From Desulfolithobacter dissulfuricans (GTDB taxonomy: Bacteria; Desulfobacterota; Desulfobulbia; Desulfobulbales; Desulfobulbaceae): a DNA stretch of 64,000 nt. Shown here in pieces: positions 1 through 64,000 of the stretch. The notes under the pieces are model-generated. The model was not told the origin of the DNA. It did not search any database and worked only from the letters and a program-made list of their open reading frames with translations. Both the position numbers and the translations under genes were made by a program. Positions within the stretch are counted from its first letter, which is position 1. Every line of letters begins with the position of its first letter. Where the stretch lies: positions 3,434,001 through 3,498,000 of the forward strand of contig NZ_AP024233.1 of the NCBI RefSeq assembly GCF_025998535.1, given 5' to 3'.

Positions 1-1158
1 GTCCATGTGCCGTTTTGCGAGCGCAAGTGTCCCTATTGCAGTTTTTTTTCCATTGCCGAAGGCGGCAACAGGGAGCTGCAGCAACGCTATGTCCGCGCAG
101 CCCGAATCCAGATGGAGCGTCTTGCGGCCGGGGCAGGGGAGGAGGAGATATCCCGGCCCCGCACGGTGGACACCATCTTTTTCGGTGGCGGGACACCGGC
201 GGTCCTGCCTGTCCATCTCCTGGCCGACCTGCTCTCCACCAGCCTGGAACTGTTCGATACGCCCGGGGAATCGCTGGAAGTTTCCCTCGAGGTCAATCCC
301 GGCACCGTGGATCGCGACGACCTCCTCTCCCTGCGACGGGCCGGGTTCAACCGCATCTCCATCGGAGTCCAGTCCCTGGACGACGGCGAACTCCGGCGCC
401 TGGGCCGCATCCACGACCGGGCTCAGGCGGAGCAGACGGTGACCTGGGCCCGGCAGGCCGGTTTTTCCAACCTGAGCCTGGACCTGATGTTCGGTCTTCC
501 GGGGCAGGACCTCTGTTCCTGGCGCCGGACCCTGGAGCAGGCCCTGGCACTGAAACCAGACCATCTCTCCATCTATGAGCTGACCCTGGAGGAGAACACG
601 TCCTTTTATCTCCGGGCCAGGCAGGGGGACTTGCATCTGCCCCCGGAAGAGATCATCTGTGAGATGATGGAGTGGACACAAGAGCAAACCGCGGCCGCCG
701 GGTTGCGCCGCTACGAGATATCCAATTATGCCCGGCCTGGTGTTGCCTGTCGCCATAACCTGAAGTACTGGGACAACTCCAGCTATATCGGCATCGGACC
801 CGGGGCGGTATCGTTTCTCGCCAACACCCGGATGGCCGCTATCGAGGACGTGGCCGCCTACTGCCGCCTCCTGCTGGACGGGGGAACCGGAGACGGGTGG
901 CGCCGGGTGTGGGTGGACAGCGAGACCCTGGACCGGCAGGGCCGCTTCCGGGAAACCGTGATCATGGGGCTGCGCCTGGTGCGGGGGGTCTCGCGGACCA
1001 GGTTGCAGGAGCGTTTCGGCCTGGATATCGAGACGTTCTACGGGCCGGTGCTTGAACGGCTCAGGGAGGCCGGCCTGGTGGAATGGGCCGGAGAGTATCT
1101 CCGCCTGACCCCGGCAGGTCTGCGGCTTGCCAACACTGTTATGGCCGAGTTGGTCTAA
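1..1158 (+). CDS. hemW: HemW-like radical SAM protein, 5' end cut by window edge
   Basis: Radical SAM protein of the HemN/HemW family. The frame is open from base 1; a GTG at 7 lies inside the conserved core (H-V-P-F-C), so the true start is upstream of the window. The cluster motif CERKCPYC (CX3CX2C) is followed by GGGTP, the SAM-binding glycine motif, and SIGVQSLDD, both typical of the family. The last ~100 residues match the HemN C-terminal domain (FRETVIMGLRL). HemW is known as a heme-binding protein thought to act as a heme chaperone, and is often misnamed coproporphyrinogen oxidase. The CX3CX2C-F arrangement without the longer N-terminal part of HemN favours HemW. It ends with TAA; no strong terminator is visible before purL. 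Confidence 0.85.
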   Translation, partial: VHVPFCERKCPYCSFFSIAEGGNRELQQRYVRAARIQMERLAAGAGEEEISRPRTVDTIFFGGGTPAVLPVHLLADLLSTSLELFDTPGESLEVSLEVNPGTVDRDDLLSLRRAGFNRISIGVQSLDDGELRRLGRIHDRAQAEQTVTWARQAGFSNLSLDLMFGLPGQDLCSWRRTLEQALALKPDHLSIYELTLEENTSFYLRARQGDLHLPPEEIICEMMEWTQEQTAAAGLRRYEISNYARPGVACRHNLKYWDNSSYIGIGPGAVSFLANTRMAAIEDVAAYCRLLLDGGTGDGWRRVWVDSETLDRQGRFRETVIMGLRLVRGVSRTRLQERFGLDIETFYGPVLERLREAGLVEWAGEYLRLTPAGLRLANTVMAELV

Positions 1159-1388
1159 ATCGGGTACAACCTCAAGTCAGGTGTTTCTGCAGTCGGTACC
1201 TTGCAAAAGGTATATGATTACAGGTAGTTTTTCTTATGGCGTGTTGCCTGTGGCGATATGAAACGCGCCCGGTTTGAGTTACAACAGTTCAATATAGAAA
1301 AAAAATCCAACGGAGAAAAAACGGTCACAGCCGTGGCTCCGGTACCAGGGAAAAAGAATTTCGGGTTCACCACCAAAGGAAAGGGATC

Positions 1389-4300
1389 ATGGGTAGTATT
1401 GTCAGTCAGCTGTATAGAAAAATTGATAGGGATTTCGAATACTGTTTCAACGTGGAGTCCAGTCGCGCTCTTGGCGAAGACGAGCTTGACCGGTTGCGAC
1501 TGCTGCTGGCCGAGGGTTTTCTGCCCGAAACCGTGACCGACATGCCGACCCTGACCGGCGAACGGGTGGTGGAGGTGGGGCCACGGCTCAACTTTGCCAC
1601 TGCCTGGTCCTCCAACATGGTCTCCATCTGCCGGGCCACCGGCCTGGACTGCATCACCAGGATGGAGCGTTCCCGCCGCTACCTGGTCCCGGAGGGCGAG
1701 GATATGGAGGCCTTTGTCCAGGCCCACCACGACCGGATGACCGAGTGCCCTTATCCCGAGCCGCTGACCACCTTCGAGACAGGCATAGAACCGGAACCGG
1801 TCTATGAGGTGGATCTCATGGGCAAGGGACCCGATGCGCTCCTGGAGATCCCGGGCATATCCATGGATGAGCGGGACCGGAATTTCTACTACGACTATTT
1901 TGTCAACAAGCACCACCGCAATCCCACCATTGTCGAGATCATGGATCTCAACAATGCCAATTCCGAGCACTCCCGGCACGGTTTTTTCCGCGGACGCCAG
2001 GTGATCGACGGCCAGGAACAGGAGGAAACCCTGTTCGACCTGGTCACCGACACCCTCAAGGCCAACCCAAAGGGCTCGGTCATCGCCTTCAAGGACAACT
2101 CCAGCGCTGTGCGCGGCTACACTATCTCCACCATCTATCCCCTGCAGCCGGGAGAGCCGTCGCCTTTCAACCCTGTCAGTCCCACCTATCACGTGATCTT
2201 CACCGCCGAAACCCACAACTTTCCCACCGGCGTTGCCCCTTTTCCCGGGGCAGAGACCGGGACCGGGGGCCGGATACGCGACGTCCAGGCCACCGGCAAG
2301 GGCGGTTTTGTTGGCGCCGGCACCGCCGGTTACTGCGTGGCCAACCTCCACATCCCCGGCTACGAGATGGAGTGGGAAGGCGATGAAAACGGCCAGCCGC
2401 TGCCCTGTCCAGACAACCTGGCTTCGGCCCTGGAGATTGAAATCGAGGCCAGTAACGGGGCCTCGGATTACGGCAACAAGTTCGGCGAGCCGCTGATCCA
2501 GGGTTTTACCCGTTCCTTTGACATGCGCTTGCCCTCGGGCGAACGGTGGGGCTTTCTCAAGCCCATCATGTTCACCGGCGGTATCGGCCAGATAGACGAT
2601 CGGCATACGGAAAAGGGTGAAGAACAAAAGGGTATGCTCATTGTCCAGGTGGGCGGACCGGCCTACCGGGTCGGCTTCGGCGGTGGTGCGGCTTCCTCCA
2701 TGCTCCAGGGGGAAAATGTATCCGAGCTGGATTTTGACGCTGTCCAGCGTGGTGACGCCGAGATGGAGCAGAAGATGAACCGGGTCATCCGGGCCTGCAA
2801 CGAGATGGGTGACAAGACGCTTGTTGATGTGATCCATGACCAGGGTGCCGGTGGTCCGGCCAACGTGCTCAAGGAGCTGGTGGAGCATTCCGGCGGCCGG
2901 ATCGAGATCCGCAACATCCGGGTGGGGGATCCCACCATGTCGGTGCTGGAGATTTATGTGGCCGAGTATCAGGAGCGCAACGGCTTCCTGATCCGTCCCG
3001 AAAATATCGAAAAATTCCAGGCTATCTGCGAGCGGGAAAAGGTGGCCTGCGAGGTCCTGGGCGAGGTGACCGGCGACCTGCGCTTCGTGGTTCACGACGA
3101 GCGTGACGATTCCACCCCCGTGGACCTGGAGCTCAACGAACTGCTCGGTGATATCCCGCAGAAGACCTTCACCGACAACCACGTGGATCCCGGCCTGCGC
3201 CCCCTGGAGATTCCCGAGGGACTGCAGGTGCGCGAGGCCCTGCACAACGTGCTGCGGCTCGTTTCAGTGGGTTCCAAGCGGTTTCTGACCAACAAGGTGG
3301 ACCGGGCCGTCACCGGCCTTATTGCCCAGCAGCAGTGCTGCGGTCCGCTGCAGCTCACTGTCAGTGACGTAGCCGTGGTGGCCCAGTCCCACTTCAGCCG
3401 CAGCGGCGGGGCCTTTGCCATCGGTGAGCAGCCGATCAAGATGCTGGTGGATCCGGCAGCCGGGGCGCGGATGGCGGTGGGTGAGTCGCTGACCAACCTG
3501 GTCTGGGCCCGGGTTCGCGATATCGAGGAGATCAAGTGCTCGGCCAACTGGATGTGGGCCCCCAAGCTGCCAGGAGAGGGGGCGGCCATCTATGATGCGG
3601 CCAAGGCCATGCGGGACGTGATGATCCCGCTGGGCATGGCGGTGGACGGCGGCAAGGATTCCCTGTCCATGGCCACCATGATCGGCGAGGAGACAGTCAA
3701 ATCACCCCGGGCCCTGGTTATCTCCGCTTACGGTGCCATGCCTGACATCACCCGGGTGGTGACCCCGGATATCAAAAACCCCGGCTCCACCCTGATCCTT
3801 GTCGATCTGGGGCAGGGCAGGAACCGCCTCGGCGGTACGGCCCTGGCCCAGGTGCTCGGCCAGGTCGGCGACACCTCTCCGGACCTGGACGATCCACTCC
3901 TGGTCCGGCGCGCCTTTGAGGCGGTGCAGGAATGCCTGGACCGGGACCTGCTACTCTCGGGCCACGACCGCAGCGACGGTGGATTGATCACCACGGTCCT
4001 GGAGATGGCCTTTGCCGGCAACTGCGGCCTGAATCTGGAACTGGAAGGCCCGGGCTCTGCCCTGGAGCAACTTTTTGCCGAGGAGCTGGGTCTGGTCATG
4101 GAATGTGATGATCCTGCCGCGGTTCAGGCGGTGTTCTCGGCCAGAGAGGTTCCGGTAACTATCCTGGGCCGCAGCCAGGCCGACAAACAGGTACGCATCC
4201 GGGTCAACGGGGAAACTGTCCTCGACGAGGATATGCGCGAGCTGCGCCAGTGGTGGGAGGAGACCTCCTATCAGCTGGAACGGCTGCAGGTGAATCCGGC

Positions 4301-5204
4301 CTGCGCCGACGAGGAACGGGAAACCATCTATGACCGCAGTGGGCCATCCTACCAGCTTCCCTTTACTCCTGAGCCGGCCCCGGCCTCTCTCCTGCAGGCC
4401 GCGAAAAAGCCTAAAGTGGCCATCCTCCGGGACGAGGGGTCCAACTCGGACCGGGAGATGACCTCGGCCTTCTATGCCGCCGGATTTGAGCCCTGGGATA
4501 TCACCATGACCGACTTGCTGAGTGGCCGGGTGGACCTGGAGGGTTTCCGCGGCCTGGCGGCGGTGGGCGGCTTTTCCTATGCCGATGTCCCGGAATCGGC
4601 CAAGGGCTGGGCGGCGACCATCCTCTTCAACGAACGGCTGCAGAAGATGTTCCAGGGGTTCTATGAGCGGCCCGATACCTTCACCCTGGGGATCTGCAAC
4701 GGCTGCCAGCTTTTCGGGCTCATGGGCTGGGTGCCCTGGCAGGGACTGGATGCCGGGCAGCAGCCCCGCTTTGTCCGTAATGTCTCGGGCCGGTTCGAAT
4801 CCCGCTGGGTGACGGTCAGGGTTCAGGACAGCCCGGCCATCATGTTGCGTGGCATGGAGGAGCTGGTCTTCGGTATCCATGTGGATCACGGGGAAGGGCG
4901 GCTTCATTTCCCGGATGCAAACGTGCACGCACAGGTCCTGGAACAGAACCTGGTCCCGGTGGTGTACGTGGACGACTCGGGCACGCCCACCGAGCGCTAT
5001 CCCTTCAATCCCAACGGCTCGCCGGGTGGCCTGGCCGGGCTCTGTTCGCCCGACGGCCGCCACCTGGCCATGATGCCCCATCCGGAGCGGGCCTTTCTGC
5101 CCTGGCAGTGCCACTGGCTGCCCATGTCCATGAAAAAGGATCTGGAAGTCTCGCCCTGGCTGCAGATGTTCAGAAACGCCTATTCCTGGTGTATGGAAGG
5201 GTAA
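1389..5204 (+). CDS. purL: Phosphoribosylformylglycinamidine synthase, single-chain form
   Basis: Catalyses the ATP- and glutamine-dependent conversion of FGAR to FGAM in purine synthesis. At 1271 aa it is the large single-chain type (E. coli PurL is about 1295 aa), with synthetase and glutaminase in one polypeptide, unlike the split PurL/PurQ/PurS system. The middle region carries the AIRS-like repeats (for example TAETHNFPTGVAPFPGAETG). The C-terminal class I amidotransferase domain begins near residue 1010 (KVAILRDEGSNSDREM), with the nucleophile Cys at about 1103 in GICNGCQ and the HPER motif near 1231. The start ATG follows an AAGGAAAGGG ribosome site. A poor hairpin and a T8 run (5234-5241) after the stop may end transcription. 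Confidence 0.95.
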   Translation: MGSIVSQLYRKIDRDFEYCFNVESSRALGEDELDRLRLLLAEGFLPETVTDMPTLTGERVVEVGPRLNFATAWSSNMVSICRATGLDCITRMERSRRYLVPEGEDMEAFVQAHHDRMTECPYPEPLTTFETGIEPEPVYEVDLMGKGPDALLEIPGISMDERDRNFYYDYFVNKHHRNPTIVEIMDLNNANSEHSRHGFFRGRQVIDGQEQEETLFDLVTDTLKANPKGSVIAFKDNSSAVRGYTISTIYPLQPGEPSPFNPVSPTYHVIFTAETHNFPTGVAPFPGAETGTGGRIRDVQATGKGGFVGAGTAGYCVANLHIPGYEMEWEGDENGQPLPCPDNLASALEIEIEASNGASDYGNKFGEPLIQGFTRSFDMRLPSGERWGFLKPIMFTGGIGQIDDRHTEKGEEQKGMLIVQVGGPAYRVGFGGGAASSMLQGENVSELDFDAVQRGDAEMEQKMNRVIRACNEMGDKTLVDVIHDQGAGGPANVLKELVEHSGGRIEIRNIRVGDPTMSVLEIYVAEYQERNGFLIRPENIEKFQAICEREKVACEVLGEVTGDLRFVVHDERDDSTPVDLELNELLGDIPQKTFTDNHVDPGLRPLEIPEGLQVREALHNVLRLVSVGSKRFLTNKVDRAVTGLIAQQQCCGPLQLTVSDVAVVAQSHFSRSGGAFAIGEQPIKMLVDPAAGARMAVGESLTNLVWARVRDIEEIKCSANWMWAPKLPGEGAAIYDAAKAMRDVMIPLGMAVDGGKDSLSMATMIGEETVKSPRALVISAYGAMPDITRVVTPDIKNPGSTLILVDLGQGRNRLGGTALAQVLGQVGDTSPDLDDPLLVRRAFEAVQECLDRDLLLSGHDRSDGGLITTVLEMAFAGNCGLNLELEGPGSALEQLFAEELGLVMECDDPAAVQAVFSAREVPVTILGRSQADKQVRIRVNGETVLDEDMRELRQWWEETSYQLERLQVNPACADEERETIYDRSGPSYQLPFTPEPAPASLLQAAKKPKVAILRDEGSNSDREMTSAFYAAGFEPWDITMTDLLSGRVDLEGFRGLAAVGGFSYADVPESAKGWAATILFNERLQKMFQGFYERPDTFTLGICNGCQLFGLMGWVPWQGLDAGQQPRFVRNVSGRFESRWVTVRVQDSPAIMLRGMEELVFGIHVDHGEGRLHFPDANVHAQVLEQNLVPVVYVDDSGTPTERYPFNPNGSPGGLAGLCSPDGRHLAMMPHPERAFLPWQCHWLPMSMKKDLEVSPWLQMFRNAYSWCMEG

Positions 5205-5287
5205 GTCGCGCCCGGGCAGGGTGGCCCAGGCTGTTTTTTTTGACAGTCAGGGGTTGCCTGTCCTTTACCTGAAACTGGAAACCGGTC

Positions 5288-7813
5288 ATGCGTCGATTCG
5301 CTGGTCTTCTCCTGCTGATCCTGGTTGTGGCCGGCGGCGTGCTCTGGCTGGAGCGCGCCCGGCTGGTCTCCTCCCTGGCGACCAGCCTCCTCGGGCGGGC
5401 CGGGTTTTCCCGGGTCCAGGTGGTGGTCTCGGACCTGGACTCCACCTCGTTTTCCATCGACCGGCTGCGCCTCACCGCGGTTGTACCCGGCGGTAGCCTT
5501 CATCTCCGGCTCAGCGGCCTGTACGCCACCTATCGGCCGAACACTGTATGGAAGAGGAAACGGCTTGAGCAGGTCACCGTCCGCTCGGCCATTCTCGAGT
5601 TTCAGCCCCGGGCAACCACCTCGACCCGGGAGCCCATGGATCTCTCCGGTCTCCGGACCCTGATCCGGGGTGGCTGGCTGGAGCGGCTTCCCCTGCAATA
5701 CCTCCGTATCGACCGTCTTGTTTTCCGCGGTCTGCCCGGTCTGCCTCCTGGCAACCTGGTGGTCAACCTCACTATCCGCCATGACCCAGGCCGTCTCTCA
5801 GCCGATGTCGCCCTGCCATCCATCCGCCGCAACCTCCACCTTTCCCTGGCCAGGGAGCAGGGGCTGGAAGTCCGGCTGATTCTCAAGTCCCGCTATCATC
5901 CCGCCGTCACCCTGGCCCTTCAGGAAGAGCAGGGTGAGCGACTTGCATTTGTCTGGCAGGGAAACCTGGACGCGGTCCGGGAATGGCTTGCACCGCTCTA
6001 TCCTCTGCCCCCTCTTGGTGGCGATTTCCAGGGCCAGGCGAGCCTGCCGCTCGCTCCCGGCTCCGGGTTGGCGCTCCGGGTCGATACCCGGGCCGACAAG
6101 CTGCAGGTACCAGGTTTTGATATCGGCTCCCTCAACCTGGTCGGAACCCTGGAGTTCACCGGTAAAGAGAAAGAGGATTTCGGGATCAGGTTTGGCCGTG
6201 ACCTGCATCTCGAGCTCCAGGATCTGCGCCGATCCGCTCTTCATATAGGCCGGGTCAGTCTGGGCCTGGCCGGGCGGGTGGAACGGATTGACGGCCACTG
6301 GCAGGTGCGACTGGATCCGGAGAACCACTGGCAGGTCACAGGGCTGACCCGGGATAAACTGGAGCTGGCCAGGGTCACGGTCCGACCAAGTCTTCGGCTA
6401 GCCCTGGAGGACAAGCAGTGGCACCTTGAGCTGGGCCAGGATTTCCAGGTCCAGGCCTCGGGGTGCCGACTGGACACTCTCCGGGCCGATGAGTTGCGGC
6501 TCTACCCGGCACAGGACGCCAGTATCCTCTGGGCAACCGGATCACCGTTTTCCTGGCAGGTGGCATCCTCCAGCTGGATGTTGGGCACGACCGGCGCTGG
6601 CCGCGCACCATGGCAGGTTCAGGCGGCCGAGCCCCTGGATATTCGAATCGATGTTCTGGAAGGTACGGGTAGTTCCTGGAAAGTAGAGGCAGCTATCCGC
6701 AGTCCGCAGTTGTCCATCGGCGGGCCTTATGCCACAACCCTGACGAATCTTGAAGGCACCTTCCGGGGCGATGACCGCCACCTCCTTTTCGAGATGGCTC
6801 TGTCGCCGGAGCTCCTGCCGGGAAGGCTGGTCATGACCCTGGACCTGGAATCGAAAACCGGGCGGACGCACGGCGAGTTCAGGACAACGGAGCCCATTGT
6901 TCCCGCTCAGGACAGTCCACTCAGCCGTCTGGTCACTCCCTGGCCGGTACCTGTGGATCTGGTGCAGGGGGAACTGAAGCTCGATGGCGTCTTTTCGCGT
7001 ACTCCGGCCGCCGGATCGCGGTGCACCACCAGTGTCAGAATCTCTGGCGGCAAAGGTGTGGTCGGCAAGGGAATTCATTTTTCTGGCCTGGATCAGGAAG
7101 TGCGGCTGCGTCTGGTTCCCGGGCCCGCCACCCTGCGGCCCGGTTCGGTGCGCTGCGAAAAAATTGTGCTGCCGGGAAGGATCGAGCTGACTGGAGTGGA
7201 GGCCTTCACAGAGCTGCAGACCGGGAAGGACGGCGGCCTGGAGCTGGTCCTTGAAAACCTGCATGCCACGCTTTTCAACGGGCTTATAACCACCCCGCGG
7301 ATCACCTATGTCCTGGATAACCGTTCGGCTGATTTCACCCTGACCCTGCGTCATCTGGATCTGGAAGAGATCCTCAAAGTCTACCCGGTATCCGACCTGC
7401 AGGTGCGCGGCCGGGTCGGCGGCCTGCTGCCGGTGCGGCTCCGGGGCAGCGAGGTAACTGTTACTGACGGGCGGCTGGTTGCCGAGCCCCCGGGCGGAGA
7501 GATCAGGTACCGGCCCCGGAATTCCGGGGTAAGCGACCAGGGGCTCACCGGGATTACCCTCAGGGCCCTGAGGGAACTCCATTACCGGGACCTGGAAATC
7601 GAAGTCGGTTATCTCCCGGACGGAACCCTGGATCTCAACTTCCATTTCAAGGGCACCAGCCCGGAACTGGATGCCCGCCGGCCGGTGCATCTCAATATAA
7701 ACACCAGTCAGAATCTGCTTTCTCTCCTGCGGAGTCTGCGCTATACAGAAGAGATAGACACGGATATATCCAGACGGGTTGAAGAGGGGTACGGCAATGG
7801 TCAGGAGCGCTGA
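5288..7813 (+). CDS. ydbH: YdbH family AsmA-like intermembrane transport protein
   Basis: 841-aa protein with one N-terminal membrane anchor (residues about 4-20) followed by a long beta-rich periplasmic region typical of AsmA-like bridge proteins. The C-terminal part (QVRGRVGGLLPVRLRGSEV, then NTSQNLLSLLRSLR) matches the YdbH/'dicarboxylate transport' family signature. In E. coli, YdbH is one of three redundant AsmA-like proteins (with TamB and YhdP) that move phospholipids to the outer membrane. The next two genes are ynbE and ydbL, the same order as in E. coli, which strongly supports the call. ATG is 83 bases after purL. Function here is inferred from the family and the gene order. Confidence 0.8.
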   Translation: MRRFAGLLLLILVVAGGVLWLERARLVSSLATSLLGRAGFSRVQVVVSDLDSTSFSIDRLRLTAVVPGGSLHLRLSGLYATYRPNTVWKRKRLEQVTVRSAILEFQPRATTSTREPMDLSGLRTLIRGGWLERLPLQYLRIDRLVFRGLPGLPPGNLVVNLTIRHDPGRLSADVALPSIRRNLHLSLAREQGLEVRLILKSRYHPAVTLALQEEQGERLAFVWQGNLDAVREWLAPLYPLPPLGGDFQGQASLPLAPGSGLALRVDTRADKLQVPGFDIGSLNLVGTLEFTGKEKEDFGIRFGRDLHLELQDLRRSALHIGRVSLGLAGRVERIDGHWQVRLDPENHWQVTGLTRDKLELARVTVRPSLRLALEDKQWHLELGQDFQVQASGCRLDTLRADELRLYPAQDASILWATGSPFSWQVASSSWMLGTTGAGRAPWQVQAAEPLDIRIDVLEGTGSSWKVEAAIRSPQLSIGGPYATTLTNLEGTFRGDDRHLLFEMALSPELLPGRLVMTLDLESKTGRTHGEFRTTEPIVPAQDSPLSRLVTPWPVPVDLVQGELKLDGVFSRTPAAGSRCTTSVRISGGKGVVGKGIHFSGLDQEVRLRLVPGPATLRPGSVRCEKIVLPGRIELTGVEAFTELQTGKDGGLELVLENLHATLFNGLITTPRITYVLDNRSADFTLTLRHLDLEEILKVYPVSDLQVRGRVGGLLPVRLRGSEVTVTDGRLVAEPPGGEIRYRPRNSGVSDQGLTGITLRALRELHYRDLEIEVGYLPDGTLDLNFHFKGTSPELDARRPVHLNINTSQNLLSLLRSLRYTEEIDTDISRRVEEGYGNGQER

Positions 7814-7884
7814 CCTGCAACCCGGAACAAGGCTAATGGCAGCCTTGAAAAATTAGGATTTTCGTTTGAAATCAAGGCATGTGA

Positions 7885-7931
7885 AAAATTTTACCGCAGG
7901 CATCTAGCTGATATTCCGAGGATAAAATTTT
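7885..7931. repeat. AT-rich inverted repeat between ydbH and ynbE
   Basis: A perfect 9-base inverted repeat, AAAATTTTA at 7885-7893 and TAAAATTTT at 7923-7931, spaced by 29 bases. It sits in a 188-base AT-rich gap between ydbH and ynbE that stands out from the GC-rich surroundings. It could be a regulatory or processing structure, or the edge of a dispersed repeat; nothing in the sequence decides. Confidence 0.4.
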
Positions 7932-8001
7932 GAGCATAACGCTGAGATCAGGCGAAAAGACAATTTTTCTCGGTCGCCTAATGTTGAGACGAGGGATCAT
8001 A

Positions 8002-8196
8002 ATGCTGCATTACAAAAGATACACCTGTCTTTTCTGCCTGGTCGCTCTGGCGGCGGGATGTTCGCCCACCGTGCGGGTGGAAGCGCCCCGGGAACCGATC
8101 ACCATCAATATGAATATCAAGATCGAGCATCAGATCCGGGTGAAGATCGACCGGGAAATCGACCAGGTTCTCAGCGAAGACAGTGGTCTGTTCTGA
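8002..8196 (+). CDS. ynbE: YnbE-like lipoprotein
   Basis: Small outer-membrane lipoprotein, 64 aa. The signal peptide (hydrophobic residues about 8-19) ends in the lipobox LAAGC. The mature part (TINMNIKIEHQIRVKIDREID) is the conserved YnbE core. In E. coli YnbE forms multimers in the outer membrane and binds YdbH to complete a periplasm-spanning bridge. In-frame starts also exist at 7930 (TTG) and 7981; I chose the ATG at 8002 because a GAGGG ribosome site precedes it and the signal peptide then has normal length. Confidence 0.8.
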   Translation: MLHYKRYTCLFCLVALAAGCSPTVRVEAPREPITINMNIKIEHQIRVKIDREIDQVLSEDSGLF

Positions 8197-8249
8197 TACG
8201 TTATTGCCGCCGATACAGGCGGAAAGCAGGAAATAATCGGAGGTTGCAC

Positions 8250-8636
8250 ATGAAACATCTGTTCAGACATCTTTCCATCGCAGGCCATGGCCACACTTCC
8301 CGGCTGCTGTCCGGACTGGCGGCCCTGCTGCTGGTCGTCTCCATCATGCTGCTGGCCGGACCGGGGCTGGCCATCGACCTGCAGAGCGCCAAGGATCAGG
8401 GACTGGTGGGGGAAACACCTTCCGGCTATCTGGAAGCGGTGGGAACGCCGACCGCGGAGGTTGCCAGCCTGGTTACGACTATCAACGAAAAACGACGGGC
8501 CAGGTATCTGGAGATAGCCAAAAAAAACGGCACCGACCTGGCGGTGGTGGAAAAGCTGGCCGGTAAAAAGGCCATTGAAAAGACCCGGCCAGGCAACTAC
8601 ATCAAGGTCAACGGCAAGTGGGTCCGGAAAAAATAG
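8250..8636 (+). CDS. ydbL: YdbL family periplasmic protein (DUF1318)
   Basis: 128-aa exported protein: positively charged N-terminus, a membrane-spanning signal segment at residues about 25-45 ending GLAID, then the DUF1318 core with alternating charged helices (TTINEKRRARYLEIAKKNG and KNG-TDLAVVEKLAGKKAIEKT). The tail KVNGKWVRKK is typical. In E. coli YdbL is a periplasmic partner proposed to control assembly of the YdbH-YnbE bridge. It is the third gene of a conserved ydbH-ynbE-ydbL order and is followed at once by a terminator. The ATG at 8250 has a CGGAGG site seven bases upstream. The signal peptide is longer than usual. Confidence 0.8.
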   Translation: MKHLFRHLSIAGHGHTSRLLSGLAALLLVVSIMLLAGPGLAIDLQSAKDQGLVGETPSGYLEAVGTPTAEVASLVTTINEKRRARYLEIAKKNGTDLAVVEKLAGKKAIEKTRPGNYIKVNGKWVRKK

Positions 8637-8658
8637 ACGTCCCTGCCCGGACGTTTCG

Positions 8659-8697
8659 AACGCGGCGACATGGACTGGTTCCATGGCCGCGTTTTTT
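8659..8697 (+). terminator. Rho-independent terminator of the ydb operon
   Basis: Stem AACGCGGC (8659-8666) pairs with GCCGCGTT (8686-8693), extended inside by CATGG/CCATG, and runs into a T6 tract. It lies 23 bases after the ydbL stop. Confidence 0.85.
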
Positions 8698-8699
8698 AG

Positions 8700-8721
8700 T
8701 TTGCCCGGCATGGCGGGCAAA
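8700..8721. repeat. Perfect hairpin between terminator and intron
   Basis: TTTGCCCG (8700-8707) and CGGGCAAA (8714-8721) form a perfect 8-bp stem with a 6-base loop, two bases after the ydb terminator and eight bases before the proposed intron 5' end. It may be the insertion target for the intron, or part of an old bidirectional terminator for the convergent eamA gene. Confidence 0.6.
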
Positions 8722-9425
8722 CCCAGCCTGTGTTAAGCAGGCGTCACCCTGACCAGGGGAAGACAATCCGAATCGTAAGGGCGTTGCTGGTAACGGCAGG
8801 GTCTGAAGGAAGCGATAGGAAGTGAGCGGCACATAGCGCAAGCGAACCTGATTCGGCGTATCAGGAGGGTAAGCGTCCTAAATAGCGCGAAGCCCGATAC
8901 CTGGTCAGTCCTGATACGTGATTGAGGATGTGGTCGCTCACAGGGAGTTCGCCTTAACCGGGGAAGCCTTGCACTGTTTCCGCATTAAGCGGAAAAAGAG
9001 AAGCACAAGGAGAAATCCAAGGCGGATCGAAGCGGTGTGAGGTGGCAGATGATTCCGTAGTAGTGATGAAATTCCGGCCTGTGAAGCCTGGTAACAGTGT
9101 GGAGGATAAAACCGGGATGACCCAACGGCCTGGTTCGTTGGGGGCAGTTATGAGCCAAAAGCCATATCTGTTGCGAAGGGATGAAGTTTATTTGAAGGTT
9201 TTCCGGAATCTATGGACACCTGGCAGACTGAACACAAGCCGTCCGACGGGACGGGGCACGCTATCGGCGGTATGCCGTGACAGGTCCTCTGCCGATTTTG
9301 GCCGTTCATCGGAGTAGATGGGAGTGTTGATCGTATATTGCCCATGAGGATAGAAAGCGGTCGCGCCCATTGAAGAACCGAAGTCTCCACGTGGAAATAG
9401 AGGAAGGGAAACGCAGGACAGGAGC

Positions 9426-10694
9426 ATGGTTGACGTCTGGTACAGCCTATATGATCGAATGCTGAGCCGGGAGAACCTGGTCAAGGCATTCTACAAGGTG
9501 AAATCCTCGAAAGGAGCTGCCGGTATAGACGGCCAGTCCATCGATGATTTTGCCGGATCACTTGCGACCAATATCGATCATCTCCTGACGGAACTGCAGG
9601 ACAAGAGCTACCAGCCGCTGGCCGTGCGACGGGTGGAGATCCCGAAGCCGAACGGCGGGAAACGGCTACTCGGCATACCTGCAGTCCGTGACCGTGTGGT
9701 ACAGCAGGCCCTGCTGGATATACTTCAACCAATATTTGACCGCGATTTCCATCCGTCGAGCTACGGCTACCGTCCTGGTCGGAGTTGTCACCAGGCAATC
9801 AGCAAAGCCACGATGTTCATCCGGACGTACGAGCGGAAATGGGTAGTGGACATGGATCTGTCGAAATGCTTCGACACGTTGAACCATGACCTGATCCTTG
9901 CCTCGTTCCGTCGCCGGGTCAGCGATGGAAGTATTCTTGGTCTGCTGGAGAAGTTTTTGAAAAGCGGTGTTCTGACAGGAGATGGTTGGCAGGCCAGCGA
10001 GGTCGGCAGTCCGCAGGGCGGAGTTATCAGCCCGTTGATTGCCAACGTATACCTTGATTCCTTCGATCAGTTTATGAAGAATCGTGGCCACCGCATCGTC
10101 CGCTATGCGGACGACATCCTGATCCTGTGCCAGTCAAAGAGCGCAGCCGAAAATGCACTGAACCAGGCCAGTCGTTATCTTGAAGAAGAACTGCTGTTGA
10201 CCGTCAACCAGGAAAAGACCCATATAAGCCACAGCCTCAAAGGGATTAAATTTCTTGGAGTTTGTATCCACTCCGTGATGACCCGAATACAGCGAGGCAA
10301 GGTGAGGGCCTTCAAGGCAAAGGTCAAGGCGATGACCCGGCGTAACTCCCCGGTGAACCTTGAGAAGGTGATAGCCGACCTCAACCGGTTGCTGAGGGGT
10401 TTTGCCAACTACTTTCGGATAGCGAACTGCAAGGGTGAGTTTTCTCGGCTGATGAGGTGGATCAGAAGACGGCTGCGTGCTGTTCAGTTGAAGCTGTGGA
10501 AAAAGCCGTGCAGGCTACACCGCAGACTGAGACAGCTGGGCTATAGAGGAGAGTTCAAAAGTATCAAGATGAACTCCTGGGCCAATGCAGCAAGTCCACT
10601 GAGCCATTATGCCCTTCCCAACAGCTGCCTGCATGGGGAAATGGGGCTCTTTGACCTCGCATCTGTACAGACCGGAATTTCTGTTTCAGTATGA
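9426..10694 (+). CDS. ltrA: Group II intron reverse transcriptase/maturase
   Basis: 422-aa intron-encoded protein. Reverse transcriptase fingers/palm blocks run from about residue 20 to 270: block with IPKPNGGKRLLGIP, then YGYRPGRSCHQA, VVDMDLSKCFDTLNH, SPQGGVISPLIANVYLD, and the catalytic RYADDILIL (YADD). The group II maturase-specific (X/thumb) domain follows (LNRLLRGFANYFRIANCKGEF). No HNH endonuclease domain is present, so mobility would rely on nicks or single-stranded DNA at forks. The protein appears complete, without frameshift. It lies wholly inside intron domain IV. Confidence 0.92.
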   Translation: MVDVWYSLYDRMLSRENLVKAFYKVKSSKGAAGIDGQSIDDFAGSLATNIDHLLTELQDKSYQPLAVRRVEIPKPNGGKRLLGIPAVRDRVVQQALLDILQPIFDRDFHPSSYGYRPGRSCHQAISKATMFIRTYERKWVVDMDLSKCFDTLNHDLILASFRRRVSDGSILGLLEKFLKSGVLTGDGWQASEVGSPQGGVISPLIANVYLDSFDQFMKNRGHRIVRYADDILILCQSKSAAENALNQASRYLEEELLLTVNQEKTHISHSLKGIKFLGVCIHSVMTRIQRGKVRAFKAKVKAMTRRNSPVNLEKVIADLNRLLRGFANYFRIANCKGEFSRLMRWIRRRLRAVQLKLWKKPCRLHRRLRQLGYRGEFKSIKMNSWANAASPLSHYALPNSCLHGEMGLFDLASVQTGISVSV

Positions 10695-10709
10695 AGGAAA
10701 AATAAACAG

Positions 10710-10784
10710 GAGCCGTATACGAGGCCCGTACGTACGGTTCTGTGAGAGGGATGAGGCAAGCTTAATTACCTTGCCTCACCCTAC
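10710..10784 (+). ncRNA. Group II intron domains V and VI
   Basis: Domain V at 10710-10740: AGC catalytic triad, GAGCCGTA/TACGGTTC lower stem, a two-base bulge and a short TACG/CGTA upper stem. Domain VI at about 10748-10781: GGGATGAGGCAAG pairs with CCTTGCCTCACCC, the A-containing internal region supplying the branch point. This is the best conserved part of the ribozyme and fixes the 3' end within a base or two. Confidence 0.85.
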
Positions 10785-11710
10785 TCGATTTTCGTTTGTA
10801 CTTCTTTCCCTGCTGGCGGGGGCCAGAGCTGGGAGATGAGCATCCCGCAGAGCATGAAACCGCAGCCGTAAATGGCCCGGAAGGTGAGGTGTTCGTCCAG
10901 GAGCAGCCAGCCGCCCAGGGCACCGAACACAGTTTCCAGGCTCAGGAGAATGGCGGCATGGGCCGGGTGAGCCTTCTGCTGGACCACCACCTGGAGGGTG
11001 TAGCCCACCCCCACGGAACAGACCCCGCCATAGAGGATGGGAATGGCTGCCTGCCGGATCCCATGGAGGGTGATCTCCTCAATGACCAGACCGATACAGA
11101 GGCTGAAGAGACCGCAGACCGCGAACTGGATCATGGCCAGACGGATGGCATTGGTCCGCGGTGAGAGCCAGGACAGGGCCAGGACATGGATGGCCCAGAA
11201 CAGGGCTCCGGCGGTTACCAGGATATCGCCCGGGTTGATCTCAAGACTTTCCGGTACCGAGAGAAAGTAGAGGCCCACGGCCGCGCTCACCGCGCCGATC
11301 CAGGTCCCCCGGTTGGTGCGCTGCCCCATGAACAGGCCGAGAATGGGCACCAGCACCACGTAGAGGCCGGTGATGAACCCGGCCTTGCCGGCGGTGGTGT
11401 ACTGCAACCCGAGCTGCTGCAGGGTGGCGCCACCAAAAAGGATTACACCGGCAATGAGACCACCGGCCAGGGGCCGGATCCGCTGGTGCGGCGGGATGGC
11501 CTGGTTCCAGGCAGTGGGGGAGAGAACCGCGTTTTTCCGGCTCAGGGGTACCAGGCACAGGGAGCCGAGCAGGAACCGGATACCGTTGTAGGTATAGGGC
11601 CCCACCGATTCCATGCCGGCCCGCTGGGCGACAAAACCAAAGCCCCAGATGGCTGCCACCAGCAGGAGCAGCAGGTCTGATATGATGATGTCTCTTTTTT
11701 CCCCTTGCAT
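10781..11710 (-). CDS. EamA-family (DMT superfamily) transporter
   Basis: 309-aa inner-membrane protein with about ten hydrophobic segments and two EamA repeats (first starting LLLLLVAAIWGFGFVAQRAGM, second with the ALFWAIHVLALSW region). The substrate is not predictable; relatives export amino acids or metabolites. The start ATG at 11710 has only a weak ribosome site. The stop codon lies at 10781-10783, inside the predicted last bases of the group II intron. Joining the proposed exons would extend this frame by roughly a dozen codons to a TAA within the 8700-8721 hairpin region, so the intron probably supplied the present stop. Convergent with the ydb operon. Confidence 0.8.
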   Translation of the reverse strand: MQGEKRDIIISDLLLLLVAAIWGFGFVAQRAGMESVGPYTYNGIRFLLGSLCLVPLSRKNAVLSPTAWNQAIPPHQRIRPLAGGLIAGVILFGGATLQQLGLQYTTAGKAGFITGLYVVLVPILGLFMGQRTNRGTWIGAVSAAVGLYFLSVPESLEINPGDILVTAGALFWAIHVLALSWLSPRTNAIRLAMIQFAVCGLFSLCIGLVIEEITLHGIRQAAIPILYGGVCSVGVGYTLQVVVQQKAHPAHAAILLSLETVFGALGGWLLLDEHLTFRAIYGCGFMLCGMLISQLWPPPAGKEVQTKIE

Positions 11711-11896
11711 TCTCGGGTTAGTCCTGTTTTTCTGTGAGGTTGTCCGGAGGTGTCGTGTTTTGGCAACATCACCGCCCGGTTCAGGAGTTGATATTCAACT
11801 TCTGCCAGAGCAGGGGAGTATAGCCGGAACGCGGGAAAAATGCTGTGGCAGCCGGGAAAAAGTCTGCAAGAAAAAACCCTGAGGAGATAAGTGAAC

Positions 11897-12394
11897 ATGC
11901 GTGCAATGATTCGATTCACAGTTGCGTTGCTCCTGGTCCTGCCGGTCTTGAGCGGGTGCGGTAAAAAAGACTTGCTGCCCGGCTACCAGGGGCCTGCGTA
12001 TCCACCCACACGCGATGTGAAGGTGATATTCCAGTACACTCAGGCTCCTGAATCCTGCCGGGTTTTTACCCATGCTCTGGTGCAGTTGCCTTCCGGTTAT
12101 GACGGGGCCCTGATAGCAGCCACGGTCGCGAATGAGGCGTCCAGGCGCGGAGCCAATATGGTGCTGGTTGGTAACACCCGTGAGACAGAGAAGATCAAAA
12201 AAGCTCTTTTTATCTACTATCCACCGGAACAGGAGTATAACTGCCGGCAGGACTGGTGTGGCTGGAAGTTCGGCTACGACATCTGGAAGGATCTCGGTCA
12301 GTGGGTTTCGCTGGGAGCCAGGGAATGGGACAACCCGAGGGTCAGCTTTGACAAACCGCTGGTCATCCAGCTGGCTTTTCTCCGCTGCCAATGA
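11897..12394 (+). CDS. Putative lipoprotein of unknown function
   Basis: About 165 aa. The signal peptide ends in lipobox LSGC, so it is likely a lipid-anchored periplasmic protein. The middle (ANEASRRGANMVLVGN) resembles the core of small envelope proteins such as the DUF4156/RcsF-like group, but the match is weak and I assign no function. Four cysteines in the mature part (ESCR, YNCRQDWCGW, LRC) could form disulfides. A GTG at 11891 is in frame, but the AGGAGA site is better spaced for the ATG at 11897. It stands alone, divergent from eamA, with a palindromic element directly after its stop. Confidence 0.6.
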   Translation: MRAMIRFTVALLLVLPVLSGCGKKDLLPGYQGPAYPPTRDVKVIFQYTQAPESCRVFTHALVQLPSGYDGALIAATVANEASRRGANMVLVGNTRETEKIKKALFIYYPPEQEYNCRQDWCGWKFGYDIWKDLGQWVSLGAREWDNPRVSFDKPLVIQLAFLRCQ

Positions 12395-12399
12395 ACTAA

Positions 12400-12599
12400 C
12401 CCGCATATTTCACAAGTGATCTACTGCAAGGCCTGAAAACACCTTGCCTGCTGCGTCACAGCTTCAAAAAGAGTCCTCGAAATATTTCAATATGTCTGCG
12501 GCTCTTTTTGAAACTGTTCCTCGAAGGTCTCACTTCGTTCGCTATCTACATCCACGGCGTTTTCAGGCCTTTCGTGACGATCATTGTGAAATATGCGGG
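12400..12599. repeat. 200-bp palindromic element, copy 1, flanked by CTAA direct repeats
   Basis: The outer arms are perfect for 16 bases (CCCGCATATTTCACAA at 12400-12415; complement at 12584-12599). A second pair, AAGGCCTGAAAACACC-like, occurs at about 12428-12443 and 12556-12570. A third, CAGCTTCAAAAAGAG, pairs with CTCTTTTTGAAACTG (14/15), and the apex is AATAT-TTCA-ATATG. The element is bracketed by CTAA at 12396-12399 and 12600-12603, which looks like a target duplication. It has the same nested design and apex core as the element at 21262-21459. Confidence 0.75.
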
Positions 12600-12710
12600 C
12601 TAACCAAAAATCTGCTGACATGCCAACTACGCGAGATAACTTCAAGGCTGTATCCGGGGTAACACGGCGGCGTCGGAATCGGGACAGGTCTTGAGACCTG
12701 CCCCGGAGTT

Positions 12711-13874
12711 TCAGTCGGCAAGGATGAATTTCTGATTCTTTACCTGGAGAATGACCATGGAGTCCACGTCGAGGCCGTTGTGATCCTCGGGGGTGATGTT
12801 GTATGTGCCCGAGACTCCAACATAACCGGTGGTATTCTCGATGGCGCGGCGCAGGGCCTTGGGATCGGTGCCGGCCTTTTTCATTGCATTGGCGACAATG
12901 GTGATCGCGTCCCAGGCATAGCCGGAATGGGTGTTGATGGGGAACTGTTTGTCGTAATGGTAGACGTCCCGGTACAGGTGGACAAAGTTTTTGATCACCG
13001 GTTTCTGGGGATCGGAGTCGGGCAGCTGGTCCACCACCATCAGCTTGGTGGCGGGCATCCTGTCGCCCTCCGAGGCCTTGCCGGCCAGCTCGATATACTT
13101 GGGATCAGGCAGGCCGTGGCACTGGAAGAGCGGCAGGTCGATGCCGAGCTGGACCTTGTTCTTGGCGACAATGGCCCCGGCCGGACCGATGGTCCAGCAG
13201 ATGATGGCCTGGGGTGCGGCGTTCTTGATCTTGGTCAGCTGGGCGGTCATGTCGGTATCCTTGGGGCCGAAGGACTCCTGGGCGACAATGGTCAATCCGT
13301 ACTCGGGAGCCAGCTTTTTCAGCCACCGGGCGCCGTCCTTACCGAAACCGTCCGCCGCCGTAAGGAGCGCCACCTTGGTCAGTCCCTTGTCCCGCAGGTA
13401 CATGTAGAGCCGCTTGACAGCGATGGAGGAGCGCTGGGGTGACTTGAAGACATAGGCATAGGAGCCGAACTTGCCGCCCATGATCACCGGATCGCCGCCT
13501 ACGGTCATGAAGGTGGGCATGCCCGCCTTTTCGACGATTTTCTTGATATTCATGCCACTGCCGGTACGGGTGGGTCCGACAATGGCTGCCACCTTGTCCT
13601 TGTAGATGAACTTTTTGGCAATGGAGGCGGCCTTGGCCGGGTTACCTTCGGTGTCGCCGATAACCAGCTCTATTTTTTTCCCGTTGACCCCGCCTTCCTT
13701 ATTGATCTTGTCCACCACCATCTCTGCCACCAGTTTGGTGGGGGTGCCGATGAAACTTGCCGGACCTGAAAGGTCAAAAAGCGCGCCCAGTTTGATGGTG
13801 TCTCCGGCAGATGCCGGCCCGGCCAGCAGAACGATCAGCAGGAACGCCGCGGCCTGGAAAATGGATCTGTACAT
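12711..13874 (-). CDS. livJ: Branched-chain/aromatic amino acid ABC transporter, periplasmic binding protein
   Basis: 387-aa solute-binding protein of the HAAT (LivJ-like) family. A signal peptide (residues 1-23, ending GPASA) precedes IKLGALFDLSGPASFIGTPT, the usual first strand. The type I periplasmic fold continues with VAAIVGPTRTGSG and YAYVFKSPQRSS. It is the last gene of the minus-strand liv/ior/paaK cluster, 121 bases after paaK. The partner genes metabolise arylpyruvates and arylacetates, so an aromatic or branched-chain amino acid, or the matching acid, is the likely ligand (inference). The ATG is preceded by AGGAGGGAAAC. Confidence 0.85.
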   Translation of the reverse strand: MYRSIFQAAAFLLIVLLAGPASAGDTIKLGALFDLSGPASFIGTPTKLVAEMVVDKINKEGGVNGKKIELVIGDTEGNPAKAASIAKKFIYKDKVAAIVGPTRTGSGMNIKKIVEKAGMPTFMTVGGDPVIMGGKFGSYAYVFKSPQRSSIAVKRLYMYLRDKGLTKVALLTAADGFGKDGARWLKKLAPEYGLTIVAQESFGPKDTDMTAQLTKIKNAAPQAIICWTIGPAGAIVAKNKVQLGIDLPLFQCHGLPDPKYIELAGKASEGDRMPATKLMVVDQLPDSDPQKPVIKNFVHLYRDVYHYDKQFPINTHSGYAWDAITIVANAMKKAGTDPKALRRAIENTTGYVGVSGTYNITPEDHNGLDVDSMVILQVKNQKFILAD

Positions 13875-13995
13875 GTTTCCCTCCTTATGCTGTTTTGTTG
13901 TTTTACCCAGTAATCAAGCTGTGATGGCGTCGTAGCCATTTTTAATTTGTGATGGACTTTTTACGAGTCCATCAAGCTGGGAGCTATCTGGTCGT

Positions 13996-15306
13996 TCAGA
14001 CAATATCATCCTTGATCCGGTTGTCAAAAATACGCTGGCTCTTGCGCTGGGAGCGGGGCAGGGAGCCGTAGTCCACGATCTCCACTTCCGTGGTGACCAG
14101 GAGCTGGCGTTTGATCTGGTGCACGGTCTCCTTCATCAGTTCCATGCGCCGCTCCGGGCCCACCCCTTCGCCCTGTTCGACGATCAGTTTCATGAAGTCC
14201 CGGCCACTGGCATCGTCCCGGGTCAGGTGGACCTGGTATTCCGAGCCCAGGCCCGGGATGCCGGAGAGAATGGCATCGATGCTGGAGGGGTAGATGTTGA
14301 CCCCGCGGAACTTCATCATGTCGTCACTGCGGCCCTTGATCCGTGAATGGCGGGGCAGGATGGAGCCGCAGCTGCAGCGGCCGGGGATGATCCGGGTGAT
14401 GTCCCGGGTCCGGTAGCGGATCAGTGGGGCAGCCTCCTTGCACAGGGTGGTGACTACCATCTCGCCCCATTCGCCGTCTTCCACCGGCTCCAGGGTGTCG
14501 GGGTCGAGGATTTCCAGGATGTAGTAGTCGGCCCAGTAGTGGATGCAGTCGTGCTCCGGGCATTCCATGCCGGTGCCCGGGCCGTAGAGTTCGGTCATAC
14601 CGGGGATGTCGAACAGTTCAGCCCCGCCAAAAAGCTCGGAGATCTTCTTGCGCATGGAGACCGACGAGCGCTCGGAACCGTAGATGACCTTCTGGATGTT
14701 GATCTTGTCGGCTATGCCCCGCTTGTGGATTTCCTCGGCCATGAGCAGGGCCATGGAGGCGGTGGAACAGAAGACCGTGGACTGGAAATCGAGCAGGAAC
14801 TGGCACTGCATGTCGATGTTGCCAGGCCCAACCGGTACGGCCATGGCCCCGATTTTTTCACAGCCCAGCTGAAAGCCCATACCAGCGGTCCAGACACCAT
14901 AGCCCACCGCGATCTGGACCCGGTCGAGCGGGGTGACCCCGGCCATCTCGTAGGCCCGGGCGAAAAAGGAGATCCAGTCGTCCACGTCCTTCTGGGTATA
15001 GGCCAGGACCTTGCGCTTGCCCGTGGTCCCGGAGCTGGCATGGATGCGGACGATCTGTTCAAAGGGGACCGAGCGCAGCGGGAAGGGATAGCCGTCTTTC
15101 AGGTCCTCGGCGGTGGTGAAGGGCAGCCGGCGCAGGTCGGCCAGACTGGTGATATCGCCTGGCCGGATACCGGCCTCCTCCAGCCGCGTGCGGTAGAAGC
15201 TCGAGCCGTTGAAGGCGTGGTTGACGGTCCACTGGAGGCCCCGGAGCTGGTGCTCCCTGAGTTCCTCCTCGGTGGTAAAGGATGGCATGAAGGATTGTGT
15301 ACTCAT
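13996..15306 (-). CDS. paaK: Phenylacetate-CoA ligase (internal start)
   Basis: 436-aa adenylate-forming enzyme that activates phenylacetate (or a related aryl acid) to its CoA thioester with ATP. The AMP-binding motif SSGTTGKRK is at residues 91-99, IYGSERSS and the PGMTELYGPG stretch follow, then the C-terminal domain with RGVNIYPSSID and the RCSCGSILPR segment. Its ATG at 15304-15306 has a GGAG site nine bases upstream, so it can be translated alone even though the livF frame runs into it. With iorAB upstream it could interconvert arylacetyl-CoA and free acid, yielding ATP in the fermentative direction (inference). Confidence 0.85.
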   Translation of the reverse strand: MSTQSFMPSFTTEEELREHQLRGLQWTVNHAFNGSSFYRTRLEEAGIRPGDITSLADLRRLPFTTAEDLKDGYPFPLRSVPFEQIVRIHASSGTTGKRKVLAYTQKDVDDWISFFARAYEMAGVTPLDRVQIAVGYGVWTAGMGFQLGCEKIGAMAVPVGPGNIDMQCQFLLDFQSTVFCSTASMALLMAEEIHKRGIADKINIQKVIYGSERSSVSMRKKISELFGGAELFDIPGMTELYGPGTGMECPEHDCIHYWADYYILEILDPDTLEPVEDGEWGEMVVTTLCKEAAPLIRYRTRDITRIIPGRCSCGSILPRHSRIKGRSDDMMKFRGVNIYPSSIDAILSGIPGLGSEYQVHLTRDDASGRDFMKLIVEQGEGVGPERRMELMKETVHQIKRQLLVTTEVEIVDYGSLPRSQRKSQRIFDNRIKDDIV

Positions 15307-16107
15307 ATCAGGTTTCTCCAGGCGTATATTGGTCAGTCCTGCCGCCCCGATCCGACTGGCCTCGGGCCGGTCCTCGCTGCCAGCCCCTAAAAAGGCCCTT
15401 CGCAGGCGGGAATCGGCCAGCAGCCGGTCGGAGTCACCCTGGTGGACAATCTTCCCGCCGGCCAGCAGGTAGGCCTTTTTCGAGGCTTCCAGGGCTCTGG
15501 CGGCGTTCTGTTCCACCAGCAGGATCGTGACCCCGGAACGGGACAGCTGGTGTATGGTGTCAAATATAATATCGGTGATCAGCGGGGCCAGCCCCAGGCT
15601 TGGCTCGTCCAGGAGCAGGACCCGTGGCCTGGCCATGAGCGCCCGGCCCATGGCCACCATCTGCTGCTCTCCCCCGGACAGGGTCCCGGCCTGCTGCTCG
15701 ATGCGTTCGGCCAGCCTGGGAAAGCGGCTGAGCACCTCCTCCATCCGGCGGTTTATCTCGCTGCGGCCAAGCTTCAGGGCCAGGACGCCCAGCTCCAGGT
15801 TTTCCCGTACGGTCAGGGTGCCGAACAGTTCCCGGCCCTCCGGCGACAGGGCCATACCCCGGCGGACCATGCCCACGGCCGAAGTCCGGGTCACATCCCG
15901 GCCGTCGAAGAGGATGGTTCCGCGGCTGGGACGGAGCAGGCCCATGATCGCCCGGAGCAGGGTGGTCTTTCCGGCCCCGTTGGCCCCCACCAAGGCCACG
16001 GTTTCCCCCTCCCGGACCTCCAGGTCAACACCGAACAGGGCCTGGGCCGCGCCGTAATGGACCTCCAGGTCGCTGACCCGGAGTATGGGGCTTGGTGCCT
16101 TGTTCAT
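13996..16107 (-). CDS. LivF ATPase continuous in frame with phenylacetate-CoA ligase
   Basis: One uninterrupted 703-codon frame. Residues 1-240 are LivF: Walker A GANGAGKT at 41-48, LSGGEQ at 143-148, Walker B LLLDEPS at 164-170. Residues 241-267 are a linker without family signature. Residue 268 onward is a complete phenylacetate-CoA ligase, listed separately. It overlaps livG by four bases (ATGA). Either this is a real fusion, or livF lost its stop: adding one base to the four-C run at 15384-15387 would put livF into a frame ending TGA at 15308-15310, one base before the ligase ATG. The linker codons look like normal coding sequence of this genome, mildly favouring the continuous reading. 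Confidence 0.7.
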   Translation of the reverse strand: MNKAPSPILRVSDLEVHYGAAQALFGVDLEVREGETVALVGANGAGKTTLLRAIMGLLRPSRGTILFDGRDVTRTSAVGMVRRGMALSPEGRELFGTLTVRENLELGVLALKLGRSEINRRMEEVLSRFPRLAERIEQQAGTLSGGEQQMVAMGRALMARPRVLLLDEPSLGLAPLITDIIFDTIHQLSRSGVTILLVEQNAARALEASKKAYLLAGGKIVHQGDSDRLLADSRLRRAFLGAGSEDRPEASRIGAAGLTNIRLEKPDMSTQSFMPSFTTEEELREHQLRGLQWTVNHAFNGSSFYRTRLEEAGIRPGDITSLADLRRLPFTTAEDLKDGYPFPLRSVPFEQIVRIHASSGTTGKRKVLAYTQKDVDDWISFFARAYEMAGVTPLDRVQIAVGYGVWTAGMGFQLGCEKIGAMAVPVGPGNIDMQCQFLLDFQSTVFCSTASMALLMAEEIHKRGIADKINIQKVIYGSERSSVSMRKKISELFGGAELFDIPGMTELYGPGTGMECPEHDCIHYWADYYILEILDPDTLEPVEDGEWGEMVVTTLCKEAAPLIRYRTRDITRIIPGRCSCGSILPRHSRIKGRSDDMMKFRGVNIYPSSIDAILSGIPGLGSEYQVHLTRDDASGRDFMKLIVEQGEGVGPERRMELMKETVHQIKRQLLVTTEVEIVDYGSLPRSQRKSQRIFDNRIKDDIV

Positions 16108-16877
16108 GCCGCCCTGCCTGTTGTGCCGAGATACGCTTCCAGGACCAGGGGATTGGTCCGGACCTCTTGCGGGGTGGAGCGGGCGATACAGCGGCCGGAG
16201 TCCAGGACCACCACGTGATCCGATATCCGCATCACCAGTTCCATGTCGTGTTCCACCAGCAGCATGGTGAAGCCGGCCTGGCGCATCTGCTTGAGCAGGA
16301 CCGCGATCCGCCCGGTTTCCTCCTGGTTGAGCCCGGCCACCGGCTCGTCCAGGAGGACCAGATCCGGCTCCGAGACAAAGGCCCGGGCCATTTCCACCTT
16401 TTTCCGGTCCCCGTAGGGCAGGACTGAGATGGGCCAGTCTGCCCGGCCGGAAAGCCCGAACCGGTCCAGCATCTCCAGGGCCCGGAGGCGGAAGAGTCGT
16501 TCCCGGCTGCGGAGCGACGGCAACCGGAGCATGGCACCGGTGAACGAGCTGGAGGCCTGGACCGTCAGGCCGCAGAGGATGTTGTCCAGTACCGACATGG
16601 TGGGCAGGATTCGCAGGTTCTGGAAGGTTCTGGCAATGCCCTGGCGGGCGATGACGTGTGGCTCCAGCCCGGCAATATTTTTTTTCTGTCTGTCGCCGAA
16701 CAAAATTTCTCCGTCATCGGGTGGGATCACCCCGGTGATGCAGTTGATCAGGGTGGATTTTCCCGCGCCGTTGGGGCCGATGAGGGCGGTTATGGTCCCC
16801 TTTTTCACCGAAAAAGAGACCTTGTCCAGGGCGGGCAGGCCGCCGAACCGTTTACTGACCTTGTTCAGGGAGAGCAT
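16104..16877 (-). CDS. livG: Branched-chain amino acid ABC transporter ATPase LivG
   Basis: 257-aa cytoplasmic ATPase. Walker A GPNGAGKS at about 33-40, an ABC signature region that reads LPYGDRKKVEMARA in place of the usual LSYGQQR, Walker B LVLLDEPVAGLN, and the switch His in LLVEHDM. The C-terminal PLVLEAYLG is the standard LivG end. It overlaps livM by 26 bases and livF by four, so the three are translationally coupled. Confidence 0.9.
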   Translation of the reverse strand: MLSLNKVSKRFGGLPALDKVSFSVKKGTITALIGPNGAGKSTLINCITGVIPPDDGEILFGDRQKKNIAGLEPHVIARQGIARTFQNLRILPTMSVLDNILCGLTVQASSSFTGAMLRLPSLRSRERLFRLRALEMLDRFGLSGRADWPISVLPYGDRKKVEMARAFVSEPDLVLLDEPVAGLNQEETGRIAVLLKQMRQAGFTMLLVEHDMELVMRISDHVVVLDSGRCIARSTPQEVRTNPLVLEAYLGTTGRAA

Positions 16878-17886
16878 CTTGTCGTACTTCCTGCGCCTCT
16901 GTCCGGGCCCGTTTGAGCGCCAGGCGGGTCATGATGATGTCCTTGATCCCGGTGACAAAACCCCGCGGCAAAAAGAGCAGGATCAGGACCAGGATCAGGC
17001 CGTGGATAATATCCCGATAGGTCTCGAATATATCGAGAAACTCGGGGAGAATGGTCAGCAGTCCGGCCCCCAGCAGGCTGCCCCAGATGGAGCCCATGCC
17101 GCCGACCACCACCATGATGACGAAATCCACCGAAGCAAAGATACCAAAGGTATCTGGATTGACAAAGGAAAAGCAGTGGGCATAGAGGCTGCCGGCCAGC
17201 GAGGCGAAGACCGCAGAAAGGACAAACACCTTGATCTTGCTCTTTTTGATATCCACCCCCAGGACCGAGGCGGCCCGCTCGTCGGCGGCCAGGGCGGCCA
17301 GGCCACGTCCCACGCCGCTGCGCACCAGGTTGAGACACAGGGTGCAGAGAACCAGGGCAAAGCCCCAGACCACATAATGGAACCGGACCTCGTCGTCCAG
17401 TTCCAGGCCGAAAATCGACAGCGGTGGAATACCGGCAAAGCCCGACGGACCGCCGGTGACCTCGTCCCACTGGACCAGGACCGTGTAGATGACGATGTTG
17501 AATCCCAGGGTGGCCATGGCCAGGTAGTGGCCGGAAAGGCGCAGGACCGGCAACCCGATCACCAGTGTCACCAGGGCCACGCCCAGGGCTGTCAGACCCA
17601 TGGCCAGCCAGGGCCAGATACCGAAGTAGACCGTGAGCAGGGCCGAGCCATAGGCCCCGAGGCCGAAAAAGGCGGCATGGCCAAGCGATATCTGGCCGGC
17701 ATAGCCGATGAACAGGTTCAACCCCAGGACCACGATCACGTTGATGGCCACCATGTTGGTGAGCCCCAGGATATAGGGGTTGTCCTGGACCAGGGGAAAC
17801 AGGGCCAGGACCAGGGTCAGGATCCAGACCAGCAGTCCGGTGCGGTGCAACCGGAGAAAGTATGTCATCCGGTCACGGCGGCTCAT
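16852..17886 (-). CDS. livM: Branched-chain amino acid ABC transporter permease LivM
   Basis: 344-aa inner-membrane permease with about ten membrane segments. Family signatures include GYAGQISLGHAAFFGLGAYG near residue 60 and the EAA-like cytoplasmic loop ERAASVLGVDIKKSKIKVFVLSA. The C-terminus extends past the last helix with a charged tail. The start ATG overlaps the iorB stop by one base (TGATG), and its end overlaps livG. It pairs with LivH from the head of the cluster. Confidence 0.9.
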   Translation of the reverse strand: MSRRDRMTYFLRLHRTGLLVWILTLVLALFPLVQDNPYILGLTNMVAINVIVVLGLNLFIGYAGQISLGHAAFFGLGAYGSALLTVYFGIWPWLAMGLTALGVALVTLVIGLPVLRLSGHYLAMATLGFNIVIYTVLVQWDEVTGGPSGFAGIPPLSIFGLELDDEVRFHYVVWGFALVLCTLCLNLVRSGVGRGLAALAADERAASVLGVDIKKSKIKVFVLSAVFASLAGSLYAHCFSFVNPDTFGIFASVDFVIMVVVGGMGSIWGSLLGAGLLTILPEFLDIFETYRDIIHGLILVLILLFLPRGFVTGIKDIIMTRLALKRARTEAQEVRQDALPEQGQ

Positions 17887-18386
17887 CAGGCGTCAAGTCC
17901 CCGGCGAAAGGCCTTGAGGTTGTTTTCCACGAACCGCTCCGGAGAGATGGTTTCAATGGCGCGTTCCACCTGCTGCGGGCTGCAGAAGAAGAGCGATTTG
18001 CCCACCCCGTAGCCGAGCAGGATCAGGTTGGCCAGTACCGGTGAGCCCATCTCCGTGGCCATGGCCGTGGCGTCGAGATGGTACCAGGGTCCTTTTTCCG
18101 GGGTGTTGACCAGGACCCGGGCGTCGAGCCGCAGCAGGTGGCCGTGAACCGGCAGGTTCTGCGGGTGGAGAAAGATACCCACATCACCCTGGCCGCTGCG
18201 GATCAGCGGGCTGTGGAACCGGCCCACCTTGACGGTGGAGATAACCGAGCCGCCACGCTGGGCCATGCCGTGGGTTTCCGAGGTGAAGATTTCAAGGCCC
18301 ATGTCCACGCCGGCTCCGGCGATGATCCGGGTGAGGAACAGCACCCCCTGGCCGCCCATGCCGCTGACAATGATCTGCTGTTTCAC
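17886..18386 (-). CDS. iorB: Indolepyruvate ferredoxin oxidoreductase, beta subunit
   Basis: 166-aa gamma-type subunit of the 2-oxoacid:ferredoxin oxidoreductase family. The N-terminus IIVSGMGGQGVLFLTRIIAGA is the standard motif, followed by SETHGMAQRGGSVISTVKVG. With IorA it oxidises arylpyruvates to aryl-acetyl-CoA, reducing ferredoxin. I use the GTG at 18384-18386: it has a strong AAAGGAGG site, overlaps the iorA stop (GTGA), and removes 13 unlikely N-terminal residues that an upstream ATG would add. Confidence 0.9.
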   Translation of the reverse strand: MKQQIIVSGMGGQGVLFLTRIIAGAGVDMGLEIFTSETHGMAQRGGSVISTVKVGRFHSPLIRSGQGDVGIFLHPQNLPVHGHLLRLDARVLVNTPEKGPWYHLDATAMATEMGSPVLANLILLGYGVGKSLFFCSPQQVERAIETISPERFVENNLKAFRRGLDA

Positions 18387-20230
18387 TTGGCGCCTCCTTT
18401 TCTGACAATGGAGCCGGTGGGGCACACGGTTTCACAGACTCCGCATTCCACGCAGAGTACCTGGTCGATGTGTGCCTGTTTCTCCTTCTCGTCCAGGGTG
18501 ATGGCCGGACATTCAAACTGCTGGACGCAGATCCCGCAGCCCACGCAGTCATCGAGGATTTCCATGGGAATGCGTTCCTGTCTGGCCGGGTTTTTACGGT
18601 CCATGAGACAGGGATGGCGGGCGATCACCACCGCCACTCCCCCTTTTTCGGAGCGTATGAAACTGTCCGCCTCCCGGAGCAGGGTGGAAAATCCTTCCAG
18701 GTCATAGGGGTCGCCGATCTTGAGAAAACCCACCCCGCAGGCCCGGACAATATCCTCGATGACCACCCGGTTACCCGGCGAGCCGTCGGCCAGGACCCCG
18801 TGCTGCGGGGTGGGCTGCTGGCCGGTCATGGCCGTGGTGGAGTTGTCGAGGATGGTGACGATGATCCGCGCCTTCTGGACCACGGCATTGATCAGGGCCG
18901 GGATGCCGGCGTGGAAGAAAGTGGAATCACCGATGGTGACCACTATGGTGGGAAAGTCGTCCCCGTCCTGGGCGTGGGCATGGTAGAAACCGGCCCCCTG
19001 GCTGATGCAGGCTCCCATGCAGTGGCAGGTGTCCACCGCTCCCAGGTTCATACCCAGGGTGTAGCAGCCGATGTCGCTTGGGTAGATGCCCTTGGGAAAG
19101 GTTTTCTTGATGGCGTAGAACGAGGCCCGGTGCGGGCAGCCGGGGCAGAGAGAGGGGCGCCGTCCCCGGGCCGGCGGATTCTGCTGCAGGCCGCCGTTTT
19201 TCTTCTTCTCCGGCAGGTCCAGGAAGTCGAGTAAAATGGTGTGGAGCACGTCCGGGGTCAGCTCTCCCTGACCCGGCACATGGCCGGTGAGACGGCCGAG
19301 AATGTTTTTGTCTTTTCCCTGGAGCTGCAGTTCGATGACCGCATCGGGTTCTTCCAGGACAAGGATTTTTTCATGATCCCGGGCCAGGTTGCGGGCAAAA
19401 TCCCGGGGAAGGGGAAAGGGCATCCTCACCTGGTAGAGATCCACCCGATCGCCAAGGCCCATCTCTTCCAGCAGGTCCGAGACATTGGCATGGGCGATGC
19501 CCGAAGCGACAATGCAGCATTCGGCCCGGCCCGGCCCGGTGGCCGTCGGCTGGAAGCGCTCTTCACCACTGATCCGATGGAGCTTGTCGTTGAGCTCCCC
19601 ATGGAGCCCGGTGAGGAAGGCCGGAGTGGCTACCCAGCGGCCCGGATTTTTTTCAAAGACCGCCTTGCGCTCCAGGTCCTGGACCGGCCGCAGGTCGACG
19701 TTCTGGCGCGAGTGACAGATCCGGGTGGTGGGTCGCAGCACCACCGGGATCTCGTAACGTTCGGAAAGCTCCAGGGCCTCGGTCACCATGTCCCGGGCCT
19801 CGGCCGGGGAGGCCGGATCGAGCACCGGGGCCTTGGCAAACAGGCAGAAGAGGCGGGTGTCCTGCTCGGTCTGCGAGCTGTGCGGGCCGGGATCGTCGGC
19901 CACCACCACCACGAAGCCGCCCTTGACCCCGAGATAGGTTGAGCGGGTAAAGGGATCGGCGGCCACGTTCAGGCCCACCTGCTTCATGATCACGGCGGCT
20001 CGTTTGCCGGTATAGCTGGCGGCCAGGGCCGATTCGAAGGCTACCTTTTCGTTGACCGACCATTCCACATGCATGGGGCTGCCGGCCTCATCCATGCTGG
20101 TGGTCACCGCACCTAAAATTTCCGAGGAAGGGGTCCCGGGATAGGCCGAGACAAAGGTGCATCCGGCTTCCACAAGTCCCCGGCCGATGGCCTCGTTACC
20201 CATGAGGAGTTGTTGTTTCATTGCGTTCAC
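18383..20230 (-). CDS. iorA: Indolepyruvate ferredoxin oxidoreductase, alpha subunit
   Basis: 615-aa TPP enzyme. The N-terminal pyrimidine-binding domain starts GNEAIGRGLVEAGCTFVSAYPGTPSSEI; the TPP/Mg region carries GDSTFFHAGIPALINAV and LDNSTTAMTGQQ. The last 55 residues form a ferredoxin domain with two [4Fe-4S] motifs (CVGCGICVQQFECP and CVECGVCETVCP). In archaea and anaerobic bacteria this enzyme completes oxidative degradation of aromatic amino acids. It lies between livH and iorB in the transporter operon, tying uptake to ferredoxin reduction. The start is MNAMKQ at 20230; the ATG four codons in is an alternative. Confidence 0.92.
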   Translation of the reverse strand: MNAMKQQLLMGNEAIGRGLVEAGCTFVSAYPGTPSSEILGAVTTSMDEAGSPMHVEWSVNEKVAFESALAASYTGKRAAVIMKQVGLNVAADPFTRSTYLGVKGGFVVVVADDPGPHSSQTEQDTRLFCLFAKAPVLDPASPAEARDMVTEALELSERYEIPVVLRPTTRICHSRQNVDLRPVQDLERKAVFEKNPGRWVATPAFLTGLHGELNDKLHRISGEERFQPTATGPGRAECCIVASGIAHANVSDLLEEMGLGDRVDLYQVRMPFPLPRDFARNLARDHEKILVLEEPDAVIELQLQGKDKNILGRLTGHVPGQGELTPDVLHTILLDFLDLPEKKKNGGLQQNPPARGRRPSLCPGCPHRASFYAIKKTFPKGIYPSDIGCYTLGMNLGAVDTCHCMGACISQGAGFYHAHAQDGDDFPTIVVTIGDSTFFHAGIPALINAVVQKARIIVTILDNSTTAMTGQQPTPQHGVLADGSPGNRVVIEDIVRACGVGFLKIGDPYDLEGFSTLLREADSFIRSEKGGVAVVIARHPCLMDRKNPARQERIPMEILDDCVGCGICVQQFECPAITLDEKEKQAHIDQVLCVECGVCETVCPTGSIVRKGGAK

Positions 20231-20362
20231 ACAGGCTGAAGTTAGTATGTTGTGTGCTGGTTTCAGAGTCGATATCCTTTATCTTTATTCCCAAAAAAAA
20301 CAAGATGTTCTGTATCTCAATTCCACCGGGATGGGTCTCAGCAGAGATTCACACCATGGCGA

Positions 20363-21226
20363 TTATTTCAACAGCCCCCGGGGCCGGATAAAGAGCACCA
20401 GCAGGAGCACGATAAAGGCGACCACGTCCTTGTAGGCGCTGCTGAGGTAGCCGGCGGTGAGGGATTCCAGGAGTCCCAGTCCCAGGCCGCCGACAATGGC
20501 GCCGGGAAAAGAGCCGAATCCGCCGAGGATCGCCCCGGCAAAGCCCTTGAGGCCCAGCAGGACCCCGACGTCATAGTTGAGAGTGGTTATCGGGGTCACC
20601 AGGACTCCGGCCAGCCCGCCCAGGGCTCCGGCCAGCCCGAAGCTGAACATCTTGACCTGGCCGATATGCAGGCCCACCGCGGCGGCGGCCCGCTCGTTGG
20701 AGGCAACTCCGCGCATGGCCAGGCCGATCCGGGTCCGGCGGAAGAGAAGGACCAGCAGACCGATGGCCACGGTGGTCAGGGCCAGGATCCACAGGGCCTG
20801 GGGCATGATTGTGGCCCCGAAGAAATGCAGAGGGGTCTCGCCGGACAGGGGGGGAACCGCCATCCGGTTTTTTCCCCAGACAAGTTTTATGATCCCGCGC
20901 AGGATAATGGAGATACCGATGGTAAGGAAGATCAGGACCAGGTGGTGATCCGAGCGTGATGGCCGGATCCCGATCCGTTCCACCAGCATGGCCACCCCCG
21001 TGACGCTGGCGGTGGCGAAGAGTACCGCCGCGGGCATGGGCAGGCCCAGGGTAAACAGGCCGGTGAAGAGAAACATGCCGCCCAGGGTGACAAAGTCCAC
21101 CTGGACGAAATTGACAATGCCCATGGTGTTGTGCACCACGCAGAATCCCAGGGCGATGAGCGAATAGATCGCACCGCTGGTCAGTCCGGAAAAGATAAAT
21201 TGGAGCAGATCCTGGAAGATATTCAC
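20363..21226 (-). CDS. livH: Branched-chain amino acid ABC transporter permease LivH
   Basis: 287-aa inner-membrane permease with about eight helices; signatures GLTSGAIYSLIALGFCVVHNTMGIVNF at the N-terminus, RGVASNERAAAAVGLHIGQVKMFSF in the cytoplasmic loop and GLKGFAGAILGGFGSFPGAIVGG. First gene of the cluster. A 132-base gap separates it from iorA, where a secondary promoter is possible but none is obvious. The promoter should lie upstream, close to the palindromic element at 21262. Confidence 0.9.
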   Translation of the reverse strand: MNIFQDLLQFIFSGLTSGAIYSLIALGFCVVHNTMGIVNFVQVDFVTLGGMFLFTGLFTLGLPMPAAVLFATASVTGVAMLVERIGIRPSRSDHHLVLIFLTIGISIILRGIIKLVWGKNRMAVPPLSGETPLHFFGATIMPQALWILALTTVAIGLLVLLFRRTRIGLAMRGVASNERAAAAVGLHIGQVKMFSFGLAGALGGLAGVLVTPITTLNYDVGVLLGLKGFAGAILGGFGSFPGAIVGGLGLGLLESLTAGYLSSAYKDVVAFIVLLLVLFIRPRGLLK

Positions 21227-21261
21227 AACGGTTCGGGTCCCCGCAGCAGACAGAAATTGAA

Positions 21262-21459
21262 CCTAAATCCTGCAGTTGTCCGGCATTCGGACGTCGATAC
21301 AAGCACATCTACGGCGTCGGCTTCACCGGTTTCGTGCTCGACGTACAACAGTACGCCTGCGCCGAAACCGGCTCGCCTCCTTGTAGCTGTACCAGTCTCA
21401 ACGTTCTCGGTGCACGAACAGTGATGCGGCTTGACCGCATGACGACTGCAGGATTTAGG
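21262..21459. repeat. 198-bp palindromic element, copy 2, flanked by TTGAA direct repeats
   Basis: The outer arms are CCTAAATCCTGCAGT (21262-21276) and its perfect complement (21445-21459). The inner stem ACCGGTTTCG (21325-21334) pairs with CGAAACCGGC (21363-21372, 9/10), and the apex is CGTAC-AACA-GTACG. TTGAA stands on both sides (21257-21261 and 21460-21464). Apex context (TGCTCGA before, CCTGCGC after) matches copy 1 although stem sequences differ. It sits in the 349-base gap between livH and the CAP gene, which holds nothing else I can name. Confidence 0.75.
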
Positions 21460-21575
21460 TTGAAAAAGTCCAAAGCTGGTTTCGTGTGATAGCAGAGCAG
21501 GGGAAAAAAAGCAAGAAACCTTCTCTGTTCCAGTGGATAGCGGGCAGGTGGGCGACGAGAGCGTGTCGTCTGGTA

Positions 21576-22265
21576 TCAGGGCAGGGGGTCGCCGGCGGCG
21601 AAGTCCTGGGTGAAGTAGTGGTACAGGGAGCCATTCCCGTCGCGCCTGGAGATGTGGCTGATGCCGGTATCGGTGAATCCGGGCAGGAGGATATTTCGCC
21701 GGTGGCCCGGGCTGCCCATCCAGCCGCCGTTGCCGCCATGCACCTGTTTCCAGCGATCCCAGTCAGCCCCGCTCCAGCCCCGGCCCACGTCCTGCCAGCC
21801 AAGGGGGACCGGCAGGCCGTGTTGCCGGCAGTAGGTCTGGATCATTGTCAGGTTATCGGTGCCGAACATCACCCGGTAAGGAAGACGGGCCGAGGGATTG
21901 GCCGTTTTCTTCATGGCGACGTTTTCCCCCACTCTGGTCCAGTGGTATCCCTGTTCTCTGATCCGGTCGCTGACCCCCCGGCCATCCCGGCTGCGGTGGG
22001 TGAGGGTCAGGTGGCGGGCCATCTCCCGGGTATGCAGCAGCGCGGCCCGGTGCAGTCGGGGATCAGGCTTCAGGGGAGGCAAGTGGTGCATGGCCCGCTG
22101 TTCATTGACCAGGGCGAGGATTTGCTGTTCCACCCGGGACCAGGGCTCGGCGACGGGTTTTGGCCTCGGTGCGGGTACGGGTGCAGTGCGCGGTACGATC
22201 CGGGGCGGGGCCTGGCAGGATGCCAGGAGCGCGAAGATCAGCAGCAGGACAAGGGAGCGGTGCAT
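21576..22265 (-). CDS. CAP/SCP-domain lipoprotein
   Basis: About 229 aa. Signal peptide with lipobox LLASC, a proline-rich linker (PRTAPVPAPRPKP), then a bacterial CAP (YkwD-like) domain: ILALVNEQRAMHHLPPL, the first histidine-containing helix HTREMARHLTLTH, and the SPGHRRNILLPGFTDTGI motif with the second conserved His. CAP proteins are extracellular or envelope proteins whose molecular role is usually unknown. An upstream ATG at 22304 is in frame but lies in prmA coding sequence; the ATG at 22265 starts the signal peptide. It follows prmA by five bases. Confidence 0.8.
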   Translation of the reverse strand: MHRSLVLLLIFALLASCQAPPRIVPRTAPVPAPRPKPVAEPWSRVEQQILALVNEQRAMHHLPPLKPDPRLHRAALLHTREMARHLTLTHRSRDGRGVSDRIREQGYHWTRVGENVAMKKTANPSARLPYRVMFGTDNLTMIQTYCRQHGLPVPLGWQDVGRGWSGADWDRWKQVHGGNGGWMGSPGHRRNILLPGFTDTGISHISRRDGNGSLYHYFTQDFAAGDPLP

Positions 22266-22270
22266 CCCGG

Positions 22271-23182
22271 TTACTTCTCCAGGCGGAAGGTGCAGGCGGC
22301 CCATTCGTCGTCATGCAGGGTCCGGAGGTGGGCCAGGCCCAGGTCCTCGTAGACCCGGACGATGTTTTCTTCCTGCCTGCCGGCCAGAATACCGGCGAGA
22401 ACGATGTGGCCGGAGGGGGCGAGCAGTCTGCGGAGGGCGGGCGCCATGGCCACCAGGACGTCGTGGACGATATTGGCCTGGATCAGCTCAAAGGGGCCCT
22501 GTATTTCCTCCAGGGGGGTGTCCTCGATCGAGATGCGGCCCTGGAGCAGGTTGCGGCCGACGTTTTCCCGGGCTACCCGGACCGCCTGGGGATCGTTGTC
22601 GATACCGATGACTTCGGATGCACCGAACAGGGCCGCAGCCATGGCCAGGATCCCGGTGCCGGTGCCCACGTCCAGAACCCGTCCGGGCGGGGCGGGCTGG
22701 CAGCACTCCCGGGTCAGGGCCAGGGCCATCCGGGTGGAGGCGTGCTGGCCGGTGCCAAAGGCCTGGCCGGGATCGAGCTCGATCACCTTCTCACCTTTGG
22801 CGGGCCTGTATTCTTCCCAGCTGGGCCTGATCACCAGACCGGGGATGATGGCAAAGGGGGTGTAGAACTGTTGCCAGCTGGTGGCCCAGTCCTCGTTGTC
22901 CATGGTTTCCACCTGGATGGGGGGCAGTTCCCGGTCATAGAGGGAGAACAGTTCGGACAGGGCTTCGCCGACCCGGCTGACGATGGCCTCCCGCTCCGCT
23001 GGTGTATCGTCCCGGAGGGGAAAAAAACCGGTTATCCGCTGCGGTTCCGAATCCGCGCTGATCTCCACCCCGGCCCCGGAAAGCACTCCCATGAGATCAC
23101 TGATCGATTCCACCATGGCCGGTGGAGATGCAAGGCTCAACTTGAGCCACCTTTTCACCGTGGATGTTTCGTTCTGTTCCAT
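22271..23182 (-). CDS. prmA: Ribosomal protein L11 methyltransferase
   Basis: 303-aa SAM-dependent methyltransferase. The PrmA-specific GQAFGTGQHAST is at residues 139-150 and SAM motif I DVGTGTG at 171-177. The N-terminal ferredoxin-like substrate domain (KRWLKLSLASPP...) is present. The catalytic loop reads QANIVHDV, whereas many relatives have a NILA-type sequence. The open frame starts further up at 23272, but the ATG at 23182, preceded by AGGACCAGG, gives the usual length. Placed after nuoN. Confidence 0.88.
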   Translation of the reverse strand: MEQNETSTVKRWLKLSLASPPAMVESISDLMGVLSGAGVEISADSEPQRITGFFPLRDDTPAEREAIVSRVGEALSELFSLYDRELPPIQVETMDNEDWATSWQQFYTPFAIIPGLVIRPSWEEYRPAKGEKVIELDPGQAFGTGQHASTRMALALTRECCQPAPPGRVLDVGTGTGILAMAAALFGASEVIGIDNDPQAVRVARENVGRNLLQGRISIEDTPLEEIQGPFELIQANIVHDVLVAMAPALRRLLAPSGHIVLAGILAGRQEENIVRVYEDLGLAHLRTLHDDEWAACTFRLEK

Positions 23183-23341
23183 TACCTGGTCCTGTCTGCA
23201 GATTTGGCCAGGCTCCCGGTCCTGGAGGAACCGCGGAGCCGGTGGTCGTGCCTGGTTGCTGGTCCAAGACATAGCACGCTGCCGTCCGACCTGGCAATGG
23301 TGAACAGGGAATTTCCAGGAATCCGCCTGGAAGAACCGCTC

Positions 23342-24745
23342 CTAAAGACTGCCGATGGCCGCCTCGGCAAGCTCCAGCACTCCGCCGGGCAACAGGCCGA
23401 GAAAGAGCAGCAGCAGGGCCAGGGCCAGGGCCAGGGACCGGATGTGGGACGGGGGGGCCAGGGGGACCGGGTCCGTGCTGCTCACCAGGCTGATCTTGAT
23501 AACTTTGAGGTAATAGAACATCCCGATCAGGGTATTGATCACTGCGGCGAAAACCGGCCAGAAATAGCCAGCCTTCCACACCGCGGTGAGCAGCAGCAGC
23601 TTGCCGGTGAATCCGGCCGTGGGCGGCAGGCCGGCCAGGGAGATGAAGGTGATGACCAGCATGATGGCCAGGACCGGGGAGCGGTGCCAGAGCCCGGCCA
23701 GGTTGTCCAGCGGGATGTCGTGTTCGTCACCGGCCACCTGTATGGCCACCAGGAAGGCGGCCAGGGTCATGAAGGTGTAGACCGTGCCGTAGAAGAGCGA
23801 GGCGGTGAGCCCACCGTCGGCCGGGGCCAGCAGGCCAAGCAGGATGTAACCGGCGTGGGAGACCGCCGAGTAGGCCAGCAGCCGCTTGAGCTCTGTCTGG
23901 GTCAGGGCCATGAGGTTGCCCATGGTCATGGAAAGGATGGCCAGAATGGTCAGGACCGGAGTCAGTCCTTCCATGTCCATGAACAGGGAGACCACCCGGA
24001 CCAGCAGGGCCACGGCGGCCAGCTTGGGCAGGGCGGCGATGTAGGCCACCACCTCGGCCGCGCTGCCGGCGTACACATCCGGGGCCCAGAAATGGAAGGG
24101 GAAGGCCGAAAGTTTGTATAACAGCCCGGCCATGAACAGAATCACCCCGAGCACAGCCATGGGATCGTGCAGGTGCGTGGGGATGGCCGGAATGATGTCG
24201 GCGAGAAAGGTGGAACCGAAGGCACCGTACAGATAGGTGATCCCGTAGAGCATGAAGGCGGTGGACACGGCGCCGAATATCATGTACTTGGCCACGGATT
24301 CGAACTGATAGCCCAGTCCCTTGCGGTAGGAGGCGACGATGAACAGGGGGTAGGAGGAGATTTCCAGGCCGATGAACAGCGTCAGCAGCTCGGTGGCCCC
24401 GGTAACCAGCAGCAACCCCAGGGTCGAGATCGAGATGAAGAAGTAGAATTCACCGGTCTTCTGGTCGTCGGTCTGGCGGAGGCGGCCGCCGATGACGCAG
24501 GCCAGGAGGTAGGCCACGCAGATGAGCAGGCTGAAGAAACGGCTGAACCCGTCCACGGTAAAGGCACCGTGGAAGAAGATGTACTTGTGCTTCAGGCCGA
24601 TCAGGGAGGCGAGCACGGCGACCCCGCCGAAGCCCATGGCCCAGCGTTGCAGATTTTTGCGGTCAAGGAGCGAGCTGATGAAGAAGAAAATCGCCGCGGT
24701 GCTGATAACGATTTCTGGCAGGATACCGTTGAACATGGTTGTCAT
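23342..24745 (-). CDS. nuoN: Complex I subunit N, antiporter-like
   Basis: 467-aa membrane subunit of complex I with about 14 helices and the Proton_antipo_M core: LLTLFIGLEISSYPLFI carries the conserved Glu of helix 5, AGLLYKLSAFPFHFWAPDVYAG the broken-helix region with the key Lys, and KRLLAYSAVSHAGYILLG the central Lys/His segment. Last gene of the nuo operon. It takes part in proton (or sodium) translocation next to NuoM and NuoK. Confidence 0.92.
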   Translation of the reverse strand: MTTMFNGILPEIVISTAAIFFFISSLLDRKNLQRWAMGFGGVAVLASLIGLKHKYIFFHGAFTVDGFSRFFSLLICVAYLLACVIGGRLRQTDDQKTGEFYFFISISTLGLLLVTGATELLTLFIGLEISSYPLFIVASYRKGLGYQFESVAKYMIFGAVSTAFMLYGITYLYGAFGSTFLADIIPAIPTHLHDPMAVLGVILFMAGLLYKLSAFPFHFWAPDVYAGSAAEVVAYIAALPKLAAVALLVRVVSLFMDMEGLTPVLTILAILSMTMGNLMALTQTELKRLLAYSAVSHAGYILLGLLAPADGGLTASLFYGTVYTFMTLAAFLVAIQVAGDEHDIPLDNLAGLWHRSPVLAIMLVITFISLAGLPPTAGFTGKLLLLTAVWKAGYFWPVFAAVINTLIGMFYYLKVIKISLVSSTDPVPLAPPSHIRSLALALALLLLFLGLLPGGVLELAEAAIGSL

Positions 24746-24809
24746 CCTCTTGATATGATCATCAGGCCGCCTGATGGTCCGGGCGGCCTTCGGTGCTGTG
24801 GTTGCGCTC

Positions 24810-26360
24810 TCAGTTCAGAAACCCCGGGGGCAGAGCCTGGCCGATGAAGGCCGAAAGGTCCATCACCGTCTGCCCATGGAGCCTGGCGCTGATGGACTCC
24901 AGGGCCGGGTTCATGATTTTCAGCAGGGGGGCGGGATACAGGCCGAATACAATGACGAGAATGGCCAGGGGCAGCAGGCTGGCCAACTCCCTCAACCCGA
25001 TGTCCCGGGCCAGGGCCGGATCGCCCCCTCGCCCCCAGGTCAGTTTGATGAACATCCTGAACATGTAGGCCGCGGCCAGCAGCGCCCCGGGGATGACCCA
25101 GGCCCCGAGGCGCAGGCTGTGGCTGAAGGCGCCGCTTAAGCAGAGAAACTCGCCCACAAAGCTGGCCGTGCCGGGAAAGGCCAGCGACGAGAGGGAAAAC
25201 AGGCCCAGGAAAAAGACAAACCCGGGCATCAGCCTGGCCAGGCCGGCGTTGTCGGCAAGCTCCCGGGAGTGGGTCCGTTCGTAAAGCATCCCGACCAGGA
25301 GAAAGAGGCCGCCGGTGGTCAGGCCGTGGTTGAGCATCTGCAGCATGGCGCCCTGGAAGCCCTGCATGTTGAGGACCCCGATTCCCAGGGTGACAAATCC
25401 CATGTGGGCCACCGACGAGTAGGCGATCAGCTTCTTGATGTCCTGCTGGGCCAGGGAGAGCAGGCCGCCGTAGAGGATGGCCGCCACCGAGAGCACGATC
25501 AGCACCGGTGCCAGGCTGACGCTGGCGGCCGGGGTCAGGGTCAGGTTGAAGCGCAGTAGTCCGTAGGTCCCCATCTTCAGGAGTACGCTGGCCAGGATCA
25601 CCGAGCCGGCGGTGGGCGCCTCCACGTGGGCTGCGGGCAGCCAGGTGTGCAGCGGCACCATGGGAATTTTGACCGCGAAGCCAACCAGGAATGCGAGAAA
25701 GAGCCAGAACTCCCAGCGGGGCGCCAAGTCGAGACCGAGCAGGGCCGGGTAGCTGAAGGTACCGCCATGGATGTAGAGCCCGACAATGGCCAGGAGGAGG
25801 AAGATCGAGCCGCCCAGGGTGTAGAGAACGAATTTGATGGCCGCGTACATCCTCCGGGGGCCACCCCAGATGGCGATGATAAGGAACATGGGGATCAGCA
25901 TGGCCTCCCAGAAGAAGTAGAACAGCACCAGGTCGAGCGCCACGAACACCCCGGTGAGGATACCCTGGGTCAGAAGCAGGCAGGCCATGAATTCCCGCAC
26001 CCTTTTGTTGATGTAGCGCCAGGAACAGAGCACGGTGGACGGGCCGAGGAAGGTGGTCAGCAGGACCAGCGGCAGGCTGATTCCGTCGACCCCCAGGAGG
26101 TAGCTCAGGCCAAGTTGCCTGATCCAGACATGGTTTTCGACAAACTGGAATCCCGGCAGCTCCGGCTGGAAGGCTGAATAGAGCGGCAGGGAGACCAGGA
26201 AGGTCAGGCTAAGGATGATCAGGGCCAGCCAGCGGCTCATCTCGTCGCTCCTGATGAGAAAAAGCAGGAAGGCGCCGATGATGGGCAGAAAGATGATCAG
26301 GCTCAGGTAGGGACCATCCAGGGGTGAGGGGTGGAGTATGGCAAGTGGACTCATGGGCAT
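24810..26360 (-). CDS. nuoM: Complex I subunit M, antiporter-like
   Basis: 516-aa membrane subunit. Characteristic features are LLGVDGISLPLVLLT, FYFFWEAMLIPMFLIIAIWGG (conserved Glu), FAVKIPMVPLHTWLPAAHVEAPTAGSVILA (Lys and the broken helix) and KKLIAYSSVAHMGFVTLG. It is a clear NuoM rather than Mrp type. Sits 16 bases after the NuoL-like gene and 64 bases before nuoN. Confidence 0.93.
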   Translation of the reverse strand: MPMSPLAILHPSPLDGPYLSLIIFLPIIGAFLLFLIRSDEMSRWLALIILSLTFLVSLPLYSAFQPELPGFQFVENHVWIRQLGLSYLLGVDGISLPLVLLTTFLGPSTVLCSWRYINKRVREFMACLLLTQGILTGVFVALDLVLFYFFWEAMLIPMFLIIAIWGGPRRMYAAIKFVLYTLGGSIFLLLAIVGLYIHGGTFSYPALLGLDLAPRWEFWLFLAFLVGFAVKIPMVPLHTWLPAAHVEAPTAGSVILASVLLKMGTYGLLRFNLTLTPAASVSLAPVLIVLSVAAILYGGLLSLAQQDIKKLIAYSSVAHMGFVTLGIGVLNMQGFQGAMLQMLNHGLTTGGLFLLVGMLYERTHSRELADNAGLARLMPGFVFFLGLFSLSSLAFPGTASFVGEFLCLSGAFSHSLRLGAWVIPGALLAAAYMFRMFIKLTWGRGGDPALARDIGLRELASLLPLAILVIVFGLYPAPLLKIMNPALESISARLHGQTVMDLSAFIGQALPPGFLN

Positions 26361-26376
26361 AGGTACGAACTCTTGT

Positions 26377-28158
26377 TTAGCGGATGTAGAGGGCCAGCAG
26401 GATGATGGCGGCCAGCACGGTCAGGGTTCTGGCCACGTAACGTGACAGTATTCCGGGCTGCATGAAAAAGCGCATCCGCTCGCTGAAGCGGAGCACGGAT
26501 TCGGCCGAGCCGTCGACAAAGCCGTCGACGACTCGCTGATCTGTCCAGGCCGATAAGGCGGCCAGGGTCCGGAGCAGGGGCAGGACCACAGTCTTGTGCA
26601 GATTCTTGATCACCTGTTCGTCCACCATGCGCAGCACTTTGCGGCAGAAGGCCAGGAACAGAACTGCGCCCCTGCGGTAGAACCAGTCCAGATCCAACCC
26701 CACTTTGGGCTCGGGGTAGAGCTTTTTTATCAGCAGGAAGAAGCCCAGCATGGTGAAGAGCAGGATCTGGAGCGAGGCCATGACATGGGCCGCGGTGTAG
26801 GGATGGTAGGGAACCTCGAAGGGCAGCAGACGGTAGAGTCCTTCGGGGTTGATACCTATCAGGATGCAGTAGTAGGCAGCCAGACCCATGGCGATGAGCA
26901 TGTTGAGGGGCGCCTCCCGCCGGGGCGGGTCAAAGGGCGGCTCGTCGCGCCAGAACCAGATGAAGTAGGGGACCTTGAGGCCGGTGTGGAGAAAGGTACC
27001 GGCCGAGGCCAGGGTCAGGCCCAGGGCGGCCCACTGGAGATGGCTCTCCCAGGCCCCTGATATGACCATGGACTTGGAGACAAAGCCGGAAAAGAGCGGA
27101 AAGGCGGAGATGGACAACCCACCGACCAGGGTGAAGACAAAGGTCCAGGGCATGTACTTCCACAGGCCGCCGAGCTCGGAAAACCGGCTCCGGCCTGTAA
27201 CCTGAAGCACTCCGCCCACGCCCATGAAGAGCAGTCCCTTGTAGAGGATGTGGGCATAGGCATGGGCGCAGGCCCCGTTCAGGGCCAGCTCGGTGCCGAT
27301 TCCCACCCCGGCGACCATGTAGCCCACCTGGCTGATGATGTGGTAGGAGAGCAGGCGGCGGGCGTCGTTTTCCAGCACAGCGTAGACCACACCGTAAAGG
27401 GCCATGACCACACCGAGGACGATGAGGATCTCGAAGCCGGCAAAGGAGCGGATCAGGGCGTAGACCGCGGTTTTGGTGGTATAGGCGCACATGAACACCG
27501 AGCCGACCACTGTGGCGCTGCCGTAGGCATCGGGCAGCCAGGCGTGCAGGGGCGGCACGGCGGCGTTGAGAAGGAATCCGGCCAGGATCAGGTACTGGGC
27601 CGTACCTGCGGAGGCCGGATCGATACCGGTAAAAGCGATGGAGCCGCTCTGGTGGTACTGGAGCAGGATCCCTCCCAGCAGCATCAGACCACCGAACACG
27701 TGGACCAGTACGTAGCGGTATCCGGCCGCGATCGCCCGGTCGGTCCGGCGGAGAAAGATGAGGGCGGCGGAAAAGACCATCAGCCCTTCCCAGAAGAGAA
27801 ACAGGGTCAGGTAGTCACCGGCAAAGACACAGCCAAGCGCCGAGCCCACGTAGCCCATGGCCGCCACCTGCTGCCACGGATCCTCCATGTGTAGACCGTA
27901 GACTGCGCCGATGAGCGCCATGAGGGTGAAGACATTGGCAAAGACCAGGGCCAGTTTGTCTACCCGGCCAAAGGTGAGTGTCAGGCCGTGGATCTCGAAC
28001 TGGCCATACAGGCCCGGGCTCAGGGTGGAGACCATGGTCAGGGCCAGCAGTGGCACAAGGATCAGCAGGCACTGTCGCCAGATTCCCCGGGACAGCGGCA
28101 CCGCCGGGAGTCCGAGGAAAAAGAAGAGCGCCGGATGGATAAAGAAGCTGTCACCCAT
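26377..28158 (-). CDS. NuoL/MrpD-like antiporter subunit of complex I
   Basis: 593-aa membrane protein in the nuoL position. The core has LFLFWEGLMVFSAALIFLRR (conserved Glu), AAVPPLHAWLPDAYGSATVVGSV and RRLLSYHIISQVGYMVAGVG. Compared with canonical NuoL the core is closer to Mrp/Hyf-type antiporters, but the last ~100 residues (DQRVVDGFVDGSAESV..., then a terminal membrane helix) resemble the lateral-helix end of NuoL. It therefore probably fills the distal NuoL role. Its ATG directly follows the TAA of the 86-aa gene. Confidence 0.75.
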   Translation of the reverse strand: MGDSFFIHPALFFFLGLPAVPLSRGIWRQCLLILVPLLALTMVSTLSPGLYGQFEIHGLTLTFGRVDKLALVFANVFTLMALIGAVYGLHMEDPWQQVAAMGYVGSALGCVFAGDYLTLFLFWEGLMVFSAALIFLRRTDRAIAAGYRYVLVHVFGGLMLLGGILLQYHQSGSIAFTGIDPASAGTAQYLILAGFLLNAAVPPLHAWLPDAYGSATVVGSVFMCAYTTKTAVYALIRSFAGFEILIVLGVVMALYGVVYAVLENDARRLLSYHIISQVGYMVAGVGIGTELALNGACAHAYAHILYKGLLFMGVGGVLQVTGRSRFSELGGLWKYMPWTFVFTLVGGLSISAFPLFSGFVSKSMVISGAWESHLQWAALGLTLASAGTFLHTGLKVPYFIWFWRDEPPFDPPRREAPLNMLIAMGLAAYYCILIGINPEGLYRLLPFEVPYHPYTAAHVMASLQILLFTMLGFFLLIKKLYPEPKVGLDLDWFYRRGAVLFLAFCRKVLRMVDEQVIKNLHKTVVLPLLRTLAALSAWTDQRVVDGFVDGSAESVLRFSERMRFFMQPGILSRYVARTLTVLAAIILLALYIR

Positions 28159-28419
28159 TTACAGGCCTCCCCTGGTTTCGTAGTAATTTTCGGGCCGAAA
28201 GAGCCAGGCATGGCCCAGCCACTTGGACACCACGATGATGAGTACACAGGCCAGCAGGCCGAACAGGGCCCAGAAGCCGGGAATTTCATCGCCGAGAAAG
28301 TAGACGTGGTGCCGGGGCACCAGCAGGTCCCCGACCACCAGCAGGCCGAGCAGGCAGCCGAATGTCACCTTGACCAGGTGATAATGGCGGCGCATCCAGC
28401 CGATGAGACGAACGATCAT
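28159..28419 (-). CDS. 86-aa membrane protein in the nuo operon
   Basis: Unrecognised small protein with two predicted membrane helices (residues about 17-35 and 48-68) and a conserved-looking polar tail, LFRPENYYE. It overlaps the upstream antiporter gene by four bases (ATGA) and its TAA abuts the ATG of the NuoL-like gene, so it is translated within a tightly coupled set. Its place between two antiporter-type subunits suggests an accessory of the membrane arm. Comparable short two-helix proteins occur beside Mrp-type subunits in related bacteria as far as I recall; function unknown. Confidence 0.7.
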   Translation of the reverse strand: MIVRLIGWMRRHYHLVKVTFGCLLGLLVVGDLLVPRHHVYFLGDEIPGFWALFGLLACVLIIVVSKWLGHAWLFRPENYYETRGGL

Positions 28420-29885
28420 GAGAGAACCTCCCCGATGAGCTGCAGGAACGGTTGCGGAAACAGGCCGAACAGAATGGTAAGTCCGGCGGTGATAGACAGA
28501 GGGATGACCATGAAAGCCGGGGCCTCCTGCAGTCCCGCCTTGTCGGCCGTGGACGGCCGCATGAAAAAGGCCCGATAAATGATCGGCAGAAAATAACCGG
28601 CGTTGAGCAGGGAACTGGTGAGGATGAAGACCAGCAGAAGCATGGAGTTGTTGTCCAGGCAGCCAAGCCCCAGGAACCATTTGGTGACGAACCCTGCGGT
28701 ACCTGGTACGCCGATCATGGAAAAGGCGCCGATGGCAAAGGCGGTCATGGTGATCGGCATCCGGTATCCGATCCCCGAGAGCTCGGAGATGTATTTCTTG
28801 CCGCTGGCGACGAAGATAGCCCCGGCGCAGTAGAACAGGGTGATCTTGGAAAAGGCGTGATTGGCGATATGGATCATGCCGCCGGTCATGGAGCTGACCG
28901 AGACCAGGGCGAACCCAAGGGTAATGTAGGCCAGCTGGCTGACCGTGGAATAGGCCAGGCGGGCCTTGAGATTGTCATGGGTCAGGGCGATCATCGAGGC
29001 CAGGAGAATGGTGGCGGACATGAAAAAGGCAGTGGGCATGACCAGGCCCAGCTGCTGCATCAGCTCCGGACCGTAGACGTTGTAGATCACCCGGGCGATG
29101 CAGAAGACACCGACCTTGACCACGGCCACCGCGTGGAGCAGAGCCGAGACCGGAGTCGGGGCCACCATGGCCGAAGGAAGCCAGGAGTGGAGCGGGATAA
29201 GGCCCGATTTGGCGATGCCGGCGACAAAAAGGATAAAGAGCACGACAAGCAGGGTCGGGTCGGCGTCGGCTGGCAGGATGGCGTCGGGTCCGAAATCCAG
29301 GTTACCGGCCAGGACATAGGTCAGGACCAGGGCGGTGAGGAAGAACAGCTTGCCGGTACCCATCAGGTAGACCAGATACTTGTTGGCGCCCCAGCGGGCC
29401 TCATGGTCTTCGTGGTGCATGACCAGGGGATAGGTGAAGATGGAGACCAGTTCGTAGAACAGGTACATGGTGAACAGCGACCCGGACATGGCCACGCCGA
29501 GAGCTGCGGACAGGGTAAGGGCGAAGCAGGTGTAGTATCTCGTCTGGGCGTGCTCGTTGAGGCCGCGCATGTAGCCAATCGAATAGAATGAGGTCAGGAT
29601 CCAGAGAAAGGACGAGATAGAGGCAAAGACCATGGAAAAGCCGTCCACCCGGAAGACCAGGGAGAAACCAGGCAGGATCTCCACCAGGTGGCAGCGGAGC
29701 ACCTCGCCCCGGAGGATGGGCGGCAGCATGGCCATGACCAGGGCAAACTTGAGCACCCCGGTGACCACGGAGACGGTCTCCCGGCGGTTGGGATCGTGAC
29801 GAAACCGCATGATCAGCCCGGCGCCGACCAGCGACACGGCGACAATCAGGACAGGCAGGATGGAAAAGGTCGTTTGTTCAGCCAT
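28416..29885 (-). CDS. Extra Mrp-type (subunit D) antiporter subunit
   Basis: 489-aa membrane protein of the Proton_antipo_M family inserted between nuoK and the NuoL-like gene. Signatures are MYLFYELVSIFTYPLVMHHED (helix-5 Glu), AKSGLIPLHSWLPSAMVAPTPVSALLHAVAVVKVG and KARLAYSTVSQLAYITLG. The VAPTPVSALLHAVAVVKVG form is typical of MrpD/NuoL-type relatives, not NuoM. With NuoM, NuoN and the NuoL-like protein it gives this complex four antiporter-like subunits, one more than usual. It starts six bases before the nuoK stop region without overlap. Confidence 0.8.
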   Translation of the reverse strand: MAEQTTFSILPVLIVAVSLVGAGLIMRFRHDPNRRETVSVVTGVLKFALVMAMLPPILRGEVLRCHLVEILPGFSLVFRVDGFSMVFASISSFLWILTSFYSIGYMRGLNEHAQTRYYTCFALTLSAALGVAMSGSLFTMYLFYELVSIFTYPLVMHHEDHEARWGANKYLVYLMGTGKLFFLTALVLTYVLAGNLDFGPDAILPADADPTLLVVLFILFVAGIAKSGLIPLHSWLPSAMVAPTPVSALLHAVAVVKVGVFCIARVIYNVYGPELMQQLGLVMPTAFFMSATILLASMIALTHDNLKARLAYSTVSQLAYITLGFALVSVSSMTGGMIHIANHAFSKITLFYCAGAIFVASGKKYISELSGIGYRMPITMTAFAIGAFSMIGVPGTAGFVTKWFLGLGCLDNNSMLLLVFILTSSLLNAGYFLPIIYRAFFMRPSTADKAGLQEAPAFMVIPLSITAGLTILFGLFPQPFLQLIGEVLS

Positions 29886-29891
29886 GGTCGA

Positions 29892-30221
29892 TCACCCCTT
29901 GAGCTTGATCAGTTTGTCCACCGCGATGGTCTGGTAGTTGCGGAAAACCGCCACGGCGATACCGAGGAAGACCGCGGCCTCGGCGGCGGCGATGCCGATG
30001 ATGAAAAGCGTGGTGATCCGGGCCTGCATGGGGTCGGGGACCAGGTAGGTGCCAAAGGCCATGATGTTGATCCCCACACCCTGGAGCAGGAGTTCCAGGG
30101 AGATGAGGAAGCCGATCAGCGAGCGGCGGAAGAGCATGCCGTAGAGGCCGATGGCGAACAGGGCATGGGCCACGATCACGTAGACCAGCAGGTTGTTGGG
30201 CAGGGTGGTGAGAAATTCCAT
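29892..30221 (-). CDS. nuoK: Complex I subunit K
   Basis: 109-aa membrane subunit with three helices. SLIGFLISLELLLQGVGINIMAFG holds the conserved helix-2 glutamate and IAAAEAAVFLGIAVAVFRNY the helix-3 glutamate, both needed for ion transfer in the family. The open frame extends far upstream, but the ATG at 30219-30221 follows a GGAGG site eight bases away and gives the normal length. Confidence 0.92.
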   Translation of the reverse strand: MEFLTTLPNNLLVYVIVAHALFAIGLYGMLFRRSLIGFLISLELLLQGVGINIMAFGTYLVPDPMQARITTLFIIGIAAAEAAVFLGIAVAVFRNYQTIAVDKLIKLKG

Positions 30222-30223
30222 GT

Positions 30224-30733
30224 TCAGATCCTCCGGTTGATCAGGGCAATGGTGATCGCGCCGATGACGGCCACGGTGAGCAGGATGGAGATCAGCTCGA
30301 AGGGCAGCAGGTACTCTTTGAGCAGCATCCAGCCGATGCGGCTCTCGTCTATCTTGTGGGCCGAGGCGACGATCTCCCGTCCGGACAGGCTTTTCAGGGT
30401 GGCGCTGAGCATTGTCACCACCAGAACCACCGGGATGGCGGCCTTGATGTCCAGCGGCTTCACCCCTTCCTCGCCCTTCTTGCGGGTCAGCGACAGCCCG
30501 AAGGCGATGGCCACGCAAACCGCGCCGATATAGATCATGACCTGCATGACGGCCAGCAGGGGGCTGCCCAGGTTGTAGTAGAGCCCGGCCACCCCGAGCA
30601 GGGTGCCGACCAGGCCGAAGAAACAGTAGATCAGGTTTCTGGCCGTGACCGCCAGGAGGGCGCCGCCGATGACCAGCAGCAGTATCATGCCGAACGAGAG
30701 GTAATAGACGGTGTAGATGAAACTGTCGATCAT
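30224..30733 (-). CDS. nuoJ: Complex I subunit J
   Basis: 169-aa membrane subunit with five helices. The region NLIYCFFGLVGTLLGVAGLYYNLGSPLLAVMQVMIYIGAV, with its pi-bulge segment, is the NuoJ signature. Two bases separate its stop from the nuoK ATG. A 77-base gap to nuoI holds an imperfect GC hairpin (about 30775-30808). Confidence 0.92.
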   Translation of the reverse strand: MIDSFIYTVYYLSFGMILLLVIGGALLAVTARNLIYCFFGLVGTLLGVAGLYYNLGSPLLAVMQVMIYIGAVCVAIAFGLSLTRKKGEEGVKPLDIKAAIPVVLVVTMLSATLKSLSGREIVASAHKIDESRIGWMLLKEYLLPFELISILLTVAVIGAITIALINRRI

Positions 30734-30810
30734 GGTTGTCTCTCTTTAATCGTTACAAAGCGGGTAATTAATGCCTCCGGTTCCGGGAGGGACCGGCGGA
30801 GAGCTTGTTC

Positions 30811-31266
30811 TCAGGAGTAGAAGGGCGAGATCAGGTCCGAAAGCAGGTCCATCTCCCGGTACTCCCGGTCGGTATAGTCGGCCAGGGAGTAGTCGCGGGA
30901 AAATTCCAGCGCCTCCACCGGGCAGCTCTCCACGCAGAGGCCACACAGGCTGCACTTGGTGAAGTCGAGCAGAAAGCGGTCGGCAACCTTCTTCTTCGCC
31001 CCCTCGGGTTTGCGGCCGCTCACCGTGATGCAGCCGGACGGGCAGTTGCGGGCGCAGGTACCGCAGGCGAAACACTTGGGGTAACGGGTCCGCTCGTCCG
31101 GGATCATGGAGATGTGGCCGCGGAAACGCGGTGGCAGCGGGGCCGTTTCCCGGGGCCACTGTACGGTGTGCGGGGTGGTGACCATGTTCTGGATGGTCAC
31201 CCGCATGCCGACGAGCAGGCTGAAGAAACCTTTGACGATGTCCTTTACGTAGCAGCATTCCATCAT
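30811..31266 (-). CDS. nuoI: Complex I subunit I, [4Fe-4S] ferredoxin-like
   Basis: 151-aa peripheral subunit with two [4Fe-4S] motifs, CFACGTCARNCP and CSLCGLCVESCP, which carry electrons towards NuoB. Without NuoEFG this subunit is the likely entry point for a soluble donor such as reduced ferredoxin (inference). The start MMECCYVKD at 31266 overlaps the nuoH stop by four bases; an upstream ATG at 31383 would lie within nuoH. Confidence 0.92.
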   Translation of the reverse strand: MMECCYVKDIVKGFFSLLVGMRVTIQNMVTTPHTVQWPRETAPLPPRFRGHISMIPDERTRYPKCFACGTCARNCPSGCITVSGRKPEGAKKKVADRFLLDFTKCSLCGLCVESCPVEALEFSRDYSLADYTDREYREMDLLSDLISPFYS

Positions 31267-32213
31267 AGGGCCAGCACTCCTGCGGTGACGAGAAAGTTGA
31301 TCAGGGTCAGGGGCAGCAGGATCTTCCAGCCAAAGGAGAGCATCTGGTCGATGCGCAGCCTGGGGAAGGTCCAGCGAAACCACATGAGGACAAAGATGAT
31401 CCCGTAGAGCTTGATCAGCGACCAGACCGGGCCGGGCAGCAGCGGCCCCTGCCAGCCGCCGAGAAAGAGTATGGAGGCCAGGGCGGCGGCAATGAACATG
31501 TAGGAGTATTCAGCCAGAAAGAAGAGAGAAAAACCCATGGCCGAGTACTCGGTGTGAAAACCGGCAACCAGTTCACTTTCGGCCTCGGAAAAATCGAACG
31601 GGCTGCGGTTGGTCTCCAGGGTGATGGTGACGATGTAGATAATGAAGAGCAGGGGCTGGTAAAGAATGTACCAGCCATTTTTCTGGGCCTGGGCAATCTC
31701 CCGCAGGCTGAAGGAGCCGGCCATCATGATGATGGTCAGGATGCAGAGCAGCAGGGGGATCTTGTAGGCCAGGATCTGGGCCACGGCCCGGGTTCCGCCG
31801 AGCAGGGCGTACTTGTTGTTGGACCCCCAGCCGGCCAGCAGGATGCCGAGCGTGTTGAGCAGGCCAAGGGCGATAACCAGCAGCAGGCCGATGTTGAGCT
31901 CCCAGGCCTGGACCGTCTCGCCCAGCGGCAGAGGAATCATGGCGACAAAGATGGGCACCAGGCTGACCACCGGGGCCAGGAGGAAAAGCGGCTTGTCAGC
32001 TTCGGCCGGGACAAGGAACTGCTTGGAGACCAGCTTGATGCCGTCGGCCAGGGTCTGGAGCACACCGTGGGGCCCCACTTCCATGGGCCCATAGCGGAAT
32101 TGCATGTGGCCGGCGACCTTACGCTCCAGCCAGACCAGGATCACCGCGTTCAGGCCGACAATGGCGCTTATGCCCAGCAGGTAACAGAGAATCGTACCAA
32201 GGGAAATGTTCAT
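31263..32213 (-). CDS. nuoH: Complex I subunit H
   Basis: 316-aa membrane subunit with about eight helices that forms the quinone site with NuoB and NuoD. Signatures are VWLERKVAGHMQFRYGPMEVGPHGVLQTLADGIKL and the ETNRSPFDFSEAESELVAGFHTEYSAMGF loop with the acidic cluster. It overlaps nuoD and nuoI by four bases at either end. Confidence 0.94.
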   Translation of the reverse strand: MNISLGTILCYLLGISAIVGLNAVILVWLERKVAGHMQFRYGPMEVGPHGVLQTLADGIKLVSKQFLVPAEADKPLFLLAPVVSLVPIFVAMIPLPLGETVQAWELNIGLLLVIALGLLNTLGILLAGWGSNNKYALLGGTRAVAQILAYKIPLLLCILTIIMMAGSFSLREIAQAQKNGWYILYQPLLFIIYIVTITLETNRSPFDFSEAESELVAGFHTEYSAMGFSLFFLAEYSYMFIAAALASILFLGGWQGPLLPGPVWSLIKLYGIIFVLMWFRWTFPRLRIDQMLSFGWKILLPLTLINFLVTAGVLAL

Positions 32214-33343
32214 CGGTCCACCTCCGGGATAACCATGTCCAGGCTGCCGAGGATGGCCAGGGCATCGGCCAGCAGCTGCCCCCGGGCCAGCTTGGAAAAG
32301 ATGGAGAGATTGGAGAACGAGGGCACCCGGAACTTGACCCGGTAGGGTTTCCTGGTTCCGTCGCTGACAATGTAGATGACCAGCTCGCCGCGCGGGGTCT
32401 CCACCGCCATGGCCACTTCGCCCTCGGGCGGCTTGATCTGCTTGGGCACCTTGGAACGGAAGGGGCCGTCGGGGATGGTGCTCACCGCCTGTTCGATGAT
32501 GGCCAGCGACTGTTCCATCTCTGCCATGCGGACGTTGTAGCGGGCCAGGCAGTCCCCGGACTGTTCCACCGGCACGGTGAATTCGAACCGGTCATAGCCA
32601 CTGTAGGGTTCTTTCTTGCGGACATCGAAGTCATAGCCCGAGGCGCGCAGGGAGGGACCGGTGATGCCGTAGCCGGCGGCGTCAAAGGGGAGGATGACGC
32701 CCACGTCCCTGGAGCGGTGGTGGAAGATCACGTTGCCGGTGACCAGGTCGTGGTAGCGGGGCAGCCGGCTGCGGAATCCGGTGACGAATTCCTCGACCCG
32801 GGCCAGGAACAGGTCGTCCACGTCGGCCCCCAGACCGCCGAAGCGAAAATAGCAGTAGGTGAGCCGGGAGCCGGTGATGTATTCCAGCAGGTCGAGGATC
32901 TGTTCCCGGTCGGTGAAGGCCTGGAGAAACGGGGTAAAGGCGCCGAGATCCAGGAGATAGGCCCCCCACCAGAGCAGGTGGCTGGCGATCCGGTTGAGCT
33001 CGGTGGCGATCACCCGTACGTGGATGGCCCGCTCCGGAACCTCGAAGCCGCAGAGCTTCTCCACCGCGCAGACCCAGGCCAGATTATAGGAAAGGGCTCC
33101 CAGGTAGTCCATCCGGCAGACATAGGGCAGGGCCTGGAGATAGGTCATGTTTTCAGCTATTTTTTCCTGCATCCGGTGGCCGTAGCCAAGCACCGGGTCG
33201 GCCCGCAGAATGTACTCGCCATCCATCTGCAGGACCACGCGCAGAACCCCGTGGGTTCCAGGATGCTGAGGGCCCAGATTGAGAATGAAGTTGTCGCTGT
33301 CGGTCTTTTCCAGGGTGTATGTGGGTGGTGCAGACATGATCAT
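32210..33343 (-). CDS. nuoD: Complex I subunit D
   Basis: 377-aa 49-kDa-type subunit, separate from NuoC. NLGPQHPGTHGVLRVVLQMDGE holds the quinone-site His, and the family helix RVIATELNRIASHLLWWG and the C-terminal LADALAILGSLDMVIPEVDR are present. It lies in the hydrogenase large-subunit fold without metal cysteines. Its start overlaps the nuoC stop by four bases (ATGA). Confidence 0.94.
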   Translation of the reverse strand: MIMSAPPTYTLEKTDSDNFILNLGPQHPGTHGVLRVVLQMDGEYILRADPVLGYGHRMQEKIAENMTYLQALPYVCRMDYLGALSYNLAWVCAVEKLCGFEVPERAIHVRVIATELNRIASHLLWWGAYLLDLGAFTPFLQAFTDREQILDLLEYITGSRLTYCYFRFGGLGADVDDLFLARVEEFVTGFRSRLPRYHDLVTGNVIFHHRSRDVGVILPFDAAGYGITGPSLRASGYDFDVRKKEPYSGYDRFEFTVPVEQSGDCLARYNVRMAEMEQSLAIIEQAVSTIPDGPFRSKVPKQIKPPEGEVAMAVETPRGELVIYIVSDGTRKPYRVKFRVPSFSNLSIFSKLARGQLLADALAILGSLDMVIPEVDR

Positions 33344-33780
33344 GGGGTCCCTGTGAAGTCTTTTCTCAGCGGATGAAAGGTTGCGTCCTCGGGCAGGAGC
33401 AGGTTCCTGGTGTCCGGGCAGTCGTCGAAGGCGATGCCGAACATCTCGGCGGTTTCCCGCTCATGCCAGACCGCGCCCGGGAAGATCCGGCCGATGGAGG
33501 GCAGACGGGGACGGGTCCGGGAGACCGGGATCCGGGCCAGGAAACGCAGCGGCTCGTCGTAATGGTTGAACAGGTAGACCCCGTCCATGAGGTTGTCCCC
33601 CGGCCGGTCCACAGCGGTGATGGTCTCGATGAAGAACCCGGACCGGACCAGGGCCGTGGCCAGGGGCCTGAGCTGCTCCGGCTCGAGTACCAGGGAACAG
33701 TGCAGTCCGGTGGAGGGAAATTCCGTGGGCCGGTACTCTATGCCGACCTGACTCAGGGCGCGTTCAAGGTGATTGCTCAT
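33340..33780 (-). CDS. nuoC: Complex I subunit C
   Basis: 146-aa 30-kDa-type subunit. The C-terminal half has [23 protein letters not shown] and [18 protein letters not shown], the standard NuoC signature. The frame is open to 34008, but the ATG at 33778-33780 has a GGGAGG site and overlaps the nuoB stop (ATGA), which fixes the start. Confidence 0.92.
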
Positions 33781-34292
33781 TGGGCGTCCTCCCTGGGAAT
33801 GGCTGGGGGATCGGGGAACCGGCGGTTTCCGGTCAGTTTTTCTTCCAGTTTCAAAAAGGCCTCGATCAGGGCCTCGGGGCGGGGCGGGCAGCCGGGGACA
33901 AAGACATCCACCGGGATCAGGTTGGCCACGCCTTCCACCACGTTGTAATTGAAGTCCAGCTTGAACGGGCCGCCGGAGATGGCGCAGTTGCCCATGGCAA
34001 TGACCCATTTCGGAGCCGGCATCTGGTTGTAGAGCCGCACCACCGTGGGGGCCATCTTGGCGGTGACCGTGCCGGCGACGATCATCACGTCGGCCTGGCG
34101 GGGCGTGGCCCGGAAGACTCCGGCCCCGAACCGGTCCAGGTCGAAGCGCGGCCCGGCGGCGGACATCATTTCAATGGCGCAGCAGGCCAGACCGAAGGTC
34201 AGCGGCCATAGGGAATTAGCCCGCGCCTGGTCGAAGATTTTTTCAAGGACGGCAAAATGAACTATCGGAGGGAGAGTGCTTCCCGTTCCCAT
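33777..34292 (-). CDS. nuoB: Complex I subunit B, N2-cluster protein
   Basis: 171-aa peripheral subunit binding the N2 [4Fe-4S] cluster. The tandem cysteines are in [11 protein letters not shown], the third in [12 protein letters not shown] and the fourth in [11 protein letters not shown]. The third motif reads MGNCAISGG instead of the MGSCANSGG of many aerobes. It overlaps nuoA by 31 bases. Confidence 0.94.
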
Positions 34293-34711
34293 ATCCAGAC
34301 TCCTTTTTTCCAGGCATAGATGATCGCCATAAAGAGAATGACGCAGAAAATGACCACTTCCATGAAGCCCGCCAGGCCCACCCCCTGCCGGTAGATACGG
34401 GCAATGGGGAAGAGGTAGAGGACGTCGACTTCAAAGACGATGAAGATCAGGGCGTAGACATAGTAGAAGACCCCGAAGCGCGACGAGGTGGCCTGGCCGA
34501 AAGCGACCATGCCGCATTCGTAGATTGCCCCGATGTGCGGGTTTCTGCTCCGGGGGGAGAGCAGGTAGCAGGCCACCAGCGGGGCCACGGCAAAGAGGAC
34601 TCCCAACAGGAGGAAAAGCGACAGGATAAAACCGTCGGCCACCAGTTCCGGGTCCGGGGGTGCCGCCATGTGCAAAAAGGTACTGGCGGGATTCAGGGCT
34701 GTCTCAGACAT
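34262..34711 (-). CDS. nuoA: Complex I subunit A
   Basis: 149-aa membrane subunit with three helices. [48 protein letters not shown] contains the conserved cysteine loop and the helix acidic residues. First gene of the operon; CGGAGTGAG precedes the ATG. The N-terminus is longer than usual by about 20 residues. Confidence 0.93.
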
Positions 34712-34915
34712 GTTCTCACTCCGTGGTAGTAGTGCAGGTCAAGATGAACGACAGCCTACAAAGTGGGATTAAATAAATCAAATTTGAAATATTTTAAATT
34801 AGCATAAATTTCATTTATAGTTTTTGTCTCCTGTCAGGGCCGGCACGAAGAAGATCCGTTCCGGGTCGAGATGACCAGACCCGTGGGCAGGCCGGCTTTC
34901 TTCACCTTTACCTCG
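34712..34915. other. AT-rich divergent intergenic region, nuoA side
   Basis: The first 200 bases of the 397-base gap between nuoA (-) and the RACE gene (+). It is strikingly AT-rich at about 34765-34830 and probably carries the nuo promoter on the minus strand, but I cannot choose -35/-10 boxes with confidence. No coding sequence is seen. Confidence 0.4.
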
Positions 34916-34944
34916 TTGAAATTACACCCTGTCCATGCTATAAA
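34916..34944 (+). promoter_or_regulatory. Sigma-70-type promoter of the RACE gene
   Basis: TTGAAA at 34916-34921, a 17-base spacer, and TATAAA at 34939-34944 with an upstream TG (extended -10). Transcription would start near 34951, giving a leader of about 158 bases before the ATG at 35109. Confidence 0.7.
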
Positions 34945-35043
34945 TTATCATTTTTATCCCATGCCGATGGCGAGATCGGGTCCTGTCCGGATCCCGCTCC
35001 ATCTTCACCGCCCGGGACAGGGCGCAGCGAACCATTTCCCGAG

Positions 35044-35079
35044 GCAGGCTTCCAGCACCGGATGGAGAAAACAGCCTGC
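35044..35079 (+). promoter_or_regulatory. Stem-loop in the RACE mRNA leader
   Basis: GCAGGCT (35044-35050) pairs with AGCCTGC (35073-35079); TCCA/TGGA pair inside. It ends 18 bases before the CGGAG ribosome site. A second, weaker hairpin lies earlier in the leader (CGGGTCC/GGATCCCG near 34978-34998). No known riboswitch class is recognised. Confidence 0.45.
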
Positions 35080-35108
35080 TCCAGACGTATCGATATCGGA
35101 GTCCAGCA

Positions 35109-37043
35109 ATGAAACACACCATCACTTTTCAGCCAGACAACATCACCGTTACCGTGGACCAGGGAGAAAACCTGCTGGCCGCGGCCGCCAATGCCGGTGT
35201 CTACGTGCATGCCTTCTGCGGTGGGGACGGGGTCTGCGGAAAATGTAAGGTCATCGTCGAAGAGGGCGAGGTCCGGGCCGACAAGGCGACCCTGAAAAAG
35301 GAGGAATGGGACCAGGGCTATCGGCTGGCCTGCCAGGCCACGGTGATGTCCGATCTGGTGGTGCGGATTCCGGAGATAACCACCGCCGGCGGCCGGGCCC
35401 TCAAGCGCAAGCCCAAAACCACCCGGACCATCTCGGCCCGTTCGCTGGATACCCTGATCGGTAAATGGGATGTGGATCCGCCGGTGGCCAAGCTCTACCT
35501 GGAACTCGATCCCCCGACCATGGACGACAACATCTCCGACATGCAGCGGGTCATGCGCGGCATTCGCCAGGCCCTGCCCGACACCCCGGAACCCTCCTAC
35601 GACCATCCCGAGCTGATCAAGGAGCTGCCCTTTGTCCTGCGGGAGTCGGACTGGAAGGTAACGGTGCTCCTCCTGCACGGTAAGCGGGAGGGAGAGCCGG
35701 ACCGGATCATCGATATCGAGCCCGGCAACACCACCGACCGGCTCTACGGTCTGGCGGTGGATATCGGCACCACCACCTGCTCAGGGGTGCTCATCGACCT
35801 CAACACCGGCAAGATCATCGCCGAGGCCTCGGGCTACAACGCCCAGATCAGCTACGGCGAGGATGTCATCTCCCGGATCATCTACGCGGCCAGGCCAGGT
35901 GGCCTGCGGGCCCTGCAGGAAAAGGTGGTCTCCACCATCAACACCATCATCGATGACATCTGCCGCAAGATGATCATCTCGCCGGCCGATATCAGCTATA
36001 TCATGGCGGCCGGCAACACGATCATGTCCCACCTGCTGCTCGGCCTGGATCCCAAGTACATCCGCGAAGCGCCCTACGTGCCGGCGGTGAGTATCTTTCC
36101 CCTGACCAAGGCGGCCGGGCTTGGTATCCAGGCCCACCCTTCGGTGCGCCTTTTTCTCTACCCCTGCATCGCCTCTTACGTGGGCGGTGATATCGTCTCC
36201 GGCGTCCATGCCTGCCAGATGGCGAAGTCAGACAAGGTCAGCCTGTTCATCGACATCGGCACCAATGGCGAGATCGTGGTCGGCAACTCGGAATGGATGG
36301 TCTGCGCCGCCTGTTCGGCCGGGCCGGCCTTCGAGGGGGGCGGCATCCAGTACGGCATGCGGGCCTCGGCCGGGGCCATTGAAAATTTTCATATCCACCA
36401 TGAAACCTATGACCCGATGATCGTCACCATCGGCCGGATCAAGCCGGCCGGTATCTGCGGCTCCGGGCTGATCTCCATTGTCTCCGAGCTCCTGGAGGCC
36501 GGGGTGATCGATCAGCAGGGCAAGTTCAACAAGGGACTGGACCACCCGCGCATCCGGGAAGGCCGGGACGGCTGGGAGTACGTACTGGCCTGGGGGCAGG
36601 ACTCCCTGATCGGCGAGGATATCGTTATTACCGAGGTGGATATCGACAACCTGCTCCGGGCCAAGGGGGCCATGTACGCAGGCTACCAGACCCTGCTGGA
36701 GTCGGTGGGGCTCACCTTCGATGACCTGGACCGGGTGATCCTGGCCGGGAACTTCGGGGCCTATATCGACCTGGAACGGGCCATATGTATCGGCCTGCTG
36801 CCCGATGTGGACCGGGACAAATTCTTCTACCTCGGCAATGCCTCCATGCTCGGCTGTCAGATCTCGCTCACCGATGTCAAAAGGTTCCGGGAACGGGTCC
36901 ACGTCCGCCAGCTCATGACCAACATGGAACTGTCGGAAAACACCGAATTCATGACCCACTACATGGCGGCTCTCTTTCTGCCCCATACCGACATGAGTCT
37001 CTTCCCCACGGTGCGGGACAAGCTGCCGGAGCGATCCGTGTAA
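35109..37043 (+). CDS. Reductive activator of corrinoid enzymes (RACE), ASKHA-domain ferredoxin
   Basis: 644 aa. The N-terminal plant-type [2Fe-2S] domain (residues about 1-90) has CGGDGVCGKC and a fourth Cys in RLACQA. A linker of about 110 residues precedes the ASKHA ATPase-like region, with GLAVDIGTTTCSGVLIDL, FIDIGTNGEIVVG and CAACSAGPAFEGGGI. RACE proteins use ATP to reduce inactive Co(II) corrinoids on methyltransferases to Co(I). No methyltransferase or corrinoid protein is encoded nearby, so its client lies elsewhere. It has its own promoter and leader and a terminator just after the stop. Confidence 0.88.
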   Translation: MKHTITFQPDNITVTVDQGENLLAAAANAGVYVHAFCGGDGVCGKCKVIVEEGEVRADKATLKKEEWDQGYRLACQATVMSDLVVRIPEITTAGGRALKRKPKTTRTISARSLDTLIGKWDVDPPVAKLYLELDPPTMDDNISDMQRVMRGIRQALPDTPEPSYDHPELIKELPFVLRESDWKVTVLLLHGKREGEPDRIIDIEPGNTTDRLYGLAVDIGTTTCSGVLIDLNTGKIIAEASGYNAQISYGEDVISRIIYAARPGGLRALQEKVVSTINTIIDDICRKMIISPADISYIMAAGNTIMSHLLLGLDPKYIREAPYVPAVSIFPLTKAAGLGIQAHPSVRLFLYPCIASYVGGDIVSGVHACQMAKSDKVSLFIDIGTNGEIVVGNSEWMVCAACSAGPAFEGGGIQYGMRASAGAIENFHIHHETYDPMIVTIGRIKPAGICGSGLISIVSELLEAGVIDQQGKFNKGLDHPRIREGRDGWEYVLAWGQDSLIGEDIVITEVDIDNLLRAKGAMYAGYQTLLESVGLTFDDLDRVILAGNFGAYIDLERAICIGLLPDVDRDKFFYLGNASMLGCQISLTDVKRFRERVHVRQLMTNMELSENTEFMTHYMAALFLPHTDMSLFPTVRDKLPERSV

Positions 37044-37066
37044 CAGGGACCCTGGTGGAATTTCTG

Positions 37067-37093
37067 CCGGGGGCCTTCGCGCTCCCGGTTTTA
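37067..37093 (+). terminator. Terminator after the RACE gene
   Basis: CCGGGGGC (37067-37074) pairs with GCTCCCGG (37081-37088), loop CTTCGC, followed by TTTTAT. It lies 23 bases after the stop. Confidence 0.75.
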
Positions 37094-37291
37094 TATGAAA
37101 GTCTCGTCCCATCCTCCAGGGGGACAACAGCTTTCATGTTTCGTTGTGCAGGCCGTGCGAGCCTGCATGGGTGTTGGTCCGCGTGCTTTTGTCGCCAGCT
37201 CCCCTGGTCCTGGTTATCGAACCGCGCATCGTTTTGTTTTTTGGTTCTTTGGCAGAAAAAGGACTGTTTATTGCAGAAGGTGGAGAGGGGT

Positions 37292-37314
37292 GCTGCCTGG
37301 TAACGCCAGGCAGC
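37292..37314 (+). promoter_or_regulatory. Perfect 9-bp hairpin in the leader of the SGNH-like gene
   Basis: GCTGCCTGG (37292-37300) and CCAGGCAGC (37306-37314) with a five-base loop, 36 bases before the ATG. There is no T tract, so it is not a terminator; it may shape or stabilise the leader. The 306-base gap 37044-37349 otherwise holds only the RACE terminator and the ribosome site. Confidence 0.45.
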
Positions 37315-37349
37315 CGGTGTTCATCAAGCAATCATCTGGAGGAGGTACC

Positions 37350-38255
37350 ATGGAACATGAGGCGGCAGTTCACTCTGGGAAGGCGCATCACAAGTGGATC
37401 CCTGGATGGTTGGGATGGGGATTTCTCCTGCTTCTGGTCCTCGGCCTGGCGGTCACCGCCCGGGCCAGGGATGAACGGATCCTTTTCCTGCACCATTCCA
37501 CCGGTAACATCATCTATACCCAGGGGGACGTGCGGGGCTGGATCGAGCGCTACAACGGGCAGCAGGGTACAGGTTATGTCATCGATGACCGGTATTATCC
37601 CAACACGCCCTATCCCTGGAGCAATTATCCCTACGACTACTGGAACCTCTGGGTCAACGGGGCATGCCGTCCCGATGAGCCCAACATCCACTGCCTGGAT
37701 CAGCTGACCGCTGACTACCAGGTGATCATCTTCAAAAACTGTTATCCGGTCAGCAACATTGAAGCCGATACCGGCACACCCGATATCACCAGCAGCAGGA
37801 AGTCGCTGGAAAACTACAGGCTCCAGTACAGCGCGGTCCGTGACCTGCTGACCCGCTACCCCGATACATTGTTCATCTTCTGGACTGGCGCGCCACTGCA
37901 TCGGCTGGCTACCACCCCGGAGAAGGCGGCCCGGGCCCGGGCCTTTGCCCAGTGGGTGAAAAACGATATGCTCGCCACCGGAGAATATCAAAACATCAGG
38001 GTTTTTGATTATTTCGACCTGACGGCCGGCGACGACAACGTCCTGCGCCATGACTATGAGACAAGCCATACCAGCAGCGACAGTCATCCCAATTCCCAGG
38101 CGGCCCGGGATGTGGGACCAGTGTTCGCCAGTTTCATCGTCGACAGCGCCCGGGAATTTTTCGATCACCCGGTAGAACCGGTTGGTCAGCAGGGCGGTGG
38201 CAACGGCCAGGGCGGGCTCCAGCCGGTAACCAGCCTGCTCCTCCTGCAGGAATAA
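37350..38255 (+). CDS. Exported SGNH-hydrolase-like protein
   Basis: 301 aa. The N-terminal signal segment (residues about 19-39, ending ARA) should export it. The mature part begins RILFLHHSTGNII, a motif often found at the active-site serine of SGNH-like proteins, and ends with HTSSDSHPNSQAARDVGPVF, which could supply the catalytic Asp/His. This pattern suggests an esterase-like secreted protein, but the match is by motif only. The C-terminal Gly/Gln-rich tail and a final hydrophobic stretch are unusual. The start is fixed by GGAGGAGG six bases before the ATG; the open frame reaches up to 37095. Confidence 0.6.
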   Translation: MEHEAAVHSGKAHHKWIPGWLGWGFLLLLVLGLAVTARARDERILFLHHSTGNIIYTQGDVRGWIERYNGQQGTGYVIDDRYYPNTPYPWSNYPYDYWNLWVNGACRPDEPNIHCLDQLTADYQVIIFKNCYPVSNIEADTGTPDITSSRKSLENYRLQYSAVRDLLTRYPDTLFIFWTGAPLHRLATTPEKAARARAFAQWVKNDMLATGEYQNIRVFDYFDLTAGDDNVLRHDYETSHTSSDSHPNSQAARDVGPVFASFIVDSAREFFDHPVEPVGQQGGGNGQGGLQPVTSLLLLQE

Positions 38256-38340
38256 GGGACCGGGATCGGCGGCCACCTGCTCTTCCCTATGGCCTTCTTT
38301 TTTTTTGATTACCACTGAAATTCAGCCACCGATACCTGAA

Positions 38341-38444
38341 GGTGTCGGCCTCACTTGTTGCACGGGTGTCTGTGGCCTGGATGGCCACAGTCAAGCCCCA
38401 GGGACGGGTTTATGGCGTCCCGTGAAACGGGTGAGGTCGACACC
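38341..38444 (+). ncRNA. Candidate structured RNA (riboswitch-like leader)
   Basis: The closing stem GGTGTCGGCCTCAC (38341-38354) pairs with GTGAGGTCGACACC (38431-38444), 13/14. Inside are CTGTGGCC/GGCCACAG (38370-38377, 38383-38390; perfect, 5-base loop), GGGACG/CGTCCC (38401-38406, 38416-38421) and an alternative CACGGG/CCCGTG pairing (38361-38366, 38419-38424) that would compete with it. This multi-stem junction in front of a gene looks like an aptamer. I cannot assign a class; it reminded me weakly of the nhaA-I (lithium) motif, but the downstream gene does not fit. It sits in the 317-base gap 38256-38572. Confidence 0.55.
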
Positions 38445-38572
38445 GGTTTCAATGCTGAAGATTGGTGGTAATCACATCTTTTTTTCATCCCTGTTACCTG
38501 GTTGTAACTTCCCATGGACTACCCTTAAAAGAGAAACTCCTGTTTCCTTTGCCGCCACCCGGGAGGTCGCCC

Positions 38573-39389
38573 ATGTTCCTGATCAAGATCTGTCTGCTCC
38601 TGTTCTTGTTTGTCCCAGTTATCCTCCAGGCCCAGGATGGAGAGACCCTTGAAGAACCCGGCGACCCGGGAAGGGGGCAGACCATCACGTCCCCCTCCGG
38701 CCACCTGGCTGGCGAGGCAGCCCGATGACGGAATCATTCTTGGTCATAATCGTATTGCCGGGATGATCCTGATCTCCCCGCATGTGCAGGCCGATCGTGC
38801 CGGTATGGCGGCGGAGATGGGACAGGGATTGCGGGATGACGGGCTCTCCCTCTCCCTGGTTTCGAATCTTGAACCTGAGGGTGGAGATATTCTCGCCGGT
38901 ACATACCGCGGTGTGCTGGCCGGGCGGGAGATCAAGGCCCGGGGATTTGGTATCCTCTCGCCCCACGGGGGCGGGATCTATGTTCTGGCCCTTGCCCTGG
39001 TCGATGAATTCTCATCCGAACTCGAGCAGGCCGGCCGCGCCGTTGCCCGGAGCATCCAGTTTTCCCGGCCCCGGGCTGCGCAGGATAATCCCCTGATCGG
39101 TACCTGGAAGGATATCCGGGGCAGCGGTCATACTCTCATCACCCTCTATCCGGACGGCACCTTTACCTGGTACCGGGATTATGCGGCCTCGGGACAGGGC
39201 TGGGGCTTCAGCAACAGGGACGAAAGCACCGGGCGTTGGCAGTCGCGCGGGACGCACCGGGCCGGGACCATCTTCTACCAGACCAGCGAGGGAGAACAGG
39301 GAAGCATGGACTATCGGGTGCTGGTGGAAAAGGGAGAGGCTTACTGGAATGAGTACTATTTTGACGGGACTCTGTTTGTCCGTCAGTGA
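38573..39389 (+). pseudogene. Exported two-domain protein, signal peptide out of frame
   Basis: The ATG at 38573, behind a GGGAGG site, starts a good signal peptide (KICLLLFLFVPVILQA) in one frame, which stops at 38728. The mature domain is in the next frame to 39389. Removing one base from the G5 run (38673-38677) or the C5 run (38691-38695) joins them. The first mature part (HNRIAGMILISPHV to SIQFSRP) resembles small secreted domains ending in an ARSI(Q/R)FS element; the second (NPLIGTWKDIRG...LYPDGTFTWYRD) looks lipocalin-like. No function assigned. It may be a true frameshift, a phase-variable tract or an assembly error. It is preceded by the structured RNA. Confidence 0.6.
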
Positions 39390-39432
39390 CTGCGGCCACC
39401 AGGCAACCTGAAACAGTCGGCAGGTGTACACG

Positions 39433-39684
39433 ATGAGCATCAGGAAGCCGCGAAAGATCCAAAACGAACCGGTTGTCAGCGAAGATGCCTTTCTGAATAT
39501 CGATATATCCGAGGAAAAACCGGGTAGCGGCGGCCATACCTCTGAACTCCGGGTTCAGGACGAGTCGGGCAACGTCTCGGCCGGTCAGTGGAGCAGGGCG
39601 GCCCGGCTGGTCATCTTTGCCGGACTGACTCCCGAGGTTCTCGAACGGGCCGACCAGCGCCTGATCCACCGGGATCGACCCTGA
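39433..39684 (+). CDS. Hypothetical protein, 83 aa
   Basis: Short frame following the frameshifted gene by 43 bases. The N-terminus is basic (SIRKPRKIQNE), the middle polar, and a weak hydrophobic stretch AARLVIFAGL lies near residue 56. No family recognised. The ribosome site is weak. It may be a genuine small gene, since another small frame with a strong ribosome site follows 33 bases later. Confidence 0.3.
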   Translation: MSIRKPRKIQNEPVVSEDAFLNIDISEEKPGSGGHTSELRVQDESGNVSAGQWSRAARLVIFAGLTPEVLERADQRLIHRDRP

Positions 39685-39717
39685 TTCATGACCGTCACTG
39701 TTGCCCGGAGGATACAC

Positions 39718-39825
39718 ATGTGTAACATGTTGTATAATCAAGGTGTTATCCTGGTGGTGGCGGGTGTATTCCTTGGGGACGGCATGCTTTTTATTTGCCT
39801 CCTGCGTTCGAAGGACGTACAATAA
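39718..39825 (+). CDS. Small membrane peptide, 35 aa
   Basis: A 36-codon frame with a very good ribosome site: GGAGG at 39707-39711, six bases before the ATG. Residues about 8-29 form one hydrophobic segment (GVILVVAGVFL...MLFICLL), followed by a charged tail RSKDVQ. The N-terminus has two Met and one Cys. The first bases of the frame form the palindrome ACACATGTGT (39714-39723) over the start codon. It may be a real single-pass peptide; no family known. Confidence 0.45.
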   Translation: MCNMLYNQGVILVVAGVFLGDGMLFICLLRSKDVQ

Positions 39826-40058
39826 AGTAGACAGACCCCCAGTATACGGAAAGGTTTGGCTGGGAATATCTCCCGGCTGATCTGTCAGAATTCCATCAGA
39901 TTACCCGGTAATGGCGCTACCAAATCCTGCCCCTCTTCCCCTTGTATCCGGAAACCATCCCCTGTTTCTGCCCTCCCTTTTTACTCCGTCTATGCGAGGA
40001 CGGCCCGGTCCTTCGATGCTGGTCAGGTTTCCGTTTTCAGGACAAACATGAGCGTTCT

Positions 40059-40951
40059 ATGAAAAAATTCCTGTGCAGCCTCTGTTCTGTTTTCGTCCTC
40101 TTCCTCTTGTTCCTCGTTTCTACGTCCTCCGCCCCGCCCACATCGTCGAATCCTATTCCGATCAGTCGCCGGTGCGTATAGTTATTCTGCCCTGCATGGA
40201 TCCGGTGAGTGGCTATAAGAAATTCCACCCCCTGGCCCATTACCTGGAAAGAAATATCCAGCGCCAGGTCATCCTCCAGGTACCGCGGGATTACGCCGCT
40301 TTCAGGCGAATCATAGAACAGGGGGAAACCGATTTCGCCTACCTGTCCGCCCATGTGTATCTTGCGCTGCGGATCCGGTTCAGCCAGGAGCCAAGCCTCA
40401 CCGTCCTGACGCCCGGCGGCCGGCAACAGCACCACGGGCTGCTCATTACCCGCAGCGACAGCGGGATCAACAGTGTTGAGGACCTGCGCGGCCGTACGCT
40501 CCTTTTCGGGGCCGAGCAGTCCACGGTCAAGACCCTGGCCGGCAAGCTGCTTCTCCGTGAACATGGTATTGACGTGGAAAAGGACCTGAAGGAATACGCC
40601 TATGGCTCCAGCTGTGAGAAAAACGCCTTCAATGTCTATCTCGGGGCTTATGATGCCTCCTTTATCTGCAACTACAGCCGTGATGTGCTCAGTGGAGGCA
40701 ATCCGGACTGGCCGGTTCCGCCGGGTAGCCTGAAGGTTGTCGCCCGGACCCGGCCCACCCCCACCTGGATCTTTGCCGCCCTTGGCCATGTTCCTTCCCT
40801 GCTGGTCCGGGACGTCAACAGGGCCCTGCTTTCCCTGACGTTCGCACCTGCCGCGGACAGGAACCTTCTCCAGGGGATCGAATCGGCCGGTTTCACCGTG
40901 ACCGATGAAAAGTATCTGCATCTTCTGGATGAAGAGTTTCAGATCCCATGA
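40059..40951 (+). pseudogene. PhnD-like periplasmic binding protein, signal peptide out of frame
   Basis: The signal peptide MKKFLCSLCSVFVLFLLFLVSTSSA starts at 40059 in one frame; the mature domain (AHIVESYSDQSPVRIVILP onward) is in another and runs to 40951. Adding one C to the CCCC at 40132-40135 joins them with a sensible cleavage site. The mature part matches the phosphate/phosphonate-binding (PhnD-like) family: HPLAHYLERNIQRQVILQVPRDYAAFRRIIEQGETDFAYLSAHVYLAL, SVEDLRGRTLLFGAEQST, and a binding lobe. Followed with a four-base overlap by a diguanylate cyclase, so it is likely a ligand sensor for that enzyme and not a transport component. Intact apart from this frame break. Confidence 0.75.
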
Positions 40952-42156
40952 AGAGCTACCGAGTCAAACTGACCGTCATCATTGCCCTGCTGGTTATCGT
41001 CAGCCAGCTGGCCACCGGTTTTTTCATCACCAGGCAGTCCGAACAGGCCCTGGATGAAAAACACCATGATATTGCCAGGGCCATGGCCCGCAATATCGCC
41101 TATCTTTCCACCCGGGCCTTTCTCAGTCGTGACCTGGCCACCCTCTACGAGCAGGTCAAACTGGCCAAGCAGGAGAAAAATGTCGTCTATGTAAAAATTC
41201 TCGATCTGGAACAGCATATCGTCGTCTCAGATACCCTTTCGGAGGTGGGGAGTCTCTATCCTGTTCCGGTCCGACCGCAGGGCAGGGGTCTGACCCACTA
41301 CACTACCCCGGAGGGCAGGGTCCTGGCAAAAATCATCTGGCCCATCATGCTTGATAACGAGACCCTGGGCTATGTGGTTCTTGGTTATTCCCATGACGAG
41401 GTCCAGCAGGCTGTGGCCAAGTTGCACAGGAAGATTATCACCACCCTGTTCCTTGGTCTGAGCGGCTCGGTACTCCTTGCAGTGTTCATCGCCGGCAGGA
41501 TAACAGCCCCGCTGCTGGAACTGAAACGGACCGCTCTTAAAATCGCCTCCGGTCAGTTTGATCTCGATCCGCCCAGGGGTAAAGCGGACGATGAGTTTCA
41601 TATGCTCGCCCGCAGTATGTATGAGATGGCCAAGCGTCTGGAGTCCCTGGTCTACAACGATCCCCTGACCGGTATCTACAACCGCCTGCTGCTCAATATC
41701 CGACTGCGCGAAGAGCTGGCCCGCAGCCGTCGCCACAGGTGGCCGCTGGCGGTGCTGATCATCGATATCGATCATTTCAAGCGTATCAACGACACCTACG
41801 GCCACCTGGTGGGTGACGAGGTGCTGATCGGCTGCGCCGCCATTCTCTCGCGCCATATCCGCGAAGAGGACTGCCTGGCCCGTTTCGGCGGGGAGGAATT
41901 TGTCATTCTGGCCCCGGACATGAGCGAGGACAATGCCGTGCAGCAGGCGGAAAGAATCCGTCTTGCCGTTGAAAAGGCTCCCCTGTCGGCCACCGGCCTG
42001 GATAAGCCGATTCACATAACCATCAGTATCGGCATTGCCATCTATCCCAACCACGCCAGCAATGAAAATGAGCTGATCTCCAGGGCAGACACCGCCCTCT
42101 ATCAAGCCAAATCCCGGGGCAGAAACCGCACCGCCCTGTTTTCCAAAATCGCCTGA
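40948..42156 (+). CDS. Membrane diguanylate cyclase
   Basis: 402 aa. First membrane helix at residues about 7-27, a periplasmic segment, a second helix at about 170-190, then HAMP (RITAPLLELKRTALKIASGQFDL) and a GGDEF domain from about residue 235. The active-site motif is GGEEF at 314-318; substrate-binding features DIDHFKRINDTYGHLVGDEV and SIGIAIYP are present, so it should make c-di-GMP. No RxxD inhibitory site was seen in the expected place. Coupled to the PhnD-like gene by an ATGA overlap, suggesting that ligand binding in the periplasm controls cyclase activity. Confidence 0.88.
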   Translation: MKSYRVKLTVIIALLVIVSQLATGFFITRQSEQALDEKHHDIARAMARNIAYLSTRAFLSRDLATLYEQVKLAKQEKNVVYVKILDLEQHIVVSDTLSEVGSLYPVPVRPQGRGLTHYTTPEGRVLAKIIWPIMLDNETLGYVVLGYSHDEVQQAVAKLHRKIITTLFLGLSGSVLLAVFIAGRITAPLLELKRTALKIASGQFDLDPPRGKADDEFHMLARSMYEMAKRLESLVYNDPLTGIYNRLLLNIRLREELARSRRHRWPLAVLIIDIDHFKRINDTYGHLVGDEVLIGCAAILSRHIREEDCLARFGGEEFVILAPDMSEDNAVQQAERIRLAVEKAPLSATGLDKPIHITISIGIAIYPNHASNENELISRADTALYQAKSRGRNRTALFSKIA

Positions 42157-42356
42157 GTAAGCCGTTATTGCCCACCTGCAGGTCTTTGCTCATTTTCGAG
42201 CTCCCCAGATTCTGCCGGAGATGGCGGAGCTGCCGGAAAGCGAGGCCCAGGATGTCTATCGTATGGTGGATATTTTATTACGCCGGTGGGCTGGCGCCTG
42301 GTACGTTCTCGGGCTGCCGTGGCGCCGTAAGATGGGCGCTGTCGGAAGGAGAGAAG

Positions 42357-42381
42357 GCCGGGGAGGATGACCCTCCCCGGC
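42357..42381 (-). terminator. Hairpin between the cyclase and the Spy-like gene, probable terminator
   Basis: GCCGGGGAGG (42357-42366) pairs perfectly with CCTCCCCGGC (42372-42381). It lies eight bases past the Spy-like stop on the minus strand and also after the cyclase on the plus strand. The minus-strand tail is pyrimidine-rich (CTTCTCTCCTT) but not a clean T run. Confidence 0.5.
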
Positions 42382-42388
42382 AGCGGGC

Positions 42389-42847
42389 TCAGCGTTCCTG
42401 GAGACTGTTCATCTGTTCCATCATCCTGGTCCGGAGGTCAAGCATGTCCTTTTCTATGGCTGCCAGATCCTGGGGCTTGGTGTCCGGTTTGCGCAGGGCC
42501 TCCATGTACTCGAACCGTTTTTCCATCATCTGCTTGCGCAGATCCACGGTCTGATCAAGAAATTTCTGTTGCAGGCCACCCATCATTCCCGGGCCCATCA
42601 TGCCCATCATACCGCCCCCCATCATCGGGTTGCAGCCCATACCCATGCCGCCCCTGTGCCACTGGCCGCCCATCATTCCCGGGACCATCATGCCGGGACC
42701 CATCCCCATCATGGTTCGCTGGGCAAGCGGCTGGCCCGATCCACTGTTGTGGTCAGTGTTGTGGAAAGGCTGGGCCAGAGCGGTGGTGGCAGCGAGGCCG
42801 AGGGCGAGGATACTGGTGATCACGGTTTTTTTTGTTACTTTTTTCAT
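42389..42847 (-). CDS. Met/Gly-rich Spy/CpxP-like periplasmic protein
   Basis: 152 aa. Signal peptide (TSILALGLAATTALA), then a Met-Gly-rich region at residues about 45-90 with repeated MMG, MGPGMM and MMGGGMMG blocks plus His and one Cys, resembling copper-binding Met motifs. The C-terminal ~60 residues form a charged helical segment (LDQTVDLRKQMMEKRFEYMEALRKPDT) of the LTXXQ/periplasmic metal-sensor type. It probably binds metal or protects proteins in the periplasm. The ATG is set by AGGAGA eight bases upstream; the open frame extends to 42997. A SHOCT-type membrane protein gene lies upstream in the same direction. Confidence 0.7.
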   Translation of the reverse strand: MKKVTKKTVITSILALGLAATTALAQPFHNTDHNSGSGQPLAQRTMMGMGPGMMVPGMMGGQWHRGGMGMGCNPMMGGGMMGMMGPGMMGGLQQKFLDQTVDLRKQMMEKRFEYMEALRKPDTKPQDLAAIEKDMLDLRTRMMEQMNSLQER

Positions 42848-42989
42848 AAGATATCTCCTGTAGTTGTTACCCTTTGCGGGTCTGATGTGATGTGGACGAC
42901 GAACCCTGTGTCCGTCGCCTGGTACGGCTATACTCCCAGCATGATTCACACAGTCCAGTTGTGGTGCAGGTACTGGCCGGGATACGTAC

Positions 42990-43259
42990 TCAGCCAAGTT
43001 CCGACTTCATACGCTGGTATTGTTCCTCATTGATTTCTCCCCTGGCATAACGGTCCTTCAGGGTCTCAAGGCTGCTTGGCCTGTGGTTGCAGGTACCGCC
43101 TGCCAGGGCCTGAAAGAGTCGAAGGGCCAGGTAGATGATCAGGCCCCAGAACAGCAGGGTAATGACCCAGCCAAGCACCCCCGGGAAAAAGGCCCCCGGG
43201 CCGCACAGCCAGCTGCTGTAATGGGCCCCGCCGTTGCCGAAAAATCCTGCGTGCATCAT
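42990..43259 (-). CDS. SHOCT-domain membrane protein
   Basis: 89 aa. One membrane helix (residues about 27-52, FPGVLGWVITLLFWGLIIYLALRL) and a C-terminal SHOCT motif (LETLKDRYARGEINEEQYQRMKSELG). Such proteins are common beside metal-stress and envelope genes; the role is unclear. AGGAGA precedes the ATG-ATG start. It sits 142 bases upstream of the Spy-like gene in the same direction, possibly in one transcript. Confidence 0.75.
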   Translation of the reverse strand: MMHAGFFGNGGAHYSSWLCGPGAFFPGVLGWVITLLFWGLIIYLALRLFQALAGGTCNHRPSSLETLKDRYARGEINEEQYQRMKSELG

Positions 43260-43508
43260 GGTTCTGTTCTCCTGTGAATGAAGATTGTTTTTTCAATGTT
43301 GTTGCCTGGTCTACAGCAGGGAGTGTGCCGGTTTGGGGGTCGATCAGGTATTTTCTTGGTAACTATCGGAAATAAAAGGTTAATTATTTTTGACATATTC
43401 CTGGAGGGGGGCGGCTGACGACCCGGAGCGTCCTGATATGAGACAGTGGGATGCTGGACTGGAAGGCAACACTGTCCTGTTTCTGGACAGGTGCCCTCCG
43501 GTTACACC
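43260..43508. other. Intergenic region upstream of dppA, first part
   Basis: Part of a 540-base gap between the SHOCT gene (-) and dppA (+). It contains an AT-rich patch with a TTGACA hexamer (about 43390) but no matching -10, and a small hairpin CTGTCC/GGACAG (43472-43477, 43485-43490). No coding sequence that I can support. Confidence 0.3.
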
Positions 43509-43589
43509 CCGGGAACCATGGGGATGAGTCCGGATCGAATCCTTTCAAATATAAGGTTCGGTGATTTCATTTGAATCAGGGGTTCCCGG
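43509..43589 (+). promoter_or_regulatory. Long inverted repeat in the dppA leader
   Basis: CCGGGAACC (43509-43517) pairs with GGTTCCCGG (43581-43589), and inside it TTCAAAT (43544-43550) with ATTTGAA (43569-43575). The two stems nest, so the region can fold as one branched structure 210 bases before dppA. It could be a leader RNA switch or a protein site. Confidence 0.4.
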
Positions 43590-43799
43590 CCAAAACCGCA
43601 GGTGGTTCCAGGTGGTACCGTCTTGGCTGGAGGAAGGGTATCTGGCGTAATTTCTTGACTGAATCGGCAGGAATTAATAAGAAGGAGGGACGGTTTCTCT
43701 TGCCGGAACAGGGAGGATATCTGAAAGTTTTCCCGGCCGGCGAAAAGGTTTCGGCCCTGGAGCCGGGACTGCAACGCAAACCAGAAGGAGAGCAAGACT

Positions 43800-45401
43800 A
43801 TGAAGAAGTCCGTACAACTGCTTGCCGCGCTCTGCGGTGCCTCGCTGCTGGCCTTTGGAGCATGGAATGTCAGCGCCAAGACCCTTGTCTACTGTTCCGA
43901 GGGAAGTCCGGAGGGGTTCAACCCGGCTTTCTACACCTCGGGAACCACCTTTGATGCCTCGTCCCGGCCGATCTTCAACCGGCTGGTAGAGTTCAAGCGT
44001 GGCTCCACTGTCATCCGTCCAGCCCTGGCCGAGAGCTGGGAGGTGTCCGAGGACGGCCTGGTCTATACCTTTCACCTGCGCAAGGGGGTCAAGTTCCAGA
44101 CCACGAAGAACTTTACCCCGACCCGGGACTTCAACGCCGACGATGTGATCTTCAGCTTCAAGCGGCAGCTGGACAAGAACCATCCCTACCACAAGGTCTC
44201 CAACGGCTCCTACGAGTACTTTGAAGCCATGTCCATGCCGGACCTGCTCAAGGACATCGTCAAGGTGGACGACTACACGGTCCAGTTCATCCTCACCCGG
44301 CCCGAGGCGCCGATGATCGCCAACCTGGCCATGGATTTTGCCTCCATCCATTCCAAGGAATATGCCGACAAGATGATGGCTGCCGGCACGCCGGAAAAGG
44401 TGGACCAGGAACCGGTGGGCACCGGGCCTTTCCAGCTGGTGGCCTATCAGAAGGACGCGGTGATCCGTTACCGGGCCCATCCCGACTACTGGGAGGGCAA
44501 GGCCGCTATTGACAACCTGGTCTATGCCATCACCCCGGACAACTCGGTCCGCTACCAGAAGCTGAAAGCCGGCGAATGCCATGTCATGCCCTATCCCAAT
44601 CCGGCTGACCTCAAGGCCATGAAAGAGGACCGGGACATCAACCTTCTGCAGAAGGAAGGGCTCAACGTGGGCTACTTGGCCTACAACACCCTGATGCCGC
44701 CCTTTGATAACCCCAAGGTCCGCAAGGCCCTGAACATGGCCATCAACAAGCAGGCCATCCTTGACGCCGTGTTCCAGGGGGCGGGCAAGATCGCCAAAAA
44801 CCCGATTCCACCCACCATCTGGTCCTATAACGACGAGGTCAAGGACGATCCCTATGATCCGGCCGCGGCAAAGAAGATGCTGGAAGAGGCCGGGGTGAAA
44901 AATCTCAAGACCAAGGTCTGGGCCATGCCCGTCCAGCGGCCCTACAACCCCAATGCCCGGCGCATGGCCGAGCTGATCCAGGCTGACTGGGCCAAAATCG
45001 GCGTCGAGGCCGAGATCGTCTCCTATGAGTGGGGTGAGTATCTTAAGCGATCCAAGGACAAAAACCGGGACGGCGCCGTCCTGCTGGGCTGGACCGGGGA
45101 TAACGGGGATCCGGACAACTTCCTGGCCGTGCTGCTGGGCTGCGACGGTGTTGGCGGCGCCAACCGCGCCAACTGGTGCTACCAGCCCTTTGAGGAGCTG
45201 ATCCAGAAGGCCAAGCGGGTTTCGGACATCGAGGAGCGGACCCGGCTCTACAAGAAGGCCCAGGTCATCTTCAAGGAGCAGGCCCCCTGGGCCACCATCG
45301 CCCATTCCATCGTCTTTGAGCCCGTGCGTAAGGAAGTGGTCGATTACCGGATCGATCCCTTTGGCGGTCACATCTTCTATGGAGTGGACCTGAAGGAATA
45401 A
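43800..45401 (+). CDS. dppA: Dipeptide/oligopeptide ABC transporter, binding protein
   Basis: 533-aa periplasmic binding protein (SBP family 5). Signal peptide to about residue 26 (GAWNVSA). The mature N-terminus TLVYCSEGSPEGFNPAFYTSGTTFDASSRPIFNRL is the typical DppA start, and later come EPVGTGPFQLVAYQKD and LGWTGDNGDPDNFLAVLLGC, both DppA-type. E. coli DppA also binds heme and delta-aminolevulinate; the ligand here is not determined. AGGAGAG precedes the ATG. A strong hairpin separates it from dppB. Confidence 0.9.
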   Translation: MKKSVQLLAALCGASLLAFGAWNVSAKTLVYCSEGSPEGFNPAFYTSGTTFDASSRPIFNRLVEFKRGSTVIRPALAESWEVSEDGLVYTFHLRKGVKFQTTKNFTPTRDFNADDVIFSFKRQLDKNHPYHKVSNGSYEYFEAMSMPDLLKDIVKVDDYTVQFILTRPEAPMIANLAMDFASIHSKEYADKMMAAGTPEKVDQEPVGTGPFQLVAYQKDAVIRYRAHPDYWEGKAAIDNLVYAITPDNSVRYQKLKAGECHVMPYPNPADLKAMKEDRDINLLQKEGLNVGYLAYNTLMPPFDNPKVRKALNMAINKQAILDAVFQGAGKIAKNPIPPTIWSYNDEVKDDPYDPAAAKKMLEEAGVKNLKTKVWAMPVQRPYNPNARRMAELIQADWAKIGVEAEIVSYEWGEYLKRSKDKNRDGAVLLGWTGDNGDPDNFLAVLLGCDGVGGANRANWCYQPFEELIQKAKRVSDIEERTRLYKKAQVIFKEQAPWATIAHSIVFEPVRKEVVDYRIDPFGGHIFYGVDLKE

Positions 45402-45434
45402 GTTGTGTATAAGGATCCTTTATGCACCGAACCG

Positions 45435-45464
45435 GCCGGGCAGCCCTGCTGCCCGGCTGTTTTT
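45435..45464 (+). terminator. Intra-operon terminator between dppA and dppB
   Basis: GCCGGGCAGC (45435-45444) pairs perfectly with GCTGCCCGGC (45448-45457), loop CCT, then TGTTTTT. Such partial terminators let the binding protein be made in excess over the permease. Confidence 0.85.
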
Positions 45465-45509
45465 CCGCCTCTTGCGGTGTCCTGAACCTGTCTTTCCGGT
45501 ATCGGCTTC

Positions 45510-46520
45510 ATGCTTGGATTTCTGCTGCGTAAAATAGGTATCCTGATCCCGACCTTTTTCGGGGTCACCGTGGTTGCCTTTATCTTCATCCGCATGCTCC
45601 CCGGCGATCCCGTAATGCTCATGGCCGGCGAAAGGGGTATGAGCGAGGAGCGCCATGCCGAGCTCATGCACCAGTACGGGTTTGACCGGCCGGCCTGGCA
45701 GCAGTACACCATCTATGTGGGTGACCTGCTGCACGGTGATTTCGGCACCTCCATTATCACCAGAAAACCGGTGCTGCAGGAATTTCTCACCCTGTTCCCC
45801 GCCACGGTGGAGCTCTCGCTCTGCGCCATTTTCATCGCCGTGTTCATCGGTCTGCCTGCCGGGATGATCGCCGCGGTCAAACGCGGTTCCTGGTTTGATC
45901 ACACGGTGATGACCGGGGCGCTCACCGGCTATTCCATGCCCATTTTCTGGTGGGGGCTGCTGCTGATCATCCTTTTTTCCGGTATCCTTGGCTGGACGCC
46001 GGTCTCCGGGCGTATTTCCCTGCTCTACTATTTCGAGCCGAAAACCGGCTTCATGCTCATCGACAGCCTGCTGTCCGGCCAGGAAAGGGCCTTCCGTTCG
46101 GCCGTCTCCCACCTGATCCTGCCTTCCATCGTTCTTGGCACCATTCCCCTGGCGGTCATTGCCCGACAGACCCGTTCCGCCATGCTGGAAGTACTGGGCG
46201 AGGATTATGTGCGCACGGCCAGGGCCAAGGGGCTGGGGCCTGGCCGGGTGATCGGCCTGCATGCCCTGCGTAACGCCATGATTCCGGTGATCACCGTGAT
46301 AGGTCTCCAGGTGGGGGTCCTCTTTGCCGGGGCCATCCTCACCGAGACCATCTTTTCCTGGCCCGGGATCGGCAAGTGGATGGTGGATTCCATTTTCCGC
46401 CGGGATTACCCGTCCGTCCAGGGCGGCCTGCTTCTCATTGCCGCGGTGGTGATGCTGGTCAACCTGGTCGTGGACCTGCTCTACGGCCTGATCAACCCGC
46501 AAATCAGACATTCGGACTGA
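45510..46520 (+). CDS. dppB: Dipeptide ABC transporter permease DppB
   Basis: 336-aa inner-membrane permease with six helices. The N-terminus MLGFLLRKIGILIPTFFGVTVVAFIFIRMLPGDPV is typical, and the EAA loop is EVLGEDYVRTARAKGLGPGRVIGLHALRNAMIPVITVIG. Partner of DppC; its stop lies two bases before the dppC start. Confidence 0.93.
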   Translation: MLGFLLRKIGILIPTFFGVTVVAFIFIRMLPGDPVMLMAGERGMSEERHAELMHQYGFDRPAWQQYTIYVGDLLHGDFGTSIITRKPVLQEFLTLFPATVELSLCAIFIAVFIGLPAGMIAAVKRGSWFDHTVMTGALTGYSMPIFWWGLLLIILFSGILGWTPVSGRISLLYYFEPKTGFMLIDSLLSGQERAFRSAVSHLILPSIVLGTIPLAVIARQTRSAMLEVLGEDYVRTARAKGLGPGRVIGLHALRNAMIPVITVIGLQVGVLFAGAILTETIFSWPGIGKWMVDSIFRRDYPSVQGGLLLIAAVVMLVNLVVDLLYGLINPQIRHSD

Positions 46521-46522
46521 GC

Positions 46523-47431
46523 ATGTATCAGGAAGTGACAGAACCCTTTGACAGCCGCCCCACCGGCCGGATGGCCCTGATGGCCGAGTTCTGGTCCTAT
46601 TTCAGGGAGAACCGGGGTGCAGTGGCCGGGCTGATCTTTTTCATCACCATCATCATTGTGGCTGTCTTTGCCGATTTCGTTGCCCCGCATGCCCCTAACG
46701 AGCAGTTCCGGGACGCGCTCCTCCAGCCGCCGTTCTGGCAGGATGGCGGTTCGCTGCGTTTCCCGCTCGGCACCGACGCAGTGGGCCGGGACATGCTCTC
46801 CCGGCTGATTTACGGGGCCCGTTTCTCCCTGTTCATCGGCTGCGTGGTGGTGTCCGTCTCCCTGTTCATCGGCGTTTTTTTAGGCCTCATGGCCGGTTAT
46901 TTTCGCGGCTGGGTCGATACGCTCATCATGCGCATCATGGATGTGGTCCTGGCCTTTCCCAGTCTGCTCCTGGCCCTGGTGCTCGTCGCCCTGCTCGGTC
47001 CCAGCCTGATCAACGCCATGATCGCCATCGCCATTGTCCAGCAGCCCCATTACGTCCGCCTCACGCGGGCCGCGGTCATGGGGGAGATGTCCAGGGATTA
47101 TGTCACCGCCGCCCGGGTGATCGGGGTGCGGACGCTGAGACTCATGTTTCTCACCGTGCTGCCCAACTGCATGGCCCCGCTTATTGTCCAGGCCGCGCTC
47201 AGTTTTTCCACCGCCATCCTCGATGCCGCCGCCCTCGGGTTCCTGGGCATGGGAGCCCAGCCTCCCACGCCGGAATGGGGCACCATGCTGGCCGAGGCGC
47301 GGGAGTTTATCCTCCGGGCCTGGTGGGTGGTCACCTTTCCCGGCCTGGCCATTCTCTCCACGGTCCTGGCTATCAATCTGATGGGAGACGGGTTGCGCGA
47401 TGCCCTGGATCCCAAGCTGAAAAGGTCCTGA
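46523..47431 (+). CDS. dppC: Dipeptide ABC transporter permease DppC
   Basis: 302-aa permease. The N-terminal segment RENRGAVAGLIFFITIIIVAVFADFVAPHAP and FPLGTDAVGRDMLSRLIYGARFSLFIG are DppC/OppC signatures; the EAA loop is EMSRDYVTAARVIGVRTLRLMFLTVLPNCMAPLIV. The frame is open from 46376 but the ATG at 46523 gives the family length. Confidence 0.93.
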   Translation: MYQEVTEPFDSRPTGRMALMAEFWSYFRENRGAVAGLIFFITIIIVAVFADFVAPHAPNEQFRDALLQPPFWQDGGSLRFPLGTDAVGRDMLSRLIYGARFSLFIGCVVVSVSLFIGVFLGLMAGYFRGWVDTLIMRIMDVVLAFPSLLLALVLVALLGPSLINAMIAIAIVQQPHYVRLTRAAVMGEMSRDYVTAARVIGVRTLRLMFLTVLPNCMAPLIVQAALSFSTAILDAAALGFLGMGAQPPTPEWGTMLAEAREFILRAWWVVTFPGLAILSTVLAINLMGDGLRDALDPKLKRS

Positions 47432-47434
47432 GTC

Positions 47435-48442
47435 ATGGCCCTGCTTGAAATAGAAAATCTCACCGTGTCCTTTCGTACCGGCGGCGGCCTGTTCACGGCC
47501 GTGGATCGTATATCGCTTGGTATCGATCCCGGCGAGGTGGTGTCCATTGTCGGCGAGTCGGGATCCGGCAAATCCGTGGCCATGCTGGCCCTCATGGGAC
47601 TTCTGCCCTGGACGGCCCGGGTGGAGGCCGATCGGATGGTCTTTGACGGTCAGGACCTGCTCACCCTGGCCCCCCGTCAGCGACGGCGGATCATCGGCCG
47701 GGAGATCACCATGATTTTTCAGGAACCCATGACCAGTCTCAACCCCTGTTTCACGGTGGGGTTTCAGCTCACCGAAGCCCTCAAGGTGCACCTGGGCATG
47801 GACCGGCGTCATCGCCGGGCACGGGCCGTGGAGCTTCTCAATCAGGTCGGCATTCCAGAGCCGGAAAAGCGGCTGTCCGCCTTTCCGCACCAGCTCTCCG
47901 GCGGCATGTGCCAGCGGGTTATGATCGCCATGGCCATTGCCTGCAGGCCCAGGCTGCTGATCGCCGACGAGCCGACCACGGCCCTGGATGTCACCATCCA
48001 GGCCCAGATCCTTGATCTGCTCATGCATCTGCAGAAAGAAAACGACATGGCCCTGGTCCTGATCACCCATGACATGGGGGTGGTGGCCGAGACAGCCCGG
48101 CAGGTGGTGGTCCAGTACGCCGGTCAGCAGGTGGAGCGGCAGGATGTGCGGGACCTCTTTGTCAGCCCGCACCATCCCTACACCGCGGCCCTGCTCTCGG
48201 CCCTGCCCGAGCGGGCAACGTCAAAGAAACTGCCCTCCATCCCCGGGGTGGTGCCGGGTCAGTTCGACAAGCCCACCGGCTGCCTCTTCTCACCGCGCTG
48301 TCGGTATGCCACCGATCTGTGCCGGGAAAAGATCCCGCCCAGGGCGGACAGGGAGCTGGGGTATGCCCTGTGCCATTATCCCCTTCGGGACGGGGTGCCG
48401 CTGGGCCATCCGGGAACCACGGCTGCCACGGAGGAGGTGTGA
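47435..48442 (+). CDS. dppD: Dipeptide ABC transporter ATPase DppD
   Basis: 335-aa ATPase. Walker A GESGSGKS near residue 36, [15 protein letters not shown] signature and [22 protein letters not shown]. The C-terminal oligopeptide-transporter extension has the cysteine motif [14 protein letters not shown], known in this family as a possible FeS or structural Cys cluster. The stop overlaps the dppF start by one base (TGATG). Confidence 0.93.
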
Positions 48443-49401
48443 TGTCTGAGGTGGTGCTGCGGGCAGAGAATCTGTCCCGTCATTACGAGGTGTCGCGGGG
48501 TACGTTTCGCCGGCCGGCGGTGCTCAAGGCACTCAGCCAGGCCAGTTTCATCCTCAGACGTTCCAGGACCCTGGCGGTGGTGGGGGAGTCGGGCTGCGGC
48601 AAGTCCACCCTGGCCCGCCTGGTGACCATGATCGAACCGCCCACCTCAGGTAGTCTGGAACTGCACGATGTCGATGTGGCCCGGGCCAGCCGTGAGGAGA
48701 TTCGCCACCTGCACGGCAAGGTGCAGATCGTGTTCCAGGATCCCTACGGTTCACTCAATCCCCGTCAGAAGATCGGCCTGGCCCTGGAAGAACCCCTGCT
48801 GGTCAACACGGATATGGCCAAAGAAGAACGGTTGCGGGCGGCCTATGAAATGCTCGAGCAGGTGGGGCTGCGGCCCGAGCATTACGACCGTTATCCGCAC
48901 ATGTTTTCCGGCGGCCAGCGCCAGCGAATCGCCATTGCCCGCGCCCTCATGCTTCAGCCCGAGATTCTGGTCCTGGACGAACCGGTTTCGGCCCTGGACG
49001 TCTCCATCCAGGCCCAGATCCTCAATCTGCTGGTGGACCTGCAGGAGCGCTACAACCTGGCCTATCTCTTCATCAGCCACGATCTGTCCGTGGTTCGGCA
49101 TATCGCTGACGAGGTGATGGTCATGTACCTGGGCCGCCCCATAGAGTTCGGCTCCCGCGATGCTGTCTTCGCCCAGCCCCTGCACCCCTATACCCGGGCC
49201 CTGCTCTCGGCCACGCCGGTGGCCGATCCCTTCCATAAAAAGGAGAGGATCATGCTCCGGGGGGAGCTGCCTTCACCCATGGATCCGCCGTCGGGCTGCG
49301 CCTTCCATCCGCGCTGTCCGGAAACGGTTGATATCTGCCGGCGCCAGGCCCCGGAGTTGCGGACCATCGGCTCCTGCCAGGTGGCCTGCCATCTCGCCTG
49401 A
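48442..49401 (+). CDS. dppF: Dipeptide ABC transporter ATPase DppF
   Basis: 319-aa ATPase. Walker A GESGCGKS, signature FSGGQRQRIAIARAL, Walker B ILVLDEPVSALDVS, and the Cys extension CAFHPRCPETVDIC. I start it at the ATG in 48442-48444, preceded by GGAGG; the frame is open to 48319 inside dppD. Last gene of dppABCDF. No clear terminator follows in the 152-base convergent gap. Confidence 0.92.
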   Translation: MSEVVLRAENLSRHYEVSRGTFRRPAVLKALSQASFILRRSRTLAVVGESGCGKSTLARLVTMIEPPTSGSLELHDVDVARASREEIRHLHGKVQIVFQDPYGSLNPRQKIGLALEEPLLVNTDMAKEERLRAAYEMLEQVGLRPEHYDRYPHMFSGGQRQRIAIARALMLQPEILVLDEPVSALDVSIQAQILNLLVDLQERYNLAYLFISHDLSVVRHIADEVMVMYLGRPIEFGSRDAVFAQPLHPYTRALLSATPVADPFHKKERIMLRGELPSPMDPPSGCAFHPRCPETVDICRRQAPELRTIGSCQVACHLA

Positions 49402-49553
49402 AACGGCGACCGGTTCACTTCTCCACGGGCGTCCCCTGTAGAGCAGCGGGAAATATCCTAAAAGGTTAAAGGAACAGGCCCGTATCCGTTCACGAAACGG
49501 CCAGGGAAGGCCACGGCCGCTCTCGGCCCTGACAGGGTGAAGATGCGGTCGGA

Positions 49554-51788
49554 TCAGTCGGTTCCGCCGTCGGTTTGGCCGGGCGTTCCGCGATTCTGGA
49601 GAATGTCGCCCACGGTCCGGGCAAGAATGGACATCCGCACGGGTTTGCGGACAAAGGCGGCCACGCCCATTTGTCTGGCCTTTTCGGCGTCCACCCGGCT
49701 GGAATAGCCGGTGCAGAGGATAATCGGCAGGTCCGGCCGCAGTTTCAGGGCTTGGGCGGCAAAACGATCACCCGGCATTTCCGGCATGGTGACATCGAGA
49801 ATCAGCAACTCCCAGGCCTCCGGATCCTCCCGCAGTACCGACATGGCCTTCGCCGGATCGGTAAACGACGTCACCTGGTGTCCCAGGTCGCCAAGATACA
49901 TGGAGATCAGTTTGCAGATGGTCTCCTCGTCGTCCACATGCATGATCCGCGCAGGCCGACCCTGCATCGCTGGTCCGGTTTTCTCCGCATCTGATTTCTC
50001 TTCCTCCGCATCCGGCACCACCGGCAGGTAAATGCGGAAGGTGGTCCCCTCTCCCACCGTACTGTCCACCAGGATCGTTCCCTTCCAGCTTTTCACCGTC
50101 CCGTGGACAATGGCCAGCCCCAGCCCGGTGCCCTTGTCCATGTCCTTGGTGGTGAAGTAGGGCTCAAATATCTTGGCCATGGTGGCCTCATCCATGCCTG
50201 CACCGGTATCCCGCACCTCCAGGACCACGTATTTGCCAGGTTCCAGGTCATTGGAAACGGCCTGACCAGGAAGAAGCTCTTCGTCCATGAGGGTGAATTC
50301 CAGGATGCCGCACCCGTCTTCCAGGGCGTGGAAGCCGTTGGTGCCGAGATTCATGACAATCTGGTGGAACCGGGTGGGATCGGCCCTGATACAGGACTCT
50401 GAGAGGATGGTTTCCCGGATATCAACAGTGGTCGGAATGGTGGAGCGAAGCAGGGAGAGCGCTTCCCGAAGTTCTTTGGCCGGCTGAAAGACGGTATGTT
50501 TCGAGGCTTCATTTTTGCGGCTGAAGGTGAGGATCTGCTGGACCAGGTCCCTGGCCCGACCGGCCGCGTTCATGACCTCGGTCAGATTCCGCATCAGCTC
50601 CGGATTATCCTCGGCATGCATCTGGGCGAGTTCGGTGAAGCCAAAGATGGCCACCAGAATATTGTTGAAGTCATGGGCAATACCACCGGCCAGGGTACCG
50701 ATGGCCTCCATCTTCTGGGCATGCCGGAGCTCAGCTTCCATCTGCCGCTGCTGGGTGATGTCGGAAAGGGTGCCTTCCAGCATGGTGACGTTGCCATCCT
50801 TGTCGCGTATGGCACGGGCGGTGAGCGAGATCCAGACCGTGGTGCCATCGCTTTTGCGCATGGGGGCAATGAACTTGGAGACCATGCCTTCGGACGCCAG
50901 TTGCTCGATGAGTCGCTCCCGGTCGGCCGGATTAACGTAGAACTGGTTGCCAAGGTCGGTAACCTGGTCGATCAGTTCGTCCACTGACCGGTAGCCGAAG
51001 ATCTGGGCCACCGCAGGGTTGGCGGTAACCAGCCGCCCGGAAATCGTGGTCTGGAAAATGCCTTCGGTGGCGTTGTTGAAGATGGAGCGGTATTTCTTCT
51101 CCGATTCCGCCAACTGCCGGTTCTTGCTCTCGATCTCCCGGGCCATGGAATTCACCGCCTCGATGATCGCATTGAGATCCCGGTGCGGTACCGGCTGGAG
51201 CGGGGTGGTGTAGTCGCCGCTGGCTATCCGGCGGATCCTGGCAATGAGGGCTTCCAGGGGTCGGTTGAGCAGGTAGTGGAGGATCAGTCGGGTGCAGATC
51301 GCCATGACCGCAATGATCAGGATCGAGGCCAGAAATACCGAGCGGATGACATTCTTCACCCGGCCCATCAGGGTTTCGCCACTGACGTAGATGGTGACAG
51401 TGCCGATATTTTTTCCATTCCGATACAGGGTTTTCGTCCGGATCAGCAGGTCGTCGAAACTGGCCGGCACCTGGTCAACGATTATGTCACCGAAATCGGT
51501 CACCACTTCGATGCCGGTGACGTAGTCGTTGGTATCAAGGTAGAATCCGGCAATGTTACGGATGGACTGGTCGTCCAGGTGGAGCAGGGGAAAGTAGAGG
51601 GCGTTGGCCACATCCTCGAGTATCTGGTTACTGCGCAGGGCCAGCTCCCGCTGGAACTGGCGGTTGAAATAAAATTTATAGGAAATACCCAGGAGGAGGA
51701 TAATGACAAGGACAATACCACTGAGCCAGAGGATCAGATCCCTGGCAATGGAGCGGTTGGCAAGGTAGGAGAAGCGCAGAGGTGGCAT
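49554..51788 (-). CDS. Hybrid sensor histidine kinase (HAMP-PAS-HisKA-HATPase-REC)
   Basis: About 744 aa. Two membrane helices (residues about 17-36 and 170-195) enclose a periplasmic sensor; then HAMP, a PAS domain (SIFNNATEGIFQTT...IFGYRSVDEL), HisKA with the phospho-acceptor in GGIAHDFNNILVAIFG near residue 365, an HATPase domain (NLGTNGFHALEDG, DTGAGMDEATMAKIFEPYFTTK, GTGLGLAIVHG), and a C-terminal receiver with Asp near 664 (LLILDVTMPE) and the KP motif. The frame is open to a GTG at 51857; neither start has a clear ribosome site. No adjacent response regulator, so it likely signals through its own receiver or a remote partner. Confidence 0.88.
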   Translation of the reverse strand: MPPLRFSYLANRSIARDLILWLSGIVLVIILLLGISYKFYFNRQFQRELALRSNQILEDVANALYFPLLHLDDQSIRNIAGFYLDTNDYVTGIEVVTDFGDIIVDQVPASFDDLLIRTKTLYRNGKNIGTVTIYVSGETLMGRVKNVIRSVFLASILIIAVMAICTRLILHYLLNRPLEALIARIRRIASGDYTTPLQPVPHRDLNAIIEAVNSMAREIESKNRQLAESEKKYRSIFNNATEGIFQTTISGRLVTANPAVAQIFGYRSVDELIDQVTDLGNQFYVNPADRERLIEQLASEGMVSKFIAPMRKSDGTTVWISLTARAIRDKDGNVTMLEGTLSDITQQRQMEAELRHAQKMEAIGTLAGGIAHDFNNILVAIFGFTELAQMHAEDNPELMRNLTEVMNAAGRARDLVQQILTFSRKNEASKHTVFQPAKELREALSLLRSTIPTTVDIRETILSESCIRADPTRFHQIVMNLGTNGFHALEDGCGILEFTLMDEELLPGQAVSNDLEPGKYVVLEVRDTGAGMDEATMAKIFEPYFTTKDMDKGTGLGLAIVHGTVKSWKGTILVDSTVGEGTTFRIYLPVVPDAEEEKSDAEKTGPAMQGRPARIMHVDDEETICKLISMYLGDLGHQVTSFTDPAKAMSVLREDPEAWELLILDVTMPEMPGDRFAAQALKLRPDLPIILCTGYSSRVDAEKARQMGVAAFVRKPVRMSILARTVGDILQNRGTPGQTDGGTD

Positions 51789-52001
51789 GATGGTGTCTGG
51801 TAGTTTGTTAACTGCCTGAAGTTTTACAACATGCCACCATACAGGCTGTAACCGCACTTTTCAACCAGAGTTCGCCTGGAATGGGCACAACCAACGGGAG
51901 AGGGGGAGGAAAGGGGGTAGGGTTTGCCGTGGCCGGGAAGGCAGGATATTTCCTGCCAGCAACCCGGCAGAGAGTATCACCGGATGGCTGGCGGGTAGCG
52001 G

Positions 52002-53785
52002 TTATCTTTTGAGTTTCAGGGTGAACACGGAACCGCGGCCCGGAGAGCTGCTCACCGTTACACTGCCACCATGGGACTGGGCAATGTGCTTGACAATGGC
52101 CAGGCCCAGGCCGGTGCCGCCCTGCTCACGGCTGCGGGCCTTGTCGCAGCGGTAGAACCGTTCGAAGAGGCGTTCCTGGTGTTCCCGGGCAATACCGATT
52201 CCCTGGTCAGCCACCGATATCTCCACACCTTCGTTATCCGGCGATTTCCTGGCCCGGATCCAGACCGTGGATCCGGCGGGCGAATAGGTGATGGCATTGG
52301 AGAGCAGGTTGATCACCGCCTGTTCGAGAAGCGGCTGGTTGATGCGCGCCTCCAGGGATTCGTGGCAGTCGATTTCCACCACCACGTCCTTTTCTTTGGC
52401 CTTGACCGCACAGGTCTGCAGGGCCGCCTCAAGTACCGGGCGGATCCGCATCCGGGCGAGTTTGATGTCATCCTTGCTGGAACGGTCCTCGATCCGCGAC
52501 AGGGTGAGCAGGTCATCGATGATGGCTTCGAGCCGGGTGGTCTGCCGTTTGACGATCTCCAGAAAGCGGAGGGTGTCCTCCCGGCTGTCCAGGGCTCCTT
52601 CGAGGATGGTCTCCACATAACCGCGGATGGCAGTGATCGGGGTCTTGAGTTCGTGGGAGACGTTGGCGACAAAATCGCGCCGGAGGTTTTCCAGCCGGTT
52701 GAGGCGGGTGACATCGGTCATGACCACCAGCACGCCGATGGACTCGTTCTCGGAATCGTGCAGGGCCACGGCCCGGGCCTGGAGAGTGACATGGTGAGAA
52801 CCGTCGAAGAAGTTGATCTCTTCTTCGCTTGGCTCGTTGGTCTCAAAGACCGAGCGAATCAGGCGGAGCAGGTCGGGGTTGCGGATCAGTCCTTCGATGG
52901 ATTTGCCCTTGACAGCTTTCTGGTCCAGGCCGAAGAGCCGGGTTGCGGCCCGGTTCATGCGGATGATGCACTCCTCGGCGTCGATGGCGACCACGGCCTC
53001 GGTCATGGAGCCGAAAACCGCCTCAAGTTCGTTGTGCTGGCGGCTGATGGTCTGGATACGCTGGTTGATCTGACGGGCCATTTCGTTGAGGGAGCGGGCC
53101 AGTTCGGCCATCTCGGCCGACATGGTGGAATCCTTGATGCGGATGGGCTGACTGGTTTCTCCCCGGGCCAGTCGCTGGGCTCCCCGTTTCATATCCTCCA
53201 GCGGGCGGCTGATCCTCCGGGCGATATAGAGGGAGAACAGGCCGGCCAGCACCACCACCAGCAGGCTGCCCAGGAGAATACGGGTGTGGATGGATGAGAG
53301 GACACTGTTGAGCGAGGTGGCCGGCACCGAAAGCCGCAGGGCTCCGGGGGGCTCTCCAGGAACTGGATTGGAATGGCCACATAAAGCATGGTCTGGCCCA
53401 GGGTTTTGGAAAAGCGGAGCGAGGAACCGGTCCGGCCGGCCAGGGCCTCACGCAGTTCGGGTCGGCCGGCATGGTTGTCCATGTGGGCGGGGTTTTCGTT
53501 GGAATCGGCCAGCACGGTGCCGTCGGCGGTCACCACGGTTATGCGGGTGGCGGCGCGCCGCCCGGCCCGCCGGCAGAAATCCTGGAGCCGCTTCTGGTCT
53601 TCGGCCGCCAGCTGGATGATCTTTTCTTCAAGCAGCAGGGCCCTGGCTTCGATGTCGGAACGCATCTGCTGGAGGTAAAAGGAGCGGATGGTGGCCGAGC
53701 TGTACCAGGTGACGGCGAGCATGGCACCAAGGGTGATGAGCAGGCTGGCGGGAAAGATCTGCCAGAGGAGACGTGGTTTCTGCAT
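52002..53785 (-). pseudogene. phoR: PhoR phosphate-sensor histidine kinase, split by one-base frameshift
   Basis: The N-terminal part (from 53785) has a membrane helix (PASLLITLGAMLAVTWYSS), a periplasmic domain and YVAIPIQFLES; the C-terminal part continues in another frame to 52002 with the second helix (LLGSLLVVVLAGLFSLYIARRI), HAMP, PAS, HisKA (NVSHELKTPITAIRGYVETI) and HATPase (NLLSNAITYSP, DQGIGIAREHQERLFERFYR, GTGLGLAIVKH). The break is at the run of six G on the plus strand (53346-53351); seven would restore a 594-aa PhoR. It is 97 bases downstream of phoB. Since phoB, phoU and pst are intact, an assembly error is likely. Confidence 0.85.
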
Positions 53786-53882
53786 GATGGTAGGTGGTTC
53801 CTGGTTGTTGTGTCGGGTTGGATATTGTCAGTTTGCAGCGGTTGCCACGCTGTCCGAAGCACGGGCCGGGGAGCTGGAAGCT

Positions 53883-54584
53883 CTACAGTTCGCGCATCCG
53901 GTAGCCGATACCCCGGATTGTCTCGATCCACTTGCCGGCCGTGCCGAGTTTCTTGCGCAGTCCGAAGATCTGCACATCCACGGCCCTGGGGGTGATCAGG
54001 TAGTCATAACCCCGGATCTGGTCGATTATCTGCTGCCGGGTGTAGACCCAGCCTGGCCTCCGGGCCAGCAGTTCCAGGATGGTGAATTCAGTGGTGGTCA
54101 GATGGATGGGCTGACCATCGAGGAGAACCTCGTGGCGACCGGGATGGATCTGCATGGAGTGGAGTGAGATCACCTCCTCGTCTGCACTGTCCTGGTCCTC
54201 ATGGACAACCGGTTTCCGGCGCAGGGCCGCCTCCACCCGGGCTATGAGCACCCTGGGGCTGAAAGGCTTGGTCACGTAATCGTCGGCACCGCACTCCAGC
54301 CCGGCGACGATATCGTCCTCTTCTCCCTTGGCCGTCAGCATGATCACCGGCAGGCTCCGGGTCTTTTCATCGGTGCGGACAGCGGTGCAGATCTCCATCC
54401 CGTCCATACCCGGCAGCATCAGGTCGAGGATCATGGCATCGAACGATTCTTTTTTCAGCAGCTCCAGGGCTTCCTCGCCACTGTCGGCGCAGGTCACGTT
54501 GTACCCGCTGCGGATCAGGTTGTAGCTGACGAGCTGCTGGATATCCGTATCATCCTCGACAACAAGGATATCAGGTTTTTTCAC
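53883..54584 (-). CDS. phoB: Phosphate regulon response regulator PhoB
   Basis: 233-aa OmpR-family regulator. The receiver has acidic residues at 11-12, phospho-acceptor Asp 54 (MILDLMLPGMDG) and Lys 106 (YVTKPF). The C-terminal winged helix (TTTEFTILELLARRPGWVYTRQQIIDQIRGYDYLITPRAVDVQIFGLRKKLG) is typical of PhoB. The start is the GTG at 54582-54584 with GGAG eight bases upstream; the open frame reaches an ATG at 54662. Divergent from phoU, sharing a promoter region with Pho-box-like repeats. It should activate both phoBR and the pst genes under phosphate limitation. Confidence 0.92.
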   Translation of the reverse strand: MKKPDILVVEDDTDIQQLVSYNLIRSGYNVTCADSGEEALELLKKESFDAMILDLMLPGMDGMEICTAVRTDEKTRSLPVIMLTAKGEEDDIVAGLECGADDYVTKPFSPRVLIARVEAALRRKPVVHEDQDSADEEVISLHSMQIHPGRHEVLLDGQPIHLTTTEFTILELLARRPGWVYTRQQIIDQIRGYDYLITPRAVDVQIFGLRKKLGTAGKWIETIRGIGYRMREL

Positions 54585-54675
54585 TTGTGAGACTCCGTGG
54601 TTTCCAAAGGTGGTTTTCCAGGCTGGTGGACAAAAAACTACCCCGTGTTTCACCGGTTGCAAGGAAAAATGCGCA

Positions 54676-54704
54676 TCCTAACCCAATCCTAACACAACTT
54701 TAAT
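54676..54704. promoter_or_regulatory. Candidate Pho box between phoB and phoU
   Basis: Direct repeats TCCTAAC (54676-54682) and TCCTAAC (54687-54693) separated by four bases, with a weak third unit at 54698-54704. The 7-4-7 spacing (11-bp period) is that of PhoB sites, although the repeat sequence differs from the E. coli CTGTCAT. The same pattern occurs upstream of pstS. Confidence 0.6.
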
Positions 54705-54772
54705 CATCGGATAACAAAATCAGGGTAAAGATCGCCACAACATTAATTTACGCATACTGAGGCAACCACATA

Positions 54773-55429
54773 GTGACACCACATCTGACGTTTCACCGCG
54801 AAATAGAGGAACTCAAGAAAATGTTCCTTTCCCTGGGATCTCTGGTCGAGGACCGGGTCGACAAGGCATGTCAGGTCATCGAGACGCGGGATCCGGTTCT
54901 GACGGCCGAGATCATCCGTTCGGACTGGGAAGTGGACGACATGGAAATCCGCATCGAGGAGGAATGCCTCAAGGTGCTGGCCCTGCATCAGCCCGTGGCC
55001 AGTGACCTGCGGCTGCTGATCACCATCATCAAGGTCAACAACGAACTCGAGCGCATCGCCGATATCGCGGTCAATATCGCCAAGCGGGTCCACACCATCA
55101 ACAAGGACTCCTCGCTCACCTTTGAGATCGACTACAAGCCCATGATCTTCCGGGTCCGGCGAATGCTGAAGATGAGCCTCGACGCCCTGGTCTCCGAGGA
55201 TGCCGACCAGGCGAGAAAGATCTTCATCGAGGACGACGCCGTGGACGGACTGCGCAACGCCGTGTACAGGGCCGTGGTCAATGAGCTGAACATCGAAATG
55301 GGCCACGCCGCCTGTCTGCTCAACATGTATCTCCTGGCCAGGCATCTGGAACGGATTGCCGACCGCACCACCAACATCGCCGAAGAAGTTATCTATCTGG
55401 TAGAAGGCCAGATCGTTCGCAGTAACTGA
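54773..55429 (+). CDS. phoU: Phosphate signalling protein PhoU
   Basis: 218-aa helical protein of two PhoU three-helix repeats; the acidic metal-binding motifs are NNELERIADIAVNIAKR and LARHLERIADRTTNIAEE. PhoU links the Pst transporter to PhoR and keeps the regulon off when phosphate is plentiful. It starts with a GTG at 54773, GAGG ten bases upstream. Here it is the first gene of the operon, not the last as in E. coli, 13 bases before pstC. Confidence 0.93.
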   Translation: MTPHLTFHREIEELKKMFLSLGSLVEDRVDKACQVIETRDPVLTAEIIRSDWEVDDMEIRIEEECLKVLALHQPVASDLRLLITIIKVNNELERIADIAVNIAKRVHTINKDSSLTFEIDYKPMIFRVRRMLKMSLDALVSEDADQARKIFIEDDAVDGLRNAVYRAVVNELNIEMGHAACLLNMYLLARHLERIADRTTNIAEEVIYLVEGQIVRSN

Positions 55430-55442
55430 GCGACCACTGATC

Positions 55443-56816
55443 ATGTCACCCTATCTCTTTCCCGTTCTTGTTCTCGGCCTGGCTTCCTTTGCCTGGTGGC
55501 AGGGCCGGCACCGGGCGTTTTCCCTGGTGGGCCGCCACAAGCTCCATTCCACCCCCGGCTACTACGGGGTGCTGGTGGCCCTTTGGTGCAGCGTACCGCC
55601 GCTTGTCATCTTTCTTTTCTGGTTGAGCTGTTCTGATTCTATTCTCACGGCGCTGGTCCTCAAGACCCTGCCCGGAGCCGATCAGCTCAGCCCGGACAGG
55701 CTCAGCCTGCTGGTGGGCGATTTGAAAAATCTGGTGGCTGGCCATACCGCGGCCCGCAATATCGATCCGGCCCTGCAGCTGGCGGCCGACCGGTATCAGG
55801 AGCTGCGCCGCATCGGCCAGGTCTCCCTGGGCCTGGTGATGGCCACTGTGGCCCTGGCCGGATTTTTCCTGGCCTATACCAGAATACGGCCAAGCCTGCG
55901 GGCCAGGAACCATGTGGAACGGTTTATCCGCTGGATGCTGATCCTCTGCTCGACCATCGCCGTGTTCACCACCCTGGGTATTGTCCTGTCGGTCCTGTTC
56001 GAGTCCATTCGTTTCTTTCAACAGGTTCCCCTGACCGATTTTCTTTTTGGCCTCAAATGGAGTCCACAGATGGCAATGCGGGCCGATCAGGCCGGCAGCT
56101 CGGGCAGCTTCGGGGCCATTCCGGTCCTGGCCGGTACCTTCATGATCTCAGGTATTGCCATGACCGTGGCCGTGCCCATCGGTCTCATGTCGGCGATCTA
56201 CCTTTCCGAGTACGCCGGTCCCCGTTTCCGGGCTGTGGTCAAGCCCATGCTTGAAATCCTGGCCGGAGTGCCGACGGTGGTCTACGGCTTTTTCGCTGCC
56301 CTGGTGGTGGCGCCCTTTATTCGCGGATTCGGCGAAAGCCTGGGGCTTGCCGTCTCTTCGGAGAGTGCGCTGGCCGCCGGTCTGGTCATGGGCATCATGA
56401 TCATTCCCTTTGTCTCGTCCCTGTCCGACGACGTGATCAATGCCGTGCCCCAGGCCCTGCGCGACGGATCCTACGGCCTGGGGGCCACCCGGAGTGAAAC
56501 CATCAAGAACGTGGTCCTGCCGGCGGCCCTGCCCGGTATTGTCGGCGGCATTTTGCTGGCCGTATCCCGGGCAATCGGCGAAACCATGATCGTGGTCATG
56601 GCCGCCGGCCTGTCAGCCAGGCTCACCGCCAACCCCCTGGAAGCGGTGACCACGGTCACCGTCCAGATCGTCACCCTGCTTGTCGGAGATCAGGAGTTTG
56701 ACAGCCCCAAGACCCTGGCCGCCTTTGCCCTGGGTCTGCTGCTCTTTGTCGTGACTCTGATCCTCAACGTGATCGCCCTCTACGTGGTCCGGCGCTACCG
56801 GGAAGAATATGAGTAA
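55443..56816 (+). CDS. pstC: Phosphate ABC transporter permease PstC, long form
   Basis: 457 aa, about 140 longer than E. coli PstC because of an N-terminal extension with two extra hydrophobic segments and a periplasmic stretch (residues about 1-150). The core permease has LFGLKWSP, GTFMISGIAMTVAVPIGLMSAIYLSEYA, VPTVVYGFFA and the EAA loop ALRDGSYGLGATRSETIKNVVLPAALPGIVGG. The long form is seen in several Proteobacteria and Desulfobacterota. It overlaps pstA by eight bases. Confidence 0.92.
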   Translation: MSPYLFPVLVLGLASFAWWQGRHRAFSLVGRHKLHSTPGYYGVLVALWCSVPPLVIFLFWLSCSDSILTALVLKTLPGADQLSPDRLSLLVGDLKNLVAGHTAARNIDPALQLAADRYQELRRIGQVSLGLVMATVALAGFFLAYTRIRPSLRARNHVERFIRWMLILCSTIAVFTTLGIVLSVLFESIRFFQQVPLTDFLFGLKWSPQMAMRADQAGSSGSFGAIPVLAGTFMISGIAMTVAVPIGLMSAIYLSEYAGPRFRAVVKPMLEILAGVPTVVYGFFAALVVAPFIRGFGESLGLAVSSESALAAGLVMGIMIIPFVSSLSDDVINAVPQALRDGSYGLGATRSETIKNVVLPAALPGIVGGILLAVSRAIGETMIVVMAAGLSARLTANPLEAVTTVTVQIVTLLVGDQEFDSPKTLAAFALGLLLFVVTLILNVIALYVVRRYREEYE

Positions 56817-58104
56817 CCAGCAACCGATGAAACGAAAAAACAACGAAATGTCGACCATGGAACGGGTCGGCCAGGGGCTTGGCAAACGGTATCGCCGTGA
56901 GCGGAGATTCAGGATGCTGGGCCTGCTGGCGATCATGGCAAGTCTTGGTTTTCTCCTGGTTCTCTTTGGCTCCATTGTCTCCAGGGGCTATACGGCCTTT
57001 ATCCAGACCGAGATCCGGCTGCCCATCCATTTTGATGCCAGAGTTTTTGATGTGGGTAATCTGGCCCGGGCCGATTACGCGGCCCTGGTCAAGGCCTCCA
57101 TGCGGGAGCTGTTCCCCGAGGTCAAGGGACGTCGTGACAAGCGCCAGCTGTACCGTCTGGTCAGCTCCGGGGCCGCCTACACCCTGCAGAAGATGGTGGT
57201 GGCCGATCCGGCCATGATCGGTACCACCCGCGATGTCTGGCTTCCGGCCGACGACGAGGTGGACATGTTCGTCAAGGGCTACATAAAAAGGGATGTGGAA
57301 GAAAGCGCCCGCCGTCTGACCGACCAGCAGATCCGCTGGATAGACCATCTTGCCGAAAGCGGGCGTCTGGAGCGCCGTTTCAACGCGATCTTCTTCTCGG
57401 CCGGTGATTCCAGGGAGCCGGAACTGGCGGGTATCCGCGGCGCGGCCATGGGCTCGCTCTTCACGCTGCTGGTGACGCTTGGGCTCTCTTTTCCCATCGG
57501 CGTGGCCTCGGCGGTGTACCTGGAGGAGTTCGCTCCCAGGAACCGCTGGACCGACCTGATCGAGGTCAACATCAACAATCTGGCCGCCGTCCCCTCGATT
57601 GTCTTTGGTCTGCTCGGCCTGGCCGTATTTCTTAACTTCTTCGGCATGCCGCGCTCAACCCCGCTGGTGGGTGGGCTGGTGCTCACACTCATGACCCTGC
57701 CGACCATTATCATCGCCAGCCGCGCCTCGCTCAAGTCGGTACCCCCTTCCATCCGCGAGGCGGCTCTCGGGGTGGGCGCTTCCAAGATGCAGACCATCTT
57801 CCATCATGTCCTGCCGCTGGCCATGCCCGGGATGATGACCGGGACCATTATCGGCATGGCGCAAGCCCTGGGGGAGACCGCACCGCTTTTGATGATCGGC
57901 ATGGTGGCCTTTATTGTCGACATTCCCCAGGGGTTTACCGATCCGGCCACGGTCCTGCCGGTACAGATCTATCTCTGGGCCGATTCACCGGAACGGGCCT
58001 CTGTCGAGCGGACCTCGGCCGCCATCATGGTCCTGCTGGCTTTTCTCATCCTGATGAACGGAGCCGCTGTCCTGCTGCGCAAGAAATTCGAGCGCCGCTG
58101 GTAG
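56809..58104 (+). CDS. pstA: Phosphate ABC transporter permease PstA, long form
   Basis: 431 aa with a periplasmic insertion of about 130 residues after the first helix (residues about 60-190). The core has TLGLSFPIGVASAVYLEEFAP, NINNLAAVPSIVFGLLGLAVFLNFFG, the EAA loop IREAALGVGASKMQTIFHHVLPLAMPGMMTG and GETAPLLMIG. It pairs with the long PstC; the two extensions may contact each other or PstS in the periplasm (inference). Confidence 0.92.
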   Translation: MSNQQPMKRKNNEMSTMERVGQGLGKRYRRERRFRMLGLLAIMASLGFLLVLFGSIVSRGYTAFIQTEIRLPIHFDARVFDVGNLARADYAALVKASMRELFPEVKGRRDKRQLYRLVSSGAAYTLQKMVVADPAMIGTTRDVWLPADDEVDMFVKGYIKRDVEESARRLTDQQIRWIDHLAESGRLERRFNAIFFSAGDSREPELAGIRGAAMGSLFTLLVTLGLSFPIGVASAVYLEEFAPRNRWTDLIEVNINNLAAVPSIVFGLLGLAVFLNFFGMPRSTPLVGGLVLTLMTLPTIIIASRASLKSVPPSIREAALGVGASKMQTIFHHVLPLAMPGMMTGTIIGMAQALGETAPLLMIGMVAFIVDIPQGFTDPATVLPVQIYLWADSPERASVERTSAAIMVLLAFLILMNGAAVLLRKKFERRW

Positions 58105-58162
58105 GAGGCAAGAGCCCCGGATCCGGAGGCAGGAGAGGGCGTGACCTGGTTTTGAAACAATC

Positions 58163-58191
58163 TTCAAACCGGATGCTAACACAGCGCTAAC
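58163..58191 (+). promoter_or_regulatory. Candidate Pho box upstream of pstS
   Basis: Three 7-base units with four-base spacers: TTCAAAC (58163-58169), TGCTAAC (58174-58180), CGCTAAC (58185-58191). The last two share GCTAAC and match the CTAAC core of the phoB/phoU repeats. A TATCCT hexamer begins ten bases further on and could be the -10 box. It implies that pstS has its own PhoB-dependent promoter within the operon. Confidence 0.6.
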
Positions 58192-58258
58192 AAAGACCGG
58201 ATATCCTCTTACCATTGTTATTATACGTTTTTCGTTTTTTTATTATGGAGGAGAAAAC

Positions 58259-59302
58259 ATGTTAAAGAAGAGTCTGATTTTTGGTGTTGCCATGCTGGCA
58301 GCCGCATCCACGGCCTATGCCGGTGGCCGGGATTACATCTTCATCGTCGGGTCATCCACGGTCTATCCCTTTGCCACCACCGTGGCCGAGCAGTTTGGCA
58401 AGACCACCAGGTTCAAGACCCCCAAGATCGAATCCACCGGTTCCGGTGGCGGCATGAAGCTGTTCTGTGCCGGCACCGGCATCAACACCCCTGATATCAC
58501 CAATGCGTCGCGTCGCATCAAGCACTCTGAATATGAGAAGTGCCAGAAGAACGGGGTCAGGAATATCGTTGAAGTCAAGATCGGCTACGACGGCATCGTG
58601 CTGGCCAACTCGCGCAAGGCCGACCAGCTCAAGCTCTCCCGCCGGGACATCTACCTGGCTCTGGCCAAGGACGTGCCGGATCCAAGCGGGGCTGAAAAAC
58701 TGGTTCCCAACCCCTACAAGACCTGGAAGGATGTCAATCCGTCTCTGCCGGCCCAGAAGATCGAAGTGCTCGGCCCGCCGCCCACCTCGGGCACCCGGGA
58801 CGCCTTTGTCGAGCTGGCCATGGAAGGCGGTTGCAAGACGTTCCCCTGGATCAAGGCCATGAAAAAGAAGGACAAGAAACTCTACAAGTCCATCTGCCAC
58901 ACTGTGCGTGAAGACGGCGCCTATATCGAAGCCGGCGAGAACGACAACCTGATCGTCCAGAAACTGGAGGCCAACCCGAACTCTGTGGGCATTTTCGGCT
59001 TCAGCTTCCTGGATCAGAACGGTGACAAGATTCAGGGATCCATCGTCGACGGCGAGGCCCCGACTTTTGAAAACATCGCCGAAGGCAAGTACCCTGTGTC
59101 CCGGCCGCTCTACTTTTATGTCAAGAAAGCCCATGTGGGTGTGGTTCCCGGCATGGAAGAGTACCTGGCCGAGTTCACCAGCGAGCGGGCCTGGGGTGAT
59201 GAAGGATATCTTTCCGACAAGGGCCTGATTCCCATGCCCAGGGAAGAGCGGGCCAAGTATGCAAAAGATGCCAAAGAGCTCAACCCGCTGGTTTTCGAAT
59301 AA
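58259..59302 (+). CDS. pstS: Phosphate ABC transporter binding protein PstS
   Basis: 347-aa periplasmic protein with a signal peptide (ending STAYA-GG). FIVGSSTVYPFATTVAEQF and STGSGGGMKLFCAGTG carry the phosphate-binding serines, TNASRRIK and SGTRDAFVELAMEGGC the remaining ligand loops. This resembles the longer, SphX-like PstS group. Its own Pho-box-like repeats and GGAGGAG ribosome site suggest high expression. Placed between pstA and pstB, not first as in E. coli. Confidence 0.93.
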   Translation: MLKKSLIFGVAMLAAASTAYAGGRDYIFIVGSSTVYPFATTVAEQFGKTTRFKTPKIESTGSGGGMKLFCAGTGINTPDITNASRRIKHSEYEKCQKNGVRNIVEVKIGYDGIVLANSRKADQLKLSRRDIYLALAKDVPDPSGAEKLVPNPYKTWKDVNPSLPAQKIEVLGPPPTSGTRDAFVELAMEGGCKTFPWIKAMKKKDKKLYKSICHTVREDGAYIEAGENDNLIVQKLEANPNSVGIFGFSFLDQNGDKIQGSIVDGEAPTFENIAEGKYPVSRPLYFYVKKAHVGVVPGMEEYLAEFTSERAWGDEGYLSDKGLIPMPREERAKYAKDAKELNPLVFE

Positions 59303-59441
59303 GAACCAGGTTACATAACCCGTTCACCGCGCCGCGTTCCTGCCCTTGTGGCAGGGGGCGGCAGCTGTTTTTTGTCAAGACAAATACCAAGAAGAGGCCG
59401 GCCGCGCAGATGCGGCGGGCAGGGAACAGGACAGGAAGAAA

Positions 59442-60332
59442 ATGATTGCAGCTGAACTGACCCAGAGGATGGAGCATGGAGAGTATATGAATGGTGACAT
59501 CAGGCATGTCAAGCCCTCCCTTGAACTGGCAGGTGGCAAGGACGTCAATGCCACCGTGGGCGAGATCTTTGTCGACAATGCCAGGATGACCTGCCGGGGG
59601 GTCAATGTCTGGTACGAGGAAAAACATGCCATCCGCGAGGTCTCCATCGACATCGGCCGCAACGAGGTCCTGGCCATGATCGGCCCGTCCGGCTGCGGCA
59701 AGTCCACCTTCCTGCGCTGTCTCAACCGGATGAACGATACCATTCCCGGTTGCCGGGTCACCGGCAGGATCCTCCTGGACGAGCTGGATATCTATGACCG
59801 GAAGGTCGACGTGGTGCCGCTCCGGGCCCAGGTGGGCATGGTGTTCCAGAAACCAAATCCCTTTCCCAAGTCCATCTATGACAACGTGGCCTATGGCCCC
59901 AAGATCCATGGCCTGGCCACTGACAGGACAGAGCTCGACGAGCTGGTGGAGGTTTCCCTGCGCAAGGCCGGGCTGTGGGATGAGGTCAAGGATCGGCTCG
60001 ATCAGCCAGGGACCGGGTTGTCAGGCGGCCAGCAGCAGCGGCTCTGCATTGCCCGGGCCATTGCCGTCAAGCCGGAGGTCATCCTCATGGACGAACCCTG
60101 TTCCGCCCTGGATCCCATTGCCACGGCCACCATCGAGGAGCTGATCAGCGAGCTGCGGGACCATTACACCATTGTTATTGTCACCCACAACATGCAGCAG
60201 GCGGCACGGGTTTCCCAGCGCACGGCCTATTTCCACCTGGGCGAACTGATGGAGGTGGGGCCCACCGAGCGCATCTTCACCAATCCCCGTCACAAGCTGA
60301 CCGAGGATTATATCACCGGCCGTTTTGGCTGA
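59442..60332 (+). CDS. pstB: Phosphate ABC transporter ATPase PstB
   Basis: About 296 aa. Walker [20 protein letters not shown], the PstB-specific [42 protein letters not shown] signature and [11 protein letters not shown] Walker B. The N-terminus is about 45 residues longer than in E. coli. Several in-frame starts exist (59346, 59442, 59469, 59487); I chose 59442 behind AGGAAGAAA, with low certainty. Last gene of the pst operon, followed by a terminator. Confidence 0.92.
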
Positions 60333-60364
60333 GCACTATCCCTCGGCATCCGGGTTCCCCAGAG

Positions 60365-60401
60365 CCGGCACGCGCTATTTAAGGCGCCTGCCGGTTTTTT
60401 T
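60365..60401 (+). terminator. Terminator of the pst operon, overlapping the ugpC 3' end
   Basis: CCGGCA (60365-60370) pairs with TGCCGG (60389-60394), with GCGC/GCGC inside, followed by T7 (60395-60401). It lies over the last codons and the stop of the convergent ugpC reading. Confidence 0.75.
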
Positions 60402-61453
60402 GTCAAAGAGGTGGATGTGGGCCGGGTCCACGGTGAGTGGCAGGATGGTGCCGCTTGCCGCCTGATGGGTTCCCGGCAGTCTGGCGGTGACCAGGAGGTC
60501 GTTATCGGGCAGGCGGCCGTAGATCATGGTGTCGGCCCGAGAAATTCCGAGTGATCCGCTTTGAGCGGCAGGGTGGCCTGCTCCGGGTCGGTGAGCCTGA
60601 AATGTTCCGGCCGGATTCCCACGCTCACCTCGCGGCCATTTTGGGGCTGGAGATTTTCCCGCTCCAGCGGAAGATGGAGCCCGCCGGCCAGGGCGGCGGA
60701 CTGGCCGTCCCTGCTGAGCCGGCCGTCGAGGAAGTTCATGGCCGGTGAACCGATGAAGCCGGCCACGAACCGGGTGGCCGGGCGTTCGTAGATCTCCAGG
60801 GGAGAACCGATCTGTTCAGCATAGCCGCCATTGATGACAATGAGCCGGTCGCCGAGCGTCATGGCCTCCACCTGGTCGTGGGTTACGTAAATGGAGGTCA
60901 CCCGGAGCCGTTTGTGGAGGTTGCGCAGCTCCAGGCGCATCTGAACCCGCAGCTTGGCGTCCAGGTTGGAAAGCGGTTCATCAAAGAGAAAGACCTTGGG
61001 TTCGCGGACGATGCAGCGGCCCATGGCCACCCGCTGGCGCTGGCCGCCTGAGAGCTGTCGCGGTTTGCGCTGGAGCAGTCCTTCGAGCTGGAGCAGCTTC
61101 GCCGCCTGGTCTACCCGGGCTTTGATCTCCTCCCGGCTGAATTTTCTGAGCTTGAGCCCGTAGGCCATGTTGTTGAACACGGTCATGTGCGGATAGAGGG
61201 CGTAGTTCTGGAACACCATGGCGATGTCCCGGTCCTTGGGCTCCAGGTCGTTAACCGCCCGGCCGTCGATGGATATGGTGCCGCTGGTGATCTCCTCCAG
61301 GCCGGCGATCATCCGCAGCAGGGTGGACTTGCCGCAGCCGGACGGGCCGACAATGACCGTGAACTCGCCATTGTCGATGGCGGTGTCGATGTTGTGGATG
61401 ACTTCAGTGTCACCGTATCTCTTGGTTACCTTTTCAAATACTACCCGGGCCAA
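60375..61453 (-). pseudogene. ugpC: Glycerol-3-phosphate ABC transporter ATPase UgpC, frameshifted near the C-terminus
   Basis: The first 307 codons encode a MalK/UgpC-type ATPase: Walker [10 protein letters not shown] at about 36-44, [29 protein letters not shown], and the start of the regulatory OB domain ([14 protein letters not shown]). The frame stops early at 60524-60526 after HSEFLG. One extra base at the CCC run 60536-60538 restores the reading [20 protein letters not shown] to a TAG at 60375, giving the usual 359 aa. The lost part is only the last ~50 residues, so an assembly error or a mildly truncated protein are both possible. It follows ugpE by one base. Confidence 0.82.
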
Positions 61454-61454
61454 T

Positions 61455-62303
61455 TTATTTCTCCGTTTCGGTGAGTCCCTTGATGAACAGTTTCTGCATT
61501 CCGACCACGACCAGCACCGGAGGCAGCATGGCCAGCAGGGTGGTCATCATGATCAGGTGCCACTGGGGTGATTCCTCCGCCGCTTCGAGCATCTGCTTGA
61601 TCCCCATGACGATGGTGTACATGGATTTGTCGGTGGTGATGAGCAGGGGCCAGAGATACTGGTTCCAGCCGTAGATGAAGAGGATGACGAACAGGGCGGC
61701 GATATTGGTACGCGAGACCGGCAGGAGGATATCCTTGAAAAAGCGCATGGGTCCGGCCCCGTCGATGCGGGCGGCCTCGAGCAGCTCGTCGGGCACGGTG
61801 AGAAAAACCTGCCGGAACATGAAGGTGGCGGTGGCCGAGGCGATGAGTGGTACGGTCAGGCCCCAGTAGTTGTTGAGCATGCCCAGGTTGGCAACCACCT
61901 CGAAGGTGGGCAGGATACGGACCTCCACCGGCAGCATCAGGGTGATGAATATCATCCAGAAAAAGGCCATGCGCATGGGGAAGCGAAAATAGACAATGGC
62001 AAAGGCCGACAGAAGCGAGATGATGATCTTGCCCACCGCGATCATCATGGCCATGATCAGGCTGTTGAAGAGCATAAGTCCCACCGACTGTTCCCGGGCG
62101 TTGCCCACGCCCTGGACAAAGGTTTCCCGGAGGTTATGGAAGAACTGGTCACCGGGCCACAGGGGCAGGGGAATCTGGGTCATGCGTACCGCGTCGTGAC
62201 TGGCGGCGACAAACGTGACCCAGATGGGGAAGGCGACCACCGCGATACCGAGCAGGAGAACGATATGGCTGAGCCAGCTGATCAGGGGTCGGCGTTCAAT
62301 CAT
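61455..62303 (-). CDS. ugpE: Glycerol-3-phosphate ABC transporter permease UgpE
   Basis: 282-aa permease with six helices of the MalG type. The N-terminal [27 protein letters not shown] and [49 protein letters not shown], containing the EAA loop, are UgpE signatures. Coupled tightly to ugpA (two bases apart) and ugpC. Confidence 0.92.
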
Positions 62304-62305
62304 GA

Positions 62306-63187
62306 CTAATACTCCACCTTGCGCTCTATGTAGCGGAACTGGATGACGGTCAGGCCGATGACAATGACCATCAGGATCACTGACTGGGCCGCCGAGCCGC
62401 CCAGGTCCAGGCCGATGAACCCGTCATTGTACACCTTGTAGACCAGGATCTCGGTGGCCTTGGCCGGACCGCCCTTGGTCACCGCATGGACAATGCCGAA
62501 GGTGTCGAAAAAGGCGTAAACGATGTTCATGACCAGGAGAAAAAAGGTGGTCGGTGAGATCAGGGGAAAGATGATGGTCCAGAACCGCCTGGCCGGGCCG
62601 GCCCCGTCGATGGCCGCAGCCTCGATCAGGGACCTGGGGATGGCCTGCATCCCGGCGAGAAAAAAGAGAAAATTATAGCTGATCTGTTTCCAGGACGCGG
62701 CCAGCACGATGAGGGCCATGGCCTGGTTGCCGTTTAAGCGGTAATTCCAGTCGTAGCCGATACCGTGCAGCATGTAGGATACGATGCCGAGCGTCGGGTC
62801 AAAGAGAAACATCCACAGCGCCCCGGCCACGGCAGGAGCCACGGCATAGGGCCAGATGAGAAGCGTCCGGTAGACCGTGGTGCCGCGGACCACATGATCG
62901 GCCATGGCGGCCAGGATCAGGGCGATACTGAGCGAGAGCGCGGCCACCAGCGAGGAAAAGACAATGGTCCGCAGAAACGAGTTGAAATAGATGTCGTCGC
63001 CAAAGAGCTGGACAAAGTTTTCAAACCAGACAAACTCGGTCTTCAGGCCAAAGGGATCTTCCACCAGCATGGACTGGTAGACCGCCTGGCTCGCCGGCCA
63101 GATGAAGAACACCAGGGTAATCAGCACCTGGGGCGCGACGAGCAGATACGGCAGGATAGAGGGTTTGAAATGGGTGCGTTTGATCAT
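62306..63187 (-). CDS. ugpA: Glycerol-3-phosphate ABC transporter permease UgpA
   Basis: 293-aa permease of the MalF type. [52 protein letters not shown] at the N-terminus and [53 protein letters not shown] are close to UgpA. Second gene of ugpBAEC. Confidence 0.93.
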
Positions 63188-63253
63188 GGGCAGGGGGCGG
63201 CGATGGAGGAGGAGCAGCCCTCATCCATCGCCGTGTTCCAAGGATTTTCTGAA

Positions 63254-64000
63254 TCAGCGGTTGGCCTTCTCGAATTTGCGCAGCAGTTTGTTGCCGCGGG
63301 CGACCGCGTCATCCATGGCCTGGGAGGCCGTTTTGGTTCCGTTCCAGATCGCCTCCATTTCCTCGTTGATGATGTCGCGTACCTGGACGTAGTTGCCGAA
63401 ACGAAGTCCGCGGGAGTTGGGGGTGGGGGTGTTGAGGCTCAGCTGCTTGATGGCTGTGTCGGTCCCCGGGTTTTTTTCATAGAAGCCCTGCTTCCTGCTC
63501 AGCTCATAGGCCGCGGTGGTGATCGGCACGTAGCCGGTCTCCTGGTGCCACCAGGCCTGGACATCGGGCGAGGAAAGATAGCTCATGAACTTGGCCACAC
63601 CCTTGTAGTCGCCCTTGGGATGTCCTTTGAGGACCCAGAGGGTGGCACCGCCGATGATGGAGTTCTGCGGGGAGTCGATGATGTCGGGGTAATAGGGCAG
63701 CATGGCCTGGCCGAACTCGAACTTGGCCTGCTTCTTGATCCCGCCGTAATAGGCCGAGGAGTTGAGCCACATGCCACACTCGCCGTTGGTGAACATGGGC
63801 AGGGAGTCGCCGCGGCGACCGCCGTACTGAAAGATTCTGCTCTGCTGCCAGCGGCCCACGTCGGCCATCACCCGCTTGACATGCTTGTTGTTGAAGGTGA
63901 ACTCGGTGTCCAGGCCGGCAAAACCGTTTTCCCTGGTACCCATGGGCAGGTTGTGCCAGGCGCTGAAGTTCTCCACCATGACCCAGGACTGCCAGCCAAA
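63254..64000 (-). CDS. ugpB: Glycerol-3-phosphate binding protein UgpB, N-terminal part outside the window
   Basis: The last ~249 residues of a periplasmic sugar-type binding protein; the frame is open to the window edge (FGWQSWVMVENFSAWHNLP), so the start lies beyond 64000. GECGMWLNSSAYYGGIKK, AWWHQETGYVPITTAAYELS and TPNSRGLRFGNYVQVRDIINEEMEAIW are UgpB-type. First gene of ugpBAEC, which supplies phosphate and carbon from glycerol-3-phosphate under Pho control in E. coli; any promoter and Pho box here would be outside the window. Confidence 0.9.
   Translation of the reverse strand, partial: FGWQSWVMVENFSAWHNLPMGTRENGFAGLDTEFTFNNKHVKRVMADVGRWQQSRIFQYGGRRGDSLPMFTNGECGMWLNSSAYYGGIKKQAKFEFGQAMLPYYPDIIDSPQNSIIGGATLWVLKGHPKGDYKGVAKFMSYLSSPDVQAWWHQETGYVPITTAAYELSRKQGFYEKNPGTDTAIKQLSLNTPTPNSRGLRFGNYVQVRDIINEEMEAIWNGTKTASQAMDDAVARGNKLLRKFEKANR

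Follow-up and report, generated by a model that had tools for sequence, protein, structure and literature searches.

Background

A Liv importer contains one LivF and one LivG. In vectorial acylation, which involves FadD and the FATP proteins, a ligase acts together with a diffusion or channel route. PaaK enzymes are dimers that are held together mainly by their N-terminal domains (PMC9493321), while the cas8 and cas10 genes give Cas11 from a nested in-frame start (PMC11899642). In the locus described here, a LivF-type ATPase and a PaaK-type ligase are encoded by a single open reading frame within an operon for an ABC importer. No earlier description of a LivF-PaaK fusion was found in literature searches, which covered open-licence papers. 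The window, that is, the whole stretch of DNA that was analysed, is 64,000 nucleotides long. A first-pass annotation had reported that livF and paaK share one continuous frame and had treated the fusion and a separate start for PaaK as alternatives.

The fused gene and its operon

The livF-paaK open reading frame (13996..16107) is read on the minus strand from an ATG at 16107 and runs through 703 codons with no internal stop. Pfam matched ABC_tran at residues 26-170 (119 bits), AMP-binding at 346-553 and AMP-binding_C_2 at 602-697, and NCBIfam matched LivF over 8-241 and PaaK over 280-697. The continuous frame with two complete domains claimed by the first-pass annotation was thus borne out, and fused homologues were found in relatives.

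The LivF ATPase domain (residues 1-236; 15400..16107) has an intact Walker A, signature and Walker B. The nucleotide-binding motifs G41-K47, S144-Q148 and D167-P169 were invariant in 41 sequences, as expected of a HAAT-family ABC ATPase. Against NF008626, the E. coli-type LivF equivalog, the LivF half scored 247.6 bits, below the cut-off of 441, so that it is LivF-like, and the match does not mean that branched-chain amino acids are the cargo. The ligase part (residues 268-703; 13996..15306) matched PF00501 and PF14535 above their cut-offs, which places it among the PaaK-like adenylate-forming ligases, and it aligned with PDB 4r1l_A full length over residues 277-697, including the region of the C-terminal catalytic lysine. 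The score against the PaaK equivalog TIGR02155 was 390 bits with a cut-off of 646.3. Since both halves miss their equivalog cut-offs, the substrate is not to be called phenylacetate on such evidence. Of the original name, phenylacetate-CoA ligase, the complete PaaK-type ligase stands; the half is best described as a predicted PaaK-like acyl-CoA ligase whose substrate is not necessarily phenylacetate.

The gene order is livH-iorA-iorB-livM-livG-[livF-paaK]-livK, all on the minus strand, and the same order is kept in relatives. The operon comprises the livH permease (20363..21226), iorA for the alpha subunit of indolepyruvate:ferredoxin oxidoreductase (18383..20230; TIGR03336, 648 bits against a cut-off of 650.9), iorB for the beta subunit (17886..18425), the livM permease (16852..17886), livG for the second ATPase of the importer (16104..16877), the 3' end of which overlaps the livF start, and a livK-type periplasmic binding protein (12711..13874) that is also supported by synteny in relatives. 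All except iorA were assigned with both Pfam and NCBIfam. The livF part is therefore encoded together with livG, livH, livM and livK, as in the HAAT family, and no second livF besides the fusion was found in the minus-strand livH to livK run of the window. Downstream of the operon, an open reading frame at 9426-10694 on the plus strand resembles, by eye, a group II intron reverse transcriptase/maturase, and upstream, at 23342-26360 on the minus strand, there are two adjacent membrane subunits like those of antiporters or NADH:quinone oxidoreductase (PF00361).

Distribution and evolution of the fusion

A scan of GTDB genomes gave 20 loci with whole or partial fusion architecture, and the complete ones were free of stops across LivF, linker and PaaK. 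The named isolates with the fusion are Malonomonas rubra DSM 5091, Desulfuromusa kysingii DSM 7343 and Geothermobacter hydrogeniphilus HR-1; family code f84 is probably Geothermobacteraceae, judging from near-identity to G. hydrogeniphilus sequences. Tallied over the genome searches, full-length, stop-free fusions occur in about 63 genomes that belong to 13 family codes of the phylum. The window's own family contributes 2 (of 74 genomes), a phylum-wide sample of 395 a further 15, the class of genome G335 (277 genomes) a further 42, and family f10 another 4. Some of these fusions lie on single-contig chromosomes (G000, G495, G496 and G559), and the linker was retained throughout an alignment of 55 distinct fused sequences. 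The architecture of about 700 residues that the first-pass annotation had proposed to look for in relatives is thus shared by dozens of related bacteria, and the fused livF-paaK gene is real, old and conserved.

Two sets of candidates were rejected. Pairs of LivF and ligase in Rhodobacteraceae (L054-L082) looked fused by their span but had intervening stops and a distant ligase, and the same-family pairs L090-L098 (41-45% identity) were separate genes of a paralogous operon. One fusion-carrying genome, G000, has in a second region (C1:392813-400644; L002-L004) two unfused PaaK-like genes and a separate livF, and in this it resembles an operon often seen in its family.

In the PaaK tree, all fused PaaK halves formed one clade (SH-aLRT 100) within which the unfused lineages f121 and f108 were nested, while the placement of the unfused group f72/f91 is unsettled. 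The fused LivF halves likewise formed one clade (SH-aLRT 98), in which the few rows marked as unfused were damaged or truncated fusions. Unfused operons in which livF adjoins paaK lay outside the fused clade (e.g. L133/L183 and L146/L184). Read most simply, an ancestral livF-paaK pair underwent a single fusion, and the join was broken again on at least two later occasions. In the window's family, most genomes have no fusion but a different, unfused operon (41-45% identity), which would fit the acquisition of the window's copy by transfer.

The unfused lineages are informative about the ligase. In the f121 genomes, iorA-iorB-paaK persists although liv genes are absent from its neighbourhood. 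PaaK can therefore do without the transporter, and PaaK and IorAB look like the metabolic core with the transporter as an optional partner. In G462, livF has been lost, and the Shine-Dalgarno site, the ATG and a 79% identical PaaK are retained. Before the standalone PaaK of this genome (L177:7500-7900) there is a remnant of the linker, LTN followed by RLEKPHM in frames one base apart, which we read as the fossil of a lost fusion.

A probable internal start for free PaaK

The first-pass annotation had pointed out that PaaK has its own ATG with a GGAG site, and both were located, ATG268 at 15306-15304 and the GGAG core at 15319-15316 (minus strand). The Shine-Dalgarno site upstream of Met268, TGGAGAAA, has a spacer of 9 nt between GGAG and ATG and takes in codons 264-265 (GAG AAA). 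Synonymous constraint was scanned in all 459 scorable codon columns of 43 non-redundant sequences. Codon 264 came out at the top and codon 265 in third place, and of all 7-codon windows 259-265 scored best; many of the other top columns were serines, the score of which is inflated by the two codon blocks of that amino acid. Glu264 is encoded by GAG in 94% of the sequences, compared with a median of 55% across the remaining conserved Glu columns, Lys265 by AAA in 89% (median 32%) and Leu263 by a G-ending codon in 95% (median 64%). A start-type codon is present at position 268 in 54 of the 55 fused sequences (49 ATG, 4 TTG and 1 ATG shifted by an indel), although the flanking residues are variable. 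The fused sequences are kin, so that neither the start nor the codon counts represent independent events.

The pairing strength of the Shine-Dalgarno site, tried as evidence by itself, was not decisive because the encoded residues already favour pairing: synonymous recodings pair with the anti-Shine-Dalgarno sequence equally well in 40% of cases on average, and the site of any one sequence is not unusual. Met150 and Met550 are also preceded by Shine-Dalgarno-like sequence, but neither place falls within the most constrained columns, and it is therefore the constraint and not the motif itself that counts as evidence. RNA folding around the internal start showed nothing unusual (z near 0).

These observations must be weighed against the alternative that the fusion is the sole product and that the internal Shine-Dalgarno site and its ATG are left over from an ancestral, separate paaK. 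Unfused relatives such as L133 do have the ancestral paaK start at the same place. Moreover, the internal site is weak or absent in 12 of the 55 sequences (GGTG, GGAA, CGAG and similar), the f10 subgroup shows TTG or GGTG variants, with TTG replacing ATG268 in four f10-type sequences, and the fusion of G352 (L132/L185) has lost both the site and the start, with no start codon near residue 268. However, relics would be expected to decay, yet codons 264-265 rank in the top three columns of the gene for synonymous constraint and the start codon survives nearly everywhere amid its variable neighbours. We consider this alternative rather unlikely. With the exception of G352, a ribosome-binding site and start that are conserved and under selection at the nucleotide level were found, as expected of a nested start. 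About 5 kb upstream of the liv operon of G352 (L185:3-2426) there are two standalone PaaK genes, one of which is cut by the edge.

Consequently, of the two alternatives that had been set against each other, the fusion is real and the PaaK start with its GGAG is conserved, but they are not mutually exclusive. Since the ATG and GGAG are conserved as well as the fusion, the locus probably makes both the fusion and free PaaK. If the nested start is true, one gene supplies tethered and free copies of the enzyme.

The linker and a possible coupling of uptake to activation

The linker, residues 248-266 (15310..15366, minus strand; consensus PxASRLGAAGLTNIRLEKP), is conserved more strongly than any other part of the protein in the 55 distinct fused sequences. 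The mean entropy was 0.22 bits for residues 250-266, compared with 0.83 for LivF and 0.55 for PaaK, and 85% of the pairwise codon differences in residues 248-266 were synonymous, compared with 57% and 65% in the two enzymes. The conservation of the linker, together with codon change that is mostly synonymous, indicates that the fused frame is translated and selected, in agreement with the earlier impression that the linker codons are genuine, and a misread intergenic stretch is thereby rejected. A linker more conserved than either enzyme points to an additional function. In a mediocre AlphaFold model of the fusion, the pLDDT of the linker was below 50, and thus the model shows no domain contact or interface.

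The reading that we favour, with a probability of about 0.6, is that one gene has two products, an importer-tethered LivF-PaaK and a free PaaK, and that uptake, CoA trapping and IorAB are linked. Translation from the first ATG would give the fusion. As this is the only LivF of the operon, the importer assembled from the operon's own subunits would have a PaaK-type ligase attached on the cytoplasmic side. Free PaaK would come from initiation at codon 268, served by the internal Shine-Dalgarno site, as suggested by the selection at the nucleotide level and the one lineage without livF. The acid taken up by the importer would probably be an aryl acid; the tethered ligase would trap it as a CoA thioester, and IorAB, from the same operon, would interconvert the aryl-CoA and an arylpyruvate with ferredoxin. 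IorAB could supply amino acid synthesis with arylpyruvate, or the pathway could operate in reverse, a direction proposed for the fermentation of aromatic amino acids in another organism (PMC5817080). Given that PaaK is dimeric and there is a single LivF per importer, the free PaaK may partner the tethered copy, although its role as dimer partner is speculative. A more specific version, in which the ligase is built into one ATPase of the ABC importer, the nested-start PaaK dimerises with it and import and CoA trapping constitute one membrane complex, is offered tentatively and is doubtful as a whole. Coupling of uptake and activation as such is plausible from the architecture and the operon. 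That so many families have retained a natural fusion is good evidence for joint action of acid uptake and CoA activation, and the locus makes it possible to test whether thioesterification lets an ABC importer trap its cargo.

It could be argued that the fusion merely co-expresses two proteins at a fixed ratio, the ligase being tethered without coupling or cut off by a protease after synthesis. The lack of a predicted interface in the AlphaFold model, the f121 ligase that works with iorAB in the absence of liv genes, and the separate or unlinked livF and paaK of most relatives in the wider group are in keeping with this explanation. However, the near-invariance of the linker over 13 families indicates a role beyond that of a spacer, and two genes with their own stop and start would be co-expressed anyway, which makes mere co-expression improbable. 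Finally, one additional C in the CCCC at 15384-15387 would, as the first-pass annotation had noted, shift livF into a stop just before ATG268, but the idea that a missing base, through sequencing error or in a pseudogene, makes two genes look like one can be discarded with near certainty, because the same stop-free frame and linker recur in about 63 genomes and 55 distinct sequences, which excludes error or chance, and a shift of frame would abolish the best conserved segment, whose codon differences are largely synonymous.

Comparison with known systems

The locus resembles the LivFGHMK-type (HAAT) ABC importers in that the five subunits are encoded in one operon and the LivF motifs are intact, but here LivF bears a second enzyme at its C-terminus and iorAB lies inside the transporter operon. 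The ligase half matches PaaK (PDB 4r1l, 2y4o and 2y27) full length over residues 277-697, with the catalytic lysine region aligned, but it is tethered to an ABC ATPase and falls below the PaaK equivalog cut-off. As in vectorial acylation by FadD and FATP, the formation of a CoA thioester would drive or trap uptake, whereas here the ligase would be a covalent part of an ABC importer. The arrangement is also like that of cas8/cas10 and Cas11, where a single frame yields a long protein and, by initiation within it, a second, C-terminal one. In the present case, however, the internal start is predicted from sequence, and the frame encodes two complete enzymes of different families.
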